Below, piece by piece: positions 1-64,000 of a stretch of DNA of 64,000 nt. This stretch comes from Rubripirellula sp. Lineage in GTDB: Bacteria > Planctomycetota > Planctomycetia > Pirellulales > Pirellulaceae. Every line of letters begins with the position of its first letter. Within the stretch, counting starts at the first letter, position 1. The translations under genes and the position numbers were made by a program. The notes beneath the pieces are model-generated. The model searched no databases, was not told the origin of the DNA, and saw nothing but the letters and a program-made list of their open reading frames with translations. The DNA lies in NCBI GenBank assembly GCA_029245125.1, contig JAQWPZ010000103.1, positions 1 to 64,000 on the forward strand, read 5' to 3'.

Positions 1-100
1 AGCACTGTGAAAAGCGATGAGCACTGTGAAAAGCGATGAGCACTGTGAAAAGCGATGAGCACTGTGAAAAGCGATGAGCACTGTGAAAAGCGATGAGCAC
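1..100. repeat. 19-bp tandem repeat at the left window edge
   Basis: The unit AGCACTGTGAAAAGCGATG is repeated five times without mismatch, followed by a partial sixth copy. The array probably continues to the left of the window. There is no spacer, so it is not a CRISPR. Nineteen is not a multiple of three, so copies would shift frame if translated; it is most likely a non-coding minisatellite. Confidence 0.95.
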
Positions 101-189
101 GCCCTTGCCGTCGCACGGTATGTCGAGCGAAACACGTACACCGCGGAACTGTGTGCGCGGCCCGAATACTGGAAATTCGGCAGTTTGCA

Positions 190-534
190 TCACTGGCAAC
201 AAAAAACGAAAGTGTTCTCGCAGCGGTTACCGCGACCCTGCTGCAGCGAGGCTCGACCGGCAATTTGTTCCCACCTCCCCCGTTGCACACCACAGTTTAT
301 CACGCGGGCGATTCTCCGCACATCGATCCCCTTAACCGTGTCCGGCTCTGACTCGACACGAGGAAGGAAGAGAATCGCGTCTTGAATCTCAGGTGCCAGG
401 TTGGTCAGCCACATGATGTGCGTCATACGGGCCGTGGTGACCTGGGCGTAGTGAGCGTGCTCCGACTGGTTCTTAATCACGCCGTCTCGAATCAGATGCT
501 CACACTGAATCGCCAGTGCCATGACGCGGGACAC
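190..534 (-). pseudogene. Fragment of a dispersed gene family (repeat R1, copy A)
   Basis: The 114-codon frame contains QVTTARMTHIMWLTNLAPEI followed by QDAILFLPRVESEPD and RRIARVI. The same segment recurs at 9660-9843 and, shorter, at 3098-3180, always readable on the minus strand. From memory it resembles the C-terminal part of planctomycete proteins linked to site-specific recombinases, but that assignment is uncertain. The N-terminal part of any such protein is missing, so I treat it as a remnant carried by a dispersed repeat. Confidence 0.5.
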
Positions 535-579
535 AACCAGCGGGCTTTCCTTTTTGTCGCAGGAATCTAGATCCGTAAT

Positions 580-876
580 CTATTTTCCCGGTAGTCGCTG
601 ACGAATCGATGAAGGTTGACGACGACAGTCTAGCATTGCGATGACGATTGCCGTTTTATTTTGCAGTTGATAGTAAACTGCAAACGGAAATCACTTGGAT
701 AGTGCTCGATAAAAACCGAGCGCCATCTTGTGTGCCCCTGCATGGAAAGCAAGTGAGTCGATATCGGAAATGAGGGAAGGACGAAAGTAAGCACCAAGGT
801 CAGGTGCCTGGATTTCATATAGCCAAAAGCCATTCGCAAGATCGGACTCGGCTTCTTCCGTGATTTGGATCTTCAT
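580..876 (-). pseudogene. RelE/ParE-type toxin, broken by one nonsense codon
   Basis: The frame starts MKIQITEEAESDLANGFWLY, typical of the ParE/plasmid-stabilisation toxin family, and reaches GFYRALSK before an in-frame TGA at 691-693. The same frame then continues with FPFAVYYQLQNKTAIVIAML DCRRQP to a stop at 580. Family members usually read SKRFPFA here, so the TGA stands where an Arg (CGA) is expected. Total length of about 98 codons matches the family. The start overlaps the upstream antitoxin stop by an ATGA. The toxin would be an mRNA interferase or gyrase inhibitor, but the break after residue 61 removes the conserved C-terminal strands. Confidence 0.7.
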
Positions 877-1063
877 TGGCCGAGCTTTGGTAATCTTGCT
901 TTCGCATCATCCCAAGAAGACATCTTGGTATTGCCAGCCTCAAGCCTGCTTCGACGTTCAGAGAGAACGTTTTCGTGCCACTCCGGTGACTGAATGTCCT
1001 CTGGCTTATCGCAAAGGCGTCGACCAAAACGAACCAGAAAGACTCTGGCAATGGGCCATCCAA
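873..1063 (-). pseudogene. Addiction-module antitoxin, probably frameshifted
   Basis: The C-terminal half, SPEWHENVLSERRSRLEAGN followed by SSWDDAKARL, matches the putative addiction-module antidote family (TIGR02574-like) that pairs with ParE toxins. The N-terminal half of the family (LPxxERxxLVDxLW) appears in a different frame as PLPESFWFVLVDAFA, so a one-base indel near 1010-1020 seems to separate the halves. An in-frame start further upstream (1067) could give a 64-aa chimera, but its first 20 residues do not look like the family. It lies directly upstream of the broken toxin and overlaps it by 4 bp, the normal antitoxin-toxin order. Confidence 0.5.
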
Positions 1064-1756
1064 ACATGGAGAACTCTCATTTCAGTGCGAGTTTTAGAGT
1101 TCGAATCCTATTCGGTGTCCGTGACACTGAAAGCAACACCCTCGCCGTTAGTCTGAGTCAGCAAAAACGTTGCGACAAATTTGCGAAATAGAGGTAGTTC
1201 GAAGAGGTTTGCTTTGGGCGTGCTTTCTCTGGTTACCTCCCGACCAAGTACCGCAAATTGACTCTCAAAGTTGGCTGGGATGCAGTTCAAAAGCTGTATC
1301 ATAACGCCATTTGTGGCAGCACTTTACGGCAGCGATTGGTCTCACGCTACTCTCTGCTGTACCTGTGACCGCGTCTGGTCATCGATCGAACCGCGTCTGT
1401 TTGAGATGTCTTTTGTCCCTGCGCTCTCGCTCTCGCCTGATTTCCACCGCATAAGTTAGCGAGATCGCTTTTCGGTGGTCTGGGTTGGAATCGAGCTGAC
1501 CGGTTTTTTTGAAACGTGGAGTTAGTCCTGAGCATCCTTGACTCGAGTATCCAGCGTACGAGCGTGATCAGCAGTGCCCTTTGTGGACCCGTGGCTTTCT
1601 GGGGCGGGTATCCCAGGTGACGCGAACTGAATAACTTAGGAGGTTCAAAATGTCGAACCGTTGATAATGCAAATGTGCAGGTTTATTTCCGGTTCAACCA
1701 AACCTAACCAAGTTATGCGGCAAAGTTCGAATTTGCCCTCAAGAAGGAACACAGAA
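1064..1756. other. Intergenic region without a recognisable gene
   Basis: About 690 bp with no convincing coding frame. It holds R2 copy 1 (1428-1500). The last 15 bp before 1757 carry an AAGGA ribosome-binding site for the next gene. Confidence 0.6.
1428..1500 (+). repeat. Dispersed repeat R2, copy 1 (partial)
   Basis: Shares the core CTCTCGCTCTCGCC...CGCATAAGTTAGCGAG with 11216-11338 and, inverted, with 26376-26508. This copy diverges after the first 60 bp or so. Confidence 0.7.
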
Positions 1757-2776
1757 ATGAAGTGGCTGCAATCGCTGGCGCTATCAATGATCGGGATCGC
1801 TTTGGTGGTGTCAGAGCCGACCTTGGCTCAGGAAACCGTCACGGTTGATAACTTTGTCAGGGCCGAAACAGATATGACCCTGAAACGCTATGTGGATCAA
1901 GGCGCTTTCGGGAAACTCCTCCACCTTCGACAGCCAACGCCGATTGACAAACAAGATGTGATCAGAATGAACCGGGATACTCTGTATTCTTTCGGTGTGT
2001 TTGATTTGGATGCGTCACCGGTGACCATCTTAAAGCCCGATTCGAAAGGGCGTTTTCAGTCCATGCTGGTCATCAATCAGGATCATTCGATGCAACCGGC
2101 TGAGCATGGGGCTGGGTCATTTACGTTGACAAAGGAAAAGATTGGAACGCGGTACGTCATTGTAGGTATCAGGACGTTTATGAACGCAAACGATCCGAAA
2201 GATATCAAGGCGGCCAACGAGCTTCAGGACGAGATCGCAATCGAGCAAGCGAAAGTTGGATCCTTTGAAATACCTGACTGGGATGAGGCATCGTTAGGGA
2301 AGGTCCGCGAAGCAATCAACATCTTGGCATCAACAAAGACAGATGCGTCTGGGATGTTTGGGGATAAATCCAAACTGAATCCTATCAACCACCTTCTTGG
2401 CACGGCTTACGGTTGGGGAGGCAACCCTGAGGAGGCCGCTATCTACATGAATGTCGTGCCCGAGGACAACGACGGAAATACGCCCTATACGCTTACGATT
2501 GCAGAGAAGGTACCCGTTGACGGTTTCACGTCCATTACCGTCTACAACTCCAAGGGGTTTCTAGAGAAAAACAGCTTGAACGCTTACTCAATTAATAATG
2601 TCACTGCGCAAAGAAATCGAGATGGTTCGGTGACAATTCATTTCGGGGGCGACCCAAGCAACTCGAATTACCTACCGATCACTCCAGGATGGAATTATAT
2701 CGTTCGGATGTATCAACCGAGAAAGGAGCTACTCGACGGATCTTGGAAATTCCCCGATTCGAAAGTCGTTAAGTGA
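1757..2776 (+). CDS. Exported DUF1254/DUF1214 domain protein
   Basis: The 339-residue product starts at the ATG at 1757, chosen because AAGGA lies 8 bp upstream and a signal peptide (residues 1-25, ending TLAQ) follows at once; a 32-codon upstream extension has no such signals. The N-terminal half (FVRAETDMTLKRYV, RMNRDTLYSFGVFDLDASPV) matches DUF1254. The C-terminal half, with NGNTPYTLTIAE-like, GFTSITVYNSKGF and ITPGWNYIVRMYQPR segments, matches DUF1214. These domains occur together in exported bacterial proteins of unknown biochemical role, sometimes annotated as carboxylesterase- or VPS-like without proof. It is monocistronic and followed by a strong hairpin at 2800-2832. Confidence 0.85.
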   Translation: MKWLQSLALSMIGIALVVSEPTLAQETVTVDNFVRAETDMTLKRYVDQGAFGKLLHLRQPTPIDKQDVIRMNRDTLYSFGVFDLDASPVTILKPDSKGRFQSMLVINQDHSMQPAEHGAGSFTLTKEKIGTRYVIVGIRTFMNANDPKDIKAANELQDEIAIEQAKVGSFEIPDWDEASLGKVREAINILASTKTDASGMFGDKSKLNPINHLLGTAYGWGGNPEEAAIYMNVVPEDNDGNTPYTLTIAEKVPVDGFTSITVYNSKGFLEKNSLNAYSINNVTAQRNRDGSVTIHFGGDPSNSNYLPITPGWNYIVRMYQPRKELLDGSWKFPDSKVVK

Positions 2777-2799
2777 CCATAATGACGGATAACAACTAC

Positions 2800-2832
2800 G
2801 TCTTTGACCTCGTGGAGTCGAGTGTCAAAGAC
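2800..2832 (+). terminator. Hairpin downstream of the DUF1254 gene
   Basis: Arms GTCTTTGAC (2800-2808) and GTCAAAGAC (2824-2832) pair perfectly, and CTCG/CGAG inside extend the stem to 13 bp with one bulged T and a 6-nt loop. It lies 24 bp after the stop. There is no T-run after it, so it may be a transcript-end stabiliser rather than a classical intrinsic terminator. Confidence 0.55.
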
Positions 2833-3097
2833 TTGGTCTAAGGAGCCCGTTTGATGCTTGTTCGCTCTTGACCTTCTCTTGCTTCAATCACCTGGTGGCG
2901 CGTCTCGATGCTGTTAAAGGAAGCACTCGTTGAACGAGATCGCCGCTGCGGTGATACCGTGGGGTCAAAAAACTAAAACGAGCCAACAACGCGGGGGTTC
3001 TCGCTCTCGTATCAGTCGGTTCGTTGCGATTCTCAGTCGAATTCGAGCCGGCCAGCGAAATTCACTTGCGATGATGTCGGCGAAATATAGAGACCCC

Positions 3098-3240
3098 TCC
3101 CGACATCCCCAGCTGCACACACCAATCCATCACCCGAGCGATCCGCCGCACCTCAATTTCCTTGATCGGGTCCGGCCCTCCATCTGCTTGGTGTGGAGTT
3201 TCGTGCTTGGCCCGCATTCTGGCGAAATCGGCTACGAAGA
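3098..3240. repeat. Dispersed repeats R1 (copy B) and R3 (copy) side by side
   Basis: 3098-3180 matches R1 (CACACCAATCCATCACCCGA, compare CCCAATCCATCACCGAGCGA at 9676). 3190-3240 matches R3 (CTTGGCCCGCATTCTGGCGA, then CGGCTACGAAGACG). No gene is seen in the 590-bp gap 2777-3367 apart from the hairpin at 2800. Confidence 0.7.
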
Positions 3241-3367
3241 CGGTTGAAGAGTGGATATCATCAGCATTTTCTTGGCATGATTTGCTCTCCGTTTCGAAGC
3301 GTCCAACACGCCGGAAATTAACTCCACGTGTTGACTCGGAGAAGGGGCCAAGGCCAAGTCTTTGTGA

Positions 3368-5272
3368 TCATGGTTCAAAGACAACCACCGCCTTCTCTGA
3401 TTCCTCGCTGCCGGATATTCGGAGACTATTAAGATACGGGTTCTTGTCTTGTAGAGCAGGTCGGCTTCGAATGAATTGACATGCCATCTTGATTTCGGAG
3501 ACAAATAGAGATCCGCGGAAATAGAAAATCTTCTGGCCCTGAACAATATCCGACAGGTTGTTGAATTCTTCGAGGCCTTCGTCAGGTGTGCTCGAATACA
3601 GCTTGATCCACTCCTTTCCGTCGATCGAGACCTCCAGTATCCCGCTCGCCTTCGGATCGAAATTTACATCGGAATGACTGTTGTAAATATGTAAAAATGG
3701 AACGTGATATTGGTTGACATGGCGATCAAGCGGTGGAACGTTCTTTACAGCCGCAATCGAAAAAGGAACCTGAACTTTAAATGTGACGGACGCCCAGCGA
3801 TTGAGTTCTGTTGGGCACCAATACGTCACGCCGCCTCGCTCTTTTCGATAGCTTGCAGCATTTGTCTGGATCGGATGAGTGATTATTGCGAGTGGAGCGC
3901 CGGTTTCTTGTTGGCCATCCACCAGTTGTTGATTCTGGACAGATGCATCATCCTGGTTCGAGTTTGTTGCACCGGAATGGTCGGTACCGAAATGGAGAAA
4001 GCTTCCCGACGTGTAGGTGACCACCAGCGTGACCACCAGCGTGACCACCATTGCGACCACAGCTGATTTTAAGAACTTGCGTTCGGGGAAGCTGCGTCGC
4101 GCAGGTTCAATCTCATCCGTTTGAGGTATTCGTGATGGCGAATCGAGAACCGCGGCGGTGACAAACTTATTTATGTTGAACTCAGAATCTGCTTCTTTCC
4201 TTGTGAGCGCATCGATGACTTCTATCGCGGACTGATAACGGCTTGATCGCGATTTCGCTAAAAGACGGTAAATAATCTGACGCATCCAGTCAGGCACATC
4301 GGGAATGATGTCTTCGATGGGGCGGGGTTCGTCTTCTGTCACACGTTTCAAGACGGCAAGCGTTGACGGCCCCCGAAACGGAGGACGGCCCGTCACCATT
4401 TGGTACATGACACTGCCCAGGCTGAACAGGTCGGCCCGATGATCCAGTGGTTCACCTCTCGCTTGTTCGGGGGACATGTAAAGGGGGCTACCAGCGATGA
4501 CTCCCGTCTGGGTCATCGTGGCATCATCGACAGCTCGCGCCAAACCAAAGTCTGTGATGATCACCCGAGGGACAGCGGCGTCCGAAAGAAGAAGATTCGC
4601 GGGTTTGATATCACGATGAATGATATTTGCCGTTTGAGCTGCATTCAAACCAGATGCGATCTGTTGACTGAGCCTGGCAACCTCTTCGGTTTCCAGTGGG
4701 CCATTCTCGTCCAGTTGCTGTTGAACTGTTTTTCCGCGGACGTACTCCATCACGATGTAGGGAATTGGGAGTTCATTGATCGCATGGATTCCGATGATGT
4801 GATCGTGATTGATGGCTGCGGCTGCTTTTGCTTCGCGCAGGAATCGCTTTCTTGGGGGTGAAGTGAGCGCCAATTCGGGATGCAGGATTTTGATCGCAAC
4901 GATGCGACTTAACTTTTCGTCGAAAGCTCGCACAACAATCCCGAAGGCCCCTGAGCCAAGAATTGCTTCGATTTGGTAGTGTCCCAGAGATGCAAGGCAG
5001 TCCGGTCGTGTGGCTTCTTTCAAAAAAGGGCGAAGGGATTGGAGCAATACTTCATCCGTGTCACTTGGATCCTCTGCTGAACTGTTGGAGGACTCCACTG
5101 GTGAAACGGCGGGTTCTTCCAAGAACTCACCGGCCTGATCATGCGCATCCAAGAGTGTCTGGACGCGAGAACGCAGTAAGGCATCATCGCCGCAGGCCCC
5201 GTCCAGATAGCGGGCTCGCTGCGTTTTGTTGTCGAGTTCGATGGCGTCAAGAAAAATGCTGCGTTCGTTCAT
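3368..5272 (-). CDS. Transmembrane Ser/Thr protein kinase (PknB-like) with extracellular domain
   Basis: The 634-aa protein has an N-terminal helical segment typical of planctomycete kinases encoded beside ECF sigma factors (residues 1-55). The kinase domain at about 98-355 has the glycine loop GSGAFGIV (106-113), Lys128 in VAIK, catalytic HRDIKPAN (219-226) and DFG (241-243), so it should be active. One membrane helix (403-421) is encoded partly by a 12-bp tandem repeat. The roughly 200-residue C-terminal domain lies outside the cytoplasm and looks like a discoidin/NPCBM-type ligand-binding fold (ASVTFKVQVPF, LEVSIDGKEWIKLY); this is an inference. It sits 149 bp downstream of the ECF sigma gene on the same strand, so a signalling pair is likely, with the kinase possibly modifying the sigma factor or sensing an envelope signal. 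Confidence 0.92.
   Translation of the reverse strand: MNERSIFLDAIELDNKTQRARYLDGACGDDALLRSRVQTLLDAHDQAGEFLEEPAVSPVESSNSSAEDPSDTDEVLLQSLRPFLKEATRPDCLASLGHYQIEAILGSGAFGIVVRAFDEKLSRIVAIKILHPELALTSPPRKRFLREAKAAAAINHDHIIGIHAINELPIPYIVMEYVRGKTVQQQLDENGPLETEEVARLSQQIASGLNAAQTANIIHRDIKPANLLLSDAAVPRVIITDFGLARAVDDATMTQTGVIAGSPLYMSPEQARGEPLDHRADLFSLGSVMYQMVTGRPPFRGPSTLAVLKRVTEDEPRPIEDIIPDVPDWMRQIIYRLLAKSRSSRYQSAIEVIDALTRKEADSEFNINKFVTAAVLDSPSRIPQTDEIEPARRSFPERKFLKSAVVAMVVTLVVTLVVTYTSGSFLHFGTDHSGATNSNQDDASVQNQQLVDGQQETGAPLAIITHPIQTNAASYRKERGGVTYWCPTELNRWASVTFKVQVPFSIAAVKNVPPLDRHVNQYHVPFLHIYNSHSDVNFDPKASGILEVSIDGKEWIKLYSSTPDEGLEEFNNLSDIVQGQKIFYFRGSLFVSEIKMACQFIRSRPALQDKNPYLNSLRISGSEESEKAVVVFEP
4017..4050. 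repeat. 12-bp tandem repeat inside the kinase membrane helix
   Basis: GTGACCACCAGC is repeated almost three times. On the coding strand it gives the repeated residues TLVV/TLVV in the transmembrane segment. Copy number changes would alter helix length by 4 residues per unit. Confidence 0.85.
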
Positions 5273-5421
5273 GTGGAAGACTTCATGCTCGTGGGAGTCT
5301 CGTCGGGGAGACGCCGAATGTCCGGCTACCTAGAGTGGCGTTTTTGGAATTCGTCCCGCGCCAGAAAAAGAGAGTTTTCCCTGCTTGCCCCGAGAGTCGT
5401 CGTGATTCGACTCAATCGCCA

Positions 5422-5997
5422 TCAACAGGATTCTCCACGGACTTCCCGAAGTAACCACGCTTTCGCGAAGGCCCAAAGGCGATCGGCGGATCGAGGGGCG
5501 ACTTCTAATAGTTCACTGCATTCTCGCATGGAAAGCCCCGCGAAATACCGAAGTTTGACCAGTTCGCAGGCAAGTGGATCGACAGCGTCAAATCTCGCGA
5601 TCGCCTCGCTTAGCCTTTCAACGGACTCGTCTTCGCCGTTTTCCATCGCGAGTAAACCGAGGTCGATTTCTAAACGCTGGTGTTCCCCGCCATGCTTCTC
5701 GGTGCGCCGCTTTCGTGCCCGATCGACGAGGATCCGCCTCATCGCCTCGGCTGCCGCGCCAAAAAAATGCCGCCGATTCTTCCATTGCTGCGTGTAGTCA
5801 ACATCAACCAATCGTACGAAAGCCTCGTGAACAAGTGCCGTTGCCTGCAGGGTCTGTCCGGGCTTTTCGTTGGCTAGTTTGTTTGCCGCCAGTTGACGCA
5901 ATTCGTTGTACACAAGGGGCATCAGCTCATCTGAAGACTGGAGATCACCCTCCTGAAGATCATTGAGGATTCGCGTGATTTCGTTCATGACGTTCAT
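5422..5997 (-). CDS. ECF-type RNA polymerase sigma factor (planctomycete subfamily)
   Basis: The 191-aa protein has sigma region 2 (ELMPLVYNELRQLAANKLAN, then QTLQATALVHEAFVRL, NRRHFFGAAAEAMRRILVDR) and region 4 (LSEAIARFDAVDPLACELVK, GLSMRECSELLEV). The ATALVHEAFLRL and RRILVDxAR motifs mark the TIGR02999 subfamily, common in Planctomycetes. There is an alternative start 9 bp downstream (MNEI). The region between regions 2 and 4 is short, as usual for ECF factors, and no anti-sigma gene is adjacent. The downstream Ser/Thr kinase gene may take that regulatory role. Confidence 0.92.
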   Translation of the reverse strand: MNVMNEITRILNDLQEGDLQSSDELMPLVYNELRQLAANKLANEKPGQTLQATALVHEAFVRLVDVDYTQQWKNRRHFFGAAAEAMRRILVDRARKRRTEKHGGEHQRLEIDLGLLAMENGEDESVERLSEAIARFDAVDPLACELVKLRYFAGLSMRECSELLEVAPRSADRLWAFAKAWLLREVRGESC

Positions 5998-6326
5998 CTC
6001 TACCTTAGCGACCGCTAGGCTATGTTGGATGGTTTAGCTGAAGCTGAATTCGTCTGGTTGTTGTCTCGCAAGGACGTACAGGGTGCAATCGGTCGGCTAG
6101 CGGGAAGCACTCGCCTCGGGATGCGGATATGGCGATAGGTCCAGGCTTGTTGGGTGTGCATGCAAGTCGAGCAACTTGCAGTGGGTACCGGCCGCAGGTT
6201 GTGAGTGAGGCGAGCCAGAAAGATTTTGAGTAAAAGTTGTTTTTCTTGGCGTAAGTTGCCGGTCTGCATCGCCATTCACAATAGCCACTTCTTCGAAAAC
6301 CCTCCAACGCCCAGTGGGCTCGCCGA
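5998..6326. other. Upstream region of the sigma-factor gene with an inverted repeat
   Basis: No coding frame is convincing. A perfect inverted repeat, TGCAAGT and ACTTGCA separated by 6 bp, lies at 6161-6180, about 165 bp upstream of the sigma-factor start. It could be an operator or hairpin; this is inference. Confidence 0.4.
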
Positions 6327-6809
6327 ATGAACGTCGACATGAGTCTCGATCATGCCTTTCTGGGCATCACTCAATCCAGTCAGCCTTGCAATCATTGCCA
6401 ATTATTGGGGAGCGAGGAATTCGAATCCGCCGTTGACACTAGCGTAACCGCTGCGGCAAGGCAAATTGCCTATGTTCAAACTTGTCAGCTGAAGTACCCA
6501 GAGTTAGCCACGGAAGTTCTCCAAGTATTGGTGGAAGCAAGAGGCTTGGTAGCACTCGCGCGAAGGAACGCTTGTGACGAGACTTTGGTCCAAACGTGCG
6601 AAGACAGGCTGATACTTCCGCCACCGAAAAAGGTCGATGAAAAATCGGAAATGGAAAGCCGCATCCAAGCTCATGCGAATTTCCAGTGTGCAATGGATTG
6701 TGCGAAAGCAGTGATTGCGGTCCGGTTATTGTCCAGGATTCGGAGAAGTCTTTCTGGTGCGTTGGGCATGTGTTATTTCGGATCTGATTCGATGTGCGGC
6801 AGCGATTAA
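6327..6809 (+). CDS. Small protein with a divergent planctomycete J-like N-terminal module
   Basis: The 160-aa product contains AFLGITQSSQPCNHCQLLGS (residues 10-29), then AAARQIAYVQTCQLKYPELA, which aligns by eye with the module starting the next protein (WLGIPASEQPANHYQLLG, AAMRQMAHVRTY). The module is worn (NHY became NHC) and the usual zinc ribbon, membrane helix and effector domain do not follow. It is probably a degenerate or truncated duplicate of the downstream gene (58 bp away, same strand). Function unknown. Confidence 0.6.
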   Translation: MNVDMSLDHAFLGITQSSQPCNHCQLLGSEEFESAVDTSVTAAARQIAYVQTCQLKYPELATEVLQVLVEARGLVALARRNACDETLVQTCEDRLILPPPKKVDEKSEMESRIQAHANFQCAMDCAKAVIAVRLLSRIRRSLSGALGMCYFGSDSMCGSD

Positions 6810-6867
6810 CGTTAGTGACATTTCAATAGTGGACGGAACCGAACTCGCATTCTGTAATTAGTTGACG

Positions 6868-9624
6868 ATGGAAAAAAACTCTTTTGATCCCTATTACCGC
6901 TGGCTTGGAATTCCAGCCTCAGAACAACCGGCAAACCATTATCAACTGCTTGGTCTGACGATATTCGAATCAGACCCTGAGGTGATCGAGGCGGCAGCCA
7001 TGCGTCAGATGGCACATGTTCGAACGTATGCACTTGGGACGCATGGTGAATTGTCTCAGTCGCTTTTGAGTGAGATCGCAAACGCGAAGCTTACTCTTCT
7101 GAACCCGCAGAGTAAGAAGCAGTACGATGACAGCCTCTGCAAGCCGACCAGTCAAGATTTCTCAACACAGAATGCTCGTGACTCAACCTCCAGCCGGGCC
7201 TTCCCCCCGGTGCCGGTTTCTTGCCCTAACTGCGCAGTCGTGTTAGCGTTCAGTGATCAAAGTTTTGGCAAGCAGGTTCAATGCAGTCAGTGCAAAACCG
7301 CTCTGCAGATTTCGAGTGATGGAAGCCAATGCAGTGAAGTACCCCAACCATCAACAGCGACCAAGCAATCCACGGATTCACCTTTCGAAAGTTACGCAAA
7401 TTCAGATTTCCCATCGTTTCCAACGGGCCAAGTAAATCAGCCGAGAGGGCGAAGGATTGCACGAAAGAAAGCGGATCAGGAAAGATCTTCCAACAGCTGG
7501 ATCGCGGCTATTGCTGTGCCATTGGGTGGCATTCTCGGTGTTTTTTTGGCAATTGTGATTTTGTGGATCATCTTCAAGAGTGATCCGCTTGGCACCATCG
7601 TTTCCGACACGAATGTTCAACAGCATGACTTGGACGCGGCGATCTTGCATGACTCGAATGCCGATCAAAGTGATTCGGTGTTGACTGAGCCTGCGGTCGA
7701 TGATTCAACGAGGTTTGATATTGGTGCGATTACGATCCCTGAGACATCACGCCCAATGCCTTCCGTCGGTTCCCAGGAATCAGACAACACCGCGGAAGAG
7801 AATCTTGCTCCATCCTTAATAACAGGTGTCACGGAGACTGCGGATCTGATGGGGGAAAATGGATCTTCATCTAACACGCCAGGTCAAGTTGAGAGGGAGT
7901 CGGTGTCGAGGTTAACGGTGGACAATGCCAAGTCACCACCACCCGCGATCGTGCCCTTCGACTCGAAACAAGCAAAAGCTCATCAAGTGGCGTGGGCGAA
8001 GTATCTAGGTGTTCCTGTGGAATTCCAAAACCCGATCGGTATGAAATTTGTTTTGATTCCACCCGGTGAATTCCAGGCTGGAGCAGTCGGTGACGGACAG
8101 GATCTGGCTGGCCGATTTAAGGTTGAGCAAAAGCAAGTTTCGATCGATCGCCCGTACTACATTGCAACGGCCGAAATGACTGAGGGCCAGGCGACTAAGC
8201 TCGGCTGGACCGGCAGCAACGATTCGACAGCAGTGTCGGACCTTCCGGTCACCAAGCTACAGTGGCATGAGGCTGTCAGGCTCCTTAATAATCTTTCCCG
8301 CACGGAAAACCTGCCGGTGAACTATCAACTGCAGGATGGGAGGATCATCGATCTTATTGACGTTGACGGCTATCGCCTGCCATCGGCGGATGAATGGGAA
8401 TTTGCGTCGCGATCAGGTACGGGTACCCGCTACTTCTTTGGCGACAAACCATTACTGATTGAAGAATATTCCTCACTGAAATCGGTGGATCCCGTTGCGT
8501 CCAGAAAACCCAATGCTTTCGGTTTGTACGATGTTCACGGTAACGCGACTGAATGGGTTCAGCAGAGCGGCGTGCACGAATGGAAAGATGATGATGGTTC
8601 TCATATGCAGGAAATGCGTGGCCTTGTTAATCCGAAGGCTCCGTACCAAGCAGCAAACGACTTTAGAAACTGGCAGAAACGCCACTACCCATTAGCTGTA
8701 ATTGGTGTCCGGGCATTGCTTGAGATAAGTGATGCAACGAAAAAGCAGATCTTGGTCAATGATTCAGTGGCACGGGGCATAGCCAGTAAGCCGCAGATAC
8801 AAGCATCGAAGCAAGACGGCTCAAAGCCGCAACCAGCAATTGCACCATTCGATGTTCGGGAAGCAAAAGTGCATCAAAAGGCATGGGCAGTCCATCTCGA
8901 CATACCTGTCAATCTAACGAACTCGATTGGGATGAAACTGTGTGTGATTCCTCCCGGTATGTTCATGATGGGGAGTGAGGATGTTGAGAACACCGAGAAA
9001 CCAGTCCATCAGGTGACAATCACGCAGCCATTTCTGTTAGGAGCTTATGAAGTTACCCAGGAAGAATATCGAAAAGTAATGGATGTCAATCCAAGTGGGT
9101 TCAAGGGGCCTCGTCATCCCGTGGAGATGATAAGTTGGGACGACGCGAATAGATTTTGTCTTCAACTCTCATCGCTCCCAAGCGAGAAAGCAGCGGGTCG
9201 GGTTTACCGCTTACCCACTGAAGCGGAATGGGAGCATGGCTGCCGCGCGGGTACGACAACAACGTTCGGGTTTGGCGATAATGCAATTTCATTACGCCGC
9301 TATGCATGGTACTTGTCAAACTCAGGTAAGCAGACTCATCCTGTTGGGAAAAAGCTCGCCAATCCATGGGGCTTGTATGACATGCATGGCAACGTGTGGG
9401 AATGGTGTTCGGATTGGTACGGCGATTATTCCTTCGGTAGTTTTGCTGACCCAGCGGGACCCCCTTCGGGGCCTTGCCGTGTGGGCAGAGGGGCTGCTTG
9501 GAACAGCAGTGCAGAGGCTTGCCGGTCTGCGTGCCGCGGTCGCTGCAACCCGTCTTTCCAAGGTGCTAGCCGCGGGCACGGTTTCCGCGTTGTCTGTGAC
9601 ATTGCTCAACCTGTACAAGACTAA
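6868..9624 (+). CDS. Membrane protein with J-like module, zinc ribbon and two FGE/SUMF1-type domains
   Basis: The 918-aa protein is taken from the ATG at 6868 (a TTG two codons earlier is possible). Order of parts: WLGIPASEQPANHYQLLG module (about 10-85); a CxxC...CxxC zinc ribbon (CPNCAVVL...CSQCKTAL, about 115-150); a membrane helix (WIAAIAVPLGGILGVFLAIV, about 210-235); a low-complexity Ser/Asp/Thr linker; a first formylglycine-generating-enzyme-like domain (about 385-610, worn: GMKFVLIPPGEF, GLYDVHGNATEWV); and a second, well-preserved one (about 670-915: GMKLCVIPPGMFMMGSED, GLYDMHGNVWEWCSDWYG, CRSACRGRC). FGE folds either make formylglycine in sulfatases or, more often in bacteria, serve as binding domains. 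Tandem domains on a membrane anchor suggest the latter, but the Cys-rich end keeps enzymatic activity possible. Confidence 0.85.
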   Translation: MEKNSFDPYYRWLGIPASEQPANHYQLLGLTIFESDPEVIEAAAMRQMAHVRTYALGTHGELSQSLLSEIANAKLTLLNPQSKKQYDDSLCKPTSQDFSTQNARDSTSSRAFPPVPVSCPNCAVVLAFSDQSFGKQVQCSQCKTALQISSDGSQCSEVPQPSTATKQSTDSPFESYANSDFPSFPTGQVNQPRGRRIARKKADQERSSNSWIAAIAVPLGGILGVFLAIVILWIIFKSDPLGTIVSDTNVQQHDLDAAILHDSNADQSDSVLTEPAVDDSTRFDIGAITIPETSRPMPSVGSQESDNTAEENLAPSLITGVTETADLMGENGSSSNTPGQVERESVSRLTVDNAKSPPPAIVPFDSKQAKAHQVAWAKYLGVPVEFQNPIGMKFVLIPPGEFQAGAVGDGQDLAGRFKVEQKQVSIDRPYYIATAEMTEGQATKLGWTGSNDSTAVSDLPVTKLQWHEAVRLLNNLSRTENLPVNYQLQDGRIIDLIDVDGYRLPSADEWEFASRSGTGTRYFFGDKPLLIEEYSSLKSVDPVASRKPNAFGLYDVHGNATEWVQQSGVHEWKDDDGSHMQEMRGLVNPKAPYQAANDFRNWQKRHYPLAVIGVRALLEISDATKKQILVNDSVARGIASKPQIQASKQDGSKPQPAIAPFDVREAKVHQKAWAVHLDIPVNLTNSIGMKLCVIPPGMFMMGSEDVENTEKPVHQVTITQPFLLGAYEVTQEEYRKVMDVNPSGFKGPRHPVEMISWDDANRFCLQLSSLPSEKAAGRVYRLPTEAEWEHGCRAGTTTTFGFGDNAISLRRYAWYLSNSGKQTHPVGKKLANPWGLYDMHGNVWEWCSDWYGDYSFGSFADPAGPPSGPCRVGRGAAWNSSAEACRSACRGRCNPSFQGASRGHGFRVVCDIAQPVQD

Positions 9625-9659
9625 GTGGCGGCCGATTTGCAGCTTGCTTCACCACGACA

Positions 9660-9843
9660 ACCCCCGCTGCTCATCCCAATCCATCACCGAGCGATCCTCC
9701 ACACCTCGATCTCCGTGATTGGTTCCGGCCCCGGCTGAACGCGCGGCAGAAACAGAATTGCCTCCAGGATCTCAGACGCCGAATTCACCAGCCACATGAT
9801 GTGCGTCATGCGGGCGGTGGTGACTTGTGCGTAGTGAGGCAGA
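9660..9843 (-). pseudogene. Repeat R1, copy C (gene-family fragment)
   Basis: The minus strand reads QVTTARMTHIMWLVNSASEI followed by LEAILFLPRVQPGPEPI, the same segment as copy A at 190-534. No start or N-terminal part is present. The gap 9625-9991 holds no other gene. Confidence 0.55.
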
Positions 9844-9991
9844 TTCCCTCTCGTGCGATATGGAACTGACGGTTGGCGTTGCGTTTACCGGTCAGACTGC
9901 CACTTCACATGGCTTCGGGACTCTTGCATCCATGTTCGGATGCCGGTTGCGTGAAAGGTGAACGAGACGTTCCCGTGGCGTTCGTGATGGT

Positions 9992-11071
9992 TTACCAGTA
10001 ACCACGATCGTGATAAACGGTACCCGTTGCACGATCATAGAAGAACGACGTCATCGCACCGTTCGATTTAGTAGGACCGGAAAAGTGAATTGCATCTTCC
10101 AGCGGGGCCCAACCGGCGACCTCGCGAAATTTTTCTGTGACGGACGGCCCGACAGGTTTTCTTTCACGATCGATTTCATCACGCTTTTGAACCGAGGTAT
10201 CACCGTCCCTTTTCCACAACTCGTCTAAAAACTCGGTGAAGTCGTCAAGCGTGACTTTGTATCTTGCGTAATGCCCTCCGCGTTCACTGAAGATTACGAC
10301 GTCGGTTGCCTTGCGGGGTAAATATGGCTTGATGCGAGGATCAGCGACCATGTCTGCTGATTGAAACCGATGTTTGCCCGAAAGGAACATTTTGTCCTCG
10401 GATGCTTTTTCTGTTTGTTCAATCGCTTTGCCGATCACTAGACGCTGCCCATCAAGGTCATTGGCATTCTTGATCTCAATCCTTCCATCGGCGGCAACAA
10501 CCATTTGGAAAGACCGTTGGGTTTCTTCAGGATTTTCCTCCCGCTGAGTTGAGGGCTTCTCCGTCCAAATGATTGTTCTTTGATCGGAATTCCAACTTCC
10601 CTTGTAATGGGACGGCTTGGCTGGAATTCTCGTCTTGGCTGATTTTTGCAAAGCTTCGAGATCGATGCCAAAAAGCCCCCATCTAAACCCGGTTTTGGAT
10701 GGCGTCGCCATGATCGTGTACTGCATGGTCCGATCGCGTGAGTCGGCTGACCACCGAAGCACCATGGCCCAACCCGCGTACATGCCCCCTACGGGACTGC
10801 CGGTAACATTCAATTCTGCTGTCACAGGAGTCGCGACTCCTTCCTGCCTCGACTCACCCTCGAAGGTCCATTTGCCGCAAGCAAGGTTCAGACCTTCAAA
10901 CAATGTGAGGTCATCATCCGGGAAACCCTCGGGCAATCTCGGGTATCCGAGTTCGCTCCAACGCGCGGCGGAATCCTGAGCGACGGAATTGCTGGCAAGC
11001 AAAACCACACCAAGGACGGCGAACCCGCTGAAGAGGAGCGAGTAACAAGAAACCAGACGATGAGAACGCAT
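9992..11071 (-). CDS. Exported protein of unknown function
   Basis: The 359-aa product has a signal peptide (residues 1-31, LLFSGFAVLGVVLLASNSVA, cleavage likely after VAQ). No domain is recognised. The middle part (GKWTFEGESR, AELNVTGSPVGGMYAGWAMV, YKGSWNSDQRTIIWTEKPS) alternates in a way that suggests a lipocalin-like or DUF1579-type beta barrel measuring a deviation from a reference state, but this is only an impression. The C-terminal part is charged (WKRDGDTSVQKRDEIDRERK). It is monocistronic. R2 copy 2 lies about 145 bp upstream of its start. Confidence 0.75.
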   Translation of the reverse strand: MRSHRLVSCYSLLFSGFAVLGVVLLASNSVAQDSAARWSELGYPRLPEGFPDDDLTLFEGLNLACGKWTFEGESRQEGVATPVTAELNVTGSPVGGMYAGWAMVLRWSADSRDRTMQYTIMATPSKTGFRWGLFGIDLEALQKSAKTRIPAKPSHYKGSWNSDQRTIIWTEKPSTQREENPEETQRSFQMVVAADGRIEIKNANDLDGQRLVIGKAIEQTEKASEDKMFLSGKHRFQSADMVADPRIKPYLPRKATDVVIFSERGGHYARYKVTLDDFTEFLDELWKRDGDTSVQKRDEIDRERKPVGPSVTEKFREVAGWAPLEDAIHFSGPTKSNGAMTSFFYDRATGTVYHDRGYW

Positions 11072-11215
11072 GAATCACTTCCAAGAAGAGTAGGAACTAC
11101 ACTAGCTTTGCAATACAAAGTAAACGCAGGTTGATCAATGTCAAGTCAAACGGAAGGATTTTCAAGCACTCGGCCGATCTCGAAGCCCCAGCCAAGCCGA
11201 GAGTTTGAACACCGT

Positions 11216-11338
11216 TGCTTTCGCTCTCACTCTCGCCCGATTTGGGCCGCATAAGCTAGCGAGGTCGCTTTCGGGTGGGGCACGTGAGATTCGAACCGCT
11301 CTGTTATCGCAACGACCAGGCGACGCTGGACGAAATCC
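11216..11338 (+). repeat. Dispersed repeat R2, copy 2 (longest)
   Basis: Runs from GCTTTCGCTCTCACTCTCGC to GCGACGCTGGACGAAATCC. It matches the inverted copy at 26376-26508 along its whole length, with the core CGCATAAG.TAGCGAGGTC and GATTCGAACCGC. No gene is seen in 11072-11464. Confidence 0.75.
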
Positions 11339-11464
11339 TTTATTCGCTTAGGCGAACTGGTTCGTCCAAACTTCCTGCACGCGATTTACTGGATTCAATT
11401 GTTGGCAGTCGGTATCGCTTTCGCCCTGTGGGTCTTTCGCTTGCACCCGGTGGTTCGCAAGTCA

Positions 11465-11836
11465 TTACCTTGTTTCTATCAATGACCCTTTCAGAACCTT
11501 GACTTGAAGGGTGTCCAAATTCAGTGCGTATTCCGATTTTCTTTCATTGGTCACAACTAGAGTTTTGTCCTTGTGTTGAAGTGTTGTGATGAACACGTCT
11601 TGGACATCTCGCTCAAGCCCGACCGTATATTTCACGACGTAGATCTGGCGTCGCCAGATCATTTCGTTGCTTGCTGTGTCCCAGGCTTCAACACATCCCA
11701 TTTGGCTCGTCGGCGCGCGATACTCAAGTTTTCCGACTACGGCGGGTGGAACTTTGGCAGGGGCAGCACGCTTTGCCTGGACAGTCGAGACGGAGAGCAC
11801 TGCCAATGCAGCCAGAAGAATTATGAAACGCTTCAT
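11465..11836 (-). CDS. Small exported protein of unknown function
   Basis: The 123-aa product has a signal peptide (MKRFIILLAALAVLSVSTVQ, cleavage after VQA). The mature part contains GCVEAWDTASNEMIWRRQIY and LVVTNERKSEYALNLDTLQV, which look like one or two blades of a PQQ-type beta propeller. That pattern is seen in short secreted planctomycete proteins, and the family has no known role. The start is supported by the immediate signal peptide. Confidence 0.7.
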   Translation of the reverse strand: MKRFIILLAALAVLSVSTVQAKRAAPAKVPPAVVGKLEYRAPTSQMGCVEAWDTASNEMIWRRQIYVVKYTVGLERDVQDVFITTLQHKDKTLVVTNERKSEYALNLDTLQVKVLKGSLIETR

Positions 11837-12118
11837 ATTAGTTCTTTCTTGTGAACGGTGAATTCGGACTTTGAGTTTGCAGGAAATCTACGCAGCATTG
11901 CACGTCAGAAAGACAATTTCCGCAGCAGTCAGGGCATCTCCATGACAACGGTCAAATCAATTGAATCTTAGATGCATTCCGGGAAAAATCTAAAAGTTCC
12001 ACACCGCGATTAATTCCGGGCAGCAAGCAGTGCAGCGAATGGTCTTGGCTTGCTGGTTAGTGGAGCATTGCGATTTCGCTGTTGAATCTAAGTAATTGTA
12101 AAGTCGCCAATTCTAGCC

Positions 12119-12240
12119 ACCGGCCCTACGCCCCTTTGGTCACTCTGCGTCGCGGCGTTCGCTCGAAGGCGGGAGTGCCTGGTGCCGGGGATCGTGCTCG
12201 GCCCGCATTCTTGCGAAAGCGGCTACGAAGAGGAGGAAAG
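12119..12240 (+). repeat. Dispersed repeat R3, copy 1
   Basis: Matches 22931-23052 from CCGGCCCTAC through CACTCTGCGTCGC, GGGAGT.CCTGGTGCCGGGG, GTGCTCGGCCCGCATTC and AAAGCGGCTACGAAGA. The gap 11837-12390 contains no other recognised feature. Confidence 0.75.
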
Positions 12241-12390
12241 TTGAGTAGTTAAGTAGGGCCGTTGGGTGGCTGGAACCTTGGGGGCGACTCATTACAATTC
12301 TGCGAAAGGCAGCTTGCGGGGAATGATCTGTATTCGAATCCGCTGAATCGTTTCTGCCAGAACTTGACGATCTAAATTAAAGAGACTTGT

Positions 12391-12705
12391 GTGGACATTC
12401 CGGTAATCGTGACAGCAGTATTCGGAGCTTTTGTCGTCTTTGGGGGAGTCATGGGCTATGTCAAAGCTGCAAGCAAGGCTTCTTTAATTGCCGGCAGCAT
12501 CACTGGTGGGCTTCTTCTGCTCTCGGCATTTCTGACTGCGAGAGGCATTACCACAGCAGGGGTTGTGCTCGGGGTGCTTGTTTCACTGCTGTTGCTTGGC
12601 CAGTTTGGCCCTTCGTTGCGGAAGGAGTTCAAGGTAATGCCAAACCTGTTGATAGTCGTCTTGGGTACCATCACGGTCGGCACGCTCCTTTTCAGTATTT
12701 TCTAG
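12391..12705 (+). CDS. TMEM14/UPF0136-like small membrane protein
   Basis: The 104-aa product (GTG start) has four predicted membrane helices: 4-24, 31-49, 53-74 and 84-103. GGVMGYVKAASKASLIAGSI and the following glycine-rich helices match the TMEM14 (UPF0136) family, found in bacteria, plastids and mitochondria. Plant FAX1 members are linked to fatty-acid export, but the bacterial role is not established. Length matches the family. No operon partner. Confidence 0.75.
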   Translation: MDIPVIVTAVFGAFVVFGGVMGYVKAASKASLIAGSITGGLLLLSAFLTARGITTAGVVLGVLVSLLLLGQFGPSLRKEFKVMPNLLIVVLGTITVGTLLFSIF

Positions 12706-12953
12706 TCGGTTCGGGGAATTCAAGCGGACGGCACACGCTGTTATTTCCACGAGGGAAAAAAGGTTCTAGGGCTTACGAACTTGTAAGATTGGGGCCGGCT
12801 TTGATTCAACCGGTGGCAAGTGAGGCGCCGATCACGGCCTGCGATTGATCGAGAATCTTAGGATTCGCGATGCTCTCAGTTCTTTTATTAACGCTGACTC
12901 GCAAGTGATCCACGAGGCTCGCGTTTCTTACTTCTCATCGAGCGATGGTCCCA

Positions 12954-15900
12954 TTAGTCCTCGCCTTCTCCAGATTCGACTTCCAGTTCGATTTTCGGAA
13001 TTTGGGCGGCTTCCATGGCGTTTTCCAGTGATGGGAAGTCTTGCTCCAGCAGTTTTTGGATCTTGGGTTCAATCTCACCAAACTGTTTTTTGCCAATCTC
13101 AAATTGTTCAACCGCTGCCTTGGTGGGCCCGTGGGTACCCGACAGGCCGCTATACAGGCTCTTGCTGATTCGTTGGTTGATTCCAGGTTTTGTCATCGCC
13201 CAGCGATCATCCTTTAGTTCATCACCGTTCAATTGGCGTTCGAAGGCTTCCATCCGCTGTCGCAAGCTTTGGGCCTGATTCATTAGTGCCGATGTTCCCT
13301 TGGGATTGTTCTTGATCCGTGAAATCAATTCGGTGACGTCTTGTAAACGATCGTCAAGCTCGCGACTGAGGGATTGCGAGCGATTTGCAACCAACCCCAT
13401 TTCATCAACCTTCTTGAGGGTCATTTTTCGATCGGGAAGTGGAATGGTCGGTTTAACGATATTTTCCAGTTCGAATTGAATCTCATTGCCGATCGCGATC
13501 GATTCTGCCCCATCGCTACGAAACGCTTGTGCTTTGTATTTTCCGGGGGCTACTAGTGGGCCTCCTCCACGAGAGAGCATCCCTTCGTATCGCATACCCC
13601 ACACCGCTTTGTGCATGCCTTTGCCGATGGACAAATCAAGGCGTGCGACCACTGTTCCCGCCGAGTCGGAAATGTCCAAGTAATGTCGCGGTGGTATTTC
13701 ATCTTTTTCTGCTTGAAGATCTTCAAAGCTTGGGGTGGGGACATCGCCACCTGACTTGCGGATTTTTGCTTCACTCTCTTTACGTTTTGCAGATTTACTT
13801 TTCCAACCATCTTTCACGTGGTAACGAATGACTGCACCGTAATCTGGATTGTCGGCGTTGTACAAACTGTCGCCCTGGTAGCCCTTTTTGCCGCCGAGGA
13901 TGTTCTCTTGCACATACCAAAACGCTCGGCGAACAGGGAATAAATGCAAGTCTTCTGCGAGAGTTTCTTCCGTCGCATGACGCAACAGACTGTAATCATC
14001 CAAAACATAGAAACTGCGACCGAAGGACGCGGCGACGAGGTCGTTTTCTCGCGTCTGAATCTCAAGATCTCGGAAAGAGATGGTGGGAAGTCCACCGCCA
14101 AGCTTGAACCAGTTGCCTCCCGCGTTTCGCGTTGTGTAAATGCCGAACTCAGTCGCCAAGAAGAACAGGTTTTTGTCGACATGGTCTTGAACAATGCGCC
14201 AACAAATATGGTTCGCTGGTAAATCGCCTACCATCAATTCCCAGGTGCGACCGCGGTCCGAACTCTTGACGAGGTAAGGACTGTAGTCGCCCGTTTTATG
14301 ATCGTCGATGCAAGCGTAAACCGTATCGGGATCGTGCAGATCAGCTTTGATGTCGTTGACAAAGAATAATTTGGGGACATCAAAGATTCGGTCAGTTTTG
14401 CGCCAGTCTTTTCCTCCGTTTTCGCTTACTTGAATCAATCCATCATCCGTACCGACATACAGTAAACCTTCCACCAACGGAGACTCGGCAATCGAGGTGA
14501 TATTGCTGTGCTGACTCATTGCATACAGGTCGTACGCACCGTCAATGCTGTGGACTCTTCCCATGGTGGGTAATTCGTAACGATTGCGATTTCGAGAAAG
14601 GTCAGGAGAGACCTTTTTCCAGCTTTCCCCACGATCATCGCTGCGGTGCAAATACTGAGACGCGAAGTACAGACGCTGGCTGTCGTGAGGACTGATCAGA
14701 ATGGGAGAGTCCCAGTTGAAGCGATAAGACTCTTCATCAGGTCCCGGTTGGGGCTGGATCATGACACTTTCGCCAGTGCGACGATCGAATCGTCTCAAAA
14801 ATCCTTGTTGCGATTCGGCGTAAATGATGTTGGGGTCTTTGGGGTCGATCGCGGTGTCGTGCCCATCGCCTCCAATCGTAATCCTCCAATCGCTATTCCG
14901 AATTCCCTGCGTGTTGCGAGTGCGTGACGGGCCGTACTGGGAATTATTGTCCTGAGTGCCACCTGCAATGTTGTAAAACGGGTAGTCGTAATCAACCGCC
15001 ACTTTATAGAACTGGGTTAGCGGTAAGTTGGGGCAGAATAACCATGTCTTGCAATAGTCGTAGGTGCGATAAACACCACCATCACATCCAACTAATAAAA
15101 AATTCTTATCGGATGGATGAAAAGCGACGGCATGGTTATCAACGTGCTTGTATCGACCCTCGATGTTTTCCCAAGTCGCACCATTATCCTCGCTACGCGT
15201 GAGGTAATTGTTGGCTTGGTAAAGCACGCCAAAGCGATGGGGATCAGTCCAAAGTTCTTGATAATAATGTGGCCCTGTTCCGCCTGAAACAAAATCATTT
15301 GTCTTGGTCCAACTGGCGCCATGGTCAGAACTGCGCCAGAAACCTCCTTTACGCCCGGGGAGTTCGATGGTCGCATAGACGTAATTGTTTTGTTGCGGAG
15401 AGACTCGCAACGAGATCTTCCCCATATCACCACCTGGCAGACCGTTACCTAGCCGGTTCCATGATTCGCCGCCGTCAGTCGATTTGAAAATTCCAGTTTC
15501 GGGGCCGCAGTTGATAATGGCCCAAACGTTACGATGTCGCTGATGGGTCGCTGCGTACAAGATGTCGGGGTTCGCAGGGTCGAACACAACATCGGTGACT
15601 CCCGTGTAAGACACGTCATTGATTTCAGCTAGTTCTTCGTCGGAGAGGCTCTTTTCCTCGCCACCAAGGCGGCCGGGCCCCAGGACCAATTTCCACGACG
15701 TTCCACCATCGGTCGATTTGAACAGCCCACGCTGGCCTCCTGGTGACCAAAGTGGCCCCTGGGAGGCCGCAAAGACGACTTCGCTGTCGCGTGGATCCAC
15801 CAAAACTTTACTGATGTGCTCGGACTTTTTGAGTCCCTTGTGTTCCCACGACTTACCTGAGTCGTGGCTGACGTAAACTCCGTCTCCAAATCCGATGTGT

Positions 15901-16277
15901 CGGCCACCGTTGTTTTCGCCGGTGCCCAACCAGACCGTGGTATGGACCGATGGATCGATCGAAACACAGCCCATGCTATAAGATGGTTTGTCATCAAAGA
16001 TGGGTTGAAAGGTGGTTCCAGCGTTCGTCGTTTTCCACAGTCCACCCGATGCGACCGCGATGTACCAAGTGTTGGGTTCCACCGAGTCGATGGCGACATC
16101 GCCGATACGGCCCGACATGAAGGCTGGGCCAACGCTGCGAAACTTGAGTGCCCCGGTGAGTAGTTCGGTCTGGGGGTTCGCCTCGTGGCCCGTTTGGTCA
16201 CTCGCTGGCTCCTGGGCGAAGCCAGCAGTTACAAGCAGGCACATGAGTAGCCAAGCGGTCAAGTATGAACGAAGCAT
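12954..16277 (-). CDS. Large secreted BNR/sortilin-type beta-propeller protein
   Basis: The 1107-aa protein has a signal peptide (residues 1-21, ending GFAQ). Residues about 45-720 contain many Asp-box/BNR repeats of the SxDxGxxW type: SHDSGKSWEHK, KSTDGGTSWKLV, KSTDGGESWNRL, RSSDHGASWTK, RSEDNGATWENIEGRY, RSDDRGESWKKVSPDL, SSDRGRTWELM. The start FRSVGPAFMSGRIGDVAID is typical of the VPS10/sortilin-like glycosyl-hydrolase annotation in Bacteroidetes and Planctomycetes. The C-terminal third holds a beta domain (IGKGMHKAVWGMRYEGM) and a helical tail. It is exported and likely binds or acts on a carbohydrate or peptide; the catalytic function is unproven. Confidence 0.88.
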   Translation of the reverse strand: MLRSYLTAWLLMCLLVTAGFAQEPASDQTGHEANPQTELLTGALKFRSVGPAFMSGRIGDVAIDSVEPNTWYIAVASGGLWKTTNAGTTFQPIFDDKPSYSMGCVSIDPSVHTTVWLGTGENNGGRHIGFGDGVYVSHDSGKSWEHKGLKKSEHISKVLVDPRDSEVVFAASQGPLWSPGGQRGLFKSTDGGTSWKLVLGPGRLGGEEKSLSDEELAEINDVSYTGVTDVVFDPANPDILYAATHQRHRNVWAIINCGPETGIFKSTDGGESWNRLGNGLPGGDMGKISLRVSPQQNNYVYATIELPGRKGGFWRSSDHGASWTKTNDFVSGGTGPHYYQELWTDPHRFGVLYQANNYLTRSEDNGATWENIEGRYKHVDNHAVAFHPSDKNFLLVGCDGGVYRTYDYCKTWLFCPNLPLTQFYKVAVDYDYPFYNIAGGTQDNNSQYGPSRTRNTQGIRNSDWRITIGGDGHDTAIDPKDPNIIYAESQQGFLRRFDRRTGESVMIQPQPGPDEESYRFNWDSPILISPHDSQRLYFASQYLHRSDDRGESWKKVSPDLSRNRNRYELPTMGRVHSIDGAYDLYAMSQHSNITSIAESPLVEGLLYVGTDDGLIQVSENGGKDWRKTDRIFDVPKLFFVNDIKADLHDPDTVYACIDDHKTGDYSPYLVKSSDRGRTWELMVGDLPANHICWRIVQDHVDKNLFFLATEFGIYTTRNAGGNWFKLGGGLPTISFRDLEIQTRENDLVAASFGRSFYVLDDYSLLRHATEETLAEDLHLFPVRRAFWYVQENILGGKKGYQGDSLYNADNPDYGAVIRYHVKDGWKSKSAKRKESEAKIRKSGGDVPTPSFEDLQAEKDEIPPRHYLDISDSAGTVVARLDLSIGKGMHKAVWGMRYEGMLSRGGGPLVAPGKYKAQAFRSDGAESIAIGNEIQFELENIVKPTIPLPDRKMTLKKVDEMGLVANRSQSLSRELDDRLQDVTELISRIKNNPKGTSALMNQAQSLRQRMEAFERQLNGDELKDDRWAMTKPGINQRISKSLYSGLSGTHGPTKAAVEQFEIGKKQFGEIEPKIQKLLEQDFPSLENAMEAAQIPKIELEVESGEGED

Positions 16278-16521
16278 GCTGGGATCTCTTGAAAGTGGTT
16301 CTGCGTGTTCGGACCGGCTAGTTTTGATTCGTCTGGTGGAAAATGGGAGATTTTCCGAAACGCCACGTCTAGTCTACATAAGACAATGCAAACGTCTGTA
16401 TCGCGACAGATTTACCGTCCTAAAAAAGGTGATTGGCGATCCCACATCGAAAGCCAGTTCTGATGACGAGCCAAATTGGCTGAGTACATCCAAATTAAGT
16501 CGTAACGCAATTTTGATTGCC

Positions 16522-17067
16522 ATGAAACTATCACGATTGAACCGAGTCATTCATCGCTGGGGATCCATTGCCATCGCTTTACCCACGTTGATCGTGCTGG
16601 TTTCAGGCGTCGTGCTGCAATGGAAAAAACAGTCGAGTTGGATTCAACCCAAAACTTGGGCCGGGACAAATCAGGCTCCGCAGATTTCGTTTCCAGACGT
16701 TCTTGCAATCGTCAAGTCGGTTCCGGAGGCCGGGGTGCAGAGTTGGGCGGAAATCGATCGGCTGGATGTTCGCCCCAGCAAAGGCATGCTCAAGGTTCGG
16801 TGCAAGAATCGCTGGGAGATTCAGTTGGACGCCGTGACCGGCGATGTTCTGCAGGTCGCGTATCGACGTTCGGACTTAATTGAGAGTGTTCACGACGGCA
16901 GTTTTTTTAGCGACTTCGTCAAACTGGGAGTCTTTCTGCCGACGGCCATCGTCCTTCTTGTCTTATGGGGAACCGGGATCTATCTGTTCTTTCTGCCACA
17001 CTTGGCCAAGCGAAAGCAACGTTTAAGAAAAGGTCGTCGTTCGAAGGTCACCAGCGGAGTGGATTGA
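16522..17067 (+). CDS. PepSY-associated membrane protein
   Basis: The 181-aa product starts at the ATG at 16522, because the first membrane helix (LNRVIHRWGSIAIALPTLIV) follows immediately and the longer upstream frame only overlaps the divergent neighbour. It has an N-terminal helix (about 12-32), a periplasmic part of about 100 residues with a short PepSY-like core (WEIQLDAVTGDVLQVAYRRS), and a C-terminal helix (LGVFLPTAIVLLVLWGTGIY) followed by a basic tail. The RxxHRWxG and GxxxxxP pattern matches PepSY-associated TM proteins, often linked to iron uptake or reductase systems. No such genes are adjacent. Confidence 0.8.
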   Translation: MKLSRLNRVIHRWGSIAIALPTLIVLVSGVVLQWKKQSSWIQPKTWAGTNQAPQISFPDVLAIVKSVPEAGVQSWAEIDRLDVRPSKGMLKVRCKNRWEIQLDAVTGDVLQVAYRRSDLIESVHDGSFFSDFVKLGVFLPTAIVLLVLWGTGIYLFFLPHLAKRKQRLRKGRRSKVTSGVD

Positions 17068-17109
17068 AGAGACACGCGCCGCCCCCACGAAAAATCCCGA
17101 TTGTTGAAT

Positions 17110-17292
17110 GGGATCTTCTGGGTGGGATCTTCTGGGTGGGATTGGTGCAGGGGTTCGTGCTCGGACCGCATTCTGGCGAAAGCGGCTACGAAGACGATGA
17201 GCGGGGGCAATTTAAGTCGGGCCAATTCCCACCGCCCTGTATCTGCTTGGTCACTCTGCGTAGCCGTGTTCGCGGGAACACGGGAGTGAACT
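17110..17292 (+). repeat. Dispersed repeat R3, rearranged copy, with a 14-bp tandem duplication
   Basis: 17150-17202 matches the second half of R3 (GTGCTCGGACCGCATTCTGG, then AAAGCGGCTACGAAGACGA). 17240-17292 matches the first half (TTGGTCACTCTGCG, CGGGAGTGAA). The two halves are in swapped order, as if two truncated copies abut. GGGATCTTCTGGGT is duplicated in tandem at 17110-17137. Confidence 0.65.
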
Positions 17293-17313
17293 TGGTGGCT
17301 GTCGCTTTAACGA

Positions 17314-17583
17314 TTACCCCAATCGTTTCCCCTCTGCCCTAATTCGTCCGACCGAGATCGCACCGGAGTCATCGGCCTCGGTCGAATCGATTTCGGAGTC
17401 GCTGATGATCGTGTCATCCGTTGCTTGGCCGATCATGACAGCTTCTTTGATAGAGCGTTTCATCCATTTGGCCTCCTCGCCTTCGGCCACGCGACCGCTC
17501 GCGATGTATGCCGCATAGATTTGTGCGGCGGCTTGCACGATAACGCTCTCGCTGTGCTGCAACTTGAAGTGTTTCTTCGCCAT
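17314..17583 (-). CDS. Small conserved hypothetical protein
   Basis: The 89-aa product starts MAKKHFKLQHSESVIVQAAA and has an amphipathic helical first half (QIYAAYIASGRVAEG, KWMKRSIKEAVMIGQ) and an acidic Ser/Asp-rich tail. I recall small planctomycete proteins of this type, without known function. There is no signal peptide or membrane helix. Confidence 0.6.
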   Translation of the reverse strand: MAKKHFKLQHSESVIVQAAAQIYAAYIASGRVAEGEEAKWMKRSIKEAVMIGQATDDTIISDSEIDSTEADDSGAISVGRIRAEGKRLG

Positions 17584-18084
17584 GAGAATTTGATTCCTGA
17601 TAAGTTCTTCGCTTCACCGTTGGGTCCAAGGTAAAAGCAATCTAGCAGAAGTGTCCCGCCCGATTTCCATCGTAGACGCAGTTTGGTTTCGAACGTAGGG
17701 CTGTACGACCATATTCGATTATTTCCGGGATGCTATCGCGTCAAAGCGATCACGAATTTTATTCACTTTGTCATCACGGCAATCCCACGGTGATGGAGAT
17801 AAGGATCGCAGTGTCAGCTCGACGCAGTCCGTTCGCTTCGCGATGCGGTCGGCAGAAAGCGGCGTACAATCTCGTGAGTCACGCTGGCACTCGTGAGTCA
17901 CGCTGGCAAAGGCACGATACCAACGCGGGTTACGCAGTGCTCCTCAACGCGTTCTGCTGATCTGCTGATCTGCTGGATTTCCGGATATCACCGGCAGCTA
18001 AAAAGTTAGCAGCGACTCCCGACAAATCCGGACTCAACCAGCTGCGGCGGCGCGAGTCAGAAAACCCGAAAGAGGATTGAATTA
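17584..18084. other. Intergenic region with a 19-bp tandem duplication
   Basis: CTCGTGAGTCACGCTGGCA occurs twice in tandem (17871-17908). No convincing gene. Short CTGATCTG repeats lie near 17955-17980. Confidence 0.6.
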
Positions 18085-18750
18085 GTGAAATTTCCAGCAA
18101 TATTGGTTTTGATGACTTGTTTTGTGGGTTGTGGAAGCGGTGCTTCAAATAATTACGTTCTCGATGCAAGGGAAGCGAAGAAGAAAGCAGAGCAGGAAGC
18201 TGTTGAGGCTCTCAAAGAACTCGGGATAGAGATGTCGGGATCCGACCATCTTTTTTTGCGAGAGGTAAACGGAGAGGAACTGCAACACCTCAAAAACCTA
18301 CCATCTCTCAGACACCTATCGCTCAAAGACACACAGGTTACAGACGAGCAACTGGAGCACCTAAAAGGTTTGACCAACTTGGGATCCTTGGGGCTCAGCG
18401 GAACGCAGGTCACTGACAAGGGCCTAGAGCACTTGAGTAGGTTGGCCAAGCTGGGGTCCTTAGGCCTGGAAGGTGCGCAGATTACCGACAAGGGACTCCA
18501 GCATCTAAAGGGATTGGCCAGTTTGAAAATCCTCGATCTCTCAGGCACGCAAGTCACCGGCGAGGGGCTGGAGAACCTAAAAGGCTTGACTTTCCTTTCT
18601 CTTGCCAAGACGCCAATCACCGACGCTGGATTGGAGCACGTCAAGGGGCTAACTGACCTGGTGGATCTCAAGCTCAGCGGCACACAAGTCACTGACGATG
18701 CAGTTGTAGAGCTCACGCGAGCGTTACCGAATTGCAAGGTCGATCGATAA
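18085..18750 (+). CDS. Leucine-rich-repeat lipoprotein
   Basis: The 221-aa product (GTG start) has a lipoprotein signal with lipobox FVGC (Cys16). A short helical segment (about 28-50, AREAKKKAEQEAVEALKELG) is followed by six to seven LRRs of about 24 residues with the consensus LxxLxxLxLSGTQVTDxGLEHLKG, for example LTNLGSLGLSGTQVTDKGLE and LTDLVDLKLSGTQVTDDAVV. This GTQVTD subtype is common in planctomycetes. It is probably a surface-anchored protein-binding scaffold. Near-identical repeats suggest recent internal duplication. Confidence 0.88.
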   Translation: MKFPAILVLMTCFVGCGSGASNNYVLDAREAKKKAEQEAVEALKELGIEMSGSDHLFLREVNGEELQHLKNLPSLRHLSLKDTQVTDEQLEHLKGLTNLGSLGLSGTQVTDKGLEHLSRLAKLGSLGLEGAQITDKGLQHLKGLASLKILDLSGTQVTGEGLENLKGLTFLSLAKTPITDAGLEHVKGLTDLVDLKLSGTQVTDDAVVELTRALPNCKVDR

Positions 18751-18822
18751 CCTTTTGACGGACAGAAAATAGGTGATCAAGCACCGCTCTGACCGGATCT
18801 GGCGTTGCCCCCGTAACCGAGA

Positions 18823-18980
18823 CTAGATGCCGAGTAGTTTGCGTCCCAGTGTGCCGCTTTTAACTGCCAAGCGACGTCGCTTCCCCTCGGTAAATAAGAT
18901 TCGCCGCTTGCCAGGTTGCTCTTTGGAAATGGCATTGTCGGCGTGAAGACGCTCAATGACTTGGTCTTTTGGTCGTGCAG
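18823..18980 (-). pseudogene. Remnant of an integrase-core transposase N-terminus
   Basis: The frame reads RPKDQVIERLHADNAISKEQ, PGKRRILFTEGKRRRLAVKS, GTLGRKLLGI. This resembles the segment ExxxLKEQLGxKRxRxxDxQRRRLAxKxxxLGRKxL before the DDE domain in planctomycete IS3-like transposases. The catalytic domain is absent. It lies directly downstream of the HAD gene. Confidence 0.45.
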
Positions 18981-19004
18981 TTCTCGGCGTTTGTGGGCAG
19001 CGAG

Positions 19005-19685
19005 CTAGGTTGCCGCCAAGATCAATTCGCACATTCTGGCGAGGCTGCTGACGATGTGCGTGGGATTCGCGGTGCGAAGTTGTGCTTCGGTCTGAGCACC
19101 GGTGGTGATGCCGAATGTCATGCCACACTCGGCTCTTTTTCCTTCCTCAATGTCGACACTGGAATCTCCGATCTTGGCGACCTCGTTGCTGGATGTCACG
19201 CCTGCTTGGTTCATTGCCAGGCGAATCATGTCCGGAGCTGGGCGACCATTATCGACATCGCTCGCAGTGACCAAGCCGTCGATGTCTTTCCCCACAACCC
19301 AGCCGATTTTCGCAACCAACCCTTCAGCGGTAGCTCGGTCGTAGCCGGTATTCAGGACGACGCTGATGCCGTGTTGACGCAGTTTTGCGAACGTCTGCGA
19401 CGCTCCCGGTTGTTCTTTGACGTCCAGCGTTTCGTATGCGGTGGACAGTCGTTGCTTGAAGTCCTCAAAAATGGTCACCACTTCCTCGTCAGCGTGCGTT
19501 GATCCATCCAGTGCCAGTACGTCACGAATCGCCTGGGATTTTTCTTTGCCGGCTCCAGCTTCCTGAACCTGCTCCTGCGAGAATTGATAACCGGCGGCAT
19601 TGATGGCCGCTCTTACGGTTTTGTAGACGACATTGTCTTCATCAACCGTTGTGCCGGCCATGTCGAAAACGACAAGTTTGATCAT
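19005..19685 (-). CDS. Phosphonatase-like HAD hydrolase (PhnX homologue)
   Basis: The 226-aa protein has HAD motif I as DMAGTTVD (Asp8, Ala10). The DxAGT form is typical of phosphonoacetaldehyde hydrolases rather than the usual DxDGT. Motif II lies in SVVLNTGYDR and motif IV in KIGDSSVDIEEG (about 175). A GKEKSQAIR segment puts Lys49 where the Schiff-base Lys of PhnX (GLLKxxxIR) would fall by eye alignment. It best fits the PhnX-like family (TIGR03351). It would cleave the C-P bond of phosphonoacetaldehyde or a related phosphonate. It is the last gene of an operon with an XRE-cupin regulator and an OPA-type transporter, opposite a phosphonate-type Fe-dehydrogenase. Confidence 0.82.
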   Translation of the reverse strand: MIKLVVFDMAGTTVDEDNVVYKTVRAAINAAGYQFSQEQVQEAGAGKEKSQAIRDVLALDGSTHADEEVVTIFEDFKQRLSTAYETLDVKEQPGASQTFAKLRQHGISVVLNTGYDRATAEGLVAKIGWVVGKDIDGLVTASDVDNGRPAPDMIRLAMNQAGVTSSNEVAKIGDSSVDIEEGKRAECGMTFGITTGAQTEAQLRTANPTHIVSSLARMCELILAAT

Positions 19686-19700
19686 CGTTAAAATTCCTAT

Positions 19701-20264
19701 TTATGTTCGTGTTTCAAAGAAGACGCACATGACGATTGCGTCTCGCTTGTGTGGGTTGATGATTCGATGCGGAACATGGCTGTCGAAATACAGGCTGTCT
19801 CCGTTGCGAAGTGAATGCACTTCACCATCGAATTCAAAGTTGATGGCTCCCCGTTGCACAATTAGAAACTCTTCACCCTCATGTGAAAGTGCCTCGTCAC
19901 GTGCCACTCCTGCAGGAACCGTCAGCAGGAACGGGTCCATCGCGCGATTGGGGCGTTTGTGTGCCAGCGACTCGTAAATGGTCGTGTTCGTTTCGCTTCT
20001 GTTCCGCTCGACGACTTTGCGTTCAGCTTTCTTGACCTTGATCAGTTTTGGTCTCTCATCGAGTCCTTCCACAAGTTCCGCAACAGTCACGCCGAGTGCG
20101 GATGCGATTTGACCAAGTGCCGGTAGCGATGGCGTGATGCGAAAATTTTCAACTTTCGACAGCCAGCTGCGTGTTAGCCCGCTTCGGACAGCAACCTCTT
20201 CCAGAGTCAGCCGTCGATCCAGCCGGTGATTGCGAATGCGTTGTGCAAGTTCAACAAGGTTCAT
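19701..20264 (-). CDS. XRE-family regulator with C-terminal cupin
   Basis: The 187-aa protein has an N-terminal helix-turn-helix (about 5-65: [40 protein letters not shown]) and a C-terminal cupin_2 (about 115-183: [40 protein letters not shown]). This layout is that of HTH-cupin regulators that sense small metabolites. Its start is 4 bp after the stop of the transporter gene and its stop 15 bp before the HAD start, so it is co-transcribed. Its likely operator is the perfect palindrome at 21638-21658; this is inferred from position. Confidence 0.9.
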
Positions 20265-20268
20265 ATTG

Positions 20269-21597
20269 TTACCGCCTGATGAAGGGTGATATGACGGCTC
20301 CGATCAGGCAGGCGGCAGCCACAACACCAAAGACAAGCGACGTTTGCCCGTTCGACTCGATGATCCAACCAATCAGCGGTTCTCCCAGTCCTGCAAACAC
20401 ATAGGCGAATGTGTTCATCACGCCGGTTCCCGTGCCGGCCCGCTCGCGACCCAGCAGGTCAGGGCACAGCGCCCAGAAAGCAGATTGAGGTCCATAAGCA
20501 AAAAAGCCAGTCAACAGCAGCATCGGGACGCCCAGCCAGTGATCACGTGGCAGAAAATACATCGCCAGTGAACAGGCTGCCGCGAGCAACAGAAACAGAC
20601 CAATCACGCGGGAGCGGTTGGAATGAAAGACACGGTCCGACAGCCAACCGCTTGCAATCGCGCCGAGTGCCATCCCGACCGGCAGAGCGAGCGTCATCCA
20701 TTTCGTGTCCGAGTTTTTCCAGTCTTCACCCAGGAAATGGACGGGGACCCAAATCAGCAGGCCATAGCGAGCCATGCTTTGAAAACCGATCGACAGGCTG
20801 GCAATCAGGAATCGCGGATTTCTGAGGACGCTGCGATATCGCTGCCATGATGATTCACCCGGCCCCACTTCATCAGTTTCGCCGGCCGTCACTTCATCGC
20901 CGCCCAATTCGCCGACGCCCATTTCACCTGCCGTCGGGAGCGTCGTACTGGACTCACCGGATTCGGGTTCATGATCGTTTGGCAGCGGTGGAAACCCCAG
21001 TTCTTCCGGGCAATCTCGTACCACGACGTAGTACACCACGCCACCGATAAGGAGTAGCAGGACAGGAAGTCGGAATATCCATCGCCAGTTGAGGTCAAAT
21101 TCCAGTATCAACGTCGAGGTCGCAAACGCCAGTACCGATGAACTGCCTGCTGCGAAAACATAGGCGCCGTAAACCTTCCCACGCGCCGACTGAGGCCACC
21201 AACTGGAGAGTACGCGACTTCCCGGAGCCCAGCCCATTGACTGGGCATAGCCGTTGAACGCCCATGGGATCGTCAGGCTGGCAAAGCCTGTTCCAAAGCT
21301 GACCATCCAGTTCAGCCCACACGAGAGCACCGCACCGAGGCTCATCAGTCGACGGCCACCAAACCTGTCGCCGAGGCTTCCGTTGATCGATTGACCGATG
21401 GCGTAAGTCCACAACAAAACTGCGCTGGACCAGCCCAGCGTTGATTTGGAGATGCCTAACTCCTGCTCAATGCCGGGGATGGCAAAGCCGAATGTCTGCC
21501 GCCCCGTGTAGAAGAACAGATAGCAGAACATCGTTGCCAGCAGCATTCGCCATTGCGCGGCACGAAACCCGGCGGGTGATGTGAAAGTTTGATCCAA
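20269..21597 (-). CDS. MFS transporter of the organophosphate:phosphate antiporter (OPA) type
   Basis: The 442-aa protein has about 12 membrane helices. The start ([20 protein letters not shown], then [20 protein letters not shown]) and the loop [20 protein letters not shown] match the GlpT/UhpT/UhpC branch of MFS, which carries phosphorylated or phosphonate compounds. The central cytoplasmic loop (about 208-250) is unusually long, acidic and Gly-rich ([20 protein letters not shown]). As first gene of the operon it probably imports the phosphonate handled by the HAD enzyme and the divergent dehydrogenase. Confidence 0.87.
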
Positions 21598-21637
21598 ATC
21601 GTGACTCGCAACTCCGACGGCCTATGGGCAATTCAGT

Positions 21638-21658
21638 ATGTTGATTCGTAATCAACAT
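21638..21658. promoter_or_regulatory. Perfect palindrome between divergent phosphonate genes (candidate operator)
   Basis: ATGTTGATT and AATCAACAT form a perfect 9-bp inverted repeat around CGT. It is in the 84-bp space between the MFS gene (minus) and the Fe-dehydrogenase gene (plus), so one bound dimer could control both. The XRE-cupin regulator in the minus operon is the obvious candidate binder. Confidence 0.65.
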
Positions 21659-21681
21659 TGGTGCATCATACGGAAAATTGA

Positions 21682-22866
21682 GTGGAAAATCACCCTGCTG
21701 GAGAAGCCCATTTGACCGTCGTGCAGCATCCCCTGATCGAATCCATCGGCGAAGTTGCGTCGATCTTGAGTTCGGTGAAGACCGATCGATTATTTTTCGT
21801 TGTTGATGAACCGGCCTGGCAGGCGTCAGGAGCAAAAGAAGTTCTTGAACCGTACTTGCTACAGCGGGCAACGACATGGTTTACCGGATTCGAGTTGAAC
21901 CCGAAGTTGGAGGATGTGCAGCGAGGGATCGAGGCTTATCGCGGATGCCAACCTGACCTCGTCATCGCACTGGGCGGCGGCACGGCGATCGATCTGGCAA
22001 AACTAATAGGATCGCTCACCGTCCAAGTGGCGTCTGCGCACGACATCGCAACCGGCCGTGCCCCGATTGAGGTTCCTGGGAAACCGCTGATGGCAATTCC
22101 AACCACCGCCGGGACCGGGAGCGAAGCAACCCACTTTGCCGTCGTTTACGTCGATGGTGAGAAGTATTCAGTGGCGCATCCGTCGCTGTTGCCTCGCTAT
22201 GCTGTCGTTGATTCGAGGCTGACCGCGAGCCTGCCGAAACGAATCACTGCTGCCACAGGACTCGACGCCTTCTGTCAGGCGATTGAATCGATGTGGGCGG
22301 TCGCTGCCACTGAGGAGTCGATGCGGTACGCAACCGAGGCAGCACGCCTTGCCTTTGGCAATCTCGTGACTGCGACCAATTCACCGACGCCCGAAGCCCG
22401 CGAGGCGATGAGTCGTGCATCGCATCTGGCCGGCAAGGCCATCAACATCACGAAGACCACGGCACCCCACGCATTGTCATACGCCCTTACGTCGCGACAG
22501 GGTGTGCCGCACGGAATGGCTGTTGCGATCACGCTGGCCTCGATGCTTGCCTTTAACGCAGAGGTGACCGACGAAGACTGTATTGATCCGCGCGGGGCAG
22601 TTGCTGTGCGAGATCGCATTGCACGAATTATGGATGTTATGGGATCGAAAAATGTAAAGGGCGCCAGCGAGTCAATCACAAGCCTGCTGTCGCAAATCGA
22701 CTGCCCAACAACATTCGATGCGGTCGGCGTCGAGACGTCCGCTGAACTCAAAAGCATCATCGAATCGGTTAACGCTGAGCGTTTGTTGAACAATCCGCGT
22801 CGTGCGAGCCAGGGCCAGCTTTTGAATCTCCTTCAGGCCATACAGCAAAGCGCAGCAACGAAGTAA
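21682..22866 (+). CDS. Iron-containing alcohol dehydrogenase, probable phosphonoacetaldehyde reductase type
   Basis: The 394-aa protein from GTG 21682; a TTG at 21712 preceded by GGAGA (21700-21704) is an equally good start. Cofactor loop ALGGGTAIDLAKLIG (about 97-110) and IPTTAGTGSEAT (about 139-150) are standard for Fe-ADH. Metal-site segments are GLDAFCQAIES, where the usual first His is Gln, and NITKTTAPHALSYAL and GVPHGMAVA, each with its His. The DAFCQAIES/TKTTAPHALSY pattern is that of the phosphonate-cluster subgroup (phosphonoacetaldehyde to 2-hydroxyethylphosphonate). Location opposite a PhnX-like gene supports this. Confidence 0.85.
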   Translation: MENHPAGEAHLTVVQHPLIESIGEVASILSSVKTDRLFFVVDEPAWQASGAKEVLEPYLLQRATTWFTGFELNPKLEDVQRGIEAYRGCQPDLVIALGGGTAIDLAKLIGSLTVQVASAHDIATGRAPIEVPGKPLMAIPTTAGTGSEATHFAVVYVDGEKYSVAHPSLLPRYAVVDSRLTASLPKRITAATGLDAFCQAIESMWAVAATEESMRYATEAARLAFGNLVTATNSPTPEAREAMSRASHLAGKAINITKTTAPHALSYALTSRQGVPHGMAVAITLASMLAFNAEVTDEDCIDPRGAVAVRDRIARIMDVMGSKNVKGASESITSLLSQIDCPTTFDAVGVETSAELKSIIESVNAERLLNNPRRASQGQLLNLLQAIQQSAATK

Positions 22867-22930
22867 ATACTTGGAACCGACTCTTCTCACCTGCGGTTCC
22901 CCGCGGATTGAGCCTGTCGCTGGCCGGTGG

Positions 22931-23052
22931 GAACCGGCCCTACATGACTTGGTTGTTCTGCGTCGCCGCGTTCGCCAGAACGTGGGAGTACCTGGTGCCG
23001 GGGATCGTGCTCGGCCCGCATTCTGGTGAAAGCGGCTATGAAGATGAGAAAA
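22931..23052 (+). repeat. Dispersed repeat R3, copy 2
   Basis: Matches 12119-12240 over about 120 bp (CTGCGTCGCCGCGTTCG, GTGGGAGTACCTGGTGCCGG, GTGCTCGGCCCGCATTCTGG). It is in the 340-bp gap after the Fe-dehydrogenase. The minus frame RMRAEHDPRHQVLPRS seen here also occurs in other copies but looks like a shadow of the repeat. Confidence 0.75.
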
Positions 23053-23206
23053 GGGGCAGCAGGCATTGGCGTGAAACTTCGTTGTAAAACATCTTCAAGG
23101 CCATAATCGCCCATGCTCAGGAGATAATTGGTAAGCGAGTGGAGCACAGATTGTGTAAACGCGTTTTTCGCTATGGTTCAAAACTGATCGCGTCAACGGT
23201 CGGCAG

Positions 23207-24226
23207 GTGATTTACGAACAAGGTGGTCCTTTCCGAGGGCTAAGCATCTACCTGGAGGAGGACAACCTTTACGCCGGCGGTTGGAATACGGATTCGGGTA
23301 GGGAAGACTGGCTTGGCGATTGGGTTGTTGTCGAAGGTGTATCTGCAGGGCGATGGCACCACGTCGTGCTCACTTTAGATGCAGCGGCTCCCGACCCAGC
23401 GTTTGATCACACGAAAACGCTCACATCGGAATGGGTCCATGTCAATAGCGGTGGGGTTTTCAAGTTGGCAAAGCGACAGATCGGTATGACGCGAACAACT
23501 TTGTTCTGAACTTGGTTGGCACCGATATCACTGCTGACCATATCATTGAAAAATCGACCGGGACCTTCAATGTCTCCAATGACAATGGCTTTTTGATGGC
23601 GGCGATGGGGGGCGGTTGGAGTTTTTGGTGAAGAAAAATTGAGCTTCACCAAACTTGCTTCCACGGTTCCGACCGACTCACGAAGTATTCTCGTTGGCAA
23701 TGTAATCGAGCGTAACTTCGATGGCACGAAATCGGGTACTTCTGATGGTGCGGTTAACTGGGAAGTTGGAGATCAGATTGTCATCGCAAGTTCCAGCGTC
23801 AATTACGCCGACGAAGAGGTTCGGACTCTCATCGCAGTAGAGGACCTCGGCAGCCTAACGAGGCTGACATTCGAAGATCCGCTCGACCATCGCCACTTTG
23901 GGGAAGTCGAGCAATACGGTAACGGCACCCGTGATTGGGACATCGACATGCGTGCCGAGGTGGCGCTTCTGAATCGGAGCATCACGATTCGTGGGACCGT
24001 GGATACCGATGTCAACTTCGGTGATCGAGCTCGTTTTGAAGCAAACGAGAATACGGGAATCAGTGCGCACGCGATGATCATGCCCGGTGCGGGACAGATC
24101 ACAATTGATGGAGTGCGTTTCGACAAGATGGGCCAGACCGCGCAGATCGGTCGCTATCCGATTCATTGGCATCTCGCTGGCGATCGAAGCGGTGATATTC
24201 TTCGCCATCAGAGATCAGTGATCTAG
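23207..24226 (+). pseudogene. G8/LamG-domain secreted protein, multiple frameshifts
   Basis: Three frames join into one protein. 23207-23460 resembles a LamG-like concanavalin fold (GRWHHVVLTLDAAAPDPAFD) and the start of a G8 domain (SEWVHVNSGGVF). 23455-23615, in another frame, reads TDRYDANNFVLNLVGTDITA, DHIIEKSTGTFNVSNDNGF. From 23639 a third frame reads SFTKLASTVPTDSRSILVGN, WEVGDQIVIASSSVNYADEE and ends near RYPIHWHLAGDRSGD. The order and the PIHWHLAG motif are those of CEMIP-like extracellular G8 proteins. Breaks lie near 23455, in the GGGGGGCGG run near 23606, and in the T run near 23628. The C-terminal right-handed beta-helix is missing. Confidence 0.75.
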
Positions 24227-24582
24227 AAAAGAGTATTCACTGCGTTAGCAATACCAATCCGTCTTTGATCCAGCGGGATTTAAGTGAGATCACAAAGACT
24301 TCGGTGCGTGAAACTACTGGAAAGGAAGGCACTGAAGCGGTCGACCAATTACTCGCTGTGGGTGATCCATGGTGGCAAAGTGAATTCCGAGACTCTCGCG
24401 GCTAGGTCGACTCATCAGGGACCTGCATCAGGATCTCTAGCTCACGGCGCAGCATTGTGGGTTCGAGATTTCGTAAGCTGCGGCAATGACGTCCTCGTGA
24501 CTGATCAGCAGGGACGGGCGAACGATGTGCAAGAAGACCGAAGAACGTGACGGCCATCCTGCGTTGCATCGCCTGGTTCTGG
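24227..24582. other. Intergenic, no gene recognised
   Basis: A plus-strand stretch reads QRDLSEITKTSVRETTGKEG and DQLLAVGDPWWQSEF between stops. It may be another protein remnant, but I do not recognise it. Confidence 0.3.
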
Positions 24583-25010
24583 CTACCATTCTTGTTCGCA
24601 CTTGTACTCGTATTCAGCATCGCGGTACTTGTGCTCGACTGCAGCATTGCACTCTCCGGAAGCTTCGGCGACTGTATCTAATCACGTGATCAATCGAGAC
24701 AACATTGAGATGCTCCGGTGGAGCAAGCGTTTTACGTCCGCCTGAGATTCATCGTCGAGACCGTTCGTTGCAGCAAGGATGTCGTGTATCGCAACACACT
24801 CCGGCGTCGGGCCACGAGCGACATCAAGAAATCGACTGCGATCTAACAGGCTTCGTTTCCCGTAGCCTTCGGATATGTTCGGCGGAATCGTGTGGAGCAT
24901 CTCAAGGGTGCAGGCGACGTACTCATCGTATCGGGCCTGCTCCAGCGCAATGTGGCTCAAACGGCGATCACGCTCTCCAACCCACTGATCGAATCGCATT
25001 CGCGTATGCT
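24583..25010 (-). pseudogene. Four-helix-bundle (S23/23S-intervening-sequence type) protein, degenerate
   Basis: IPPNISEGYGKRSLLDRSRF, LDVARGPTPECVAIHDILAA and MLSRLIT match the C-terminal helices of the four-helix-bundle family (TIGR02436). An in-frame TGA at 24682-24684 follows SRLIT. The frame then continues LDTVAEASGECNAAVEHKYR DAEYEY, the acidic Tyr-rich tail seen in planctomycete members, where RLITRLD is expected, so TGA replaces an Arg codon. The N-terminal helix is unrecognisable, so the gene is also truncated. Confidence 0.6.
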
Positions 25011-25471
25011 CGAAAACCGATGGCTCTCCCTTGAAAGATTTGACTCGGTCAGGACTGCCGAGACTCTCGCATCGTTCGATGACCAAAAGCACGACTTTCG
25101 TTTGCCACACGCAGCGTCCGCGGGCAAACGCCAGATGAAATGTGCGATGGCGAATAAGGCGACATTTGTGACCAACTTGAAACATCGCGGAAGCAGGTAA
25201 GACAAGCACAGTTAAAGAACAATCGAAACGAAACTTGCCGCGAGTTTGAGCCGCCAGTCACGACCGCAAAAGGAACTCACGCAATCGATTTCAACTCTCC
25301 AATTTGCACTCGGCGCCGCGCAGGCTGTCGCAAAACACCCAATCCAAACGAGCAAGGTGCTGTTTGCGGTACTTGTGCTTCACTCGCGTACCGAACCGGG
25401 GACCAATTCAGCCCCATACGAGAGCACTCTCGTAGGAAACTCCAGAATGTTGTGACTGACAGCACGACAAT

Positions 25472-26047
25472 TTACTCCGCAGTGGACAGCTCGCCTGAGC
25501 ATACACCGCCATCCCGCGAATAATTTGCTTGTGACTTTTGATTGCTTCGCTGAGAGGCCTCTTCCCAATCCAGCACGTTGGCACTCCGGTCTTGCATGGA
25601 CGACAAGAACTTTCGTGGATACTGATGTCCGATGGCCTTGCCGTGTTGGTCATAGACGAACGCAAGATCGTGGCCGACTGCAACCTCCTTTGCGGCTCCG
25701 TAGAGCTCGCTGCAGGTCCACATAGGTTCATACAAGAGCAAGTGAGGTGCCCACACTCCCATGCCCATTGCTGTATTGAACTTGCGATGGACATGGTAGT
25801 TTTCCACCTCGAATCGCTGGACCTTCTGGGTCGAGGGCTCTAGTAAGTCGACTGCAACTATGTTCGTGGAAGGTCCAAATATTTCTTCCACGGTAGCGCG
25901 TGAATCTAGGTTGTCCAACGTCGTCCCGCTGTGCCTAATAAGCAGACTGCATCCCGAGAAGCAGGTTAACGTGAGAATCGCTGCAACCAAATGCGGGAAT
26001 CGAGAGGGAATCAATTGAAGCACTCCAAAAGCAAATCGTGACGGCAT
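25472..26047 (-). CDS. Putative lipoprotein of unknown function
   Basis: The 191-aa product from the Met at 26047 has a hydrophobic signal (LVAAILTLTCFSGC) with lipobox FSGC and mature start SLLIRHSGTTLDNLDSRATV. It also contains VEEIFGPSTNIVAVDLLEPS, FEVENYHVHRKFNTAMGMGV and HDLAFVYDQHGKAIGHQYPR. No domain is recognised. A longer start at 26113 exists but would bury the lipobox. Neighbours on both sides are decayed genes, yet this frame shows no break. Confidence 0.6.
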   Translation of the reverse strand: MPSRFAFGVLQLIPSRFPHLVAAILTLTCFSGCSLLIRHSGTTLDNLDSRATVEEIFGPSTNIVAVDLLEPSTQKVQRFEVENYHVHRKFNTAMGMGVWAPHLLLYEPMWTCSELYGAAKEVAVGHDLAFVYDQHGKAIGHQYPRKFLSSMQDRSANVLDWEEASQRSNQKSQANYSRDGGVCSGELSTAE

Positions 26048-26375
26048 CGTGAATGGCAATCGCGTGAGGCGAAAAACGCGATTGGCCCTCCATTCGGCAA
26101 ATGTGGAAGCCACTAAACCGTCTACCCACGCGTGAGTTCGCTCTTAAAACCGGGGGTATCAAATCTCAACTTGTGTGTCAACAGTTCTTGGAATCGAGCA
26201 TCTTGCTGTAACCACCTCCCTCGCTGTCACGTGGCGTTGAAGGCGATCTCTTGCAGGAAAGAGAATCTGATCGTCACAGTGGTTGGATCGCCCGCATGGA
26301 GTTTGGCTGGAGCGCGAGTTGCTTCGGTCTTTTCGCCGACGCACCATTTTTCGCATGAGTGTTTAGCCGCTACCG

Positions 26376-26508
26376 CTGGGATTTCGTCCAACGTGACTGA
26401 TCCGTTGCGTTGCTGAGGCGGTTCGAATCCCACATGCACGACCCGAGAGTGACCTCGCTCACTTATGCGTTCCAAATCAAGCAAGCGTGAGAGAGCGAAG
26501 GAAACCGT
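26376..26508 (-). repeat. Dispersed repeat R2, copy 3 (inverted)
   Basis: The reverse complement matches 11216-11338: CGCATAAGTGAGCGAGGTC, then GTGGGATTCGAACCGCCTC and ACGTTGGACGAAATCC. No gene is seen in 26048-26570. The GGTTCGAATCCCAC string resembles a tRNA T-arm, but no cloverleaf could be built around it. Confidence 0.7.
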
Positions 26509-26573
26509 GTTGGAAATCAATGCCACGTTTGGGCATCCGAAGTTGCTGCAACGATCCATCGTAAGTCAAATAC

Positions 26574-27026
26574 AAGGCCATACTCGGCAAGGACGGCATG
26601 GGAATGCAGGAAGTGGTCATGAAGGAGCTGGATGATAACGTCGGTAAGGTGCTGCAAAAACTCGATGTGTTCGGCATCGCCGAACATACCATCGTTGTTT
26701 TCACTAGCGACAACGGTCCCGAAGAAGAATTGGGATCACCCCTACTGTTCAACTTGCGGTGTGATCCATTCGAAAAAGCTGCCGAAAAATCGGGGAATTA
26801 CATGGAGCTTCTTGGCAAACACATGTGGGTATTCGGCCCAGCAAAACGGATTTTGCAACAGCATCTTGCAGCGTTTAAGGATTTCCCATCACGTTCTGAT
26901 ACCGCTCATTTGAATGCAAAGGAAATCGAGGAAAAGGTCGGCAAGAGGAGGTGGGGCAGTAGGCCTGAACGACCGTTTCAGATGGTTGCAGAGACCCACG
27001 CTCTGGGTGGGATTCATGCAGCATGA
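26574..27026 (+). pseudogene. Arylsulfatase remnant with internal deletion
   Basis: GMGMQEVVMKELDDNVGKVL followed by HTIVVFTSDNGPE is the middle of a type I sulfatase. It is joined directly to LLFNLRCDPFEKAAEKSGNY, KHMWVFGPAKRILQQHLAAF, which is the sulfatase C-terminus. The N-terminal half with the CxPSR modification site and about 100 residues between the two blocks are missing, so it cannot be active. Confidence 0.75.
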
Positions 27027-27256
27027 GGCGGGTAGATAGCATCACAATCTCGCTCGCCCCCAGAGGCGAGGGAGAGTCTACAGGGCCATTGGGTTTTTGG
27101 CTTTTGCTGTTTTGAACCAAAATTCCGACTTGGGGATTACCGCCATTATTGGCGTGCAGAGCACCTCTGAAACCATGCTGCCAGAGCCGAACACTGCGAA
27201 TCGACAGTGGCTGGGGTCGGCTGCAGGTCTTATTTGATCTGGTAGCCGGAGAGTGG

Positions 27257-28423
27257 TCAGCCTGCTGATTGGTCGTCAACCAGCAAGCGAGAAATGGAGC
27301 CATCTGGCAGCAGTTCGTGATCTTTGCAAAACAGACGGTCAACGGCGTCCTCATGAAGGATTGGCGGGGCGACGCCATTCGCTGTACTTGTAAGCGATGT
27401 CGATTTTGGATGCGACATGAATTGGCTGCTGCTAGTGTCGATGGTATGACCATCATTTTGACCGCCACGTATATCATTTACTTCAAGCGTATCAGTTGCA
27501 AACGGAGAGACTGGTTCACGCATTCGCTCCCCTTCGGCCACACTTGGAAGGCGTATTGCCGCAATTGACTCGCCTTCGGTTGTGCTTGACTGTTCGATCA
27601 GGCGATTGATGACACGGATGGCATCGTTGGCCGTAATTCGTCCGTCTCCGTTCACGTCGAGATACGGCGTTGGTTGTAATGGTGGCATCGGTAGCGGGAG
27701 GTCGACATTAGAACCACTGACCTTACCAAGCATCAGCTCATTGATGCATTGAAGTGCGTCGACCGCTGATGTCTGCTTGTCATCGTTGACATCAGTTGGG
27801 TCATCTGGGTTTTGCCAAAGCGGTTGCTCATTGGCAACATCCGCAATGACCTGTTTCAATGCGTTGTAGTTTGTCTCGTCGCTCAGATCAAATCCGAGAG
27901 GTGGTGTCAGATTGATTGTTCCAACGAGCTCGTTTTGTTGGTTGATAATCTTGACATCACGATAGCTGGCACCCCAGTTATCGCTCCAAACATCTGACGA
28001 GTCGTTGTTATTGGCATCAACATCTTGAAGAATCGGTATCGACCGATCCTCTGCCATCAAGGAATTTCCGTTTTCGTATCCGTGTTCATTGATGGCGGCA
28101 ATCTGGATCGGTTTTTCGGGATACTCGCTGCGCAGCTCATTTTGCATTTGATCCAAGTAGCCAAACTGGCCACGGCAGTAACCTCAGGTCGAACGCACAA
28201 AGTAGAACGCGCCGGTTTGTCCCATGAGATCGCGAGGCGAAAAATTGGTGTTATAGGCACCCGAATTTGGATTGACATCCATTAGCTGGAAGTCCGGAAC
28301 CATTTCACCAATGGAATCCGCTGCGAACAATGCGCGCTGCTCTAGTGATTCAAACCGACATGCACGAACGTGTTTTGACCGGTATTTACCACTTTGATGC
28401 GAAAGCGATGCGCTCATGGACAC
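27257..28423 (-). CDS. Secreted redoxin-dockerin protein with in-frame TGA: candidate selenoprotein (U-G-Y-C)
   Basis: Read through one TGA (28184-28186), the product has 388 residues. Order: LEPR-XLL-type motif RFESLEQRALFAAD (23-36), used by planctomycete surface/exported proteins; a thioredoxin/AhpC-like domain (about 40-185: VPDFQLMDVN, GAFYFVRST-U80-GYC83, IAAINEHGYENGN); two dockerin Ca-binding repeats (about 210-277: DVNDDKQTSAVDALQCINEL, DVNGDGRITANDAIRVINRL); and a Ser/Thr-rich tail. The TGA stands exactly at the first position of the CxxC redox motif (ST-U-G-Y-C). Frame is kept on both sides and no other lesion is seen. A 7-bp hairpin with a GUU loop begins 10 nt after the TGA. Selenocysteine insertion is the best explanation; a Cys-to-stop mutation is the alternative. 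Confidence 0.7.
28157..28173 (-). promoter_or_regulatory. Candidate bacterial SECIS hairpin for the redoxin-dockerin gene
   Basis: In the mRNA, GUGGCCA-GUU-UGGCUAC folds into a 7-bp stem (one G-U pair), extendable by CC/GG across a 2-nt bulge (28153-28175). Seventeen nt separate the UGA from the loop, and the loop starts with G. The bSECIS model of Zhang and Gladyshev asks for 16-37 nt and a G in the first two loop positions. Confidence 0.6.
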
Positions 28424-30142
28424 AAACCAAAAATCGTCGAGGAGGGGAGCGTGGAACTAAGCGTTAGAACAAGCCCAGCATCCATCATTGTAATCGGTTC
28501 GTGGATAGCCACGATCATTAAGGTAGCTTCTCGGCGCACAAAATGAACAATGATTCGAGTGCACTGATTCCGCTTATCCACGCGGTTTCAGACATCCGAC
28601 GATTGGCCACAAGCCCCGGTTTGGTCCGTGTGATCACGAATTGGGTCGGAGGCATGGGGCAGTCAGGGGACGCATCTCGTAGGCTCTCTTCAATGTTAAG
28701 TCATGGCAAGTGAGTTGATGCCATTCCTGCGAATTGCTCGCGAGATTCGTTGGGTTTTGCAGTGCGTTCTCGGCCGCGCTAGGCCCATCAGATGAGGGCC
28801 AAACTGCCCTTGAACTCGATTCGTACTGGCGGCTTAGGTAGGTTGACAGATTGGTGCATAACCACGATGGCGTCGATCCTGACTTTGGCAGTTGGCGACA
28901 CCGTGGGGTCAAAGAATTCGGACATGCGTTTTGGTAGATGAAGTGCAATACTGCGTCATCAGCTACGGCCGAATTCTCCGTTGAAGTCGTTTCACGTAAA
29001 GCAAAGCTGCAAAAACGGTGAAGCGAAATGGGATGATGAGGCAGCAGGTATCACGCCGATGTTCTGAGTGCGGAGCAAGTGAAGCAAGGTAAGCTAAGTG
29101 TCTCGTCGATATGGCCGAAGCAACCCGCCAGGCTGCTTCGTTTTTTCGATCTTAGTATCCAGATAGGGTGGTATCGCCATTGCCGCGACCAAGTCGTTGC
29201 CCAACCCCTGATGATTTCGTTCAGTGTGAGAATCGACTTGTTCGGCTCGCACAGAGTTTCGCATCGTTGGTAAGCATCGAACGTCTTAAAGAACTTCGTA
29301 TCGCGGTTCATGATCAAGTTTGTACAGGCCGTTTCCTGTCGGTTGGTTCTGCCGGGCGAAGTCCGGCGCGCCGCTCAGCAGTAACTTGCGATTGGTTCAG
29401 TGCCAATCTGAAGTAACATCGCTCTTTGGCAAAGTTTGGCAGCTCGCTGATGTGATTGAGGCTAGCCATCAAGACTTTCTGGCGTTGTGATATCGTGGCA
29501 TCCATCTCAAGCGACCTCACTCTTGGTTGAGTTCGTACGCATAGGTTCGCTAGGTCGTTCTCGATGGTTTGGTAGATAGCCGAACTGTCTCATTCAAAAT
29601 GCGAATTGGCGATTTCCGCTGGAATTCTGGTGTTATTAACCGACTCACTGATGCACAAAATGGTACGCCAATCAAAGGATCGATTTGACTCGCGCTCCGA
29701 ACGCATTCTGCTTGGCTGCTGCAACCGATCCCGTTACTGAAAACGTGAGCACCAACGCAACTGTGGTCGAGAGTTTCCGTTGCTGAATTGAGCGATTACG
29801 GTTTGATGAACCGATCTAGTGGGATCACGTGGCGTTTAGTCGTCAGCCGAAAGGCGTGTAAGGTCAGTGATCAGCCGCATGGCGGAACTCGAAGTGGCTT
29901 CGCCGCTGCAATTGGCTGTCAGCGGGTCGGCGTGCTCGAAATTTCCGTGAGTAGGCGACAAGGGGTAGCAATGCTCTCGTCGATTCTGTGATTTAGGCGA
30001 TTTGCCATCAGGGTCACTGTCCGTTCAGCCTCCGGAATCATTCAAGGCCTAACAACTTTCTCATTTGGGTGTCGGGTAAATCTGCGACTTGGCGGTGGTC
30101 ATGGTAGCGGCGAGTCTTGCTCTCGTAATTACACAAACCGAT
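28424..30142. other. 1.7-kb region without a recognisable gene
   Basis: No frame shows a known family, signal peptide or ribosome-binding site. The string ACACCGTGGGGTCAAA near 28888 also occurs, slightly changed, near 2955, suggesting another small dispersed repeat. The region is rich in short broken frames and may hold decayed genes I cannot identify. Confidence 0.4.
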
Positions 30143-30640
30143 ATGAACAACATGCGATCCCCATTTTCGGCGTCTGGCGACTGCGAATCACCACGCAACG
30201 GAAGGCCATTTTTCCATTTCTGGCGATGCTTTTGGCTCACTTTCCTCGTTGTCTCGCTCCCCGTCGCTTGGTACTGCTATTACGTCCCGTCCAATCGCAT
30301 CGCGTGGGCTGAAAGCTACGCTGTTGCCCAAACGCAAGCCATCCAATCTGAAAAACCAGTCATCTTGTATTTCACTGGTAAGTGGTGTGTTCCCTGTCGG
30401 ATCATGAAACGCAATGTGTGGGCAGATGAACAGGTGATGGCATCCGTCAACTCGCAATTTGTCCCCGTGGCAATTGACGTGGATGATCCTGACGATGCTG
30501 CGGTGATGGCTCGCTACAAAGTTGAAGGCCCGCCGGTCACGATCATTACCGATTCCCGAGGGAGTGTGCTGCGGTGGCGAGCAGGGGGCATCGGAAAAAT
30601 CGAGTTCTTGGAATTTCTAGCGGAATCGAACTCTTCCTAG
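30143..30640 (+). CDS. Membrane-anchored thioredoxin-like protein
   Basis: About 165 residues. The start is uncertain (ATG at 30101, 30143 or 30152; none has a clear Shine-Dalgarno). One membrane helix (FWRCFWLTFLVVSLPVAWYC, about 27-46) is followed by a thioredoxin_7/DsbD-gamma-like domain (about 70-160): EKPVILYFTGKWCVPCRIMK with an intact CxxC, then DVDDPDDAAVMARYKVEGPP with the cis-Pro, and a C-terminal helix. It is probably a periplasmic thiol-disulfide protein. It is a useful internal comparison: this thioredoxin keeps Cys where two others in the window have TGA. Confidence 0.82.
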   Translation: MNNMRSPFSASGDCESPRNGRPFFHFWRCFWLTFLVVSLPVAWYCYYVPSNRIAWAESYAVAQTQAIQSEKPVILYFTGKWCVPCRIMKRNVWADEQVMASVNSQFVPVAIDVDDPDDAAVMARYKVEGPPVTIITDSRGSVLRWRAGGIGKIEFLEFLAESNSS

Positions 30641-30937
30641 ACGAAGGCCTTGTGATTCCGAACGGCAAGTCAACGGCTCGACCATCAGATGTCGTCAAGC
30701 AATCGGGTGCCATCGGTAGCGGAATTCGATCTGAGGTATCGTCTGGTGTTTTGGCTATACACAAAGTAGCGAACTGATTGCCGCGATACTTCACCAGTGC
30801 GGTTCCGTCCGAATCTGATCAACGATTTCGCGAGGACTGTGGCGAATTTCGTAATTTTTACCGTGCCTTTAGACAGGTCACTTCTGGTGGTAAGCTGGTC
30901 GTGGGGAGGTGGATTAGCAAAGCTGCGCGAGGGATAA

Positions 30938-31621
30938 GTGGACCGTTACTACCGCATCTTCGGTATCGCGCTGTTGACGGCTTTGGTCGCGGCGGTCGCG
31001 GGTTCGTATTTCGGTGGAGGTATCGCTTCGGTACTGTTGTCCACTGATGGAAACAGCGAGAAAAAGGTCGAGGCATTACGTCTGTTCTTTGCGGATATGA
31101 ATGGGGCGGCACCGTTCGCCTATGTAGCGATGGTCGTTGTCGAGGTGGTTGTAGCTCCCATCCCCGGAACGCTTCTGTACCTTCCGGGCGGAATGATCTT
31201 TGGTGGTTTTTACGGCGGTCTCTTGTCGCTGCTTGCCAATGTTCTTGGTGCAGGGATCTCCTGCCAATTGATGCGTTCGGTTGTCGGCCGTAATGCGACA
31301 CGCTCGTTCTTTGAAAAAGATTCTCTCGTCAAGTACCGAGAGTTGATCGAAAGGCGAGGCCTGTGGTTGATCGTGCTGTTACGGCTGAATCCGTTGACTT
31401 CGTCGGATCTAGTTTCGTATGCGTCTGGTCTAACCACGATGCGTGTTTCTACGGTCATGTTGGGCACCGCGATTGGCATGGCACCACTTTGTTATGCCCA
31501 GTCCTATCTCGCGGCCACGCTGTTTGAGTCTTTTCCCTGGCTGATCTGGCCGATGCTTGTTGCCTGCGCTGTTTATGTCTTGTTGATTGTTGTCCTGCTG
31601 TTCCGACTCAGAGGTCAATAA
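30938..31621 (+). CDS. TVP38/TMEM64 (VTT/DedA-like) membrane protein
   Basis: The 227-aa protein (GTG start) has about six hydrophobic segments. The VTT-domain core is clear: VVVEVVVAPIPGTLLYLPGG, IFGGFYGGLLSLLANVLGAG, then GRNATRSFF and LWLIVLLRLNPLTSSDLVSY with the conserved R-x-NP. These proteins are thought to act as lipid scramblases or flippases. The gap 30641-30937 before it shows no gene. Confidence 0.85.
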   Translation: MDRYYRIFGIALLTALVAAVAGSYFGGGIASVLLSTDGNSEKKVEALRLFFADMNGAAPFAYVAMVVVEVVVAPIPGTLLYLPGGMIFGGFYGGLLSLLANVLGAGISCQLMRSVVGRNATRSFFEKDSLVKYRELIERRGLWLIVLLRLNPLTSSDLVSYASGLTTMRVSTVMLGTAIGMAPLCYAQSYLAATLFESFPWLIWPMLVACAVYVLLIVVLLFRLRGQ

Positions 31622-32546
31622 GTCGACGGGCAAAGCAGCGAGAAGATACCAGGACGAGTTTGCTCGGGCGCCGAAACATTCATTCGCCCCGATGCACGCG
31701 TTGAAGCGATCTCAATAGTTTCGATTCAAGTGTGTCACGCGGCGTTTACAAAGATATTTAGATACCAAATTGGCAAGTGAGGAGAGATCAGGCAGTCGAA
31801 AACCTGATCTGTGCATTTCGTAACTTGCTGAACAGTTTATTTGCCATGCGACTCCCGAATGGGGGGGCTTTGAGAATGTGACCGATTGTGCTCTTGATAA
31901 TGTGGTAGCGAACCTTCGGTAGTGTCGCGCTAATCTAATCGTCGCCCTAATTCGAATTCGATTTCGCGACCTTCATCATCAAATCATCAATCACTTGTCA
32001 CGTTCATGGCCGACCCATTTGCTTGTTGTCGGCCGGAGTCGTCCCGCTTACTGGCCAACAGTTGATGATGTCGCCGAAGGATTGTGTTAGGTGTAAACAG
32101 AGGTTCAATCTGTGCCCACTGCTCGTATCCGGGTGCCTAGCCTTTGACTGCCACGCGACGTCTGTGGGTATCTTTCAGCGAGTTTTGTCTCTTGCGAATC
32201 GTCCTTTTGATAACGAAATTCTCGGCATCAAGAATCCCAATGGCACCTCGATTTCGTTGTGTGTTTTTGCTCGCGAGTTTCGGCGTCCACGTGTCCCGCC
32301 GCGGAGCTCGTCCGAAAAAAACCAACTTGGACGATTCTTATGCGTGATCTCAATTTGAAGCGAACCGTTGTCAAAATGATCTCACTCGCGAGAAGCATGG
32401 CGTGCAGGGTTTTCGTCGGCTTTTCAATGTTTAATCAACGGAATGAAGCGAATCTGACATGCTCTCATACTTTGGCACGGCTTTCGCCTAAGAGTGATAC
32501 AGTATCGAATGAAGTATTCCATTGAAATCAGTCACGGGAGCCTACG
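31622..32546. other. Intergenic region, no gene recognised
   Basis: About 925 bp in which only short open frames without family resemblance occur. The last 20 bp contain GGGAGCC, a ribosome-binding site for the gene at 32547. Confidence 0.5.
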
Positions 32547-32909
32547 ATGAAAAAGACCCTCGCAATGAGTTTTGGAGCGGCGATCGTCGCTTTCTCTTTT
32601 GCCAATCCACTTCCGGCCAACGCGCAGTTTGCCACGATCATCGAGACGCAAGTGCCGGAGCGGCCAATTCCTCCGCCACCGGAGGTCCGCGGCCGTGAGC
32701 ATCTTGCACAGAAGAATCCCTATTTTGGATTGCGGTCTTCATTTCGTAACGTTCGCGAGTATTACTCCAATCCGGTCAAGACAATTCCGGCGCATACCAA
32801 ACGCACCATCATCTACCACGGCAATCCGTACTACGGCCAATATCCCGCGTATCGGTATCGCAGTCCACGCAGGAATCCGTACGGCTATGGCTGGCGATAT
32901 CGCTGGTAG
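32547..32909 (+). CDS. Small secreted Tyr/Arg/Pro-rich protein
   Basis: The 120-aa product has a clear signal peptide (residues 1-26, MKKTLAMSFGAAIVAFSFAN, ending NAQ). The mature protein is basic and rich in Pro, Tyr and Arg (ERPIPPPPEVRGREHL, YHGNPYYGQYPAYRYRSPRR, NPYGYGWRYRW). No family recognised. Composition suggests a cell-wall, matrix or nucleic-acid-binding structural protein. The start is supported by GGGAGCC upstream. A perfect hairpin follows the gene. Confidence 0.7.
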   Translation: MKKTLAMSFGAAIVAFSFANPLPANAQFATIIETQVPERPIPPPPEVRGREHLAQKNPYFGLRSSFRNVREYYSNPVKTIPAHTKRTIIYHGNPYYGQYPAYRYRSPRRNPYGYGWRYRW

Positions 32910-32927
32910 TTCGCAAAGACGGAGCAA

Positions 32928-32944
32928 GTGGATCCTAGATCCAC
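32928..32944 (+). terminator. Short perfect hairpin after the small secreted-protein gene
   Basis: GTGGATC and GATCCAC pair around CTA, 18 bp after the stop codon. No T-run follows, so it may be a weak terminator or mRNA-end hairpin. Confidence 0.35.
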
Positions 32945-33008
32945 GAAGACGCGGGGCGATACGATCGAAGCAAACCACAACCGCTTCGATGGTTCGATCT
33001 TAGGGTTC

Positions 33009-33190
33009 ATCTCAATTGGCCTCTTGCAAGATCGGCTTATTCAGTTCTGTCATGGCGAGCAGTCGTTTGAATTGATCGTTTTCACTTTTCGTTTTCGACT
33101 TGCTCGACTTTTAGGCCTGTGCGCTTGCGTCATCAGTCGTCGTAGGTTTTTCCGCCACTGCAGGTTTCATGCGCGGTCCGCAGTGGTCTT
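33009..33190 (-). pseudogene. IS3-family orfA (transposase N-terminal) remnant
   Basis: One frame reads RKRTGLKVEQVENE and, after a frameshift, another reads SENDQFKRLLAMTELNKPIL QEAN. This matches the pattern YGGLKVxQxxxLxxLExENxRLKRLLADAELDKAILxEA of IS3 orfA leucine-zipper regions. Stop codons interrupt both parts. No orfB or terminal inverted repeats found. The rest of 32945-33753 shows nothing. Confidence 0.5.
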
Positions 33191-33753
33191 GCCCCCAGCG
33201 AAGGTTATCTTCGCTTAACGAAACGTTTGGAGGCTAACGCGGCTCGAAAACGCTTGCTTGCCCTGATCTATGCTCCCTTTTATCGCATAGGATGCGTCGC
33301 AAACTAACTCAGCGAGTGGTTTCAGTTGAGGGACTAGGGCAGGGGAGGGAGGGGGAAAGTTGAGATCTAGGTCGCGGGCTGCTACGCGGGAAAGGTAAAC
33401 GTTCGCCACGCAACGGAGTTCCTGACCGGAGCGTGAATGAGTCTCCCGACTCGGCCAATGTCGCGTTGCAAGGTTAGCGGCGTGACTTCATTGAAAGGCT
33501 CCGCGCTCGATGGATGTCGGAGCGATGGAAGCCGGAGCATGAAGGTCTGGATTCGATGCGGGATGCGATTTCGCTGCACCACGATCGATGCGATTCATTG
33601 ACCCGCCAGCTAACCATCCAGCCACCGAACTCAAGTCATTCTGCTCTCGCGCGTCACCAGGCAACAGGATGACCCTCTTTTGGAGGCGACGTGCGGGTCT
33701 CGCGACCAAGGAAGTCCAGACCTACGATGGAATTGATGCCGTTTGATGTCGCG

Positions 33754-34101
33754 TCATTCATCTGTAATCAGATTGAGCAGATCACCGATGTTGCGGTGAG
33801 CCTCTATGGGATGGCGGAGTGGTTGAGCCTTGAGGATGCAATAATGGTTTCGACGTCCGACCCGTTCCCGCTGAATGAATCCTTCTTCCTCCAGGTCTTG
33901 GATGATCCGCTGCACCGCCCGCTCGGTGATCCCGACGTCAACAGCGACTTCCCGGAGTACTTTTTCCGGGTCCGCAGCTAGCACCGCCAAAACGTGGGCA
34001 TGATTGGTCAGAAACGTCCAGCCATGAGATGCCTTACCGGGTGGGTTCGACTCCGAATGATTGGCTTTCCGTTTTCGATTTGACGTGACTATTTTGGCCA
34101 T
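33754..34101 (-). CDS. Winged-helix (MarR/HTH_24-like) transcriptional regulator
   Basis: About 115 residues from the Met at 34101; the frame is open to 34200, so a longer form is possible. The domain at about 25-90 reads [60 protein letters not shown]. It is a classic winged helix with the R-x-G-R-x-N-x-Y wing. The basic N-terminus may also touch DNA. No adjacent co-oriented gene; the target is unknown. Confidence 0.8.
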
Positions 34102-34274
34102 CACAGCAATGTTTTCGAGGAATTCTTGCTCCCAGACGGTACCTGGACCCGAATCGTGTAAGTCTAGCAGATTCTTCTCAACACGCGAACCGAAAAACAC
34201 GATATCATATTGGCGACAACTGTGTCGTGTATTGCTGTTCGTGTATTCGTCAGGTCTAGGAAATCCAAGTTAAT

Positions 34275-34335
34275 GCTGGAATCCCCACCGCTGCTGGAAT
34301 TCCTGACTCTGCTGGAATTCTTGGCTTTGGTGGAA
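34275..34335. repeat. Imperfect short repeats upstream of the export operon
   Basis: GCTGGAAT(T/C)CC and CTGCTGGAATTC recur three times at 34275-34320. This lies within the 280-bp space between the winged-helix gene and the ABC operon and may be part of the operon control region. Confidence 0.4.
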
Positions 34336-34384
34336 GGGTCGAACAAGCTGTCAGAGCTGCCGCATCAAATATGCGAGGAGAAAA

Positions 34385-36535
34385 ATGGATAGCTCGCTGG
34401 TCAGGTGCTCGGAATCTGAATTCGCCGTACCAAGTGAGGCGGCGATCCTTCGATTGCTCGAGCGTGTCGGCATGGCGCTGGAGATCTCCGTGCAAGCGAG
34501 CGATGTCGTAACACCTCAGGAAGTTGAAGTCGAAGCGGCGACCGATCCACTCGCGTGGCTGACGGCTAGCGCTAATCATGCCGGGATCTTTGTGAAGGAA
34601 ACTACTTTCCAGCGGATTCACGACGCAGTCGCTTTTTTGCAGGAGGGTTACCCCCTAATCATTGTCGACCGCGAGGGCACATTCGTGGTTGTTGACTCGG
34701 TGATCGGACGAGAGTTTGATGCGACGACCATTTCGGAGCACGTCGTTCCTCGCCCGATCAATCGGCGACGGTTTACCGAACTGGTGATGTCTGACGCGAC
34801 ACGCGTGTTTGTCGCCAAGAAAGAGCTTGAATGTGATCCTCTCTCCTCTTCGCCGGCATCAGATGCTGGTCATCAGAATCACGCGCTACTGACGCCGATG
34901 CGTCGGTTTATGGCGTTGTTGAATCTGGAACGCCGTGACATTTGGACGGTTGTTTTGTTTGCTTTCGTTTCGGGGGTGCTCACGCTTGCGACTCCGTTGG
35001 CCGTCGAGTCCCTCGTGAATGTGGTCAGTTGGGGCATCTACTTGCAACCGATCATCGTGCTGGGATTGATCTTGATGACCTGTTTGGGAATCGCCGGGGT
35101 GCTGCGAATTTTGCAAACTGTTGTGGTTGAGATGATTCAGCGGCGTCAGTTTGTGCGGATCGTCAGTGATCTTGCCCATCGTTTTCCAAGGGCGAATCAA
35201 AACGCAATCATTGGTGAGTACCCGCGTGAGTTGGCTAACCGCGTTTTCGATATCATGACGATTCAGAAAGCAACCGCCGTGCTGTTGTTGGATGGATTGT
35301 CGATTGTGTTGACAACTGTGCTCGGTTTGGTCTTACTTGCCTTTTACCATCCTTTCTTGCTTGGTTTTGACATCGTTTTGGTAATTGCGATGTTCACCAT
35401 TACTTGGTTGCTTGGCCGTGGTGGAGTTCGCACCGCAATCGAGGAATCAAAAACCAAATATCGTGTCGTCCACTGGCTGCAAGATGTGATTGCCTTCCCC
35501 AGTGTTTTCAAGACGGGGGGTGGTGAGACGCTGGCGATTCAGCGGGCCAATCAACTTACCACCGAATACTTACAGGCTCGCCAGCAACAATTTCGTGTCG
35601 TGATCCGACAGGTTGCGTTTGCAATTAGCCTGCAAGTGATAGCATCGACAGCACTTCTGGCGTTGGGCGGTTGGTTGGTGATCGACGGACAGCTGACGTT
35701 GGGTCAGCTGGTCGCCAGCGAATTGGTTGTCACGATTGTCGTTGGTGCATTTGCAAAGGCCGGAAAGTCGCTGGAAAAATTCTACGACCTGATGGCTGGC
35801 GTTGATAAGGTTGGCCACTTAATCGACATCCCTGTTGATCCGCGTCATCGTATGGGTGATTTTCCTGATGGTCCGATCGACGTCAGTTGGGGAGACTTGC
35901 GGTTCGGTAACGGAAGAGGTGAGACGTTTGTTCCGGGAGGCTCAATCCGCGCCGGAGCAAATGTGGCGATCCGCGGGAATGATTTGGCAGCCAAGAACGC
36001 ATTGACTCAAGCCTTGGCAGGACTTCGCCGGCCAATCAGTGGCATTGTTCAAGTCAGTGATATCGACAGTCTTGATGCGGCAACAACCTACGGCGGAAAG
36101 CTGGTCGGCTACGCTGGGGCGTTGGAGGTGTTTCAGTCAACGCTTCGAGAGAATGTTGACTTGGGGCGACCGGGCATCGGATCGGCCCGTGTCCGCGAAG
36201 TCTTGGCTCAAGTTGGGCTGACCAGCACAGTCTTGAGGTTATCCGACGGCTTGCTTACGCGACTGCAAACCGGCGGCTATCCACTTGCCACCCACGAAGT
36301 TGCTCAATTGGCCGTCGCCCGCGCGATCGCGTCGTCGCCAAAGCTACTGATTATTGACAGTCTGCTTGATCGAATCCCTGATCATGCTCGCGATCGGATT
36401 TTGAAGACGATCACGGACAAGGACGCACCTTGGACACTGATCATCATTACCGATCGGGATGATGTAGCAGATCTGTGCGAAGTGCGATTAACGTTCAGAG
36501 CAAATGCGGCCCCGGAAAGAGGAGGCAGCGGATGA
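34385..36535 (+). CDS. ABC exporter-like protein with a degenerate ATPase domain
   Basis: The 716-aa protein starts at an ATG 5 bp after GAGGAG. An N-terminal soluble part (about 1-170) resembles the peptidase-like domain of type I secretion exporters without its catalytic Cys. An exporter membrane domain follows (about 180-470; LFAFVSGVLTLATPLAVESL, IASTALLALGGWLVIDGQLT). The nucleotide-binding region (about 490-700) has lost its key residues. Walker A is GNDLAAKN (531-538; GxxGxGK[ST] expected). The signature is LATHEVAQ instead of LSGGQ. Walker B is LLIIDS with Ser659 for the catalytic Glu. The H-loop is TDR instead of THR. It overlaps the HlyD gene by ATGA and precedes a TolC gene. It is probably a non-hydrolysing scaffold, or driven by another ATPase. 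Confidence 0.85.
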   Translation: MDSSLVRCSESEFAVPSEAAILRLLERVGMALEISVQASDVVTPQEVEVEAATDPLAWLTASANHAGIFVKETTFQRIHDAVAFLQEGYPLIIVDREGTFVVVDSVIGREFDATTISEHVVPRPINRRRFTELVMSDATRVFVAKKELECDPLSSSPASDAGHQNHALLTPMRRFMALLNLERRDIWTVVLFAFVSGVLTLATPLAVESLVNVVSWGIYLQPIIVLGLILMTCLGIAGVLRILQTVVVEMIQRRQFVRIVSDLAHRFPRANQNAIIGEYPRELANRVFDIMTIQKATAVLLLDGLSIVLTTVLGLVLLAFYHPFLLGFDIVLVIAMFTITWLLGRGGVRTAIEESKTKYRVVHWLQDVIAFPSVFKTGGGETLAIQRANQLTTEYLQARQQQFRVVIRQVAFAISLQVIASTALLALGGWLVIDGQLTLGQLVASELVVTIVVGAFAKAGKSLEKFYDLMAGVDKVGHLIDIPVDPRHRMGDFPDGPIDVSWGDLRFGNGRGETFVPGGSIRAGANVAIRGNDLAAKNALTQALAGLRRPISGIVQVSDIDSLDAATTYGGKLVGYAGALEVFQSTLRENVDLGRPGIGSARVREVLAQVGLTSTVLRLSDGLLTRLQTGGYPLATHEVAQLAVARAIASSPKLLIIDSLLDRIPDHARDRILKTITDKDAPWTLIIITDRDDVADLCEVRLTFRANAAPERGGSG

Positions 36536-37872
36536 TTGACAACCAACAGGCACTCGATGGTTTTCCAGCGATGCAGATGGTCCGGACTGGACGCTTGGTG
36601 CGGTTGTTTGGACGTTTGACGTTGTTGGGTTTGATCGCCGTTATTTTGGCGATGATTTTCGTTCCCTGGCGGCAGACGGCCGCAGGAGTCGGTAATGTCG
36701 TTGCGCTCGATCCACAGCAGCGACCGCAACCGGTTCGCAGTCCATCCAAGGGCGTGATTAGCTATGTCAAGGAAGGGCTTCGCGAGGGAACGTTTGTGGA
36801 GAAAGGAGAGTTGGTATTGCGGCTGACGCCGTTTGCTGCTGAGGGCGTGTCACAACTCGACACTCAAATTATTGCCATGGAATCAAAAGAGGCTGCGGCA
36901 ATGTCCAGTCTGGATGTCGCCAAGCAATCACTCGCTTTGCAGCAGAGTAGCGGAGAAAGTTTCGCGAAATCGCTACAGCAAGAGTATGAAGCCGCCAAGG
37001 AAAAATGGGAGCAGTCGAAAAACGAAGTCACTTCCCTGCAAGCTGAACTGGAAGACAAGCAAAATCAATCTCGAATCGCAGAAGAAGTCTCTGAGAAAGG
37101 GCTCGTCTCGAAAGAAGAAGTTTTCTCCAAGCTTCGGGCAGTCGAGTCGGCGAAGGCAAAGGTGCTGAAGGCAGAGAATGCGGTTCAAGAAGTTTATGCT
37201 GAGTTGTTGGCCAAAGAAGACGAGATCGAGTCCAAGAAACAAGAGATTGATATTAAGAATCGTGCCGCCAACCAGAAGGTCCTGGAAGCGATGCAAAAAA
37301 TCAATACGATCGAAAAAGAGATACTTGATCTTCGTAATAAGCGTAGTGAACTGGATCGACTGGAGATACGTGCGCCGAGGCCGGGACGCATACAGCAATG
37401 GTTTGGTCTGGAAGGCAGCGATACTGTTAAAGAAGGTGATCAGTTATTCGTCATCGTCCCTGAAGCTGATGAGCTGGCCGTGGAAATGAAAATCAGCGGG
37501 AATGATATGCCGCTGGTCAAAGAAGGCGACCGAGTCCGTTTGCAGTTTGAAGGCTGGCCCGCCGTCCAATTCGTCGGCTGGCCGTCGGTAGCAGTTGGAA
37601 CGTTTGGTGGAAAAGTTAATCGAATCTTCCCCACCGACGATGGCAAAGGTAATTTTCGTGTGGTGGTCACTCCTGATAGTCATTTCACTCGCGAAAATGG
37701 CTGGCCCGATGATCGGTTTTTGCGTCAGGGTGTTCGGGCCAATGGTTGGGTGTTGCTCCAGCGGGTTCCCTTGGGATACGAGGTTTGGCGGAAATTGAAC
37801 GGGTTTCCACCAGCAGTCTCCGAAGCAGAGCCAAAAGAAAGAGCTCCGAAGAGGAAGCTGCCCAAGGCCTAG
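36532..37872 (+). CDS. HlyD-family periplasmic adaptor protein
   Basis: The 446-aa protein starts in an ATGA overlap with the ABC gene, with GGAGG 6 bp upstream. It has one N-terminal membrane helix (about 25-45, LTLLGLIAVILAMIFVPWRQ). A biotinyl-lipoyl-like segment (VRSPSKGVISYVKEGLREGT, VEKGELVLRLTP) is followed by a long coiled coil (about 110-285; LQQEYEAAKEKWEQSKNEVT, KKQEIDIKNRAANQKVLEAM), the second lipoyl half (LDRLEIRAPRPGRIQQWFGL) and a beta-barrel domain. It forms the periplasmic channel linking the inner-membrane transporter to the TolC-type protein encoded next. Confidence 0.9.
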   Translation: MIDNQQALDGFPAMQMVRTGRLVRLFGRLTLLGLIAVILAMIFVPWRQTAAGVGNVVALDPQQRPQPVRSPSKGVISYVKEGLREGTFVEKGELVLRLTPFAAEGVSQLDTQIIAMESKEAAAMSSLDVAKQSLALQQSSGESFAKSLQQEYEAAKEKWEQSKNEVTSLQAELEDKQNQSRIAEEVSEKGLVSKEEVFSKLRAVESAKAKVLKAENAVQEVYAELLAKEDEIESKKQEIDIKNRAANQKVLEAMQKINTIEKEILDLRNKRSELDRLEIRAPRPGRIQQWFGLEGSDTVKEGDQLFVIVPEADELAVEMKISGNDMPLVKEGDRVRLQFEGWPAVQFVGWPSVAVGTFGGKVNRIFPTDDGKGNFRVVVTPDSHFTRENGWPDDRFLRQGVRANGWVLLQRVPLGYEVWRKLNGFPPAVSEAEPKERAPKRKLPKA

Positions 37873-38025
37873 ATTTTCTCGTTGGCAGTTTTATAGATTT
37901 AGCGAAATTTTGTTGAGTTGGTGTGCCGAACTCAATCCTCGAAAAGATCTGGATTGTGACGCGGCACGTGGCCGATAGCTACATCGGATGCGCAATTAGC
38001 GAGTCGAGTTTGGAGCGGGATCGTT

Positions 38026-39690
38026 GTGGTTGATTTGCGTGCAAGACATCATTGGACCCGCACAGCGGTTGCACTGGTAAGTTGCATTGCCATCTTTCAC
38101 GCCATGCCGAATGGTCTGGCACAGCAAACAGCCCAGTCTCCAAGTCAAGCCGCTGGCGAGCTTTCTGGTCAAGCCGCTGGCGAGCCGATTCAAGCCAACG
38201 CCGGGCTGATTGAGACCCTGCGGGATTCGGTTTCCGAGGTCCCAGCCCAGCCATCTTATCTGGCGCTGGCGGATGTAATCGCAAGCGTCTATCGATCGTT
38301 TCCCGAGATCAATCAGGCTCGGCAGGAATACCGACGCGCCGACGGACAGCTCTTAGCCGCCTACGGCTCGTTCGATACGAATTTGAGAGCGTCAAGCTTA
38401 TCTGAGCCAACCGGTTTCTACCGCAACTACCGGAACGGGATAAGTGCTGCGCGGCAAACTTGGTGGGGTGGTAATGTCTCTGCTGGGTACCGAATTGGAC
38501 GCGGTGGCTTTCAGCCCTGGTATCGCGAACGCGAAACAGAAAAAGGTGGTGAGTTTAAGCTCGGTTGGATTCAACCGTTATTGCGTGGACGTGCGATTGA
38601 TCCGCAGAGATTTGCGATCTTTCAGGCCTCGCTTGCAAGGCATGCCGCCAATCCAATTCTTCAAGAGGCGATTCTCCGAACGTCTCGACAGGCGGTGCTT
38701 GCGTATTGGAATTGGGTCGCCGCTGGAGCGACGCTACAAGCACAGCGTGACTTGTTGGATCTTGCTGAGGTGCGGGGGCAACAATACCAGACAGGTTTTG
38801 AAGCTGGCAAGTTTGCCGAAATCGATGTCATCTTAAACAAGCAACTGATTGCCGAAAGACGTGCGAGCCTTTTTGACGCGGAACGCAAATTCCGCGAGTT
38901 TGGTTTTAAGCTTTCGGTTTTTCTGCGGGATGATATGGGGCAACTGCTGGTTCCAGAAGATCAGTGGTTGCCAACCGAATTTCCAGAAATCGCCCCGCTG
39001 CCCTCAACGGATGTGGAAGAAGAAATTTCATTGGCACTGAAGCGACGACCGGAACCACATCGGTTGAAAATCGAACTGCGGCAACTCAAACTTGATTGTC
39101 GGCTCGCCCAAAATCAGATGCTCCCTCAACTAGATTTTGTCGTTTCAGGATCCCAAGATGTCGGAGCACCTGGAACATCCTCGGATGATAAAGGTCCCTT
39201 TCAGCTCGTCATCGGAGCGGCAAGCGAAGTTCCTGTTCAACGCCGCAAAACACGCGGCAAGCTACGGGAAACATCTGCCAAGATAGTGCAGGTCTCCGAG
39301 AAATTGCGATTGCAGCAAGACAAGATTAGTGTCGAGGTGCGAACCGCTCTGGCAAGCCTTGCCCTGTCTGCAAAAGTGGTTCAGGAAAGCCAGGTTGCAC
39401 TCAAGACCGCCTTGGACACACTCGAACGTTACCGTTTCGCATTCGAACGGGGGAAAATCGATTTGATCTACCTCAACTTATTGGAGACAAAGGCGAATGA
39501 GTCTGAGATTAAGTTGATCGAGGCACAACGACTTTGGCTTGAAGAGCTGGCCGACTTACAGGCAGCGGCCGGACTCGATCCACTGGATCAAGCGGAGTTG
39601 GTTTCTCAGTTACAGCGTCCCGATTTACGCAGTGAGAACGACGCGAAAACGACAAAAACTGAGATGGAAACGAGACGCGAAGATTGGTAA
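38026..39690 (+). CDS. TolC-family outer-membrane efflux protein
   Basis: The 554-aa product (GTG start) has a signal peptide (about 1-32, ending NGLAQ), a spacer with the duplicated segment QAAGE, and two OEP repeats (about 80-300 and 320-530) rich in long helices (RRADGQLLAAYGSFDTNLRA; ILRTSRQAVLAYWNWVAAGA; VRTALASLALSAKVVQESQV; ALDTLERYRFAFERGKIDLI). It lies 153 bp after the HlyD gene in the same direction, completing a tripartite export system. Substrate unknown. Confidence 0.9.
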   Translation: MVDLRARHHWTRTAVALVSCIAIFHAMPNGLAQQTAQSPSQAAGELSGQAAGEPIQANAGLIETLRDSVSEVPAQPSYLALADVIASVYRSFPEINQARQEYRRADGQLLAAYGSFDTNLRASSLSEPTGFYRNYRNGISAARQTWWGGNVSAGYRIGRGGFQPWYRERETEKGGEFKLGWIQPLLRGRAIDPQRFAIFQASLARHAANPILQEAILRTSRQAVLAYWNWVAAGATLQAQRDLLDLAEVRGQQYQTGFEAGKFAEIDVILNKQLIAERRASLFDAERKFREFGFKLSVFLRDDMGQLLVPEDQWLPTEFPEIAPLPSTDVEEEISLALKRRPEPHRLKIELRQLKLDCRLAQNQMLPQLDFVVSGSQDVGAPGTSSDDKGPFQLVIGAASEVPVQRRKTRGKLRETSAKIVQVSEKLRLQQDKISVEVRTALASLALSAKVVQESQVALKTALDTLERYRFAFERGKIDLIYLNLLETKANESEIKLIEAQRLWLEELADLQAAAGLDPLDQAELVSQLQRPDLRSENDAKTTKTEMETRREDW

Positions 39691-41234
39691 CTCCCAATCA
39701 GTAGACCACCCCAGCCTTGACTTGGTTGCGGGGGGGATTTTCCTCGCATCGTATCTTGAGCGATTTTGGCGACTGGTGACGCATTGGGGTGCACCAGCCG
39801 AGAGTTTCTGACGCTCGACGCCGCAAGAAGGATAGCAAGCGAGAGGGTGCTGGCAAGATTGAGTAAAGTGTTCGTGCGTCGTAACGCTCGTTGCTACTTA
39901 CCAATTGACAGGAGTTTGCCGCTGCCACGAACCGTCAGTAGCTGGGGTAGGGAGAGGTGACGCCACTGTTCAGCGAGCCGGGTAGCCGTTGAGAGAACGG
40001 CTGTGTCGAATCTAGTCATGTTAAGCCCACGACGAGCTGCTCAACGGAGAGATCGTTGAAGCGTTGCTCGGGGTGAAGGGGATGATCGAGCGTTGGTGAA
40101 TGGCCTGCCGCGTTAACTGTCCGCGCGCTGCATTGGGCTATCAGGCCGCATCTTCAGAGATGATTCGGGCACAACAGACTGGTTTCGCAACGCTCCAGTT
40201 GTCTCATGCGGCTGGAGTAACTTAGATGAGCTCACTAACTTGAAAGCTGGTGTCGCCCCTGGGCTTGAATATTGCGTGAGAAAGTTTTTGGTGCGTGACA
40301 TGAAGTTGTCAAGACATTGTAGAAAGCGGTGATGGTGCTGCGTCTCTGCAGGCTTGCTGCGTACGGTACAGGGGGTTAGTCAATCATGTTCATGCAGCTC
40401 AGGGCGTTCGCGATATTCCCACAGAAATCCAAATCAGCTCACTCGCTCTGCTCGTTGTGCCTGTGACGCTACTGGCAACGAAGTGTTCGATGCTCTCGTA
40501 CCATTGAACAAGCAGCGAAGTTCCAATGCACCTTGATTTCGGATTCCATGAAGACGGTGGGCCTTGGAAGCTGCAACAAGCAGAATCGGCTTGCTGCAAA
40601 AAGGAATCAAAGGGTTGACCCTTGGCGTACGAGTGGGGACCGTTAGGAATCTAAGTTTGCCTCGCGGTCGTCGAAGCTACCGCATCAGTTGCCGATCCTG
40701 CTTTTAAATCAAATTCTTGGAACCGGTGTCGTTTTGATTGCTAGTTGTGTGGTGCTTAAGTTTTTGCGTCGAAAATCGTCCACTGCAACTCGACCACAGG
40801 GACACTTGAATTTGCGATTATCTCTGTTTCTCCTGCTTTCATTGCTTGGGATTAATATTTGGGTCGCTCTCTATAAGACAGTAAAGAATGGGGTCCCGCG
40901 GCACGTTGACGGGACCTGGGTCTTGGAGGCTGCAAAACCCGATTCCGAAAATGCAATACGGTCGCTGGGATGGTCGCTTGCTTATTATTGATCGCCATTT
41001 TCCGAGGGCCAGAGCGATCTTCCCCACAATCATCGGAGTCATTACTTTCGATGGGAAAGTTTTAGCTGGAATCTGCTAGTGCCAACCTTAGGGACGCCAG
41101 TAAGTTGCGGACTGCTGGGTTTGGTGTGCTGGGAATATAAGCATACCAAACAGGAACGTAGGCACGCGGTTTAGCGAGCAGCCGGAACAATCGTGTGGTG
41201 TAACAAAAGTTGAACCCGCACTTTGGTCGGTGGA
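39691..41234. other. Mostly empty 1.5-kb region
   Basis: No family is recognised except the possible small membrane protein at 40689-40991. Several short frames have no supporting signals. Confidence 0.4.
40689..40991 (+). CDS. Possible small membrane protein (weak call)
   Basis: The 100-codon frame has two hydrophobic stretches (LLNQILGTGVVLIASCVVLK, about 4-23; LRLSLFLLLSLLGINIWVAL, about 42-61) and then DGTWVLEAAKPDSENA. A different frame continues further (DGRLLIIDRHFPRARAIFPT), so a frameshift near 40930 is possible. No clear ribosome-binding site and no known family. Confidence 0.35.
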   Translation: MPILLLNQILGTGVVLIASCVVLKFLRRKSSTATRPQGHLNLRLSLFLLLSLLGINIWVALYKTVKNGVPRHVDGTWVLEAAKPDSENAIRSLGWSLAYY

Positions 41235-41993
41235 TTAGTACCGCACTCGAAAATCATTTTGGCCAGATTTGTCAGTTCCCCGCATCAGATAGATCGTGCG
41301 GTTTGACATATCCAAGCGACCATTGCGTTCAAACCGAGTTTCGTCATCGTGACAATAAATCGACGAAGTTGGCATATATCGCAGAGTCATGCCACGGCGG
41401 GAATGATCCGAACCATTCGGTTCGGATCCGTGGTAGAGATACACGTCGTGAAGCGAGACTTCACCGGGTTGTAAGACAATGTCAACGGCTTCTGATTCGT
41501 CAAACGCGTTTTGATCCAGTTCCAGATTGAGGGCGATGTTAGGTGCATCGCTACGATTGTGCTTGGCCAATTGTTTGGATTTGTGTGAGCCAGGGATCAC
41601 TCGCAAGCAGCCATTTTGCGTGGTGGATGCATCCAGCGCAATCCAGACCGTGCAAGTTGCCAGCGGCCCGATTGGCCAGTACTCACCATCTTGATGCCAG
41701 GGAGTTCGCGTCCCGACTTTCGCAGGTTTGGCGAAAAAGCTGGAATTCCACAAGGCAAAATCGCTGCCAAGAACCTGTTCGACCATATCTAGGATTGCAG
41801 GTTGACGAGCGACCGTCAGGAACCAAGTGTCGTACGCCAGCAGCGCTGAACAATAGTCACTGAATTCAGGATGGCGTTTAACCAATCGAGCGTGAGCCTC
41901 ACGGATGTCATCGAGCGTTGTTTCATCCAAGCAAAAGTCAGGTGTGACATACCCGTCGTCGTGGTATTGGTCAATTTCGGCACTGGTTAACAT
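41235..41993 (-). CDS. Phytanoyl-CoA dioxygenase (PhyH)-family protein
   Basis: The 252-aa protein is taken from MLTSAEIDQYHDDGYV, the usual family start; a 12-codon extension exists. Fe(II) and 2-oxoglutarate ligands are visible: TPWHQDGEYWPI (His-x-Asp) and HDVYLYHGSEPN with the distal His, then RRGMTLRYMP carrying the 2-oxoglutarate Arg. The WIALDASTTQNGCLRVIPGS segment is standard. It would hydroxylate a small organic substrate. It is the last gene of a TRAP-transporter operon (64 bp after dctM), so its substrate is probably the imported compound or a product of it. Confidence 0.88.
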   Translation of the reverse strand: MLTSAEIDQYHDDGYVTPDFCLDETTLDDIREAHARLVKRHPEFSDYCSALLAYDTWFLTVARQPAILDMVEQVLGSDFALWNSSFFAKPAKVGTRTPWHQDGEYWPIGPLATCTVWIALDASTTQNGCLRVIPGSHKSKQLAKHNRSDAPNIALNLELDQNAFDESEAVDIVLQPGEVSLHDVYLYHGSEPNGSDHSRRGMTLRYMPTSSIYCHDDETRFERNGRLDMSNRTIYLMRGTDKSGQNDFRVRY

Positions 41994-42057
41994 CGTATTC
42001 CTGTGAAAAAAAAACAGTTCCGATCGCAATTTCGGGCGACGCGTTCCCGCGGGCGGT

Positions 42058-43335
42058 CTATTTTACGAGAAGCCCTGGTAACCAGAGGCTGAATGCCGGA
42101 ATGAACGTGATGAGAAGCAACGTGATTAGCAGCGGAATTAAAAACGGGATCGTTCCACGAGTCACTGTTTGAACAGAGCTCCCTGTGACGCTGCTGAGTA
42201 CGTACAGCACGAGTCCGACTGGGGGCGTCAACAATCCGAGGACCAAGTTGAGAATCATCACAATGCCAAGATGAAGCGGGTCGATCCCAAATTCGATGGC
42301 AGCGGGCAGGAGGACGGGTACGGTTATCAAGAGTCCTGCAACTGGCTCGAGAATCATCCCCGTGATCAGCAGAGCGACATTGATCAGCAACAGAAACACG
42401 ATCGGATTGTCGGTGAACTGCAGCATCGCCTCGGTCACTGCTTGAGGCCCTTGTTCACGAGCGATGACCCAGCCAAACAGGCCGGCCGCCGAAACGATCA
42501 GCATAATTGAACCGGTAGTCGTGGCCGTTTTGATTAGGACTCCGCGGAATGCTTTGAACGATAGTGAGCGGTAACAGACGCTCAAAATCAGCACCCACAT
42601 GACAGCCGCTGCCGCTGCTTCGGTTGGAGTGAAGATACCGCCGAGAATACCACCAAGAATGATGACGGGCGTCAGCAGGACCGGGAGTGTCGAGGTGACC
42701 GCCTTCGAGACAGGTATGTATTGGACGCTAACTTCTTCACGCAGTGGGTTCTTGCGAGCATCGCGATAAACGAAGATGCAGAGGATTGACGTCAGCACCA
42801 GTGCGGGCAGCACTCCTGCGAGGAACAATGCACCAACAGAAACACCGGCTGAGACCGCGTAGACAATCGCAGGAATACTTGGTGGCATGATCGGTCCGAT
42901 CAGCGATGACGCACCAGTTAGACCGAGCGCGAATTTTTCGTCATAGCCGCGTTTCTTCATCGCCGGGACAAGGACGGAGCCGAGTCCTGCAGCGTCGGCG
43001 ATGGCCGCACCGCTCATCCAGGAAAACATTAGACTGCTAAAGACGTTTACGAAACCAAGGCTGCCGGGAATTCCTTGTAACAGGGTGAGCAATACTCGAA
43101 ACAATCGGTCGGCCAGGCCGCCGGCATTACTCAGATAGCCAGTCATGATGAAAAGCGGAACAGCCAGAAGAGTGAAGGAGTCGACTGACCCGACCGTCTG
43201 CTGAAGTGCGACTCCGAGCGTGATGTCCGGCGACCATGCGACGTAGAATAGGCATGGCAGTAACATGCTGATGGCGACTGGCACCCGCAAGAACAAAAGC
43301 AACAGCATGGCAATGATCAATACACCCAGAATCAT
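42058..43335 (-). CDS. dctM: TRAP transporter large permease (DctM)
   Basis: The 425-aa protein has about 12 membrane helices and normal family length. Typical segments: LFLRVPVAISMLLPCLFYVA, LAVPLFIMTGYLSNAGGLAD, SLIGPIMPPSIPAIVYAVSA, GGIFTPTEAAAAAVMWVLIL, LGLLTPPVGLVLYVLSSVTG. It is the ion-coupled translocating subunit. The start overlaps the dctQ stop by ATGA, showing translational coupling. Ligand is unknown. Confidence 0.93.
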   Translation of the reverse strand: MILGVLIIAMLLLLFLRVPVAISMLLPCLFYVAWSPDITLGVALQQTVGSVDSFTLLAVPLFIMTGYLSNAGGLADRLFRVLLTLLQGIPGSLGFVNVFSSLMFSWMSGAAIADAAGLGSVLVPAMKKRGYDEKFALGLTGASSLIGPIMPPSIPAIVYAVSAGVSVGALFLAGVLPALVLTSILCIFVYRDARKNPLREEVSVQYIPVSKAVTSTLPVLLTPVIILGGILGGIFTPTEAAAAAVMWVLILSVCYRSLSFKAFRGVLIKTATTTGSIMLIVSAAGLFGWVIAREQGPQAVTEAMLQFTDNPIVFLLLINVALLITGMILEPVAGLLITVPVLLPAAIEFGIDPLHLGIVMILNLVLGLLTPPVGLVLYVLSSVTGSSVQTVTRGTIPFLIPLLITLLLITFIPAFSLWLPGLLVK

Positions 43336-43976
43336 TCGCTCTGCTCCATTTCCAGTTGAAAGGCTTCTTCTTCAACATGGTTTTCACGCGGGATAGGCTT
43401 CCCTGACATCCACACTTGAAGAAGGTTCACGAGGGAATGCACTGCCATTAGCATCAGGCCTGCCATCCCCGCTCCGTACCACCAACTCTTTGGCACTCCC
43501 AAAGCTGGCGATCCTACCTTGCCGACGTACCAGACAAAATTCGCGCCGCCGATCAGCAGCAACAGGCACGAGGCAGCGACGACAACGTAGCTCATACATT
43601 CGATAAACAGCTTTCCGCGGTCTCCGACGCGAGACGAAATCATGTCGACCGCGATGTGACGCCTCTCGGCCATTACGAACGCCGCTGAGATAAACGTCAT
43701 CCAGATCAATGCGAATCGCGCGACCTCTTCGCTCCACTGAAACGGGGCGTCAAAAACGTAGCGGGCGAAGACTTGTGTCGCCATTGTGAAGACAATGACC
43801 AACAGAAACAGGCACGCTATTATTTTTTCGCCAATCACCATCCAGCGAACGAAATTCGCCAGCGGAAGTGGTTTTTTACTGGTAGATTCGGATGCGTCGC
43901 TTGGGGGCAGACCGGAGTCATGCGATGCTCGCTCGGTTTGTGGATTCGCTGATCCCGTGTCCTTGTCGGCGTTCAT
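43332..43976 (-). CDS. dctQ: TRAP transporter small permease (DctQ)
   Basis: The 214-aa protein is taken from MNADKDTGSANP, whose ATG overlaps the dctP stop (ATGA). A 45-residue hydrophilic N-terminal extension precedes four helices: WMVIGEKIIACLFLLVIVFT, FALIWMTFISAAFVMAERRH, MSYVVVAASCLLLLIGGANF and AGMAGLMLMAVHSLVNLLQV. The motif QVFARYVFDAPFQWSEEVAR is diagnostic for DctQ. Confidence 0.92.
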   Translation of the reverse strand: MNADKDTGSANPQTERASHDSGLPPSDASESTSKKPLPLANFVRWMVIGEKIIACLFLLVIVFTMATQVFARYVFDAPFQWSEEVARFALIWMTFISAAFVMAERRHIAVDMISSRVGDRGKLFIECMSYVVVAASCLLLLIGGANFVWYVGKVGSPALGVPKSWWYGAGMAGLMLMAVHSLVNLLQVWMSGKPIPRENHVEEEAFQLEMEQSE

Positions 43977-44992
43977 TGGCCATCCTCTTCTGACGGGTTT
44001 GCGGTGATGCGGTTGTAGACATCGCTGAATTCGAATCCTTTCGAAAAGTACTCTCGGCATCGTTCTCGGAAAGCGTCGACGTCGACATCTTCGATGATCT
44101 CCATCGTTCCGTCTCTGCGCCATTCTTCGATTAACTTCTTTTCGTCTTTGATCAATCCGTCATAGACCTCGCCACCCAGTTCCTGGATTGAATCGAGAAG
44201 CGCCTTCTGTTGATCAGCCGATAGACGCTTCCAGGTACGTTCGTTGACCAAAATCTGCAACGATGACTGAATGTGACCTGTCAGATTCAGACACTTTTGA
44301 ACTTCATGGAATCCCATCGATTTGATGACGGGAACCGGGTTCTCTTGGCCATCCGCGATTCCTTGCTGCAGTGCAAGGTAGACTTCGCTGAACGCAATCG
44401 GCATCGGACTTGCACCGAGTGCTTCGGCGGATGCCTGAAAGATCCTTGCTGCGGGCGATCGCAATCGAAAACTCTCTAAGTCGTCTGGATGGCGGATGGG
44501 CACGTTCGATGTGACGTGCCGCGATCCGTAGGCCCACGTATCCAGAACGCGGGCATCATATTTCTTGCGAAGCTCATCCCATTCAGGCGCCATCTCTGCG
44601 CTTGCTGCCATTTCGAGCATATGGTCAAGATCGCGTGATGCAAATGCAGCATCTAACACCCCAACCGGCGGGTGCCACATCGCAAGGAATGATGGCCCCG
44701 TGATCACCAAGTCCAGTTCACCAGCCACCAGTTGTTCGAGTAGCTCAGATTCACTTCCCAGTTGCGCTGCAGGATAAACCGTCACATCCAAGTCATTCGT
44801 TTTCTCACGAATCCGTTCAGACAAAAGCTCCGTTCCGTATGCATGGGTTGGAGCGGTGACTTCGTAGACGTGTGCCATCCGTAACGTCAATGGTTTATCC
44901 GTGCCCTCGTTAGATTCGCATCCGCAGAGCAGCACAACGGCGATAAGAAATAGGGAGCACAGCCTGCGATCAATCAGGGACATTTTGTTCAT
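43973..44992 (-). CDS. dctP: TRAP transporter solute-binding lipoprotein (DctP)
   Basis: The 339-aa protein has a lipoprotein signal (lipobox LCGC, about residue 25), so it is membrane-tethered rather than free. Family segments: LRMAHVYEVTAPTHAYGTEL, VTVYPAAQLGSESELLEQLV, ELDLVITGPSFLAMWHP, LESFRLRSPAARIFQASAEA (with the binding Arg region), and FSEVYLALQQGIADGQENPV. It captures an organic acid or related solute and delivers it to DctQM. It is first gene of the operon dctP-dctQ-dctM-PhyH. Confidence 0.93.
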   Translation of the reverse strand: MNKMSLIDRRLCSLFLIAVVLLCGCESNEGTDKPLTLRMAHVYEVTAPTHAYGTELLSERIREKTNDLDVTVYPAAQLGSESELLEQLVAGELDLVITGPSFLAMWHPPVGVLDAAFASRDLDHMLEMAASAEMAPEWDELRKKYDARVLDTWAYGSRHVTSNVPIRHPDDLESFRLRSPAARIFQASAEALGASPMPIAFSEVYLALQQGIADGQENPVPVIKSMGFHEVQKCLNLTGHIQSSLQILVNERTWKRLSADQQKALLDSIQELGGEVYDGLIKDEKKLIEEWRRDGTMEIIEDVDVDAFRERCREYFSKGFEFSDVYNRITANPSEEDGQ

Positions 44993-45177
44993 TCAGGAGT
45001 TTCCTCTTGCAACCCGTAGCAACGATCAGAAGTTTATACCCGAAATTGGCCGCCCCAATGGTTGCAAGTGGAGTTGCCCGCGCTTATCCGTCGAAAGGGT
45101 GACGGGTGGGAACTGCGGCAGCGACGATATTCGATTAGAATGAGCGGCCAATAACTAAGACTCTGAGGGCTGGTTCA

Positions 45178-45708
45178 ATGAAAAAGTACGCTGTCCTGCT
45201 GGTGGTTTTTGCTGCTGTCATCGGGGGTTGCAAACGAAAAGCAGAAGTCAACTCGACCGACTTCTTCGCTGAACCCACCGCGGCGGCGGCCGCCAAAGTG
45301 ACCAGCCAAATTTATACGGTTGACGAGTACGACCCCGCTCGCGACGTCGATGCTGATCTCCTCGAAACGGTCAAGCAAGCGAAGAAAGGCAATAAACGAA
45401 TCATTCTGGAAATTGGTGGGCACTGGTGAAGTTGGTGCAAGATCCTGAACGAGTTCGTTCAGACAAACGAGAGAATTCACGCGGAGCTCGAGAACGGCTT
45501 TCTGATAATGAAAGTAAATAAGAGTGACGAGAACGACAACTCGCTCTTTCTGAGTAAGTATCCAAAGATTTCGGGATATCCACACTTCTTTGTGCTCGAT
45601 CAAGATGGCACTTTTTTGCATTCTCAGGAAACTGGTGCGCTGGAAGCGGGCCAAGGATACGACGAAGAATTATTTGTGGCCTTCTTGAAAACGTGGGCGC
45701 CCGAATGA
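45178..45708 (+). CDS. Thioredoxin-like lipoprotein with in-frame TGA: candidate selenoprotein (U-S-W-C)
   Basis: Read through one TGA (45427-45429), the product has 176 residues. It has a lipoprotein signal with lipobox IGGC (Cys18), a short acidic linker, and a thioredoxin_7-type domain (about 60-170): KKGNKRIILEIGGHW-U84-SWC87-KILNEFVQ, then MKVNKSDENDNSLFLSKYPK, ISGYPHFFVLDQDG with the cis-Pro, and a C-terminal helix. TGA occupies the first position of the WCxxC motif. Both sides are in the same frame with no other defect, and the total length is normal. A perfect 7-bp hairpin with an AGUU loop lies 15 nt after the TGA. Selenocysteine is the favoured reading. A Cys-to-stop mutation, leaving an 83-aa fragment, is the alternative. 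It is divergent from the TRAP operon. Confidence 0.72.
45445..45462 (+). promoter_or_regulatory. Candidate bacterial SECIS hairpin for the thioredoxin-like gene
   Basis: CUGAACG-AGUU-CGUUCAG is a perfect 7-bp stem with a 4-nt loop and a G in loop position 2. Twenty-two nt separate the UGA from the loop, within the 16-37 nt of the bSECIS model. It encodes LNEFVQ, so the fold exists within normal coding sequence. Confidence 0.65.
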
Positions 45709-47335
45709 ATCCGCCGCAGTAAGTCTTGCATTTGGCAGGGACGCCAGCAAGGATCGTGTTTCGCTCGGCTTTTTAGCGTCGAGAAGGGTGGCACTAGGTG
45801 ATGCGCGATTTGGCGTCTCGGTCACTGCACCGACGCCATGCTTGGTTTAATCGAGTCTGCTGTGTCAGGAATCTCTGACGGTACCAAGAATCATTTCCCC
45901 CCAAGCCTATTCTGAGTCCTACTGCATTATGTCGTGTGATCAGTTTTTTGCTTGTAATGTGCTTCGTCCATGAGATTGTGAATGAATCTGCGGCTGATGT
46001 TCGCCATCAGTCTTTCCTTGCCCTCGCCGTTTGTTGTGTGCCTCGCATTCAATCGCCGCGAGCGAAGTGGGATGTTGAGGACCAGATAGCCCATTGAGGA
46101 GTCGGTGACGAACTTATTCGTTGACGCTGGCGAATGGTACTCGGTGCTGAGCGAGCACAGCCATCATGCGGAGAAGTGAGTGTCGAACTCACGCAAAGGC
46201 GAGGTAGGTGGTTCGAGAAAAGTGCTCGATCACGGTTGATGTTGCCATTTAAAACGAGACTTGGTGGATCGTTATTTGTGAGTGAACACCGCATGACCAG
46301 TGGCTTAGGTGAAGCCCAAGGACACTCGCTTTCTCATTGAACCACCTGTTGCTGATGGTTCCGCACAAAACGGGTTAAATAGTTCTGCTGCTTTTCAAAG
46401 CAGCAGCCTGCACTAAGGGGGTGCCCATTGAATTGCGATGTGGCATTCTGGAATTTCCCGAACTATGTGGTTTCAGAACTCATATTAGAGCTATGAACAA
46501 GGATGAGTTGTCGTGCTGTTGTCGGGGCCGAACAGGGAGCCTTGCGCCGTTTTTCGAGAGTCGTAGCAATCGAAACAGGGCGATAGCAAATGGCTTAAAC
46601 AGCCCGACTGGTTTAATCACTTTGATGCGTTTGAATCGTCGTGGAACGCGAGAGCTGATTACCCGAACGATTGCCGAAAAGCAGGGTGATCGCGTTCGGT
46701 TCGTCCGGGTAGCCGGATCTATGAAAACGCTCGATCGCGGCGTCGGCGATGACAGCAAGTTGACCTGCGGGACTTTTTTTCAGGCTTTCGGATTTTTCAC
46801 GGTTTGCACCTTGCGGAGATCGGATTCTGGCCAGACGTTTCGGCCGGATCAATCGATCAGTATGTCCAGTCTGAACCTCAGGAGTTCGCGGATTGGTCTG
46901 CGTTGTCGCGCAGAGCACCGTGGTCGGTTGATCGGTTGCCAGCAACTCGTGAAACCCTCGATGTTTGGCTTGAGCCGTTGGCTATTGGTCGGCAGTCAGA
47001 GTGACGGTCGTCGTTGTGCCGCATTGATGTGGCTTCGTCGTGGACGCAAAGAAAACTAGGTCGGTTCGTGAACATCACTGAGTGCTTAAAGCAGAAATCG
47101 ACTCGCGTCCTCAATCAGGAAGGATTTCCGTGTGATTGCCGACGAGATCCGTATCTGCGGGGTAGGGCACCGCGTGACGACAGCACTGCAGTTCACCGAA
47201 TGCCGACTCGCATCTCATGCTCCACCTTGATGTGCAGTTATGAAAATTCACCATTCGCAGGAGTCTATTTTCCGAGACCTATTCAGAAAGATCTATTCGC
47301 AAAAAACTATTCGCAGGAGCCTTCAGGAGAATCCT
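45709..47335. other. 1.6-kb region without a recognisable gene
   Basis: The longest frame (46421-47059) has no known motif and odd composition, so I do not call it. The 100 bp before 47336 contain repeated TATTCGCA and CAGGAG strings; the second CAGGAG (near 47324) is the ribosome-binding site of the next gene. Confidence 0.45.
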
Positions 47336-48970
47336 ATGTTTCATCTTTTCGACTCGAGATTTCGCTTTGCTGGTTTTATGCTTGCTTCCTTGCTTGGATG
47401 GCAAACCGCAGCAGCTCAGCACAGCCATCACTCAGCGATGGATAGTGAGTTCATTGATTTGGCGAGCTTGGGCATGTCCAGTGGGAGTGACCATGCCGGT
47501 CACGATGGGCTCGTCGGGGGCAGGACGCCCATCACCACCGAGGCGGTGCTCGCTTACAACCAATTGCGAGTTTTTGTTGGCTTAGAACCTGTCACGATTG
47601 ACGATGTCGGGTCCTGGGCCTTTGGCAATGGTTTGACTAACAATCCCCAAGCCTGGGGCAATGATCAGCAGGGCATCGGCATCTGGTATGCGATGCAAGG
47701 TGCCAAAGTTGGCTGGATGGCCGACAGCACGTTTGATCCACAAGTCGTGGCTGACATCTCACGGACGGCAAGATTAGGTGCTGCGGCTGATGTCATGGCA
47801 ATGGTCGTTCAATACGGCCATGAAGGTTTTGCAGATTACTTAATTGAAAACGGTTACCAGCAGACGTTTATAAACACGTTGAAAATGGAGCCACACTACG
47901 CCGGTTGGATGCACGATCGAGCTCACGGGTTACTTTCCATCGAGGGTGTTGCTATCGCCCATGATGTCAATCACCTCACAGTGCTCAGCCATGATCAGAT
48001 GCAGCCATTCATGAACGACACTTGGGATTGGCCGCAGTGGCCAGCGCTGCAGGTTTCCGAGGCCCGTGTACTCGAGTATTTCCAGGGCATGGTCGTGCTT
48101 GGCGATCCACTCGCAAACCACTTGGGCTATTTGGGAGATCCACCCATGATTGGTGGTGACCCAGAGGAACCAGAAGACGATGCGACCGACCCACCGCTGG
48201 ACGACTCATGGGGCTACCGCGTCAATGACATTTCGGTCGACGTGGAAGGGGATTTGTGGTGGGGTGGATTTACCGCAATCGTTGGCGTTCGCAACGAATC
48301 TGAAACCGATTTGGATGAGTGGGAATTTCGATTTGTTAGTTCGCATCTGCTCTCGGAAGATCAATGGGGCTGCTCGGTTGAGACGACGGTTTTAGGTGAC
48401 GGTCTGTACGAATATCGCGTTGTCGGTAGCGGTTGGGGGCAGTCCATTCCGGCAGGCCGCGCGGTCTATGTGAGTTTCAATGGTAACCAGGGTTTGCAAC
48501 TTGGGAATTCGGGCCAACTCGACGCGGCCAGCTTATTCGACGGTGGATGGATCAGCGACTTTGGAACGATTGATTCACCCCTTGCCGATCCACCTGCTAC
48601 CGATCCACCCCTTACCGATCCACCAGTTGGTGTTTCTGTCTCGGTCGAGGTGGATGGTGAATTGTGGTGGGGTGGTTTTACCGCTTCACTCGCCGTTCAT
48701 AACGAAACAAATGAAAGCCTGGGTGAATGGAGTTTCCGGTTCCTCAGTACTCACACCATCTCCGGTGAACCGTGGGGCTGCCGAATTGAAACGACCGCAT
48801 TCGAGAATGGCCTGTACGAGCACAGAGTCACGGGAACAGATTGGGCAAGATCCATCCCCGCGGGGGAAACGGTCGTCGTCGGGTTCAATGGGCAGCAGGG
48901 AATCGCACTCGGTAATTCTGGCTTGCTCGATTCAGAAGGATTGTTCGATGGCGGATGGATTGGTGAATAA
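47336..48970 (+). CDS. Secreted protein with novel N-terminal domain and two CBM2-type modules
   Basis: The 544-aa protein starts at the ATG at 47336 (AGGAG upstream, signal peptide residues 1-27 ending TAAAQ). A His-rich segment (HSHHSAMD) is followed by an unrecognised domain of about 220 residues (TTEAVLAYNQLRVFVGLEPV, PQAWGNDQQGIGIWYAMQGA, YAGWMHDRAHGLLSIEGVAI). Two repeats of about 100 residues follow (about 300-405 and 435-544): VEGDLWWGGFTAIVGVRNES, WGCSVETTVLGDGLYEYRVV and VEVDGELWWGGFTASLAVHN, WGCRIETTAFENGLYEHRVT. They fit the cellulose-binding CBM2 pattern, joined by an Asp-Pro-Pro linker (ADPPATDPPLTDPPVG). It probably binds cellulose or chitin. The N-terminal domain could be the catalytic part. 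Confidence 0.8.
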   Translation: MFHLFDSRFRFAGFMLASLLGWQTAAAQHSHHSAMDSEFIDLASLGMSSGSDHAGHDGLVGGRTPITTEAVLAYNQLRVFVGLEPVTIDDVGSWAFGNGLTNNPQAWGNDQQGIGIWYAMQGAKVGWMADSTFDPQVVADISRTARLGAAADVMAMVVQYGHEGFADYLIENGYQQTFINTLKMEPHYAGWMHDRAHGLLSIEGVAIAHDVNHLTVLSHDQMQPFMNDTWDWPQWPALQVSEARVLEYFQGMVVLGDPLANHLGYLGDPPMIGGDPEEPEDDATDPPLDDSWGYRVNDISVDVEGDLWWGGFTAIVGVRNESETDLDEWEFRFVSSHLLSEDQWGCSVETTVLGDGLYEYRVVGSGWGQSIPAGRAVYVSFNGNQGLQLGNSGQLDAASLFDGGWISDFGTIDSPLADPPATDPPLTDPPVGVSVSVEVDGELWWGGFTASLAVHNETNESLGEWSFRFLSTHTISGEPWGCRIETTAFENGLYEHRVTGTDWARSIPAGETVVVGFNGQQGIALGNSGLLDSEGLFDGGWIGE

Positions 48971-49432
48971 CTAAGCCATCACTTTCACTCGGCAGGGCCG
49001 AACTGCGAAGGGGCCCAATTGCCGAGAAGACGGATTGCCGAGAAGACGGGCGTACATGGCACGATTTTTCGTCTTGTGTTGCTGTGCCCTGACGGTTTCG
49101 ATTCGGGTTGCGTGGTGTTTTTCCTGACGCCTCGGCCTGCTGCCAATCACGATTTCTGAGATGGTTGGCAGCAGGTTACCGTCTGCTGGCTGCGGCCATT
49201 GTGCAGGCCTGATGTGGGGCAGTCTTGGTGCTTCCGTTCGGACACGACGTTGTCGATCAGCGGGTGATTTTCGTGGAAGGGCAAGCAGAGTCGCGTCACC
49301 GGGTGAGCGCGGTTCTACCCTCAGCAGTCGCGACTCGTCGGGAAGAGAATACGACGTTCGCAGAAACCTCGGACGAACGCTTCTGAATGTTGCTCTCGTT
49401 GGATCGATCGTGATTCGCACCGAAGGTTCACG
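48971..49432. other. Intergenic region, no gene recognised
   Basis: It contains a short tandem GCCGAGAAGACGG (near 49020-49047) and nothing else I can support. Confidence 0.45.
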
Positions 49433-49903
49433 CTATTGATCAGCGTTGTTGCTTTTTGTCTCGTCCTGGCATGGTTTTGCGGGGACAAACTCGCTGCTCG
49501 CTCCAAATTTGTCGTTGGCATACCACTTGAAATGAGCCTTGCCAGGTTTTCCCCAACCGTCGGGCAAGATAAGCAACACAGACAGCATCGCGTCTGGTTT
49601 TGCCCCGACGGCGACAAGTTTGATTTCTTTGCCGTTTTGAGTGAAGTGACCATGCATTGGCAGCTCCTCATTGATCGGCGGGCTGACTGTCCAACTTAGG
49701 TGGCCCACTCCATGGCTCGTTTTGTTTGAACTGCTGACCACTCCTTTGAATACCAACGTGGGTGCGCCGGGGAATCCGGTGGTGCATCGATAGCAGCTTA
49801 AAAATGAACCATCGTCACCGCGTGCGATGTTCGAGGAAGCGTTAATCGCAAGCATCGAAAACAGAAACAGCATGCCGACGAAGTGCTTCACAGAAATACT
49901 CAT
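49433..49903 (-). CDS. Exported hypothetical protein
   Basis: The 156-aa product from the Met at 49903 has a signal peptide (HFVGMLFLFSMLAINASSNI, cleavage near ARG-DD). The mature part has a possible Cys pair (LSCYRCTTGF) and beta-rich segments (PTLVFKGVVSSSNKTSHGVG, HGHFTQNGKEIKLVAVGAKP). No domain recognised. A 24-codon upstream extension is open but lacks signals. Confidence 0.65.
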   Translation of the reverse strand: MSISVKHFVGMLFLFSMLAINASSNIARGDDGSFLSCYRCTTGFPGAPTLVFKGVVSSSNKTSHGVGHLSWTVSPPINEELPMHGHFTQNGKEIKLVAVGAKPDAMLSVLLILPDGWGKPGKAHFKWYANDKFGASSEFVPAKPCQDETKSNNADQ

Positions 49904-50516
49904 TTGAATTCTCACGCAGTCAAGATCAGTGGATTGATAACTAAGTGCCAATCTCGTACACCGCTTTGCGGTCAATGTCTACGCCTCCGCGTGGGGAAAG
50001 TCGATGCCTCCGCACGGGGCACCAGAGGTTTGCGATCGACATGCTGGCGTTCTCTTGTTCAGAAAACAGTGGAGCGTTCATCGCATTTATTTGGGGCCGA
50101 TCCGGGTGACAGATTGCATCGCAAATGGAATAGAACAACGGGCGGTCCGGAGCGACTCGGTTTCTCGATCATTGGAACAACTTCAGAAACCCCGTTGTTC
50201 CACAGGATTTCGAGGCTCGTTCGTGGCACTCACGATCGAGTTGGATAACATTAGTTTGCAAGGGTGCTCTTGAGTGATGCGTATCAAGCTTTAGCTGTAA
50301 TGATCGATGGGTGAGGGTAGGGCGGACGCTACAGAATCCTCCGCCCGAATATCCGGCCAACCGAATTGACAGGTCGGTGTTTGGAAAGAGAAAAGCGAAC
50401 TTCCGCTCGCCCAGTGTTAGGGGCAAGCGTAAGTCCTCGCGACGAAATGCCGGGGATTTTGTTTTGTGTAGTACGCCTTGTTCGGCTGCGGTTGCCGTAA
50501 CTAAAAATCGGTGACC
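49904..50516. other. Intergenic region, no gene recognised
   Basis: It holds a short imperfect direct repeat (TACGCCTCCGCGTGGGGAAA and TGCCTCCGCACGGGG, near 49980-50020). No coding frame is supported. Confidence 0.45.
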
Positions 50517-51308
50517 TCATTTAAGTCCGACGATGTAACAGGTCCAACTCGCATCGCTTGGTGCGGTTTCGCACCGCCCCCACTCGAGCTCCTCTTCCGA
50601 TTCGATTAACCAATAAACATGCGTCGCAGCGAAACCGGCTTCGATCAGCATCTCGCGGACTTCGGTGATCGTCCACAGTCGCCAGTGGTAGACAAAGGCA
50701 TCCTGCATCCGGCTGCCATCTGGAAAGGAAAAACCGATCGAGCAACATAGGTCAGAGTTGATCGGATTGAATGAGACTTGCGTCCAGTCGTAGCGGAAGT
50801 TTCTTTTTCCATCTTGGATGGTTGTTCGATGAGATAAACCTTCGGTGCGGCACTCTGCACCGCCAAACATGTCGAGCACCATCATGCCATCTTCGGCCAG
50901 ATTGGATCGCGCCGCTTGAAAGTACTCGATCACTCCGCTCCGCTGTTTGAGAATCCAGAAAGAAAAGTTTTGTGCAGTAAGCACATCGACTTGGTGTGAA
51001 TTCTTGGTGCGCGCGTCCTGTCTTTTCAACTCAACTCGACGTTGCTGCCCGGCGTCTAGCTTTGCCAAGTTGTTGTCGCGACCCCACTGCAGTGTTTCCT
51101 CGCATGTCTCGACCGCTACTGCTGTGCGGCGGTGATCCGATTTGACCCACTGGCAACTAACCGCGAAAGTGCCGCAGAAATCTTCTGCGAGTGAGACCGG
51201 GGCGCGACCGTGGGCTTCCCGGTAAGCCTGATCCAGAAATTTGACTTCATGGTCCGGTGCCTGAACCGATTGTTCGTACAGCCTGAACTTGTCGGCTCGC
51301 TCAGCCAT
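50517..51308 (-). CDS. Class I SAM-dependent methyltransferase
   Basis: The 263-aa protein is taken from MAERADKFRLYEQSVQAPDH. The frame is open to 51437, but the first 43 codons have no family resemblance. EVKFLDQAYREAHGRAPVSL, AEDFCGTFAVSCQWVKSDHR and TAVAVETCEETLQWGRDNNL form the SAM-binding Rossmann start, with EDFCGT replacing the usual DxGCGTG. VDVLTAQNFSFWILKQRSGV and EDGMMVLDMFGGAE are motifs II-III. The DxCGTxxxxxxWV form is known from a conserved methyltransferase family of unknown substrate. It stands alone. Confidence 0.8.
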   Translation of the reverse strand: MAERADKFRLYEQSVQAPDHEVKFLDQAYREAHGRAPVSLAEDFCGTFAVSCQWVKSDHRRTAVAVETCEETLQWGRDNNLAKLDAGQQRRVELKRQDARTKNSHQVDVLTAQNFSFWILKQRSGVIEYFQAARSNLAEDGMMVLDMFGGAECRTEGLSHRTTIQDGKRNFRYDWTQVSFNPINSDLCCSIGFSFPDGSRMQDAFVYHWRLWTITEVREMLIEAGFAATHVYWLIESEEELEWGRCETAPSDASWTCYIVGLK

Positions 51309-51547
51309 GTTCGGCCCGCCAGACTTGCGTTTTTGTTTTGTAATGATCGTGTTCCTGTTTGCTAACCCGTATGCATGGAATCGTCGCCAGCCAAACCATC
51401 GAAACTCTCTCGTAGAAAGTAAGCGGTCATTCTGCAAGTCGTTTGGCAGTTTCGTGCGAAAATCAATCTTTGCCGTCTTGGCGGTAATACGCTACCCCTG
51501 GCGTCTCCAAAGTGCGTTTGGTGTTTTGTGTGTTGGGGAAAACAATG

Positions 51548-52258
51548 TCAACCAAATGCGAATTTTGCCCGCATTTGCCGGGGAGCATGGACTATCCCGG
51601 AGGAGGTTCCGTCTGGGGCACTGACCGTATACTCACCATCGGGCACGGCGGTGGACCATCCACTTGCCGAGTTAGTGGTGGTTGAAAAACTGCCCGCACT
51701 GACGGTCACGCTGCTCTGACCTTCATTCTTGTCGTAACGTTCTTTCCCATTCGCATCGTAGAAGACAACTCCCGTCAGAAACGGATCTTCCGGCTCGGAG
51801 CAGGCGGCATGAATGGCCCAGTAGTGATGATTCGTTGCTGAATTGTTTTAGCCGTATCCAATACCAATCTCACGGTTCTTTGAATTGTTCCCATCAATTC
51901 TCATCAGGTGAATGCGGTGGCCTGGTGGAGGAGTGTTTGCGGCAACGATGAGCGTTTTGGAGGATTCGCTAGCTGTTGATGGGCCGCCCAAAAAAGATTC
52001 GCCGGAATTTGCGTTATCGGTAAAGGACGCGTCCAAATCGTAGCCATGTGTTCGCGTCAGTTTGCTTGGATGCCCAGTGTAGGGACTTGTATGTGCGAAG
52101 TTGTTTCGAGTCGCCATCTCTTCCGCCTTAAAGCCGCCGGAGGAGAACAGATTGGTGTTGATGGCTAAGGGTAGGCGAATCGGCACCGTCGAGAGGTCAA
52201 CATTAAGATTGTGTTCGGTTTGATAAACGATCGGATCGGTGCGGGCCCGGTTCAGCAA
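51548..52258 (-). pseudogene. CAP (SCP/PR-1-like) domain protein, interrupted
   Basis: LLNRARTDPIVYQTEHNLNV, EEMATRNNFAHTSPYTGHPS, PPPGHRIHLMRIDGNNSKNR and EIGIGYG are the CAP-domain start, metal-site region and end motif. A TAA at 51848-51850 follows GIGYG. The same frame then continues NNSATNHHYWAIHAACSEPE, DPFLTGVVFYDANGKERYDK to 51548, the usual continuation in planctomycete CAP proteins, where a Tyr codon is expected at the stop. Upstream of 52260 the frame meets a stop (TAG) seven codons earlier, so the signal peptide is also gone. Confidence 0.7.
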
Positions 52259-53116
52259 ATATGCGAATAGTTGCTAGGATGCCGAGACCGACAAGACCAG
52301 GCGGTTTTCCAACGTCTCAATCGTTGATAAACGTCGGCGACATGATTCTGCCGAACTTCTCACATGTCGGAGGCTTGTGAGGAGTGACCGAATGTGACCC
52401 ATGTTTGTCCAATTACGGTGAAAGCAAATTGCCGATGGTGCTGGGATTCACGACTTCGATCACATTGCGTCAAAGTCAACATGCTTCGGCACTTGGGTCG
52501 CTGAATGAACATTCCTCCAGTCTTCTTTAAACGGGGAGGAGTGAGGTCTATCATTCCGACGGAAACGTCTGCCATTCTAGCAATTGCTCATTTGGAATAA
52601 CAGGTTTTTCGAGTTCGACCGCATCTCAAAGTAAGATCATCCTTACAAGTAATTCGGTAGGGAACATGCATCGTTGCGCGGATTGAGTTCCACCATGTTC
52701 GGCCAATAAGTGATCCAGATAGGTTGGAGTCGATTATTGACCGTGTTCATTCGGCGTCGTGATGAATTGGGCATCCACATCGAATCATTTGAGACCAAAG
52801 GCGAGTCGTCATCCGGCAAACGAAACAAATTATCGTTGCGATCGAAGTATGCAGCGAAGGCTTTTTTCTCGCAATCTCGCAGGTATGTGGGGTGGTTGTC
52901 TCTCCGCAATATGAATTCACTACATAAGCTCTGTCGGTTCCGTTCTCGATGATCGTGACGAAACAATACACACAAGGTTCATCTCTTGGCCCCATGACAT
53001 CGCGATTCGAAGCAGTTGCTTTCGGTGTGCTCTTTGATCTGAATCTGGACCAAGCCTCTGTTGCAAGTAATTTGTGCTTGGGAATTCGTCGATCAATTTG
53101 AGTCGATTCGTGAACC
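52259..53116. other. Intergenic region, no gene recognised
   Basis: About 860 bp with short frames only. No repeat family noted. Confidence 0.45.
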
Positions 53117-54561
53117 TCACTTTGCTAGCTGCAATGCATGTGTAGGCAGTGGCAAAAAATCATGCTCGCGGATCATCCAGCTTACAAGTTCCTGACGAAG
53201 GGTCTTTTCCACTTCATCATCGTTTTTTTCCCGCCAGATTGTTGAGTTCCATTGGGTCGTTGGCCAGATCATACAACTCGACGATCGGTCGCGGGTTTTG
53301 GAAGTAGAGCCGCTGGTGCAATGACGATAGTTTGTTCTCGTTATGTGCTTTCTGAATGGCCGCCCAGGCAGGTTTGTTGGACATGTCGACCGGCGTGTGA
53401 CTGCGGTTCGGCAAAGCATTATAAATGTAGCGGTAACGTTTCGAAGTGATTGAACGCGAAAGATCCAAACCATCGGTGCGGGTGATCGGTCCCCAGTGCC
53501 AGCCACGTTCGGCGTAAACGTACTGCCGAGTTTCCGTTTTCTCGCCGAGAAGTTGCTGAACAAAACTGATGCCGGTCATCTCTTTGAGCGATCGCATTCC
53601 ACATGCGGCGAGGATTGTTGGGCCAAGATCTGTACCGCAGCCAAGTGCCGACGAGGCTGATTCCGGCTTGGTGCGGCCGGGCCAGCGAATGATCAACGGA
53701 ACGTGAGTGCCACGGGCCAGTAAAGTGCCCTTGCCGCGGAGCATTGCTTCGCCGTTATCACCCAAAAAGATGACCAGCGTGTTGTCTTCCATTCCACGGG
53801 TCTTCAAAGGCTGAATGATCTGTCCAAACCCCTGGTCAAGTTCTCGAACGGACGCGAGATACCTTGCGTAGTCGATCCGAAGAGCAGGTCAGTCAGGCGG
53901 AAGTTCTAACTTGCTCGGATCGATGCCGTCATGCTTCTGAGGAAATTTTCGATGCGGTTGATTGAAGCCAAAGTAAAGAAAGAAAGGTTTATTGTTGGGG
54001 ACTTTGTCTAGAGCCGCGCTCACCCGGTTCGCAACCTGCATCAACCGGTTTTTTTTTGTTCGCAAACCGTACGAAGTGGTCAAATCGTTTGTCGCAACCT
54101 TGCATGCCGGCTTCTCGCAACGCTCTGTCAATGTGCTCGTCTTCGCGGATGCGGCCGTCAAGATGCTGATGGCGTCCGTCCAGTCCCACCCAATATCCAC
54201 CTGCACGAAGGACGTCTGTGAAGAACTGAGCGTCCGCGCGCGGCGGCTGCCCGAATCGAGTGACCCCTAAACTGACGGGAGAACGACACGCAAAAATCGA
54301 AATTCATGACGGCGCACATTGCGGCGCGGATGTGTAAGCCCGATCAAACCGCATTCCCTGCCCAGCAAACTTTTGCAGGTTGGGAGTAATCCTGAACCGC
54401 CTTGTGTTCTCGTTGTCGTAACAGCTCACGTGCGGGACGCTGTGATCATCGGAAAGAATCTGTAGCACGTTTGGTCGTGACGGGTTGGCCCATGAAGATG
54501 AGTTGAAGCCAACCAAAAGAAGCATGGTTGTGAACCCGCGTAAAGTTGGTCGGGGAATCAT
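53117..54561 (-). pseudogene. Type I sulfatase (heparan N-sulfatase-like), at least four lesions
   Basis: The start has a signal peptide and SRPNVLQILSDDHSVPHVSC, then the modification site SAPQCAPS followed by TGA (54304-54306) where the essential Arg of C-x-P-S-R belongs. The frame continues ISIFACRSPVSLGVTRFGQP. An A9 run at about 54046-54054 causes a frameshift into VSAALDKVPNNKPFFLYFGF. A TGA at 53889 replaces Trp (PPD-W). VIFLGDNGEAMLRGKGTLLA and VELYDLANDPMELNNLAGKK follow, with another frameshift at the A run near 53228 before the C-terminus. Together these give a complete ancestral sulfatase that is no longer translatable. Confidence 0.88.
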
Positions 54562-54865
54562 GGATAAATGAACGATCTGTGGGAGACATTTTAACTTACG
54601 AATGATACATAAGGGACTGGCCGGTGGGTTGTACGGTGGATACTCCTTCGTTCATCAATCTCGGGACGATACTCTGCTGTGTTATCTAGAAATTGCGTTG
54701 GGTCGCTATTGATCCGCTCTCAATCACAACTTGCGTCTTCTTGGTAAGGTCAAGGTGCCGGTGGAGGTGTGGTAGAATCAAGAGTGCTTCCGATTCGATC
54801 GTCTATCGGAGGTTGTGGTCAGAACGATTCGGAATGCCTCTAAAGAAACCGCCCAAGGTTGAATC

Positions 54866-55423
54866 TTGAACGTTCCCCGGTCGAAAAAAGCAAAGCAAAA
54901 AACGGTTGAAACGCTTATCCAAGAAACTGCTGACGACGATCGCCTCAGATGGAAACGGGCGGGGGTCGGTGGCGGAATCGCAGGTGCAGTGATCTCCGGT
55001 TACTTCAGGTTCTTGAACGATGCCGAGCAGTTAGCGTGGATGGGCGGCGCGATTGTGGGTTGCGTAGCTATCGGTCTGGTTACTGAATGGATTCATCCAT
55101 GGGCTAGTGAAGAGCCCAATCGATTCTTGGAGTTGGTTGTCGTGATCTGGCCGGCTGTGAATTGCAGCGTATCAAATCACGTCGGTCACGTTTCTTATCG
55201 GTTTGATCTTCTGGGTAGCATTCATGACGAAACTGAGCAGTTGCGAATCTTCTTTTCAGGACTTGAAAACTTGAATTGGAAGCTGACCGACGAGAAAGAC
55301 TCAACTCGATCGTACCGCCGACGGAATCAGCGTTTGCGAGTAAGTCTCGGTACAACGGATCAGTCATGCCACCTCACTCTTGCTGTTGGCGAGGCGAAGC
55401 GCAACAATTCGTCGTTGTCATGA
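54866..55423 (+). CDS. Hypothetical protein with two membrane helices
   Basis: The 185-aa product (TTG start, AAGG 8 bp upstream) has a basic N-terminus (NVPRSKKAKQKTVETL), a hydrophobic hairpin (about 33-75: AGVGGGIAGAVISGYFRFLN, WMGGAIVGCVAIGLV) and a soluble domain of about 105 residues (SVSNHVGHVSYRFDLLGSIH, RIFFSGLENLNWKLTDEKDS). No family recognised. Gap 54562-54865 shows nothing else. Confidence 0.55.
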   Translation: MNVPRSKKAKQKTVETLIQETADDDRLRWKRAGVGGGIAGAVISGYFRFLNDAEQLAWMGGAIVGCVAIGLVTEWIHPWASEEPNRFLELVVVIWPAVNCSVSNHVGHVSYRFDLLGSIHDETEQLRIFFSGLENLNWKLTDEKDSTRSYRRRNQRLRVSLGTTDQSCHLTLAVGEAKRNNSSLS

Positions 55424-55796
55424 AACGTGATCGCTCGAGCAATTTCAGCAAACGGGACAATGTTTGATCTGCTGTGGTCGATAGTTGTGTTGCAAGCCTC
55501 AAACCACAACATTCGCTCTTCTTTAAAATTCAATATTCGCGGTATTTGCCGCACCACGTTTTTCTGAATTAGGTCCGGATGGCACGAACGGGGGCTCAAC
55601 CTGGGGCAGGAGAGCGGCTCAGGAATTCACTCATTTAGGAGCTGGGGGTGACGGCGGTGGAGGATCACGACCGTTACAAACGGTAACTTTCCACTCGGCC
55701 GCCGGATTGAGCACGAATCGAGATTGTTTCGGGCACTTTGAGCATCAACTCAAACCATAGTTTTCAAGGGTAACGCACAACAAAACAGTCGCACGC

Positions 55797-56681
55797 ATGC
55801 ATCAATCAGCCAGTCAAATACACTCGGGTGAGGTCGGTCACTATGTCGCCCCCTCGGAATGTGTCAGTTCGCCGGAAGTAGAACCGACAGCAACGCCAGA
55901 TGCGATCTGTGATTTTGTTGCAGGTGTACCGGATCCGCATGTTGATTGGTTACTTGCAATCTCGACGAATCCCAACCGGGGAATTGTCGAACCTCTCCCC
56001 GAAGCGACACAACTAGCAAAGCGAGCTCTCGATGTGTTCGCGGCAACGATTGGAATCCTGCTGCTGTGGCCGCTTATGCTGCTTGCCGCATTGGCCGTGA
56101 AAATCAGTTCACCAGGATCTGCGATCTTCAGCCAACAACGAGTGGGACTGAATCGCCGGAATCGTGACGTCATTGACCGCAGAAGCAGCGGAGTTGCCGT
56201 CGACCACTCCGAACGACGCCTGTTCTTGAAGCGAAGGCAAGAAACCGGATACGGCATGATCTTTACACTGTACAAGTTTCGCACGATGGCCATCGATGCC
56301 GAAAAAAATGGTGCTCAATTTGCGGTACAGAACGATCCACGCGTGACGCGACTGGGAAGATTCATGCGTAAGACGCGGATCGACGAACTACCTCAGTTAT
56401 GGAACGTTTTGCGTGGGGATATGTCGCTTGTCGGTCCAAGGCCTGAACGCCCAGAGTTTATTGAGGAACTTACAGCAAAGGTCCCAGACTATCTGGACCG
56501 CTTGCAACTAAAACCTGGCTTAACCGGCGTAGCGCAAATCGAAAACGGCTACGACAACGACAGTTTCAAACGAAAAGTTCGTTACGATCTTCTCTATCTT
56601 CGTCATTGCTGCTTGAGGAATGACCTCAAGATATTGCTTCGCACCGTTAATGTAGTTTTGACGGGGAAAGGCGCGCTTTAG
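55797..56681 (+). CDS. Polyprenyl-phosphate sugar-1-phosphate transferase (WcaJ/WbaP C-terminal type)
   Basis: The 294-aa protein has a hydrophilic N-terminal tail of about 75 residues, one membrane-dipping helix (about 80-103, VFAATIGILLLWPLMLLAAL) and the bacterial sugar transferase core: KISSPGSAIFSQQRVGLNRR, TLYKFRTMAIDAEKNGAQFA, RVTRLGRFMRKTRIDELPQL, WNVLRGDMSLVGPRPERPEF, LKPGLTGVAQIENGYDNDSF. These are the catalytic and conserved blocks of the Pfam Bac_transf family. It transfers a sugar phosphate to undecaprenyl phosphate as first step of an exopolysaccharide. A basic insertion at about 120-150 (NRRNRDVIDRRSSGVAVDHS) is unusual. No other polysaccharide gene is adjacent. The gap 55424-55796 shows nothing supportable. 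Confidence 0.9.
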   Translation: MHQSASQIHSGEVGHYVAPSECVSSPEVEPTATPDAICDFVAGVPDPHVDWLLAISTNPNRGIVEPLPEATQLAKRALDVFAATIGILLLWPLMLLAALAVKISSPGSAIFSQQRVGLNRRNRDVIDRRSSGVAVDHSERRLFLKRRQETGYGMIFTLYKFRTMAIDAEKNGAQFAVQNDPRVTRLGRFMRKTRIDELPQLWNVLRGDMSLVGPRPERPEFIEELTAKVPDYLDRLQLKPGLTGVAQIENGYDNDSFKRKVRYDLLYLRHCCLRNDLKILLRTVNVVLTGKGAL

Positions 56682-57118
56682 GCAAGCGTTGGTGCTCGTG
56701 CGGAACCAGTCAGGGTCGTAAGGGGCAAGCCCAATTCGATCAGAATCAGCGAGCGATATCTGGAAAGCTCTACGGTTCTTTTGGCGGAAGATGATCATTA
56801 TTTGCTGGGGAACCAATCCGAAGTTTCAACGCCTTTCGGGATCATCGGCTTTGGTTGCCAGCGCGACGTGCGGCGATTTTCCATCTGTGGAACTGAACTG
56901 GACTGGGGATCGGATTGCACAAAGCATCTTGGCACTCCCCGTCATCAAATCTTTGTGTAATTGAAATGCTGAAATCGAGTTCGCTTAAGTACAACTCGCG
57001 ATGCAGTGTCGCTTCCCACCTGACAGTGATATGAGAAGTGGAGGCTACTCTGCCGACCTGATCGCGGTGTTTCTTGGCACGGTTTGCGGTCTGGCGTTTT
57101 CCCTGCGGCTCGGCTGAT
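56682..57118. other. Intergenic region, no gene recognised
   Basis: About 440 bp with no supported frame. Confidence 0.45.
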
Positions 57119-57930
57119 CTACTCGAGCGACTTTAGAGCCACGCGGAATCCACTGTTGTTATCACGGCCCGAAGGGACGTTTTGGTGGCGGAATGCTGAT
57201 CGGCAATAAATGGCATCGTCTCGCCAGCTGCCGCCACGGAGTACGTGGTGCGAGCGAGATGCAGGGCCCATTGGATTGATGGCTTGAACATTGGGCTAGG
57301 CTCCCGCCCGGTCTTGGCAATACTCCCAAGCATTTCCGTGCATATCGTATAGCCCTCAAGTGTTGGAGCGTTTGCTTCCAACTGGATGTGTTCTTTTCCT
57401 TACGGAATTAACGCTATCCCCGGCCGCGTAGCGTAGCCCAAGACCCTCGTCTCCAACGCTAAACCTTGCGGCTGAACCAGACCGACAGGCATATCCCCAT
57501 TCTGCTTCTTGCGGCAGTCGGTACACCCGGCCTGCGGATCTCTCTAGCGGTAACGCTGATAGCTTGCGGCAGAACTCCACCGCATCATTCCAACTTAGAT
57601 GCTCCACCAGATTCTTGGGCCTTTGGGGTGACTGGTGTTCGTCCCCATCACTTGTTCTTATTGATCTTGGATGACTTCATGAACCCCGATCACGAAGGGC
57701 TTTGCGAGTGTAACTTGGTGGACTGGTTTTTGACGAGCATTTCCCTCCTCGCTGCCCATCATGAACGTGTCTGGTGGGACCACCCGAAGCTTCATCCCGT
57801 TGGAGTTCTCGATCTCAACGTCAATGCCAAGGTGCTCGACCCAGGTCTCTTGGGTTGCTCTTGTTTGTCGAGCATCGAGCGGAAAGCCGGCAGGAGGAGC
57901 CGCGTTCGGGTCGAGTTGTGGCGGTTCGCC
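57119..57930 (-). pseudogene. Decayed FGE/SUMF1-type domain downstream of the DUF1080 protein
   Basis: Directly after the TAA that ends the upstream CDS, the same frame reads GEPPQLDPNAAPPAGFPLDA, TWVEHLGIDVEIENSNGMKL, PDTFMMGSEEGNARQKPVHQ, a start of an FGE domain. A TAA replaces Tyr in EVIQDQ-EQVMGTN. A frameshift near 57605 follows, then SWNDAVEFCRKLSALPLERS, a TGA replaces Trp before GLYDMHGNAWEYCQD, and VLRGGSWRDDAIYCRSAFRH ends the domain at 57119. It was once the C-terminal half of the neighbouring protein. Confidence 0.85.
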
Positions 57931-59376
57931 TTATCTGTTCTGTGCGGCAATTGGGGATGTTGGTTTGTCTACGTTGAGTTCGCGAATTCGAATGTTTCGG
58001 AAGGCCACAGCCCCACTGAAACCCTGCAGCCCAATGGGGCCCTTCGCAGCGATTGGTTGCCTGGGATTCCGAAAATCTTCCATCTCGACATTGTCGACCA
58101 CGAGACGGTCATTGAGTTGGACCGTGACCCGGTTGCCGATCATGCGGATCAGAAAGTGGTTCCATTGCCCCGCGACTCGATCGGCTTTCACGTCGGGGGT
58201 GCTCGAGTGCTGCTTGTTGTTGTAAAGGCCACCGGATCCGACAGCGGCCTTTGGGGTTTTTCTTGAGGCGGGATCCCACATTTGCACCTGAGGGTAACCG
58301 CGCAATAGGATTCCGCTATCGCCATCGGAAGGAAGTTTCCATTCAACAGACAATTCAAAATTGCCAAAAGCCTGGTCGGTGAATAGGTCAATTTCGGCGC
58401 GTTTACCAAGCCATCGCAGCTCACCGTTCGTTACTTTCCATTGTTCGTCTCTGCGTTTCTGGCTGACTCGCTGTCCATCGCGGTGCCCCCCGCCATACCA
58501 TCCGCTCAGGTCTCGCCCGTTAAACAATTCGATCCATTCAGCTTCAGGATTTTGATCGGTTTGATTCGACGGCGACGGATTTGCGATAGATGATGTGTTA
58601 GGCCGGTTCAGTTCGGTTGATTCCGGCGAACTCGTGGCAATCTGTTCGGTGGATTGATTGGCAGGTGTTGCCGTTGGTGGGGAGGTGGAGGGCGGAACGG
58701 ATGGGGGAGGAGACGTTTCTTGCGGGGTTTGAAGATTGTCCAGATTCAAGCTCGATTCATTGGCTGGCGTATTGGGTTCAGCAATAGGTTGCTCCGCCGC
58801 GGCAGGTGATGCGTTGGGTTCAGCAACGGCTGCGTTGGAATCAGCAAGAATCGAGTTTGGTTGCTTCGGTTTATCGGAGTTCCAGATGAAAAATAAGATC
58901 GGCAAGATAACGAGGGCAGCACCGCCCGCGGCATAAAGCCAGACCGGTACCTTGCTTGATGTTGCTTTTCGTGATTTGGTACGACTGGTTGATTTGGGGC
59001 GTGTTGACCGAGTTCGTGGGACTGAACTTGGGGGAGACTTCAGTTCCGGTATCGTTTGTGGTTTCTGCTTGGGTTGGGTATCGGCACCCAAGTTGAGTGT
59101 TTGCTTTAGTTTTTGGTCGTAAGCGATCTTGGTTTGAGGATTCAACAGAGTGGAGCGTGCCTTTGCCAATTGATTCAGCACCGCTTGTGACAGCTCAGCA
59201 TGGGGGCCCAGCGAGAAGGATCGAACGTGACTGATCTGTCGCGCCGCCGCCGATTCAATCACATCGAGGTCTGTTTCGAAAGGATCAACACCGAGCAACC
59301 GATAATGATTTGCTGGTTGATCCTTTGGAGAGATGCCCAGCCATTTGTGGTAGGGGTCTATGTTCGATTCGGGCAA
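57931..59376 (-). CDS. Membrane protein with J-like module and DUF1080 (3-keto-disaccharide hydrolase-like) domain
   Basis: The 481-aa protein. Order: planctomycete module (DPYHKWLGISPKDQPANHYR LLGVD, about 6-85, with AAARQISHVRSFSLGPHAEL); a basic Ser/Thr/Lys segment; one membrane helix (about 144-165, VWLYAAGGAALVILPILFFI); a long Pro/Ser/Thr/Asn-rich linker (about 170-275); and a DUF1080 concanavalin-like domain (about 278-470: EWIELFNGRDLSGWYGGG, WKVTNGELRWLGKRAEIDLF, GDSGILLRGYPQVQMWDP). The DUF1080 domain is intact. The protein ends where a nonsense codon (TAA) now cuts off an ancestral FGE domain. It probably displays a sugar-binding or cleaving domain outside the membrane. Confidence 0.85.
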   Translation of the reverse strand: MPESNIDPYHKWLGISPKDQPANHYRLLGVDPFETDLDVIESAAARQISHVRSFSLGPHAELSQAVLNQLAKARSTLLNPQTKIAYDQKLKQTLNLGADTQPKQKPQTIPELKSPPSSVPRTRSTRPKSTSRTKSRKATSSKVPVWLYAAGGAALVILPILFFIWNSDKPKQPNSILADSNAAVAEPNASPAAAEQPIAEPNTPANESSLNLDNLQTPQETSPPPSVPPSTSPPTATPANQSTEQIATSSPESTELNRPNTSSIANPSPSNQTDQNPEAEWIELFNGRDLSGWYGGGHRDGQRVSQKRRDEQWKVTNGELRWLGKRAEIDLFTDQAFGNFELSVEWKLPSDGDSGILLRGYPQVQMWDPASRKTPKAAVGSGGLYNNKQHSSTPDVKADRVAGQWNHFLIRMIGNRVTVQLNDRLVVDNVEMEDFRNPRQPIAAKGPIGLQGFSGAVAFRNIRIRELNVDKPTSPIAAQNR

Positions 59377-59594
59377 GGAATTGTCCTCTGAAAGACATGG
59401 TGGCAGCTGAATTATAGCGTTCTCGTTTCCGTTCGTGATGGTGAGCTTCGCGGGAAGAATCGAGATGCCCGGAATGCCGAATGATGGGGATCTCGATTGG
59501 CCTTGTCTGAGTTTTGTTGGTTTCGACAGCGAGACGTCGGGCCATGCTGTGCTTCATCGCTGTTCCCAGGGTTGATGTCCCCAGCGTGGCTGCG

Positions 59595-59672
59595 AAATCG
59601 CGCCCGGGCAGATATCGAAAGCACCGGCGGCTAGCGCCGATCCGCTCAGTCGTGGTAGGGTCGACCAAGCTG
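59595..59672. repeat. 78-bp perfect direct repeat, copy 1
   Basis: Identical to 59775-59852, offset exactly 180 bp. It begins AAATCGCGCCCGGGCAGATA and ends GGTCGACCAAGCTG. Confidence 0.95.
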
Positions 59673-59774
59673 CTCGGAGGGCAGGTAGGCTGGCTTCAGG
59701 AGCGAAACGATGCAGCTCCGGCAGGAGTGGTTGCGTTGGAACATCGCTTCACGCCGAAGTATCTTCGGGGGATC

Positions 59775-59852
59775 AAATCGCGCCCGGGCAGATATCGAAA
59801 GCACCGGCGGCTAGCGCCGATCCGCTCAGTCGTGGTAGGGTCGACCAAGCTG
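59775..59852. repeat. 78-bp perfect direct repeat, copy 2
   Basis: Identical to 59595-59672. Perfect identity in otherwise decayed DNA implies a recent duplication or conversion. The region 59377-60383 holds no intact gene. Confidence 0.95.
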
Positions 59853-59945
59853 ACCAATTTTGTCCACGTTGGGCTCTTGTGCCTGCCCGTCCAAGAAACC
59901 CGTGCAGTCGTTCATGGCAAGGAACAGAACATTCGGACGCGGGTC
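59834..59945 (-). pseudogene. Sulfatase N-terminal remnant
   Basis: The minus strand reads RPNVLFLAMNDCTGFLDGQA, QEPNVDKIGQLGRPYHD and then a stop. RPNVLFLxxxD and PNxDxLxxxG are the first metal-binding block of type I sulfatases, with the usual dipeptide region altered. The rest of the gene is replaced by the 78-bp repeat region. Confidence 0.45.
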
Positions 59946-60383
59946 GACCGCGGAACCCTAAGCAACAGTCGCTGGCCGCTGCCGGGATTGCCGCGGTGGT
60001 CAGATCTTGAGCATGGTGCTCACAGCTAGACATATGCAGCGAAGCTGAAGCGTGGCCGATGGTGGCCAAGATTGCCAGAAAACCGACAGCGAGTGATCGG
60101 ACAGCCTGAGTCGCGAAGGAGCGTGGCGAAATATTCCCGCACCATCCAGGGGGCGAGCTAGGAATTGTCCGTGAACTACGATGGATACGCGATTTGGGTT
60201 CGTCAAGAGGCGCCCTGGTTTTTCTGGCGATGTTTCTGTAAAGAAATGTGGTGAGATGAACCGAGTCCATTGACCTCTCGTACGTCAGTGATGACACTTG
60301 AACTGTTCCCTGGTCGGACCGGACGGTTTGCTGTTGCGTGAGCCATTGCCTCGCTACAGATCTCTCTGAATGGTTGTTACTCG

Positions 60384-60938
60384 TTGGATCTGGCCTTGAA
60401 TTTCCGCCCCCAGCTAACCGCGTATCTTTGCATTGCATCGTTGCTGATGGGCAACGTCGCTGGCTGGCTGCACGTCGGTTGTCTAAACACTGGTTGCGAG
60501 AGTGCCAGTTGCCAGGACGCTGATTGCGAGAGTGCTGGTGTCCAGAGCAATGGTGGGTTCTCTTGCGTCGGTGACTCTCGTTCGACGAGTGTTGTCGCGC
60601 AAGTCGCAAATGCACCTGACCGGCACGATTGTTGTTCACGTTCGCATGTGAATTCTTCGGCTGGCGAGCCCAGCGGTGTGGCGACGCAAAGCCGGGGTGA
60701 TTCCGCTCCAGCTGAACGCAGCTGTCCGGTTGAGAACGGCTACCCAGTCGAGCACGACTCCGACCGCTGCAGCGTTTGTCAGAGTTTCTTTACTTCACGA
60801 GCGGCCGCAAAGATCGCCGAACCAGCGACAGCGGAGCTTCAGCAGCACGGGGAATTCACGGTCCCCGTTCCCGTTGGTTTGCTCGCGCTTGGCCGACCGT
60901 GGAAAAGCATCTCGGTGAGAGGGCCGCCGCGAGTTTAA
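60384..60938 (+). CDS. Cysteine-rich secreted protein
   Basis: The 184-aa product (TTG start, uncertain) has a signal-like N-terminus (YLCIASLLMGNVAGWLHVGC). The mature part has many Cys in short spacing (CLNTGCESASCQDADCESAG, HDCCSRSH) and ends with HDSDRCSVCQSFFTSRAAAK. The HDxxxCxxCQxF motif is seen in planctomycete and DUF2946-like proteins and may bind metal. A beta segment and LLALGRPWKSISVRGPPR close the protein; the RGPP end is typical of such proteins. Located 56 bp upstream of the DUF58 gene, same strand. Confidence 0.65.
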   Translation: MDLALNFRPQLTAYLCIASLLMGNVAGWLHVGCLNTGCESASCQDADCESAGVQSNGGFSCVGDSRSTSVVAQVANAPDRHDCCSRSHVNSSAGEPSGVATQSRGDSAPAERSCPVENGYPVEHDSDRCSVCQSFFTSRAAAKIAEPATAELQQHGEFTVPVPVGLLALGRPWKSISVRGPPRV

Positions 60939-60993
60939 AGAACTCGTCGAAAGCTCTCTCCTGTTCTTATTTGCTTACCTGAGGTACGCACCC

Positions 60994-62214
60994 ATGGCAA
61001 CGGTCCATGCTGCGTCCGAGGGCAAGGGTTTGGTAGCACGCCTGCTGACTACCGATTTTTGTCCCTGGGCCAATCGTTTTGTTTTTTGGTTAAAAGAACC
61101 CGTCGGTTGGTTCGTGCTGGCGACCGCCGCAAGTGTCATCGTGGGACTGTACGTCGCCCCCATCGGTTGGACTCTTGCTGCGTCACTTGCGTTTTTAATT
61201 GCCGTTGGCATGGTTTGGCCAGCAATCGCAGTTCGTGCTGTCGGATGTGGCTTGAGTCCTGATAAGCAGCAGGTTCATGAAGATGACTCGTGCGAGCTAC
61301 GGGTTGAGCTGACAAACCGATGGCCGCTTCCAATTTGGGGCTTGGCGGTCGAAGGCTTCTTCGACCGAAAACGCGAGCTTGTGGACGAGGCGGATATCCC
61401 CACTGTTGCCCTCGCATTTGTGCGAGCGATGGCAATCTCGACTTATCGGATTTCAATTCGCCCTGAGTTGCGGGGCCGCTATCCAAGCGGGGACGCCGTG
61501 CTAACGTGCTCGTTCCCGTTCGGGATTTGGACCGCCAAGCGAAAACTCAAAGATGTGTCACCGATCACCGTTTGGCCCAAGATCTATCCCATGGCAGGCG
61601 AGACTGCGATGACTGGTCGAAGAGCAAGTGAATCTGGCGAAGGCAATCGTAGTGGCCGTGCGGGTGATTTTCGTGGTATCCGTGAATACCGTCATGGTGA
61701 TTCCATGCGTCAGGTCAATTGGATCGCGACGGCTCGGTCGGGTGAGTTGGTGGTTACAGATCGTTGCGGTCCACAGCGTCCGATCGTCCAAGTCATTGTC
61801 GATGTCGGTAATGAATCCGGCAGTCGTGATCAACTAGCTGATCGCATCCGAGTTGCTGCGAGCCTATTGGCGAACCTGCATCATTCAGCGGTTCCTTTGC
61901 AAGTGCATGTTGGTCAGCAATGCCTTCAAGTGAGGCGAGGTTGGGACGGGTTCGTGCAGACGATGGATCGTTTGGCTGATATTCCGGCTGATGGGTGTGT
62001 CGGTTCCTCTAACGCACAGCCATTGCTTGATTCTGTCTCGATCACGATTTCGTCAAACAGTAGTGGTGACGTCACGGTTTGCATGTTGGACCCCTCGGTG
62101 CATCAACGAATCACTGACCGGCATACGCATCGTGTGATTTGTCGCGATCAAGGTTTGTCCAGCCAGTTGCTTCCGTTTTGGGTGGGGGCGAGCGATGCAA
62201 GTTTGGTCGCGTAA
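60994..62214 (+). CDS. DUF58 (vWA-like) membrane protein
   Basis: The 406-aa protein has two membrane helices (about 38-58 and 61-80, WFVLATAASVIVGLYVAPIG, SLAFLIAVGMVWPAIAVRAV), a beta domain, and the DUF58 signature GDFRGIREYRHGDSMRQVNW, IATARSGELVVTDRCGPQRP (about 228-268). A vWA-like fold with VIVDVGNESGS, resembling the MIDAS strand, follows. DUF58 proteins are usually encoded with MoxR ATPases and transglutaminase-like proteins. Here the transglutaminase partner overlaps by 20 bp; no MoxR gene lies in the window. Confidence 0.88.
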   Translation: MATVHAASEGKGLVARLLTTDFCPWANRFVFWLKEPVGWFVLATAASVIVGLYVAPIGWTLAASLAFLIAVGMVWPAIAVRAVGCGLSPDKQQVHEDDSCELRVELTNRWPLPIWGLAVEGFFDRKRELVDEADIPTVALAFVRAMAISTYRISIRPELRGRYPSGDAVLTCSFPFGIWTAKRKLKDVSPITVWPKIYPMAGETAMTGRRASESGEGNRSGRAGDFRGIREYRHGDSMRQVNWIATARSGELVVTDRCGPQRPIVQVIVDVGNESGSRDQLADRIRVAASLLANLHHSAVPLQVHVGQQCLQVRRGWDGFVQTMDRLADIPADGCVGSSNAQPLLDSVSITISSNSSGDVTVCMLDPSVHQRITDRHTHRVICRDQGLSSQLLPFWVGASDASLVA

Positions 62215-64000
62215 AAAAATCGAGACGGTCGCGTTAGCAATTTTGGGCATCGTATCAGTATTGCCTTTGCGATATTTCGTGGAATCACAGGTTTGGTTCC
62301 TCGGCGAAATGGGCAGCCTGTTGGTCGTCAGCGCGACCGCAGCGTGGGTTCTGTCTCTTGGTGACCGATGGAGCAAAGCAAAGCATTTTTCGATTTTCGC
62401 GTTATTGGTTCTCGTTCTATTGCCAACCCTATTTGGTTTGGTCGCTCGTGGATTCGGTTCGCCGATCGCGTTTGAAATGTCAGCGCTATCCACATTCGGT
62501 GCGTTCTCACTAGCCATTGCAGTGGTTGCGACAACCAATCGAACTCGGGCAGCGTCGCTGATCACAAGTGGATTTCTGGTCCTCTTCTGTGCATCCATCT
62601 CGGATGCTAGTTACGCGATTGTGTTTCCGGTGGCATGGATGCTTCTCTGCGTCTGGCACTTGGTCGCCAACCATTGGGAACGTCTTGAATTGGCGATGCC
62701 TGCTTCGGTTCAACGGAGCCATGGCCTGCGCCCAAGTGTCGCGCTGTTGACTCTGTTGGTGTTGGTCATTGGGGCTTATGCGGTATCAGGGCGGGGTTTG
62801 AAATCAGAACGTCTATTGTTCGGTTTCATGCCTACCAGCGGGGGCAGCGTTTGGTCCGACCCGGCAGCGCGTGGCGGTGTCGGTACTGGAGACGCAGCAA
62901 TCGCAGCTAAAGATCATGCTGAAGCATTCGGTGCTGTCGATTCTGATGTTTTTCTGGAGTCAACCGATACCAGTTTGTTCGACATGGCAAATGACATGAT
63001 CGGCGAGCCAATGAAGAAAAGCATTTGGGAGAAGCGGCAAGCGATTGGAAACAAGACTGCAATTTCCATGCATGAACGGGCAGCGAAGAGTGAACAGGGG
63101 GGCGGGGCGTTTTCAACTGAGCGAATGCCGCCGAAGAAGCATCTTCATTTGAACGATGCAAGGGAGCCAGCGGTGGTGCAATGGGATGGTCCGACTGGCA
63201 TCCGTCTGGCGATGCAGCGGTATGACACATTTGACGGTAGTGATTGGTCGCAGTCAAAGGATCCAAAAAACGAAACGCTTGTACGTGGCGATATCGGCGG
63301 TGCGCCGTGGTTCTTTGAGCCAAGTCTGCGTCAGTTTTTGACACACCAGCCAGACGCTGTGAGTGTCGGTTTGTTGAAAGTTATTCGACTCGATTCCCAG
63401 CGGATACCAACGCCAATGATGTCCGTCGGTATTCATGTGAAGGAGGTTGAGCGACAAGATTTCTTTGGCATTGCGGAGGACGGCAGTTATTTCATGCCGG
63501 GTCGCGACCGAGTCCCATCCTTGACCGTCGTTCATGTGGCGAGCATGCAAATTACGGAAGATGAAATTCGAGATCGCCTTGTCACGCGGCCAGAAATCGG
63601 GATATCAGGTTTTGATCAGATTGACGAATCAACTGCGAGTATGTTGCAGGATCTCATTCTGACGACGGCTGATCAAGACAAGACTCCTGCTGATCAGCTT
63701 GCCGGTTGTGTCGAGAAGCTCCGTAGCGAATTCATCTTCGCACGTGACGGGGAGGCGGCATCATCTTCCCTGAATGAATTCTTGACATCGCGTAGCGGTG
63801 GCGATCATTTGTTCGCGACCACGGTTGCCTTGTTGGCGCGGAAGCTCGGACTGCCATCACGGCTCGCTGCCGGATTCTATGTTCGCCCGGATGCATTTGA
63901 CATGGCAGCTGGCCATGCATCGGTGTTGCCGAGAGATATACACGTGTGGACCGAAGTCCAATTGGATGATGACCGTTGGATCGAAATCGAGCCGACACCG
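62195..64000 (+). CDS. Transglutaminase-like membrane protein (partial, runs off the window)
   Basis: The frame opens at ATG 62195, inside the end of the DUF58 gene, and stays open for 602 codons to the right edge. Seven or so membrane helices occupy about 1-215 (VALAILGIVSVLPLRYFVES, FALLVLVLLPTLFGLVARGF, LLTLLVLVIGAYAVSGRG). A soluble region follows, and a transglutaminase-like core near the end: LTSRSGGDHLFATTVALLAR, KLGLPSRLAAGFY, then DIHVWTEVQLDDDRWIEIEP TP. The His is present and Glu replaces the usual Asp. The position of the nucleophilic Cys (G-x-C-x-x-FA) reads G-D-H-L-FA, so catalysis is doubtful. It forms the standard DUF58-transglutaminase pair. Confidence 0.87.
   Translation, partial: MQVWSRKKIETVALAILGIVSVLPLRYFVESQVWFLGEMGSLLVVSATAAWVLSLGDRWSKAKHFSIFALLVLVLLPTLFGLVARGFGSPIAFEMSALSTFGAFSLAIAVVATTNRTRAASLITSGFLVLFCASISDASYAIVFPVAWMLLCVWHLVANHWERLELAMPASVQRSHGLRPSVALLTLLVLVIGAYAVSGRGLKSERLLFGFMPTSGGSVWSDPAARGGVGTGDAAIAAKDHAEAFGAVDSDVFLESTDTSLFDMANDMIGEPMKKSIWEKRQAIGNKTAISMHERAAKSEQGGGAFSTERMPPKKHLHLNDAREPAVVQWDGPTGIRLAMQRYDTFDGSDWSQSKDPKNETLVRGDIGGAPWFFEPSLRQFLTHQPDAVSVGLLKVIRLDSQRIPTPMMSVGIHVKEVERQDFFGIAEDGSYFMPGRDRVPSLTVVHVASMQITEDEIRDRLVTRPEIGISGFDQIDESTASMLQDLILTTADQDKTPADQLAGCVEKLRSEFIFARDGEAASSSLNEFLTSRSGGDHLFATTVALLARKLGLPSRLAAGFYVRPDAFDMAAGHASVLPRDIHVWTEVQLDDDRWIEIEPTP

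Follow-up and report, generated by a model that had tools for sequence, protein, structure and literature searches.

The window, by which we mean the whole stretch of 64,000 nucleotides of Rubripirellula sp. DNA that was analysed, carries on its minus strand a redoxin-dockerin gene whose frame, running from 28423 to 27257, holds one internal TGA only (Table 1). The preliminary description had placed this lone TGA in an otherwise intact frame, with no further lesion across the redoxin and both dockerin repeats; sequence and translation bore out both points, and Dockerin_1 was matched in two stretches. The translated frame reads FYFVRST-U-GYCRGQF around the UGA, which occupies position 1 of a U-G-Y-C redox motif. 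We took as start the ATG at 28417, which is common to the same-genus homologue L030 and gives 387 codons including the stop. The GTG at 28423 was disfavoured, and divergence between the window gene and L030 goes up 5' of the ATG. The table-11 list of open reading frames cuts the gene in two at the UGA, as it does its Sec-form relatives.

Table 1. Features of the predicted selenoprotein gene, with the basis of each assignment.
Feature	Coordinates	Strand	Basis
Predicted redoxin-dockerin selenoprotein CDS	27257..28417	-	ATG 28417-28415, terminal TGA 27259-27257; 386 aa, Sec78; translation
LEPR-XLL-like leader motif RFESLEQRALFAAD	28316..28357	-	Seen in sequence; LExR in relatives
Thioredoxin-fold redoxin domain (modelled)	27839..28300	-	NF053656 174 bits; Pfam AhpC-TSA; AlphaFold model and PDB matches
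In-frame UGA, very probably Sec	28184..28186	-	Same UGA in 27 homologous genes; TGT/TGC in four others
Putative bSECIS hairpin, 7-bp stem and GUU loop	28157..28173	-	RNAalifold, pair counts with covariation, synonymous-codon null, loss in Cys forms
Type I dockerin, two repeats	27599..27796	-	Pfam PF00404 (Dockerin_1) 52.6 bits, cut-off 22.9, two stretches
Low-constraint C-terminal tail	27260..27598	-	dN/dS about 0.39 vs L030

When the neighbourhood was compared with nine related regions, nothing was shared apart from this gene and two further genes of the window, which had distant matches. Since the neighbour genes differ from those of the same-genus relative, gene context is uninformative on the substrate. 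An isolated sulfatase fragment (26598-27026, plus strand, 25.6 bits) adjoins the gene downstream, and several fragmentary ORFs lie at 22.9-27 kb of the window. At a distance of 2 kb, 30089-30640 (plus strand) encodes a Cys-type thioredoxin-like protein (Thioredoxin_7, 56 bits), adjoined by a gene for a VTT-domain membrane protein (30938-31621, plus strand).

Two further loci of the window contain internal TGA codons. A lipoprotein-like Thioredoxin_7 protein with the motif HW-U-SWC, encoded at 45178-45705 (plus strand) with its TGA at 45427-45429, is likely to be a second selenoprotein; a 7-bp hairpin, CUGAACG-AGUU-CGUUCAG, follows 15 nt after the TGA and is probably the first bSECIS of the preliminary description. 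The same-genus genome G252 has this TGA too (L078, 77% identity), and other members of the genus match without the stop. The sulfatase at 53220-54651 (minus strand) carries TGA codons at 54306 and 53891 plus a frame change, the former giving CAPS-stop in place of the expected active-site motif CxPSR; it looks like a decayed gene and not a selenoprotein.

Hairpin, homologues and selenocysteine machinery

Re-reading of the sequence confirmed the hairpin as claimed, with its stem, its GUU loop and both of its spacings: arms 28173-28167 and 28163-28157 enclose the loop at 28166-28164, and, counted 3' from the UGA, the hairpin starts at a distance of 10 nt and the loop is found at 17 nt. By single-sequence folding the window hairpin is weak alone (z -1.3). 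RNAalifold, applied to the 13 TGA sequences of the order, returned the identical seven pairs unaided, and all 91 of the 91 cells were paired, a value not reached by any of 500 shuffles. Across the 27 TGA genes from Planctomycetota that make up the hairpin set, 174 of 189 cells were paired with 35 double-sided changes, again with none of 500 shuffles that high, and slid controls gave 26-42% paired. Because the hairpin lies inside coding sequence, random synonymous codons were used as a null, which in 5000 draws produced a mean of 95.5 and a maximum of 116 pairs vs the 174 observed. The default consensus of the 27 sequences was reduced to the five central pairs, both the outermost and the A-U closing pair being lost; L051, L052 and L055 form just 3-5 of the 7 pairs, deviating in the lower stem. 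A scan of the window with Rfam gave no match. The traits that define a bSECIS were found, namely a stem-loop near the UGA, covarying pairs and a G or U in the loop (GUU in the window). Judged from the aligned sequences, conservation of the putative hairpin goes far beyond chance.

A survey of 296 genomes of the order found the domain in 15 genomes and 16 copies, 13 of them with an in-frame TGA and three with Cys; in the 13, the single TGA falls at the same place. Another 14 genomes, all carrying a TGA copy, came from 392 genomes of the phylum that were searched with a profile, and a single-protein search of genome contigs added one more Cys homologue, L049, from a Planctomycetaceae MAG, with the same leader and dockerin. 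Alignment A2 comprises 16 homologues. Comparison with Cys-containing homologues, a check proposed at the outset, revealed Cys codons at the UGA position in all four (n = 4), without a break in the frame, and the hairpin lost in each, with 3/7 pairs left. A sequencing error at 28184-28186, the other possibility raised then, is ruled out by the presence of the TGA in 27 independent genes. A tblastn search of plasmids with the full protein gave no match.

In the tree, the Cys forms are nested inside the Sec forms and two changes are needed. A conversion from Sec to Cys within the window's order would suit this topology; we only infer its direction, because the root is the midpoint and the deep branches are weakly supported. 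Against L030, dN/dS (Nei-Gojobori) came to 0.195 before the TGA and 0.098 for the part of the redoxin that follows it; the dockerin stretch gave 0.070 and the tail 0.387. All four figures are approximate because dS is near 1. Selection downstream of the TGA is thus purifying, at 0.10 for the redoxin and 0.07 for the dockerin. As a separate observation, L054 and L056 (genomes G504 and G358) have tandem redoxins, the first copy without both redox residues (SxxA) and the second with the Sec UGA.

The assembly that contains the window (7.06 Mb, 334 contigs) was searched for the Sec machinery, and selA, selB, selC and selD were all present, with every match above its curated cut-off: a tRNA-Sec whose anticodon is UCA (68.5 bits), SelD (231 bits), and SelB (314.8 bits) directly preceding SelA (466 bits) on the same contig. 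Among genomes of the order, SelB exceeded its cut-off in 12 of the 12 TGA-form genomes vs 74 of 296 overall (hypergeometric p = 2.9e-8, with related genomes non-independent). As for the three Cys-only genomes of the order, SelB was missing in G234 and G288 and present in G282. In the rest of the phylum it was detected in 11/14 TGA-form genomes and in 6/6 of the complete ones; the three without a SelB match are all incomplete (77, 88 and 76%).

The redoxin domain and its partner domains

NCBIfam model NF053656 matched residues 42-195 of the window protein with 174.1 bits (cut-off 100), and it matched 16/16 members of A2. The Pfam AhpC-TSA match was modest (28.1 bits, cut-off 26). With the NCBIfam ResA model NF002854, no match to the window protein was obtained at E<=1, and L030 scored 12.1 bits vs a cut-off of 170. 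The redoxin aligned with the window's own Trx protein over just 15 columns. Its AlphaFold model (pLDDT 89.9, pTM 0.87) had as nearest PDB folds DsbE/ResA, with Z 17-18 and an rmsd of 2.0 over 132-138 residues at 17-21% identity, and then AhpE/Prx, with Z about 15-16. Residues 47 and 50 of the model, the Sec/Cys pair, lie where helix 48-67 begins, a thioredoxin-like placement. On the model, the predicted fold is a thioredoxin/ResA/peroxiredoxin-like domain.

This fold is compatible with two chemistries, and the choice between them concerns the reaction only, not the Sec residue. A Sec peroxiredoxin-type peroxidase, instead of a thiol-disulfide oxidoreductase, is suggested by the AhpC-TSA match above cut-off, by the AhpE and Prx folds among the structural matches and by an Arg invariant in A2 (R122, A2 numbering), which precedes what we take to be the strand where peroxiredoxins have their active-site Arg. 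The peroxiredoxin motif PxxxTxxC was looked for in A2 and was absent, the Thr position being Sec or Cys itself in 16/16 sequences, which yields UxxC, and the nearest structures are those of DsbE/ResA. We consider a peroxidase the less likely of the two, and fold, motif and partner domains point to an exported thiol-disulfide oxidoreductase as the likely role. Regarding possible redox partners, the genome contains DsbD_TM (86.8 bits); VKOR was not found in it.

The N-terminal leader shows the motif ESLEQRALFAAD, which went unrecognised by the NCBIfam models at E<=1. An LExR motif 5' of the redoxin is also present in L030, L032, L033, L036, L038, L040, L042, L043, L044 and L049. Leader and dockerin occur together in the window protein, L030, L032, L036 and L049, and the leader is combined with Ig-like repeats and a weak dockerin in L033 and L044. 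An SdrD_B architecture was seen in L043, a PEP-CTERM-like end in L034 (18.3 bits, below the cut-off of 20.7), and a C-terminal Cys redoxin on cadherin-like and SdrD_B proteins in L031, L035 and L041. Most of the phylum-level relatives (e.g., L051, L053, L055, L057, L059 and L062) have leaders that by eye are lipobox-like. From the leader motif and the partner domains, an exported or cell-surface placement of the window protein is plausible.

Decoding of the UGA and relation to known families

The internal stop is very probably read as selenocysteine, and the comparative evidence establishes, at the level of sequence, UGA recoding with a bSECIS. We assign a probability of roughly 0.9 to the reading that the gene encodes a selenoprotein, with UGA 28186-28184 decoded as Sec via SelB and the hairpin, whose product we infer to be an exported thiol-disulfide oxidoreductase. 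The preliminary description had named missing machinery, relaxed selection and sequencing error as the grounds on which its selenoprotein reading could fail, and that reading came through all three.

Gene fragments nearby, such as the sulfatase piece at 26598-27026 and the broken sulfatase at 53220-54651, could suggest that a Cys gene is decaying here and that its UGA arose by nonsense mutation. We give this almost no credence: the UGA is common to 27 genes across the phylum, dN/dS after it is 0.07-0.10, the hairpin covaries and the frame has no other lesion. Scarcely more probable is that the UGA is a true stop, or is read through without Sec, leaving a short leader peptide and a downstream gene that restarts at TTG 28156. 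A 299-aa table-11 ORF does begin right after the UGA, but a start at that TTG would truncate the modelled thioredoxin fold, removing its first strands and the beginning of the helix with the active site, the parts 5' and 3' of the UGA evolve as a single domain, four homologues have a Cys codon for the UGA in an unbroken frame, and SelB co-occurs with the UGA form. The pseudogene, sequencing-error and split-gene readings were all rejected.

For the selenoprotein reading, we propose that SelB with Sec-tRNA(UCA) would decode the UGA during translation, guided by the hairpin 10 nt 3' in the same mRNA. The product would consist, in this order, of the LEPR-XLL-like leader, the thioredoxin-fold redoxin with Sec78 and Cys81, and the pair of type I dockerins. 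Fold, motif and partner domains suggest that Sec78 would be the attacking nucleophile and Cys81 the resolving residue. The DsbD-type membrane reductase of the genome may recharge the selenoprotein, and the dockerin would anchor it to the cell exterior.

The earlier impression that this was an undescribed selenoprotein family did not hold: the domain is already modelled as NF053656 (redoxin_TUGYCR, 'TUGYCR motif thioredoxin fold (seleno)protein', NCBIfam release 20.0), so the family is not new, and T-U-G-Y-C-R is present letter for letter in the window protein. The model spans only the domain of about 146 residues, and the leader and dockerin of the window protein fall outside it. A literature search on TUGYCR and NF053656 found no paper naming the model. 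A 2026 review of the prokaryotic selenoproteome lists a Prx-like thiol:disulfide oxidoreductase (PF00578, UxxC) and a 'Redoxin family protein' (PF08534, UxxC) (PMC13188914), which, likened by domain and motif, share with the window protein an AhpC-TSA/redoxin-type domain and UxxC; the string 'Planctomyc' does not occur in its main text. ResA, DsbE and TlpA have the same fold and the CxxC-type spacing of the two redox residues, but Cys comes first in them where the window protein has Sec. AhpE and the AhpC/Prx1 peroxiredoxins share the AhpC-TSA match and the fold, and the Thr of their TxxC corresponds to Sec/Cys in the window family. Sec machinery and selenoprotein candidates were reported in 2016 for the Porphyra-associated planctomycetes P1 and P2 (PMC4807772); the main text of that report names formate dehydrogenase and FmdB, and the word 'redoxin' is absent from it.

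What is unusual is mainly the dockerin-bearing surface architecture. The preliminary description had regarded the combination with dockerin as undescribed, and this still seems so in the literature searched, where selenoprotein and dockerin together retrieved only an unrelated CAZyme tool, and neither the dockerin architecture nor the covariation evidence was found. The module on surface architectures and the repeated Sec/Cys exchange likewise appear to be unpublished. We see about even chances that the TUGYCR selenodomain is mobile as a catalytic module of planctomycete surface proteins, carried on dockerin, SdrD_B/cadherin-like, PEP-CTERM and lipoprotein anchors, by which selenoenzymes would be displayed outside the cell, and which would have been converted repeatedly from Sec to Cys, in some lineages with loss of the Sec machinery.

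The 27 Sec and four Cys homologues, with one SECIS that shows compensatory changes, form a natural Sec/Cys series in which the reasons for retaining or losing Sec can be explored. For the planctomycetes, the finding suggests that selenium use reaches beyond dehydrogenases to exported modular surface proteins.
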